From Candidatus Zixiibacteriota bacterium (GTDB taxonomy: Bacteria; SM23-81), in contig DAOVRJ010000037.1 of NCBI GenBank assembly GCA_030628225.1, positions 1-13,679 of the forward strand: a stretch of 13,679 bases of DNA, read 5' to 3'. Made by a program: the position numbers and the translations under genes. Below the pieces are notes generated by a model, which searched no databases, was not told where the DNA came from, and saw nothing but the letters and a program-made list of their open reading frames with translations. Shown here piece by piece: positions 1 to 13,679 of this stretch (positions within the stretch are counted from its first letter, which is position 1; each line of letters begins with the position of its first letter).

Positions 1-1
1 A

Positions 2-1867
2 CAGTCAGGGTCAGGCAACGATGTGGATCAAAGCGAGCTCCTGGTGGCCTTGCTGCAGAGCATTGGAGAGAAATGCCGCTACGCCAGAGGAAAACGCCAA
101 ACTCCTCGCGGAGAGCAGGTCGATCATCTATGGGTGCAGATTTGGGAGGACGATATCTGGAAGGATCTGGACCCCGCTTTCGCGGAGTTTGTAGCGCAGG
201 AGAAATCTCGCCGGGCGGTTTCCACGATGGCCGTCATTCCCGATAATTTAATTCATAAGGTTCATCTGGAAGTGAAGTTTCGCCTGATGGCCGCGGGCAA
301 AAAAGAGGAGCGCTCGGCGCTTGTCCGCGAATTTGAGATCGCCGACCTGTACAATTGTCCCCTTACCCTGGCCAATCGTTTCACCGGCCATAGGGAGGAG
401 GAACGCTATGTAGTTGAGGCTGTGCAATCGGTGCTTCAGGTGGGGGAAGAACTGCACACCGGAGAGGTGATCTCCGAGACGGAGGGAGAAAAACCTCCTG
501 CTCCGGCGTCTCGATTGCCCGGTGTTTTCGACCAGTTGGAAGAGCAACCATCCTCTTCACAGCCGCCGCCTTCCGAGAGGGGATTGGACATCCTGTCCCA
601 GTGGGTCGAGGTGCAGCTGGTCTCTCCCGGTCTTCCGCGGGATCGTTTCATCTACACCCTCTTTGACCGAGAGCAGGAGAGCGACGAATCCCTGAGCAGC
701 CTTCATGGCCTGATCGCCGTCGTTGCCTTTGGGTTTTCTCCGGCCACGGTTACCGATGCGATTCTTCAGAGACAAGTGCGCGCCGACATACCGGATATTA
801 GGGCGTTGGCAGAATCCCTGGGCAAGATCTCCTCAAAGGGCTCCGGACAGAGCGATCTCTCAACTTCATTCGCCCCTGCGGATGCTGCGGTCATTAATCT
901 GGCCTTGGAGAATGGACGGCGGGCCCTGGCCTGGACGGTTCTGCAGAGCTATTTTATGCACTCTGACGAAGCTCTGCGAAATGTATCCGGGCAGGCCGAT
1001 GTTTCAGCGTATCGCGGGGTTCCCCGTGCGGTCATGGCATCCGTGAGCTGTCGGGATGGGAAAATTCGCTATGACCTGGATCTGCGGCGTAACCCGGCCA
1101 CATATACGATTCCGGACGATGAGCCCGCCGAGCTGAACAAGTTCCTCAATTACAATCGCGGGATCTTCGAGTCGCGTCTGGAGGGTGAGATCTTAAAATC
1201 ATTTGCCGGTCATGCCGGAATCACTGCCGGCGACGTGTTGGCCGCTGCTGAGGAACAGAAGGTTCCTGTGCGCGTTATCGTGAAGAAGACCCGGGCCGAT
1301 CTCAAATCCTGTACCCTGGATCGTCCGGCAAATACTCTCATCAATAAGGCGTTGAACAGGGGGAAGACGGTCGTTTTGCCAGAGAAGCCGGTGATCCTGG
1401 CCGGGGTGCCGCGCATGGCCTGGTATGAATATAATCCTCAGACAGGCTACATTGAAGGGGTGTTTCCATCGGGCAAGCATCAGGCGATGACGGAATATAT
1501 ACTGGAAGATATTGTCATCAAGACCCTGGTTTCCCAGGGCATGTCGTATTTCTCCTCCATGATCGCGGGTTACTATTTTAGCATTGCCACCGGACTGGGC
1601 CATTTCTACGCCTGTCTGCTGGATCTTGAGGACCCCGGCAAGCCCTGTTTCGGCACGGCGGATGTGTGCGGGCCGGCCAAGGCCGATGCCGTGAGGTTCT
1701 GCAAGGCATGGTCAACAGCCAAGGAATATTTTGACATGGGCAGTGCGGCAATGAGCATGGACCTGGCCGGCCTTGTTCCCTGGCCCGATGCCTGGAAGGC
1801 CCTGGCCGGGGAACCGTGTGAGCACGGTGCGTCGTACGGGCTGAAGTGGTTCGGCTGTAAAAATTAG
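2..1867 (+). CDS. Large transglutaminase-like protein, 3' part (5' end outside window)
   Basis: The frame is open from base 2, so the gene is cut by the window edge. The GTG at 23 is not a credible start because the conserved core motif (G-N-D-V-D-Q-S-E-L-L, from base 14) spans it. This motif aligns with the G-x-C-x-D-x-A region of transglutaminase-like domains. It is followed by the His block HLWVQIW (His codon 125-127) and W-K-D-L-D-P with the Asp codon at 170-172. The catalytic Cys position reads Asp (20-22), so His and Asp remain but the nucleophile is missing. Next comes a Pro/Ser-rich linker (about 480-590) and a long region I do not recognise. A module with W-Y-E-Y-N-P-Q-T-G (about 1420-1450) resembles one I associate with large secreted transglutaminase-like proteins. 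The last ~85 residues hold six Cys, suggesting disulfides outside the cytoplasm. The export signal would lie upstream. It is probably co-translated with the downstream VWA gene. The fold is likely; the function is unknown. Confidence 0.72.
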   Translation, partial: QSGSGNDVDQSELLVALLQSIGEKCRYARGKRQTPRGEQVDHLWVQIWEDDIWKDLDPAFAEFVAQEKSRRAVSTMAVIPDNLIHKVHLEVKFRLMAAGKKEERSALVREFEIADLYNCPLTLANRFTGHREEERYVVEAVQSVLQVGEELHTGEVISETEGEKPPAPASRLPGVFDQLEEQPSSSQPPPSERGLDILSQWVEVQLVSPGLPRDRFIYTLFDREQESDESLSSLHGLIAVVAFGFSPATVTDAILQRQVRADIPDIRALAESLGKISSKGSGQSDLSTSFAPADAAVINLALENGRRALAWTVLQSYFMHSDEALRNVSGQADVSAYRGVPRAVMASVSCRDGKIRYDLDLRRNPATYTIPDDEPAELNKFLNYNRGIFESRLEGEILKSFAGHAGITAGDVLAAAEEQKVPVRVIVKKTRADLKSCTLDRPANTLINKALNRGKTVVLPEKPVILAGVPRMAWYEYNPQTGYIEGVFPSGKHQAMTEYILEDIVIKTLVSQGMSYFSSMIAGYYFSIATGLGHFYACLLDLEDPGKPCFGTADVCGPAKADAVRFCKAWSTAKEYFDMGSAAMSMDLAGLVPWPDAWKALAGEPCEHGASYGLKWFGCKN

Positions 1868-1871
1868 GAGG
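1866..1871 (+). promoter_or_regulatory. Strong RBS for the VWA gene, overlapping the upstream stop codon
   Basis: AGGAGG begins inside the TAG stop (1865-1867) of the preceding gene. Two consecutive ATGs follow at 1874 and 1877. Only the second has normal spacing (5 nt), so 1877 is the preferred start. The overlap suggests translational coupling of the two genes. Confidence 0.75.
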
Positions 1872-1876
1872 AGATG

Positions 1877-4711
1877 ATGAAGCTGAAAGTGTCATCCGCG
1901 ATCTTGCTGGCGATTTCTCTTTTTGTATTCTTACCGGGTCTGGCAGTGAGTATCGAGAAAATTGATGAGATCGAGCCCAACAACAAGTTGAAAGAAGCTC
2001 AGGCCATCACCATCCCCTGCGTGATCTCTGGATCCTTTTCCGAGAGGGCCGAAAAGGATATCTATGCCTTTACCGTGCCCCGGGAAGGACTTCCCTCTCT
2101 GTACGTCGTCTTGACCAACCGGAACGACCTCAACCCCACGCTGGATATGTTGGATGAGAACGGCAAGGTTCTGACCAAGTCCGATTTTTTTAAAGATGGC
2201 CAGGGAGAATATCTGACCAGCCTGAAGCTGGAGCCCGGCGAGTATTTCCTGCAGGTGGGTCGGCATGGCGCTAAAGAGACCGACGGCCTGCCATATACCT
2301 TGAGCATCGATCAGGTTCCTGAGGTCAGCCCGGAGGATGTGCGAAAAGCGCTGCATAAAGCCCTGGATTATCTCGTTTCCCAGCAGGGGGACGATGGTGG
2401 GTTCCCGGAGGTGAAATTAGGCATCGTCTCGGCTCCGGCCATGGTGATCCAGGCTCTTTTGGGAGCCGAGTGCCTGGAGCGCGACGACTGGGAGACTGTT
2501 TACAAGGCCATCGATTTCGTGAAAACCTATTACAAGGACCCCGCCGATTACAAACAGGATCGCCACGGGCTCAAAAATGCCGGTGGGATATTTGCTCAAA
2601 AGAGCCTCTACGAACACGGCATTGCCCTGACGGCCCTCATCGAGGCTTATGCTTTGGGGGCAGGGGATGATCTGGCGAACATCATCCACGATGGTCTCGA
2701 CTATCTCTTGCGAGCCCAATTGACCAAGGACCGTCCGGCCATCATCAACGGTCCCATTCCGCGGGATTCGAAATATTATGGTGGCTGGCGATACGCGGCT
2801 GATTCCAAGGACGCGGATATCTCCGTGACGGGATGGCAGATCATCGCCCTTACGGCGGCCAAGAGCGCCGGTTTCCAGGTGCCTGCTGATCGTTTTGACG
2901 CGGCGCTCCAGTTCACACGCCGTTGCTACCGGGAGGACAAGGGTGAGTTCGCCTACACGCCGGACGGCGATATAGGAACCGGGCGCTGCGCCATGGGTGC
3001 CCTGTGCATGCAGCTTCTGGGGGCCGGAGACGACCCGGAGGTGCAAAATGCTCTGCGGGTTATCTTGACCCGGGCTCCCGCCTGGGAGGGAGAGCCGCTG
3101 GGCGGCGCGTTTCCTTTTTACTACTGGTACTACGGCACACGGGCGGCGTACCTGGCCGGGGGTGAGACCTGGGATCTGTGGCATCAGACCACCTGTGGCA
3201 TGCTGGTCCGCCATCAGAACGGAAACGGCAGCTGGGAGCTGAATCAGAAAGAATTGAGCAAGCTGGACAAGATATACGCCACCTCTTTGGGGGCATTGAT
3301 CCTGGAGCTTTGCTGTGGAAGCCCGCCCATCTATCTGCGAACGGACAAGGCGCCGGCGCGGAAGGTTCCCCCGCCGCGCAACGAGATAAGCGTCTCCATC
3401 GAAACTCCGGTGGCAAATGCTATGATTCAAGGACCGGTGGAGATCAGGGCGATTCCGGTGGTGCCGGAACGAGTGACGGTAAAGCGGGTGGTTTTTTACC
3501 TGGATGGCGAAGAGTTGGGCGAGCTCACCGAGGGTCCCTGGGTTTGGCAGGCGGACCTGGGACCGGGAGTGAAGATCCACCAGTTCAAGGTGGTCGCCGA
3601 GAACGATCTGGGCAAGCAGGCCGCGGCAGAGGTGGCCACCAGGCAGGGACAGAACCGGATCAAGGTGCGCATCGTGCAGCCGCGCGGGGGGATCGTCCTG
3701 GGCGAAAAGGAGCTTTTCGTCAAAGCATCGGGCCACCCGGATTCACCCCTGCGAGGTCTGACTGTTCAGGTGGACGGCCAACAGATTTACAGTGGGAGCG
3801 AGCCGGAGTACAGAGCTCAATATGATTTTGGGACGGTGGGGGGACAGGAGATCGTGGCCACGGCGGTCAACGCTCTGGGGAGCGAAGCCGTCGATCGCGT
3901 CAAGCTCAAGGAGCAGAAGCCTCTGGAGGTGGATTTTGTGGCCACCGTGACGGATCAGGATAACAACTATATTCTGGATCTGGAAAAAGAGAGCTTCTCT
4001 GTCCTGGAAGACGGTGTCTCGCAGGAGGTCCTCCGCTTCAGCCGGGAGCTGACCCCCGTGTCCATGGCCATGGTGCTGGATGTCAGCGGGAGCATGAAAC
4101 GCCACATGCGGGGCGTTCAGGGAGCAGCCGTCCAGTTCGTCTCTCAGATCCGGCCGGTGGACCGGGTCATGGTGATCGAGTTTTCCGATCGGGCCAAGGT
4201 GATTCAGCCGTTTACCTCTGACGCGAACCGACTCAAACAGGTCATTCAAAAGACAAAAGCTCAGGGAGGCACGGCCCTCTACGATGCCGTGGTGATGGCC
4301 TGTGATCATCTGAAGCGCGAGAAGGGGAGGACAGCCATCATTCTCCTGACCGACGGCAAGGACGAGGACAAGAAGGGCAAAAAGCCTGGCAGTGTGCATA
4401 CTCTCGAGCAAGCCGGTCAGGCGGCCAAGGAGACGGGCGTCACCATTTACTCGCTGGGTTTGGGGAAGGGTGTGGCCAAGGAGGTGTTGCAGGATCTGGC
4501 CAAAAAGAGTGGTGGCCGGGCCTATTTTCCACCCACCGTGGAGGATCTGGCCGAAGTGTATGAGCTTGTCGCCAAAGAGCTGCGCAGCCAGTACAGCATC
4601 GGATACTCATCCACCAATCGGATCAGAGATCGCGCCTGGCGCATGATAGAGGTCAAGGTTCCCGGGACCGAGTACACCGTGCGGGCGAAGGAGGGGTATT
4701 TCGCCAAGTAG
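1877..4711 (+). CDS. Secreted PPC / alpha-alpha toroid / Ig-like / VWFA multidomain protein
   Basis: A protein of about 944 residues. The N-terminus (MKLKVSSAILL..., hydrophobic to about residue 25) is a signal peptide. Residues ~30-147 (EIEPNN start, D-x-Y-x-F core, G-E-Y-F-L-Q-V end) match bacterial pre-peptidase C-terminal (PPC) domains. Residues ~152-487 carry repeated A-L-x-Y-L-x-x-x-Q and G-G-W/G-S-W motifs typical of the alpha/alpha toroid of prenyltransferases and squalene cyclases; I see no DxDD-type cyclase motif, so a structural role is more likely. Two Ig-like beta domains follow (~504-590 and ~596-680). The C-terminus is a VWFA domain of the type found in VWFA-related repeat families, with an intact MIDAS: D-V-S-G-S near 735-739, Thr near 799 (GGTALYD) and Asp near 826 (LLTDGKD). 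It should bind a divalent cation and a protein ligand outside the cytoplasm. It lies 9 bp after the transglutaminase-like gene, so the two probably act together. Domain calls are firm; the ligand is unknown. Confidence 0.88.
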   Translation: MKLKVSSAILLAISLFVFLPGLAVSIEKIDEIEPNNKLKEAQAITIPCVISGSFSERAEKDIYAFTVPREGLPSLYVVLTNRNDLNPTLDMLDENGKVLTKSDFFKDGQGEYLTSLKLEPGEYFLQVGRHGAKETDGLPYTLSIDQVPEVSPEDVRKALHKALDYLVSQQGDDGGFPEVKLGIVSAPAMVIQALLGAECLERDDWETVYKAIDFVKTYYKDPADYKQDRHGLKNAGGIFAQKSLYEHGIALTALIEAYALGAGDDLANIIHDGLDYLLRAQLTKDRPAIINGPIPRDSKYYGGWRYAADSKDADISVTGWQIIALTAAKSAGFQVPADRFDAALQFTRRCYREDKGEFAYTPDGDIGTGRCAMGALCMQLLGAGDDPEVQNALRVILTRAPAWEGEPLGGAFPFYYWYYGTRAAYLAGGETWDLWHQTTCGMLVRHQNGNGSWELNQKELSKLDKIYATSLGALILELCCGSPPIYLRTDKAPARKVPPPRNEISVSIETPVANAMIQGPVEIRAIPVVPERVTVKRVVFYLDGEELGELTEGPWVWQADLGPGVKIHQFKVVAENDLGKQAAAEVATRQGQNRIKVRIVQPRGGIVLGEKELFVKASGHPDSPLRGLTVQVDGQQIYSGSEPEYRAQYDFGTVGGQEIVATAVNALGSEAVDRVKLKEQKPLEVDFVATVTDQDNNYILDLEKESFSVLEDGVSQEVLRFSRELTPVSMAMVLDVSGSMKRHMRGVQGAAVQFVSQIRPVDRVMVIEFSDRAKVIQPFTSDANRLKQVIQKTKAQGGTALYDAVVMACDHLKREKGRTAIILLTDGKDEDKKGKKPGSVHTLEQAGQAAKETGVTIYSLGLGKGVAKEVLQDLAKKSGGRAYFPPTVEDLAEVYELVAKELRSQYSIGYSSTNRIRDRAWRMIEVKVPGTEYTVRAKEGYFAK

Positions 4712-4921
4712 GGTCGTGGAGTACGGGTTGGGGATTCTGATGGTGAGTGGGCCGCGTTTGGGCTCTTTAAACGCAACTTGATCGAGGAATATTGGTGGGG
4801 TTCCGGTAGAACTACGGATGTCCCAATCGTGGCTAACCGTGGAAAGAAGATCGATATGGGGGGAAGTAGAGGGGCAATAGTAATAAGGGAAAAGAAATGC
4901 AGAATGAAAAATGAAAAGTGA
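4712..4921 (+). other. In-frame open extension after the amber stop of the VWA gene
   Basis: After the TAG at 4709-4711 the same frame stays open for 69 codons to TGA at 4919-4921. Its composition is protein-like (for example EWAAFGLFKRNLIEEYWW near 4745-4800) until it enters the heptad repeat near 4894. The VWFA domain already ends normally before TAG, so the extension is not needed for a complete fold. It could be a decayed domain, a readthrough tail, part of a repeated intergenic element, or chance. No start codon with an RBS was seen. Confidence 0.3.
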
Positions 4922-4978
4922 AAAATGCAAAATGTGAAAAAGCAGTTGAGCTTTGCCTTTACGAATCTCGAATCTCGA
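4894..4978. repeat. Heptad-built direct repeat, copy 1
   Basis: An 85-bp block matched almost exactly by 5041-5124 (one 1-bp indel and three substitutions by eye). Internally it is period 7: ATGCAGA, ATGAAAA, ATGAAAA, GTGAAAA, ATGCAAA from 4897, then a linker containing AAAAAGCAGTTGA, then CGAATCT units from 4962. This resembles the short tandem repeated (STRR) heptamers known from cyanobacteria and other bacteria. Confidence 0.85.
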
Positions 4979-5017
4979 AATTCGGGTTTCAAACAATGGC
5001 AATAAAAAACAAAGTCG

Positions 5018-5038
5018 GCAGTAAGCAGTAAGCAGAAA
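5018..5038. repeat. Short heptad repeat GCAGTAA x3
   Basis: Three consecutive 7-mers, GCAGTAA, GCAGTAA and GCAGAAA, lie between the two copies of the larger repeat and keep the same period of 7. Confidence 0.7.
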
Positions 5039-5040
5039 TT

Positions 5041-5124
5041 GAAATGCAGAATGAAAAATGAAAAGTGAAAAATGCAAAATGGAAAAAGCAGTTGAATTTT
5101 GTCTTTACGAATCTCGAATCTCGA
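5041..5124. repeat. Heptad-built direct repeat, copy 2
   Basis: This is the second copy of 4894-4978. The offset is 147 bp, which is a multiple of 7. The CGAATCT heptad run at its right end continues past the duplicated part to about 5149 as CGAATCT, CGAATCT, CGACTCT, CGAATCT, CGCTTTG, CGAATAA, ending just before the serpin stop codon at 5169. Confidence 0.85.
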
Positions 5125-5168
5125 CTCTCGAATCTCGCTTTGCGAATAAAGTTTCTGAAAAAGGGGAA

Positions 5169-6449
5169 TTATCCTCCCTGCGTGGGGTCCACGATCTTTC
5201 CTATAAACAGTATCGTTTGCGAGTAATTCTCTCGGATCATGAACAGGAACGGCCGGTTAGCCTGAAAAAGGGGATCCTGAGGATCTCCGCTTGTGGTTCC
5301 CGCCATGTGAACAGAAGTGACGGCTGCAGCTTCCGTTCCCTCTTCATTCACCTCCACGAAGGTCTTGTGTTTCACCCGGTCGATCCAGATGCGGACATCC
5401 TGATACATTTTGCTGAAGTTCGCCGCCTCTGACGAAAAAGCGATGCCCATTCCCAATGCCGTTAAGGCGTCATTCAAGGTCAGATCATAGTGCAGTTTAA
5501 ATCTTGGAAGGTAGATGTCCACGGAGCGATTCGAGAAATGACTCAGCCAATGTTCAAGGCTGTCCGGTTCAAGTGTGGCAATCAGCGCTTCGAGACCGTT
5601 CTCCCTGTTGGGCAGGAAGATGGTCATGCTGAAGGCCTCATCGCCATAAGATAGATCGACGGCCTGGAAGCGATCATTAACGAAATATTTATGCAGGGCT
5701 TTATGCGCCATCATCTGGCAGGTCGTCTCCGAACCATCGGGCAGAATGAACAAGTCGTCTTGTGTCAAATCTTCGTCAAATTGATACGTCCAGCAGCCCT
5801 TGAAATAGATGGCGTTGATCAGGAACATCACATCATCAGCACTGATGATTTTGATGATCTCCTTGATCTTCCCGTTGGTATTCTCATCGACCCAATCATT
5901 GATAATGGCCGGAGCGTTGGGATCGCTGAAATTCAACTCCGTCACCAGGGCGTTGAAGTATTCATCACATCGATCGAGGAACTCCGTCTCCGGCTGCTGG
6001 AAATCATCCCGGTACCAGATGGAATTGGCGATTTGAAACTGGACCTTGGGATCCAGTTGAGTCAGCAGATCGATGAGCTGCCGATAGGATTCGTTGATCT
6101 CTTCCATGGTCAGGCCGGAGAGCTCCAGGGTCTGTCGCATGGCCTCCTGCGTGGCCCCGTCGGCGCCGTTGAGGGTCATGCCCAGGGCCATGGAGATGCT
6201 TAGGGGGGAGATGAAGATGTTCTTGTCTCCTGCTGTTTCATTGATTTTTTTGAACAGCTTCAGGCCGAACTCGTTGTCCGATTCGATGAGGCTCTTTTCC
6301 GCGGCAGTCAGCTTAAATGGTTGAGTGGGGCCTGAAATGGGGCTGCTTGTGCACTGTAAGGAGAGAGTGCCGATGGAGAATATCAGAAGGAAATACAGCC
6401 CCTTTCTTGCGCAGCTCCTCGCCTTTGGATTCTGAGTTTTCTCAAACAT
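5169..6449 (-). CDS. Serpin-family lipoprotein A (protease inhibitor)
   Basis: A 426-residue serpin with a complete fold. It has N-F/NIFISPLS, the conserved NSIWY, INAIYFKG, the hinge E-E-G-T-E-A-A-A-V-T-S, and F-Q-A-N-R-P-F-L-F-M-I, which fits the PROSITE serpin signature. A small-residue hinge (P15 Gly to P10 Ala) is the mark of inhibitory serpins, which trap a serine or cysteine protease by inserting the cleaved loop into a beta-sheet. Counting from the hinge Glu as P17 puts P1-P1' at Thr-Thr. The loop from P5 to RPF is 18 residues, the longest of the three paralogues. The signal peptide ends L-S-L-Q-C (Cys33), suggesting a lipid anchor, though Gln before Cys is unusual. The start at 6449 is preferred over upstream 6494 because AGGAGGT lies exactly 7 nt before it and the longer form would overlap serpin B. 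It is the last gene of a three-serpin operon, 25 nt after serpin B. Confidence 0.93.
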   Translation of the reverse strand: MFEKTQNPKARSCARKGLYFLLIFSIGTLSLQCTSSPISGPTQPFKLTAAEKSLIESDNEFGLKLFKKINETAGDKNIFISPLSISMALGMTLNGADGATQEAMRQTLELSGLTMEEINESYRQLIDLLTQLDPKVQFQIANSIWYRDDFQQPETEFLDRCDEYFNALVTELNFSDPNAPAIINDWVDENTNGKIKEIIKIISADDVMFLINAIYFKGCWTYQFDEDLTQDDLFILPDGSETTCQMMAHKALHKYFVNDRFQAVDLSYGDEAFSMTIFLPNRENGLEALIATLEPDSLEHWLSHFSNRSVDIYLPRFKLHYDLTLNDALTALGMGIAFSSEAANFSKMYQDVRIWIDRVKHKTFVEVNEEGTEAAAVTSVHMAGTTSGDPQDPLFQANRPFLFMIRENYSQTILFIGKIVDPTQGG

Positions 6450-6456
6450 TACGTTT

Positions 6457-6463
6457 ACCTCCT
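6457..6463 (-). promoter_or_regulatory. RBS fixing the serpin A start
   Basis: AGGAGGT (plus-strand ACCTCCT) ends 7 nt before the ATG at 6447-6449. This supports an internal start rather than the longest reading frame. Confidence 0.85.
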
Positions 6464-6474
6464 GGATGTAACCT

Positions 6475-7737
6475 CTATCCAGCCGTGGGATCAACGATCT
6501 TGCCGATGAACAGGATTGTTCCAGATTCGTTCTCCCGGATCATGAACACGAATGGCCGATCGGCTCGAAAGGTTGGAGGGCCACCGGAATCGGTGTACAT
6601 CTCGACTGAGGTGACTGCAGCAGCCTCGGTGCCCTCCTCGTTCACCTCAACGAACGTTTTATGCTTCACCTTACTGATCCACACGTGTCTGGTGCTATAC
6701 ATATTTCGAAAATCTGCCCAGTCAGGATCGAAGGCGATGCCCATACCCAACGCCGTTAGGTCATCCTTCAATTCACGGTCATATTCCAGCTTAAATCTGG
6801 GGATGAAAACATTCACCGAATCGCTGGAGAATTGACTCAGCCAATCATTCACATTTTCGGGAGTGAATTGAGCGATGAGAGCGTTGATATCCATATGCTC
6901 CCCAGGAACAAAGAGGGTCATGCTGTAAGCTCCATCCCCATAGAGCAGATCGACGACCTGAAAATCCTCGTTGAACAGAAACCCATGGATCGCCTTTTGC
7001 GACATCAGCTGGCAGGTCGTCGTGGAGCCATCCAGCAGATAGAAAGGTTCGTCCTGCGTCAGGCTCTCGTCGAACTGGTAGGTCCAATTTCCTTTGAAAT
7101 AGATGGCGTTGATCAGGAACATGCAGATTAAGGGATCGATGGGATTGTCGACGATCTCCTCGATCTTGCCGTTGGTCTGTTCGTTGACCCAGGCGTTGAT
7201 GGTCGGGGCAGCATCGGGAGAGCTGAAATCCAGGCCAGTTACCAGAGCGTCGAAGTACTGCTGACAGCGGTTGAGGAAGTCCGCTTCGGGTGTGGGAAAG
7301 CCGGGATGTTTGTACCAGATGGAGTTGGCGATGTCGAACTGGACCTGGGGGTCGAGTTGAATTAAAAGGTCGATTAAGTACCTGTAGGACTCGTTGATCT
7401 CCTCCATGGTCAGCCCGGACAGCTCCAGGGTTTGCTCCATGGCATCCAGGGTGGTCCCGTCGGCGCCATTGAGGGTCATGCCCAGGGCCATGGCCACGCT
7501 CAGCGGGGAGATGAAGATGTTCGAGTCCCCCTGTGCCTCGTTGATGACCTGAAACAGCTTGAGCCCGAATTTGTTGTCCGACTCGATCAGCGTCTTCTCC
7601 GCCTCGCTGATATCGATGGGCTCAGACGTAGGTGGAGAGTTGGCTGGATTTTCGGAGCACTGCCAGGCCAGAGCTGCCAGAAGGAACAGGAAAAAGAGGG
7701 TCTGTGCTCGTTTCAGCATGCTGGTTTTCGCGAACAT
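6475..7737 (-). CDS. Serpin-family lipoprotein B (protease inhibitor, predicted P1 Asp)
   Basis: A 420-residue serpin, closely similar to its two neighbours over the fold (NIFISPLS, NSIWYK, INAIYFKGNW). It has an inhibitory hinge E-E-G-T-E-A-A-A-V-T-S and the serpin signature F-R-A-D-R-P-F-V-F-M-I. The bait loop after the hinge is E-M-Y-T-D-S-G-G-P-P-T; canonical counting places P1-P1' at Asp-Ser, which would suit an Asp-specific (caspase-like) or acidic-specific protease. P1 by counting is only approximate. The N-terminus is a hydrophobic signal ending A-L-A-W-Q-C (Cys27), a probable lipoprotein site with atypical Gln at -1, followed by SENP. The start is ATG 7737 rather than GTG 7746, because AGGAGGT lies 7 nt before the ATG and the GTG overlaps that SD. 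It is the middle gene of the operon, 24 nt after serpin C. Known bacterial serpins of similar type protect cells from host or competitor proteases. Confidence 0.94.
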   Translation of the reverse strand: MFAKTSMLKRAQTLFFLFLLAALAWQCSENPANSPPTSEPIDISEAEKTLIESDNKFGLKLFQVINEAQGDSNIFISPLSVAMALGMTLNGADGTTLDAMEQTLELSGLTMEEINESYRYLIDLLIQLDPQVQFDIANSIWYKHPGFPTPEADFLNRCQQYFDALVTGLDFSSPDAAPTINAWVNEQTNGKIEEIVDNPIDPLICMFLINAIYFKGNWTYQFDESLTQDEPFYLLDGSTTTCQLMSQKAIHGFLFNEDFQVVDLLYGDGAYSMTLFVPGEHMDINALIAQFTPENVNDWLSQFSSDSVNVFIPRFKLEYDRELKDDLTALGMGIAFDPDWADFRNMYSTRHVWISKVKHKTFVEVNEEGTEAAAVTSVEMYTDSGGPPTFRADRPFVFMIRENESGTILFIGKIVDPTAG

Positions 7738-7744
7738 GACGATC

Positions 7745-7751
7745 ACCTCCT
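7745..7751 (-). promoter_or_regulatory. RBS fixing the serpin B start
   Basis: AGGAGGT (plus-strand ACCTCCT) has a 7-nt spacer to ATG 7737. The alternative GTG at 7746 overlaps the SD and is excluded. Confidence 0.85.
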
Positions 7752-7761
7752 CGAGATAATC

Positions 7762-9018
7762 TTATCCAGCCGTGGGGTCTGTGATCTTGCCGATGAACAG
7801 GATCGTCCCGGACTCATTCTCGCGGATCATGAACAGGAACGGCCGGTCTACCAGAAAGTCATCACTTAAGCCCTCAACGAGGTGAACCGAAGTTGCTGCA
7901 GCCGCCTCGGTGCCCTGCTCATTCACCTCTACAAATGTTTTGTGCATCACTTTGCTGATCCAGATGCCTTTATAGGGAAGCATGTTGGAGAAATCAGCGG
8001 AGCCTCCGAAGGCGATGCCCATTCCCAGGGCCGTCAGAACGTCATTTAACATCAATTCATATTCTAAGGTGAACTTCGGCAGAAAGATATTCAACGAGTC
8101 ACCCGAAAACTGACTCAGCCAACAATTTAACTGCTCCGGCTCAAATTCTGCGATCAGCTCGTCGATGTCGGTGCTCCAGCCGGGCAGAAAGATCGTCATG
8201 CTGAAGACACCATCTCCATAGGGCAGGTCGATGGCACGGAAATCGTCATGTTCATAATGCCGGAACAAACATCTTTGAGCCATCATGGGGACCGACGTTT
8301 GTGAACCATCGGGCAAGAAAAACGACGCATCCTGAGTCTGTTCTTCGTCGAACTGATATGTCCAGATGCCCTTAAAGTAAATGGCGTTGATCAAGATCAT
8401 CACGGTCAGCGGATCCAGGGGGTCTTCCACGATATCTTTGATCTTCCCATTGGTGTTTTCCTCCACCCAGCTGTTGATGATAGAGGCAGCCTGGGGGTCC
8501 ATGAAGGATAATCCGGTTACCTGGGCGTTGAAATAATCGATGCAGACATTGAGAAATGAGTCTAACGGATACCTGTCAAGGCGGTACCAAATGGAGTTCG
8601 CTATTTGTAACTGAACCTGGGGGTCGAGCTGCGGCAACAGATCAAGCATATTTCGGTAGATTTCATTCACCTCTTGTATGCTTAAGCCGGCCAGCTCCAG
8701 GGTTTGCGCCATGGCCGCTCGCGTGCCGCCATTGGCCCCATTATAGGTCATCCCCAGGGCCATGGACACGCTCAGGGGGGAGATGAAGATGTTCTTATCC
8801 CCCTCTTGCTGGTTGATCTCTCTGAACAATTTGAGACCGAATTTGTTGGACGACTCTACGACGCTCTCCTTCGACCGAGTCAACTGGTTCGCAGGAACGC
8901 TTCGCCCCCCTAGATCGTCAGAGGTCGCCACCGGATTCTCCGAGCACTGCCAGAGAAAAAGCCCCGCGGATATGACGATAGCAGGGCCCAAGATCAATTT
9001 TAAAATCTTCCCGGTCAA
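7762..9018 (-). CDS. Serpin-family lipoprotein C (protease inhibitor), TTG start
   Basis: A 418-residue serpin and the first gene of the operon. It has NIFISPLS, NSIWYR, INAIYFKGIW, the hinge E-Q-G-T-E-A-A-A-A-T-S and the signature F-L-V-D-R-P-F-L-F-M-I. The hinge is fully inhibitory in type. The loop after it (H-L-V-E-G-L-S-D-D) is the shortest of the three (13 residues to RPF); counting gives P1-P1' Gly-Leu, with Glu at P2. The longest open frame begins at 9075 but has no RBS. GGGAGGT at 9026-9032 sits 7 nt before a TTG at 9018, the same geometry as in the other two serpins, and this start gives a normal lipoprotein signal (T-G-K-I-L-K..., Cys25 in L-F-L-W-Q-C followed by SENP). The anchor would place it in the envelope. 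It diverges from nikR across a 266-bp gap that holds both promoters. Confidence 0.94.
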   Translation of the reverse strand: MTGKILKLILGPAIVISAGLFLWQCSENPVATSDDLGGRSVPANQLTRSKESVVESSNKFGLKLFREINQQEGDKNIFISPLSVSMALGMTYNGANGGTRAAMAQTLELAGLSIQEVNEIYRNMLDLLPQLDPQVQLQIANSIWYRLDRYPLDSFLNVCIDYFNAQVTGLSFMDPQAASIINSWVEENTNGKIKDIVEDPLDPLTVMILINAIYFKGIWTYQFDEEQTQDASFFLPDGSQTSVPMMAQRCLFRHYEHDDFRAIDLPYGDGVFSMTIFLPGWSTDIDELIAEFEPEQLNCWLSQFSGDSLNIFLPKFTLEYELMLNDVLTALGMGIAFGGSADFSNMLPYKGIWISKVMHKTFVEVNEQGTEAAAATSVHLVEGLSDDFLVDRPFLFMIRENESGTILFIGKITDPTAG

Positions 9019-9025
9019 TTGAATC

Positions 9026-9032
9026 ACCTCCC
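9026..9032 (-). promoter_or_regulatory. RBS selecting a TTG start for serpin C
   Basis: GGGAGGT (plus-strand ACCTCCC) followed by GATTCAA and TTG. The 7-nt spacing is identical to serpins A and B, which is the main reason for choosing a TTG start. Confidence 0.8.
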
Positions 9033-9065
9033 CGGGAAATAAGGAATGGTTTTTACACTGGTTTA

Positions 9066-9094
9066 TCAATAACACTTTTTTGAGCAGCGGTCAA
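9066..9094 (-). promoter_or_regulatory. Candidate sigma70-type promoter of the serpin operon
   Basis: On the minus strand, TTGACC (9094-9089) is followed by a 17-nt spacer and TATTGA (9071-9066). The -35 is good and the -10 is weak (3 of 6). Transcription would start near 9059, giving a leader of about 40 nt before the TTG start. No other promoter-like pair was seen in the 24-25 nt gaps between the serpins, so the three are likely co-transcribed. Confidence 0.45.
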
Positions 9095-9226
9095 GCTGTT
9101 TTTCGAAAACCCGCCAGTTTTTCAAATCATGCCGTCGCCGCCGGGGTGCTCAGATCAGGCGTGTCTGTTCTTTCATAATGCAGAGATTCCGGAAGTTACC
9201 GGGGATCCAAGTTTTCCAGAAAAAGC

Positions 9227-9255
9227 TTGACTTCACCCCGAGTGTAGCATAAATT
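9227..9255 (+). promoter_or_regulatory. Promoter of nikR
   Basis: TTGACT (9227-9232), 17-nt spacer, TAAATT (9250-9255), giving a start near 9262 and a leader of about 23 nt. The NikR-like dyad lies across the -10 and start region, a position that would repress. Confidence 0.6.
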
Positions 9256-9270
9256 TGTGGAGTGTAACAC
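9242..9270 (+). promoter_or_regulatory. Putative NikR operator at the nikR promoter (weak form)
   Basis: GTGTAGC-N15-GTAACAC is an imperfect dyad (5 of 7 half-site positions pair). The right half is exact for the GTAACAC half-site known for many NikR proteins; the left half and spacer deviate from the usual N13/N14. The same stretch can also be read as a 10-bp direct repeat, GAGTGTARCA, with a 20-bp period. It overlaps the nikR -10, which suggests autoregulation. Confidence 0.45.
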
Positions 9271-9284
9271 AAACGGGGGACAAC

Positions 9285-9704
9285 ATGGGCGACATGGTCC
9301 GTTTTGGGGTGAGCATGAGCGCCGAGCTGCTGGAGAGTCTCGATGCGCTGTTGGCCAAAATTGGCTACAGCTCCCGGTCAGAGGCCATCCGCGACATGGT
9401 GCGCAGCCGGCTGGTGGAAGAGGAGTGGCGGGAGACGGGTCAGGAGGTTGTGGGCACCGTCACGCTGGTTTACAGCCATGAGGTGCGGGAGCTCACCGAG
9501 ATGCTTACCTCTCTGCAGCATCACTATACCGCAGAGATCGTCTCCACCACCCACATTCACCTGGACGAGCACAACTGCCTGGAAGTACTTATCGTCCGGG
9601 GGAAAAACCAGAGGATCCGGGAGATCGCCGAGAAGCTGATCAGCACCCGGGGGGTAAAGCATGGCAAATTGACCACCACGACTACGGGAAAGGAGCTTGG
9701 CTGA
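9285..9704 (+). CDS. nikR: Nickel-responsive transcriptional regulator NikR
   Basis: A 139-residue protein with both NikR domains. The N-terminal ribbon-helix-helix (residues ~4-48: V-R-F-G-V-S-M, then the helix with S-R-S-E-A-I-R-D) binds DNA. The C-terminal ACT-like domain (~55-135) tetramerises and binds Ni(II). All four high-affinity nickel ligands of E. coli NikR (H76, H87, H89, C95) are present as H79, H90, H92 and C98 in HHYTAEIV and THIHLDEHNC, with identical spacing. The start at 9285 is chosen because the RHH domain begins there and GGGGGA precedes it; the frame is open from 9255, but those extra residues overlap the promoter and operator. It lies upstream of a TonB-dependent receptor with its own NikR-like site, so the two form a nickel regulon. 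No nickel ABC transporter or nickel enzyme is in the window. Confidence 0.95.
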   Translation: MGDMVRFGVSMSAELLESLDALLAKIGYSSRSEAIRDMVRSRLVEEEWRETGQEVVGTVTLVYSHEVRELTEMLTSLQHHYTAEIVSTTHIHLDEHNCLEVLIVRGKNQRIREIAEKLISTRGVKHGKLTTTTTGKELG

Positions 9705-9715
9705 GGCTGTTTTTT

Positions 9716-9744
9716 TTGAGACATCGTGTTACGATTTTAAGTAT
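9716..9744 (+). promoter_or_regulatory. Possible promoter of the TonB-dependent receptor
   Basis: TTGAGA (9716-9721) with a 17-nt spacer to AAGTAT (9739-9744). The -35 matches 5 of 6 but the -10 is poor. It is supported mainly by the operator dyad that spans the spacer and -10, which is where a repressor site would be expected. Confidence 0.3.
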
Positions 9745-9752
9745 CGTAATAC
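9726..9752 (+). promoter_or_regulatory. NikR operator upstream of the TonB-dependent receptor
   Basis: GTGTTAC-N13-GTAATAC differs by one base from the GTGTTAC-N13/14-GTAACAC palindrome described for NikR in many non-enteric bacteria. The dyad extends to 10-bp arms (GTGTTACGAT and ATCGTAATAC, 9 of 10 paired) around a 7-bp centre. It lies ~90 bp before the receptor start, in the 136-bp gap after nikR. Nickel-loaded NikR bound here would repress the receptor. Confidence 0.75.
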
Positions 9753-9840
9753 CAGATGCATGATCAGGTGATGGACCGCCAAACATGAGAGATCCACGCG
9801 CGGATAGCGAGAAAGGGTCTTTCCAAACAAGGGAGGGCAG

Positions 9841-11688
9841 ATGTTCAAGAAGCTCTTTATGATGGTTGTTTTTGTTTGCGGCAGTTTCAGCATCGCTGTC
9901 GGTGAACAGGTGAAGTCTGACACAACGGGAAGCTATTATCTGGACGAGATAGTGGTGACGGCCACCAGGATGAAGCGATCCGTCAGGGATCTCTCCGCCA
10001 CGGTGAGCGTGGTCACAGAAGAGGACATCGAAGCCTCCAACACCAAATCCTGCACGGATATCCTGAATACCCTGCCAGGCGTCTTCGTCAACAAGACGGG
10101 GGACTTTGGCCGGGCCGACGTGGACATCCGCGGATTGGGGGACCGGGGACGCAGCGTGATGGTCCTCACAGATGGACGGCCCGTCAAGATGGGTCTCTTC
10201 GGGTGTACCGTGACCCAATCGCTGCCCTTGAACAATGTGCAGCGGATCGAGGTGGTTCGGGGACCTTCCTCTGTCCTCTATGGTTCCGACGCCCTGGGTG
10301 GAGTGATCAACATCATCACCAGGCAGGCCGGGGAGGGGTTGGAGACGGATTTTACCAGCAGCATCGGCTCGTACACCACCGGAAATATCCGGCTGCGTCA
10401 CGGCGGACGCCACGATGGTATCGACTACTACCTGACCGGAAATTGGCGGGAGAGCGACGGCCATGTGCCCAACTCCGCTTATCAGGGCAAGGACGCTACC
10501 CTCAGGATCGGGTATCAGATAACGGAGAACCTGGGAACTTCCATCTCGGCCAAGTATTTCGACGGTCGCAAGGAGGAACCTCAGCTGGACAGCCGGGACC
10601 CGAATTATTCGCCCGAGCCATCGGACGTCTGGAATGAGTATAAGCGAGGCGCCGTGAGTTTGGCTTTCACGGGAAAGCTGGCCCGCTGGGAGGGTATGGC
10701 CAGGGGTTATGTCAATTTCGGCGATCACCTGTTCTCCGACGGCTGGGATTCGGAGGATTACACCAACGGGGCCGTTCTACACGCCTCCGGGCCCCTTTTC
10801 GCCGACAACATGCTCACCATGGGGTTTGATTTCCGCCATCAGGGCGGCAAGGTGCTCTCCGAGCCCTTCAACGGAGAGTGGGACAAGAAGGAGCATGCCG
10901 TTTTCTTTCATGACGAGCAGATCCTGATGAACAGGTTCATGCTCACTTTCGGGGCCCGGTACAACCAGGATGAGCTGGCCGGCGGAGAGTTCTGCCCGCA
11001 GGCGGGATTGGTCTATCACCTGGGGGAAGCCACTATTCTGCGGGGCTCTGTAAATAAAGGTTTCCGGGCGCCCCAGATCAATGAGCTGTATATCTTTCCC
11101 CCGCACAACGAGGAACTCAAATCGGAGCAGGTCACCAGCTACGAGGTGGGGCTGGATCAGCGGATTATCCCCGGTTTGAACGTAAATCTGGTAGGTTACC
11201 TGATGGAGGGTGACAATCTCATCCGGATGGAGAAGAACGACTCTCCGCCGCCGATGTTCAAGTTTCAAAACGCCGGCGAGTTTGAGTTTCGGGGGATCGA
11301 GGCAGGTCTCAACGCCCAGCCGGTCAAGGGATTTCAGGCGCGGATTTCCTATACTCACCTTGACCCCGGCGAAAAGACCACCGGCCGGCCGGGGGACAAA
11401 GTGGACATCTGTTTGCGATGCCGGCGGAAAAAACTAGCCCTATCCACCACGGGTCAGTATGTAACGAATTACTACGCCGCCGATGAGAAGCAGCAGGGGA
11501 TTCCCGATTACTTTATCTGGGACGTCAAAATGAGCTACGAGGTCCTTCACGGGCTGAGTGCCTTTCTGGCTGTCGACAACATATTCGACGACAGCTACGC
11601 AGTTTACGCAAATCTGCCGGGAAGCGCGGCTGGTCTGTACACTATGCCGCGACGGAGGTTTACCACCGGTCTGAACTTCCGTCTGTGA
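9841..11688 (+). CDS. TonB-dependent outer-membrane receptor, probably for nickel
   Basis: A 615-residue receptor of about BtuB/siderophore-receptor size. Residues 1-21 form a signal peptide. The TonB box is D-E-I-V-V-T-A (35-41). The plug runs to about residue 160 and ends with the conserved R-G-P-S-S-V-L-Y-G-S-D-A-L-G-G-V-I-N-I-I (from Arg140). The rest is a beta-barrel, with the conserved NKGFRAPQINELY near 11058-11090 and a C-terminal strand ending N-F-R-L. It imports a substrate across the outer membrane using TonB/ExbBD energy. General homology would suggest cobalamin or a siderophore, but its position behind nikR and a NikR operator points to nickel or a nickel chelate (compare NikR-controlled FrpB4 of Helicobacter). 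Several Cys are present (plug K-S-C and F-G-C, barrel E-F-C, and C-L-R-C near 11410), unusual for an outer-membrane protein. The RBS GGGAGGG precedes ATG 9841. The fold is certain; the substrate is inferred. Confidence 0.93.
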   Translation: MFKKLFMMVVFVCGSFSIAVGEQVKSDTTGSYYLDEIVVTATRMKRSVRDLSATVSVVTEEDIEASNTKSCTDILNTLPGVFVNKTGDFGRADVDIRGLGDRGRSVMVLTDGRPVKMGLFGCTVTQSLPLNNVQRIEVVRGPSSVLYGSDALGGVINIITRQAGEGLETDFTSSIGSYTTGNIRLRHGGRHDGIDYYLTGNWRESDGHVPNSAYQGKDATLRIGYQITENLGTSISAKYFDGRKEEPQLDSRDPNYSPEPSDVWNEYKRGAVSLAFTGKLARWEGMARGYVNFGDHLFSDGWDSEDYTNGAVLHASGPLFADNMLTMGFDFRHQGGKVLSEPFNGEWDKKEHAVFFHDEQILMNRFMLTFGARYNQDELAGGEFCPQAGLVYHLGEATILRGSVNKGFRAPQINELYIFPPHNEELKSEQVTSYEVGLDQRIIPGLNVNLVGYLMEGDNLIRMEKNDSPPPMFKFQNAGEFEFRGIEAGLNAQPVKGFQARISYTHLDPGEKTTGRPGDKVDICLRCRRKKLALSTTGQYVTNYYAADEKQQGIPDYFIWDVKMSYEVLHGLSAFLAVDNIFDDSYAVYANLPGSAAGLYTMPRRRFTTGLNFRL

Positions 11689-11738
11689 GCCTTTCGCCGT
11701 TGGATCGGTTAAAAAAAGCCCTTCCATTCAAAAAAAGG

Positions 11739-11767
11739 TTGACAACTGCTTCAGGATGTGCTAATCT
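11739..11767 (+). promoter_or_regulatory. Sigma70-type promoter of the ACT-domain gene
   Basis: TTGACA (perfect -35, 11739-11744), 17-nt spacer, TAATCT (11762-11767). It leaves a leader of about 70 nt before the ATG at 11845, in which I see no riboswitch-like structure. Confidence 0.75.
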
Positions 11768-11844
11768 AAGAGATGAGAGGATTGGCTAACTTCTGGCAAA
11801 GCAGTTATTTCTAAGAATAAACCTATTTTTTTGGGAGGGTTTGC

Positions 11845-12222
11845 ATGGCTAAAGTGAAGCAGCTTAACGCCGTTATCAAGAGGAAAGTCGGGGCGTTAGA
11901 TTATCTCTGCTCGGCGCTGGGCAAGGCGAACATCAATATCCACGGCCTGCTGGCCACCGGAGAGGTTATCAGGTTTCTGGTGGACGATCATGCTAAAGCC
12001 AGCCAGGTGCTGGATGAAATTGGGGTTCATAACGCCGTCGAAGACGTGCTGGCCATTGAGATGGACAACAGACCGGACGCGATAGCAGAGGTGACCGGTA
12101 AACTTGCCCGCAGGGGGATTAACATTCGTTATGCGTATGCCGCAGCGCCTTCCGGGTCTAAAAAGGCCGTCATGGTGCTCTCCGTGGTCGATATTACAGA
12201 GGCCGCGGCGGCGTTGAGATAA
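11845..12222 (+). CDS. Stand-alone tandem ACT-domain protein
   Basis: A 125-residue protein made of two ACT domains: residues ~4-66 (ending with the D-E-I-G helix) and ~67-125 (L-A-I-E-M-D-N-R-P-D-A-I-A-E-V-T-G-K-L, then G-I-N-I). The N-I-N-I-H-G and G-I-N-I-R-Y turns are typical of the ACT fold, which binds amino acids or other small ligands at dimer interfaces. No catalytic or DNA-binding part is attached, so it may be a small-molecule sensor or regulatory subunit; the ligand cannot be read from the sequence. GGGAGGG lies 5 nt before the ATG. It forms its own transcription unit, with a strong promoter 78 bp upstream and a terminator ~70 bp downstream, and is not obviously linked to its neighbours. 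Confidence 0.88.
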   Translation: MAKVKQLNAVIKRKVGALDYLCSALGKANINIHGLLATGEVIRFLVDDHAKASQVLDEIGVHNAVEDVLAIEMDNRPDAIAEVTGKLARRGINIRYAYAAAPSGSKKAVMVLSVVDITEAAAALR

Positions 12223-12293
12223 GACGGGAGAAAGGGAAGGCTGGAAAAAGGAAGGGCCGGGCTATCCACTTTCCCCCGGCGTTCGTGTGAGAG

Positions 12294-12321
12294 GGGCGAA
12301 ATTTCTATTCGCCCTTTTTTT
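12294..12321 (+). terminator. Intrinsic terminator after the ACT-domain gene
   Basis: GGGCGAA (12294-12300), a 7-nt loop, TTCGCCC (12308-12314), then seven T (12315-12321): a 7-bp GC-rich stem with a U-tract, a textbook rho-independent terminator. Confidence 0.88.
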
Positions 12322-12365
12322 CTGGCTGAAATTCTCTCCCCGGATGTGATAGGGGCTTTTTACAG

Positions 12366-13319
12366 ATGATCGAGTATGATGGAGCCATTTATGTGCCGGG
12401 CGCTGATCTGTGGCTTGATGCCCGCAGGGTGAAGGACTTTTCCTTCGTCTCCCACGCCCACACCGACCACTCTGCCCGGCACCGTCGAGTTCTGGCTACT
12501 CCCCAAACCCTGGCCCTGCTGGAGCATCGCCGGGGGAAGACCGAGACAGTGCCCGCTAGATACGGCCAGCCCGTCACCCTCAATAACCATCAGGTAACCC
12601 TGTTCCCGGCGGGTCACATACTGGGCTCCGCCCAGATCCTTATCGAGGGAGAGCAGCGCCTGGTGTACACCGGTGATTTTAAGCTCGGCGCCGGGTTCTG
12701 TGCCCAGCCCGCGCAGGTGAAACCCTGTGACACCCTGGTGATGGAGTGCACCTTCGGCCTGCCGCAATACGTTTTCCCGCCCAAAGAGCAGACGATGGAG
12801 CGGCTGGTGAACTTCATCCAGAAGAGCCTGTTAGAGGGGCGGATTCCCGTGGTGCTGGGCTACACCCTGGGCAAGGGCCAGGAGGCCCTGAAGATCGTGG
12901 GGGACGCCGGATACGAGGCCATCGTGTACGAGTCCATCTACCAGATAGCAAAAATTTACGAGAAGCTGGGCGTGACCTTCGGCCGCTACGAGAAATATTC
13001 CGGGCACGGGGTGGAGGGGAAGGTGGTGGTGGCCCCCACCAACATGAGGCGCGACCAGTTGAGGACCGATCTGGGCCGATTCAGCACCGTCTATCTGACC
13101 GGCTGGGCCATGGATAGTGACAGGAAATTCGCCCGCGGGGCGAATTTGGTGCTGCCCATGTCCGATCACGCCGATTTCAACGAGCTGGTGGAGTATGTGC
13201 AGCAGGCTAATCCCCGCAAGATATACACCGTCCATGGATTTCCGCAATTCGCCGCCCACCTGAAAGACCTCGGTTTCGACGCCGAGCACCTGCCGCAAGG
13301 CCAGCTCTCGCTGTTTTGA
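12366..13319 (+). CDS. MBL-fold exonuclease, ligase-associated / beta-CASP-like
   Basis: A 317-residue metallo-beta-lactamase-fold nuclease. The metal-binding motifs are complete: HAHTDH (H30, H32, D34, H35), G-H-I-L-G-S (H84), T-G-D-F (D104), S-D-H-A-D-F (D267, H268) and a late V-H-G-F (H290). The block M-E-C-T-F-G-L-P-Q-Y resembles the TEATFGLP motif of ligase-associated DNA exonucleases, the bacterial relatives of SNM1/Artemis and CPSF-type enzymes. It should hydrolyse DNA or RNA with two zinc (or manganese) ions in the cytoplasm. Relatives are often encoded next to an ATP-dependent DNA ligase and an Lhr-type helicase; none is visible here, though the right side is cut at 13679. The ATG at 12366 has no clear SD, but motif 1 lies only 30 residues in, so a later start is unlikely. 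An RNA-processing role is the main alternative. Confidence 0.88.
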   Translation: MIEYDGAIYVPGADLWLDARRVKDFSFVSHAHTDHSARHRRVLATPQTLALLEHRRGKTETVPARYGQPVTLNNHQVTLFPAGHILGSAQILIEGEQRLVYTGDFKLGAGFCAQPAQVKPCDTLVMECTFGLPQYVFPPKEQTMERLVNFIQKSLLEGRIPVVLGYTLGKGQEALKIVGDAGYEAIVYESIYQIAKIYEKLGVTFGRYEKYSGHGVEGKVVVAPTNMRRDQLRTDLGRFSTVYLTGWAMDSDRKFARGANLVLPMSDHADFNELVEYVQQANPRKIYTVHGFPQFAAHLKDLGFDAEHLPQGQLSLF

Positions 13320-13421
13320 GGGCAAATCTCTCCAGATAACCCCTGATAAGAACTGATAAAGAATGATGAACTTTGACCGTTACCTTCCCGAGAGATAGAG
13401 ATCCAGGATTCTGAAAAGAGA

Positions 13422-13449
13422 GGGGTTAGGGGTCAGGGGTTGGGGATTA
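13422..13449 (+). repeat. G-rich telomere-like heptad repeat / G-quadruplex motif
   Basis: Four 7-mers, GGGGTTA, GGGGTCA, GGGGTTG and GGGATTA. The four G4 runs at 13422-13445 are separated by loops of 3, 3 and 2 nt, an ideal intramolecular G-quadruplex motif on the plus strand. Confidence 0.8.
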
Positions 13450-13511
13450 GGAACCCCACTTCCACTTCCCGATATGCAACTCACCGTGGTAGAACATGGT
13501 TTTCTTGTTTT

Positions 13512-13546
13512 CCCCTAAACCCTAATCCCTCTATCCTAACCCCTGG
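13512..13546 (-). repeat. C-rich heptad repeat, inverted relative to the G-rich array
   Basis: 7-mers CCCCTAA, ACCCTAA, TCCCTCT, ATCCTAA and CCCCTGG. They are complementary in type to the G-rich heptads 60 bp to the left, so the two arrays form a loose inverted pair around a 62-bp centre. Period 7 is shared with the repeats near 4894-5149. Confidence 0.75.
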
Positions 13547-13555
13547 TTGGGTTGG

Positions 13556-13575
13556 GAGGGGGAAGTTTCCCCCTC
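13556..13575. repeat. Perfect 9-bp inverted repeat
   Basis: GAGGGGGAA, GT, TTCCCCCTC: a 9-bp perfect palindrome with a 2-nt centre. The centre is too short for a relaxed RNA hairpin loop and no U-tract follows, so it is not a standard terminator. It sits directly after the C-rich heptads and may be part of the same repetitive element. Confidence 0.7.
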
Positions 13576-13679
13576 GCTGCAGCCGGCGTGCCCTGGGGCC
13601 ACTGTATGATCTTTCCGCCGGGAACTCTCAGTAATAGTGAACGACTCAATTAAAAGGGATGCCTGTATACCCTCTGATG

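Follow-up and report, generated by a model that had tools for sequence, protein, structure and literature searches.

An old, probable operon of three tandem serpin genes with position-specific reactive centre loops in a bacterium of the Candidatus Zixiibacteriota

The window analysed here, by which we mean the whole stretch of 13,679 nucleotides (contig DAOVRJ010000037.1 of assembly GCA_030628225.1), carries a tandem row of three full-length serpin genes on the minus strand, between 9018 and 5169, transcribed in the order C, B, A. An earlier note on this DNA had described them as an operon of three tandem serpins, and this observation is confirmed: the three serpins are real, and their layout is that of an operon. 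All three products match the Pfam Serpin profile PF00079 across positions 2-370 of its 370 (cut-off 27), and the gaps between the genes are 24 nt (C to B) and 25 nt (B to A). The features are as follows.

7762..9018, minus strand: serpin C, first gene of the probable operon; PF00079 386.3 bits; TTG start after GGGGAGGTGATTCAA; lipobox-like FLWQ-C.
7846..7920, minus strand: reactive centre loop of serpin C, counted from P17 up to the last residue ahead of RPF; it has 17 residues from P9, with Gly at the canonical P1 and Leu at P1'.
6475..7737, minus strand: serpin B, second gene; PF00079 367.3 bits; ATG start after AGGAGGTGATCGTC; lipobox-like LAWQ-C.
6559..6639, minus strand: reactive centre loop of serpin B, with 19 residues from P9 and, by the canonical count, Asp at P1 and Ser at P1'.
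5169..6449, minus strand: serpin A, third gene; PF00079 384.7 bits; ATG start after AGGAGGTAAACGTA; lipobox-like LSLQ-C.
5256..5345, minus strand: reactive centre loop of serpin A, with 22 residues from P9 and Thr at both P1 (canonical count) and P1', where the family default is Thr-Ser.
5164..5178, minus strand: weak terminator-like hairpin with a T-run, overlapping the stop of A; a possible operon end, from a pattern scan only.

Each gene has its own purine-rich Shine-Dalgarno sequence, AGGAGGT or GGAGGT. A pattern scan returned no convincing promoter for the operon, and the terminator-like sites it found were near chance (7 against 4.4 +/- 2.2 expected). A search of the source genome (2.34 Mb, 92% complete) with the PF00079 profile gave A, B and C as its sole serpins. 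An Rfam search of the window gave no RNA family, and no relatives of these serpins were found in the viral contigs searched, i.e. there is no sign of phage carriage. The bodies of the three proteins are 64-67% identical in pairwise comparison and the loops (P9 to RPF) 32-55%, hence the description of the bodies as conserved, given in the earlier note, holds in relative terms only and is otherwise generous. A, B and C belong to an already known kind of inhibitor, and nothing found here changes what a serpin is or how it works.

The hinge reads E-E-G-T-E-A-A-A-V-T in A and B and E-Q-G-T-E-A-A-A-A-T in C, so that the G-T-E-A-A-A core claimed for all three is indeed present. The stretches EEGTEAAAV (A, B) and EQGTEAAAA (C) fit the P17-P9 motif of inhibitory serpins, which resembles E-x-G-T-E-A-A-A-A in PMC8233489. 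Between T-S-V and R-P-F lie HMAGTTSGDPQDPLFQAN in A, EMYTDSGGPPTFRAD in B and HLVEGLSDDFLVD in C, and the lengths first given for them (18, 15 and 13 residues) are exact. Among 129 homologues the loop measured from P9 ranges from 14 to 26 residues; the 17-22 residues of A, B and C are compatible with a P1 about 17 residues after P17. With P1 placed by the canonical count, 17 residues on from P17, it is Thr in A, Asp in B and Gly in C, the same residues as predicted before. The canonical P1 is Thr in 73 of the 129 homologues and the P1' is Ser in 85; B and C depart from this default at P1, and A keeps it. The loop of miropin, the nearest characterised relative, is reported to use several bonds and to trap many proteases. 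A P1 obtained by counting is therefore to be taken with reserve.

Miropin of Tannerella forsythia (5ncs, 5nct, 5ncu, 5ncw) is the best sequence match in the PDB, with an E-value of 3.7e-98. It has the same hinge, and its aligned loop is equal in length to that of A; it differs in being described as one gene of a host-associated pathogen, whereas the genes here form a tandem of three and belong to an environmental lineage that is not in culture. The second-best match (E 5.7e-87) is conserpin, a designed consensus serpin (5cdx, 5cdz), whose reactive centre loop is as long as that of C, although conserpin is an artificial protein. An AlphaFold2 model of mature A (mean pLDDT 86.8, pTM 0.87) matches PDB serpins at TM 0.79-0.88; for B and C the serpin fold is assigned by homology only. 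In the model, residues 339-351 (P15 to P3) form a strand within the sheet, and the superposition on protease-cleaved miropin 5ncw gives 1.0 A rmsd over 329 columns. The modelling of A thus yields an inserted hinge, which inhibition by a serpin requires, with the reservation that AlphaFold may favour this state because of its training set.

In 120 of the 129 homologues, all three window serpins included, a Cys follows an N-terminal hydrophobic stretch. This conservation points to lipoproteins, and the location at the cell envelope that the earlier note had supposed is probable. A classical lipobox reads [LVI][ASTVI][GAS]C. We observed that in 28 of the 120 homologues, among them A, B and C, the residue directly before the presumed lipid-anchored Cys is Gln, which lies outside this pattern (not Gly, Ala or Ser). 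Because the -1 residue is often Gln, lipidation of A, B and C is probable rather than certain. Miropin is reported as exposed on the cell surface in PMC4604654.

What a single window could not reveal comes from a comparison with relatives. The phylum is small, and four of its genomes were compared (G000, the window genome, and G001-G003). Zixibacteria SM23_81, which belongs to the same family as the source genome and to another genus, is the only same-family relative among them; the two other genomes have no serpin. SM23_81 (loci L032/L044) carries three tandem serpins on one strand, A', B' and C', in the same order as the C-B-A of the window, and we take the two arrays to be orthologous. Both are divergent from a neighbourhood with an ACT-domain gene (64% identity) and an MBL gene (75%). 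The genes in between differ: they are nikR and a TonB receptor in the window genome and, judging by translations, rubrerythrin- and Fur-type genes in SM23_81.

In a tree built from the bodies alone, with the loop left out, A pairs with A' (support 97/95) and B with B' (100/100), and all six array serpins form one clade (95/97), therefore the duplication was local, as the earlier note had supposed. The pairing of C with C' appears in the best tree, yet it is unsupported (61/20). A recent duplication within the window genome was considered and discarded, a window-only clade being rejected by the AU test (p-AU 2.8e-5). The loops tell a consistent story: measured from P9 they have 22 residues in A and A', 19 in B and B' and 17 in C and C', and an ordered match of this kind would arise at random with a chance of 0.00035, as calculated from the 129 loops. 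Only 5 of the 129 homologues have a loop of 17 residues, and C and C' share both this length and a Gly at P1; A' has Thr at P1, like A, and B' has Ser. Since the order, the pairing of A with A' and of B with B', and the loop lengths are common to both genera, the set is old and position-specific: the array predates the split of the two genera, and the loop type of each position has been retained in both lineages. In our opinion, this conservation of order and loop lengths is the most informative feature of the array. The diversification after duplication that the earlier note had proposed stands insofar as the loops differ and change faster than the bodies, but it is not recent, for the array is older than the genus split and loop length is fixed by position.

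We consider it likely that this is an old operon of surface-exposed, lipoprotein-type inhibitory serpins whose position-kept loops make up a fixed set of three baits against secreted proteases. A, B and C, which are related to miropin, most likely inhibit secreted proteases as lipoproteins of the cell surface. An N-terminal signal peptide would direct their export, and a lipid anchor would most likely hold them at the surface. There a protease would cut the exposed reactive centre loop, the loop would insert into beta-sheet A, and the protease would be trapped. One ancestral gene would have been duplicated locally before the two genera separated, and each position would then have kept its type of loop: long with a P1 Thr in A, intermediate in B, short with a P1 Gly in C. 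We infer further that the three loops divide specificity between them, so that the fixed set may be deployed against different or overlapping secreted proteases, the bacterium's own or those of its neighbours.

A different view would be that the three copies simply increase the dose of a single broad, miropin-like inhibitor, and that most of the differences between the exposed loops arose by neutral drift. Indeed, the title of Ksiazek 2015 presents miropin as a single loop trapping many proteases through different bonds. Moreover, the loop of the A-B pair is unexceptional, its divergence being matched by 37.5% of body windows of equal size; in the other pairs the loop is among the most diverged 7% (B-C), 4% (A-C) and 0.7% (B-B'). 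However, the copies had diverged before the genus split, their distinct loop lengths were kept in both genera, and with bodies only about two-thirds identical exact dosage copies have not been maintained. We therefore regard redundancy as unlikely.

Quite unlikely, in our estimate, is that the loops are under ongoing positive selection, in an arms race with the proteases of competitors or hosts which duplication feeds with new variants; this would be the earlier note's proposal in its strongest version. It is true that the loop dN exceeds the body dN in the closest pairs of the window, 1.8-fold for A-B, 2.1-fold for A-A' and 4.9-fold for B-B' (and 1.1-fold for A'-B'), that the P1 of B was exchanged between the genera, Ser for Asp or Asp for Ser, and that in close array pairs elsewhere (L081, L109, L078 and one pair of L048) no body window is as diverged as the loop window. 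On the other hand, body dS is saturated in the window's pairs (1.4 or more), so that loop dN/dS is poorly estimable and allows no test of positive selection; wherever it could be computed it was below 1, and in none of these pairs was it above 1. An acceleration of loops in array paralogues was hinted at by a binned comparison, but when each clade was represented by its closest pair alone, these paralogues did not differ significantly from inter-genome pairs (median loop/body ratio 2.4 against 2.1; p=0.46 for dN and 0.23 for amino acids). In several inter-genome pairs the loop is more conserved than the body, as in a pair between two Gemmatimonadota arrays (L080/L085), where one loop is 94% identical and the body 83%; the fixation of loop lengths by position argues in the same direction. 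Thus the comparison of dN/dS inside and outside the loop, which the earlier note had called for, does find loops that change faster than bodies, while ratios above 1 and an acceleration tied to duplication are not borne out. Even less probable, in our view, is that one or more of the serpins, and C in particular, have lost inhibition and act as substrates or binding proteins: the P1 Gly of C is uncommon (14 of 129) and its loop is among the shortest, yet it keeps the full hinge GTEAAAAT and, by alignment, the loop length of conserpin.

We return to the reading of a conserved set of three surface inhibitors, and ask which proteases it might meet. Candidate classes of target are encoded in the source genome itself, where matches number 7 for S8 subtilase-type, 17 for C25-type and 2 for Trypsin_2 proteases; the two serpin-less relatives within the phylum have 25 and 13 C25 matches and 3 and 6 of S8. 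As an observation in its own right, C25 (gingipain-type) peptidases were matched 9 to 25 times in each of the phylum's four genomes and in none of 14 control genomes. Self-protection against the bacterium's own C25 proteases is ruled out as the sole explanation, since the serpin-less relatives have similar or higher numbers of them. Our preferred reading is that the serpins would protect against the proteases of neighbours in addition to the cell's own.

Why some bacteria keep serpins at all is called an open question of the field in PMC8233489. Copy number in related genomes, which the earlier note had proposed to look up, is three in SM23_81 and zero in the two other relatives within the phylum. 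In a sample of 98 genomes, 27 have serpins, 19 of them with one match and eight with two or more. The statement that bacterial serpins usually occur singly is therefore fair as a majority rule, but arrays are no rarity: of the 80 closest loci in GTDB genomes, at least 15 have two to five adjacent serpins on the same strand, a lower bound because contigs are often broken. They come from Zixibacteria, KSB1, Fidelibacterota, Bacteroidota, WOR-3, Ignavibacteriota, Gemmatimonadota and Calditrichota. In the tree, the serpins of several arrays group with others of their own genome (L078, L109, L081, L067 and L033), which indicates that arrays arose repeatedly. Those of SM23_73_2, WOR-3, Gemmatimonadota, Fidelibacterota and others are tandem and on the same strand like the one in the window, but they are separate expansions, with copy numbers of 2-5. 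Zixibacteria SM23_73_2 has five tandem serpins (L048:1349-7865) with very different loops, four of which cluster while one groups elsewhere; a single origin of this five-gene array is mildly rejected (p-AU 0.037).

More than one serpin in one bacterial species is known from siropins 1 and 2 of Eubacterium siraeum, according to the portion of PMC5127057 searched, which holds no statement of a tandem operon. The siropins resemble the window's set in being multiple within a species and differ in that their host is a gut Firmicute. In the open-access literature we found no paper linking serpins with Zixibacteria and no description of bacterial serpin arrays; a position-fixed arrangement of this kind is thus undescribed for bacteria in the literature searched. 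Arrays recur in several phyla, which suggests that environmental communities impose a common selective pressure. It is a tentative idea, for which we would claim no great probability, that environmental bacteria of the FCB group and related ones have repeatedly evolved surface arrays of serpins, with a fixed type of bait loop at each position, as a partitioned antiprotease coat. For experiment, a conserved array with position-specific loops offers three related inhibitors made by nature, whose loops can be compared directly for their targets.

The neighbouring parts of the window hold some further features. At 9242-9270 (plus strand), just upstream of nikR (about 9285-9704) and its TonB receptor, lies GTGTAGCATAAATTTGTGGAGTGTAACAC, a pattern expected 0 times by chance, which resembles the NikR operator, GTGTTAC-N-GTAACAC; it is likely concerned with nickel regulation of nikR and the TonB receptor and not tied to the serpins. 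Between serpin A and a VWA gene, at 4894-5124, lie intergenic direct repeats of A-rich and CGAATCTCGA type, with two copies of about 90 nt that are 146-147 nt apart. The VWA gene itself (1874-4711, plus strand) encodes an exported protein of 945 amino acids with a C-terminal VWA and a Big_7 domain; its N-terminal half has no Pfam match and resembles, by eye, alpha/alpha-toroid repeats.
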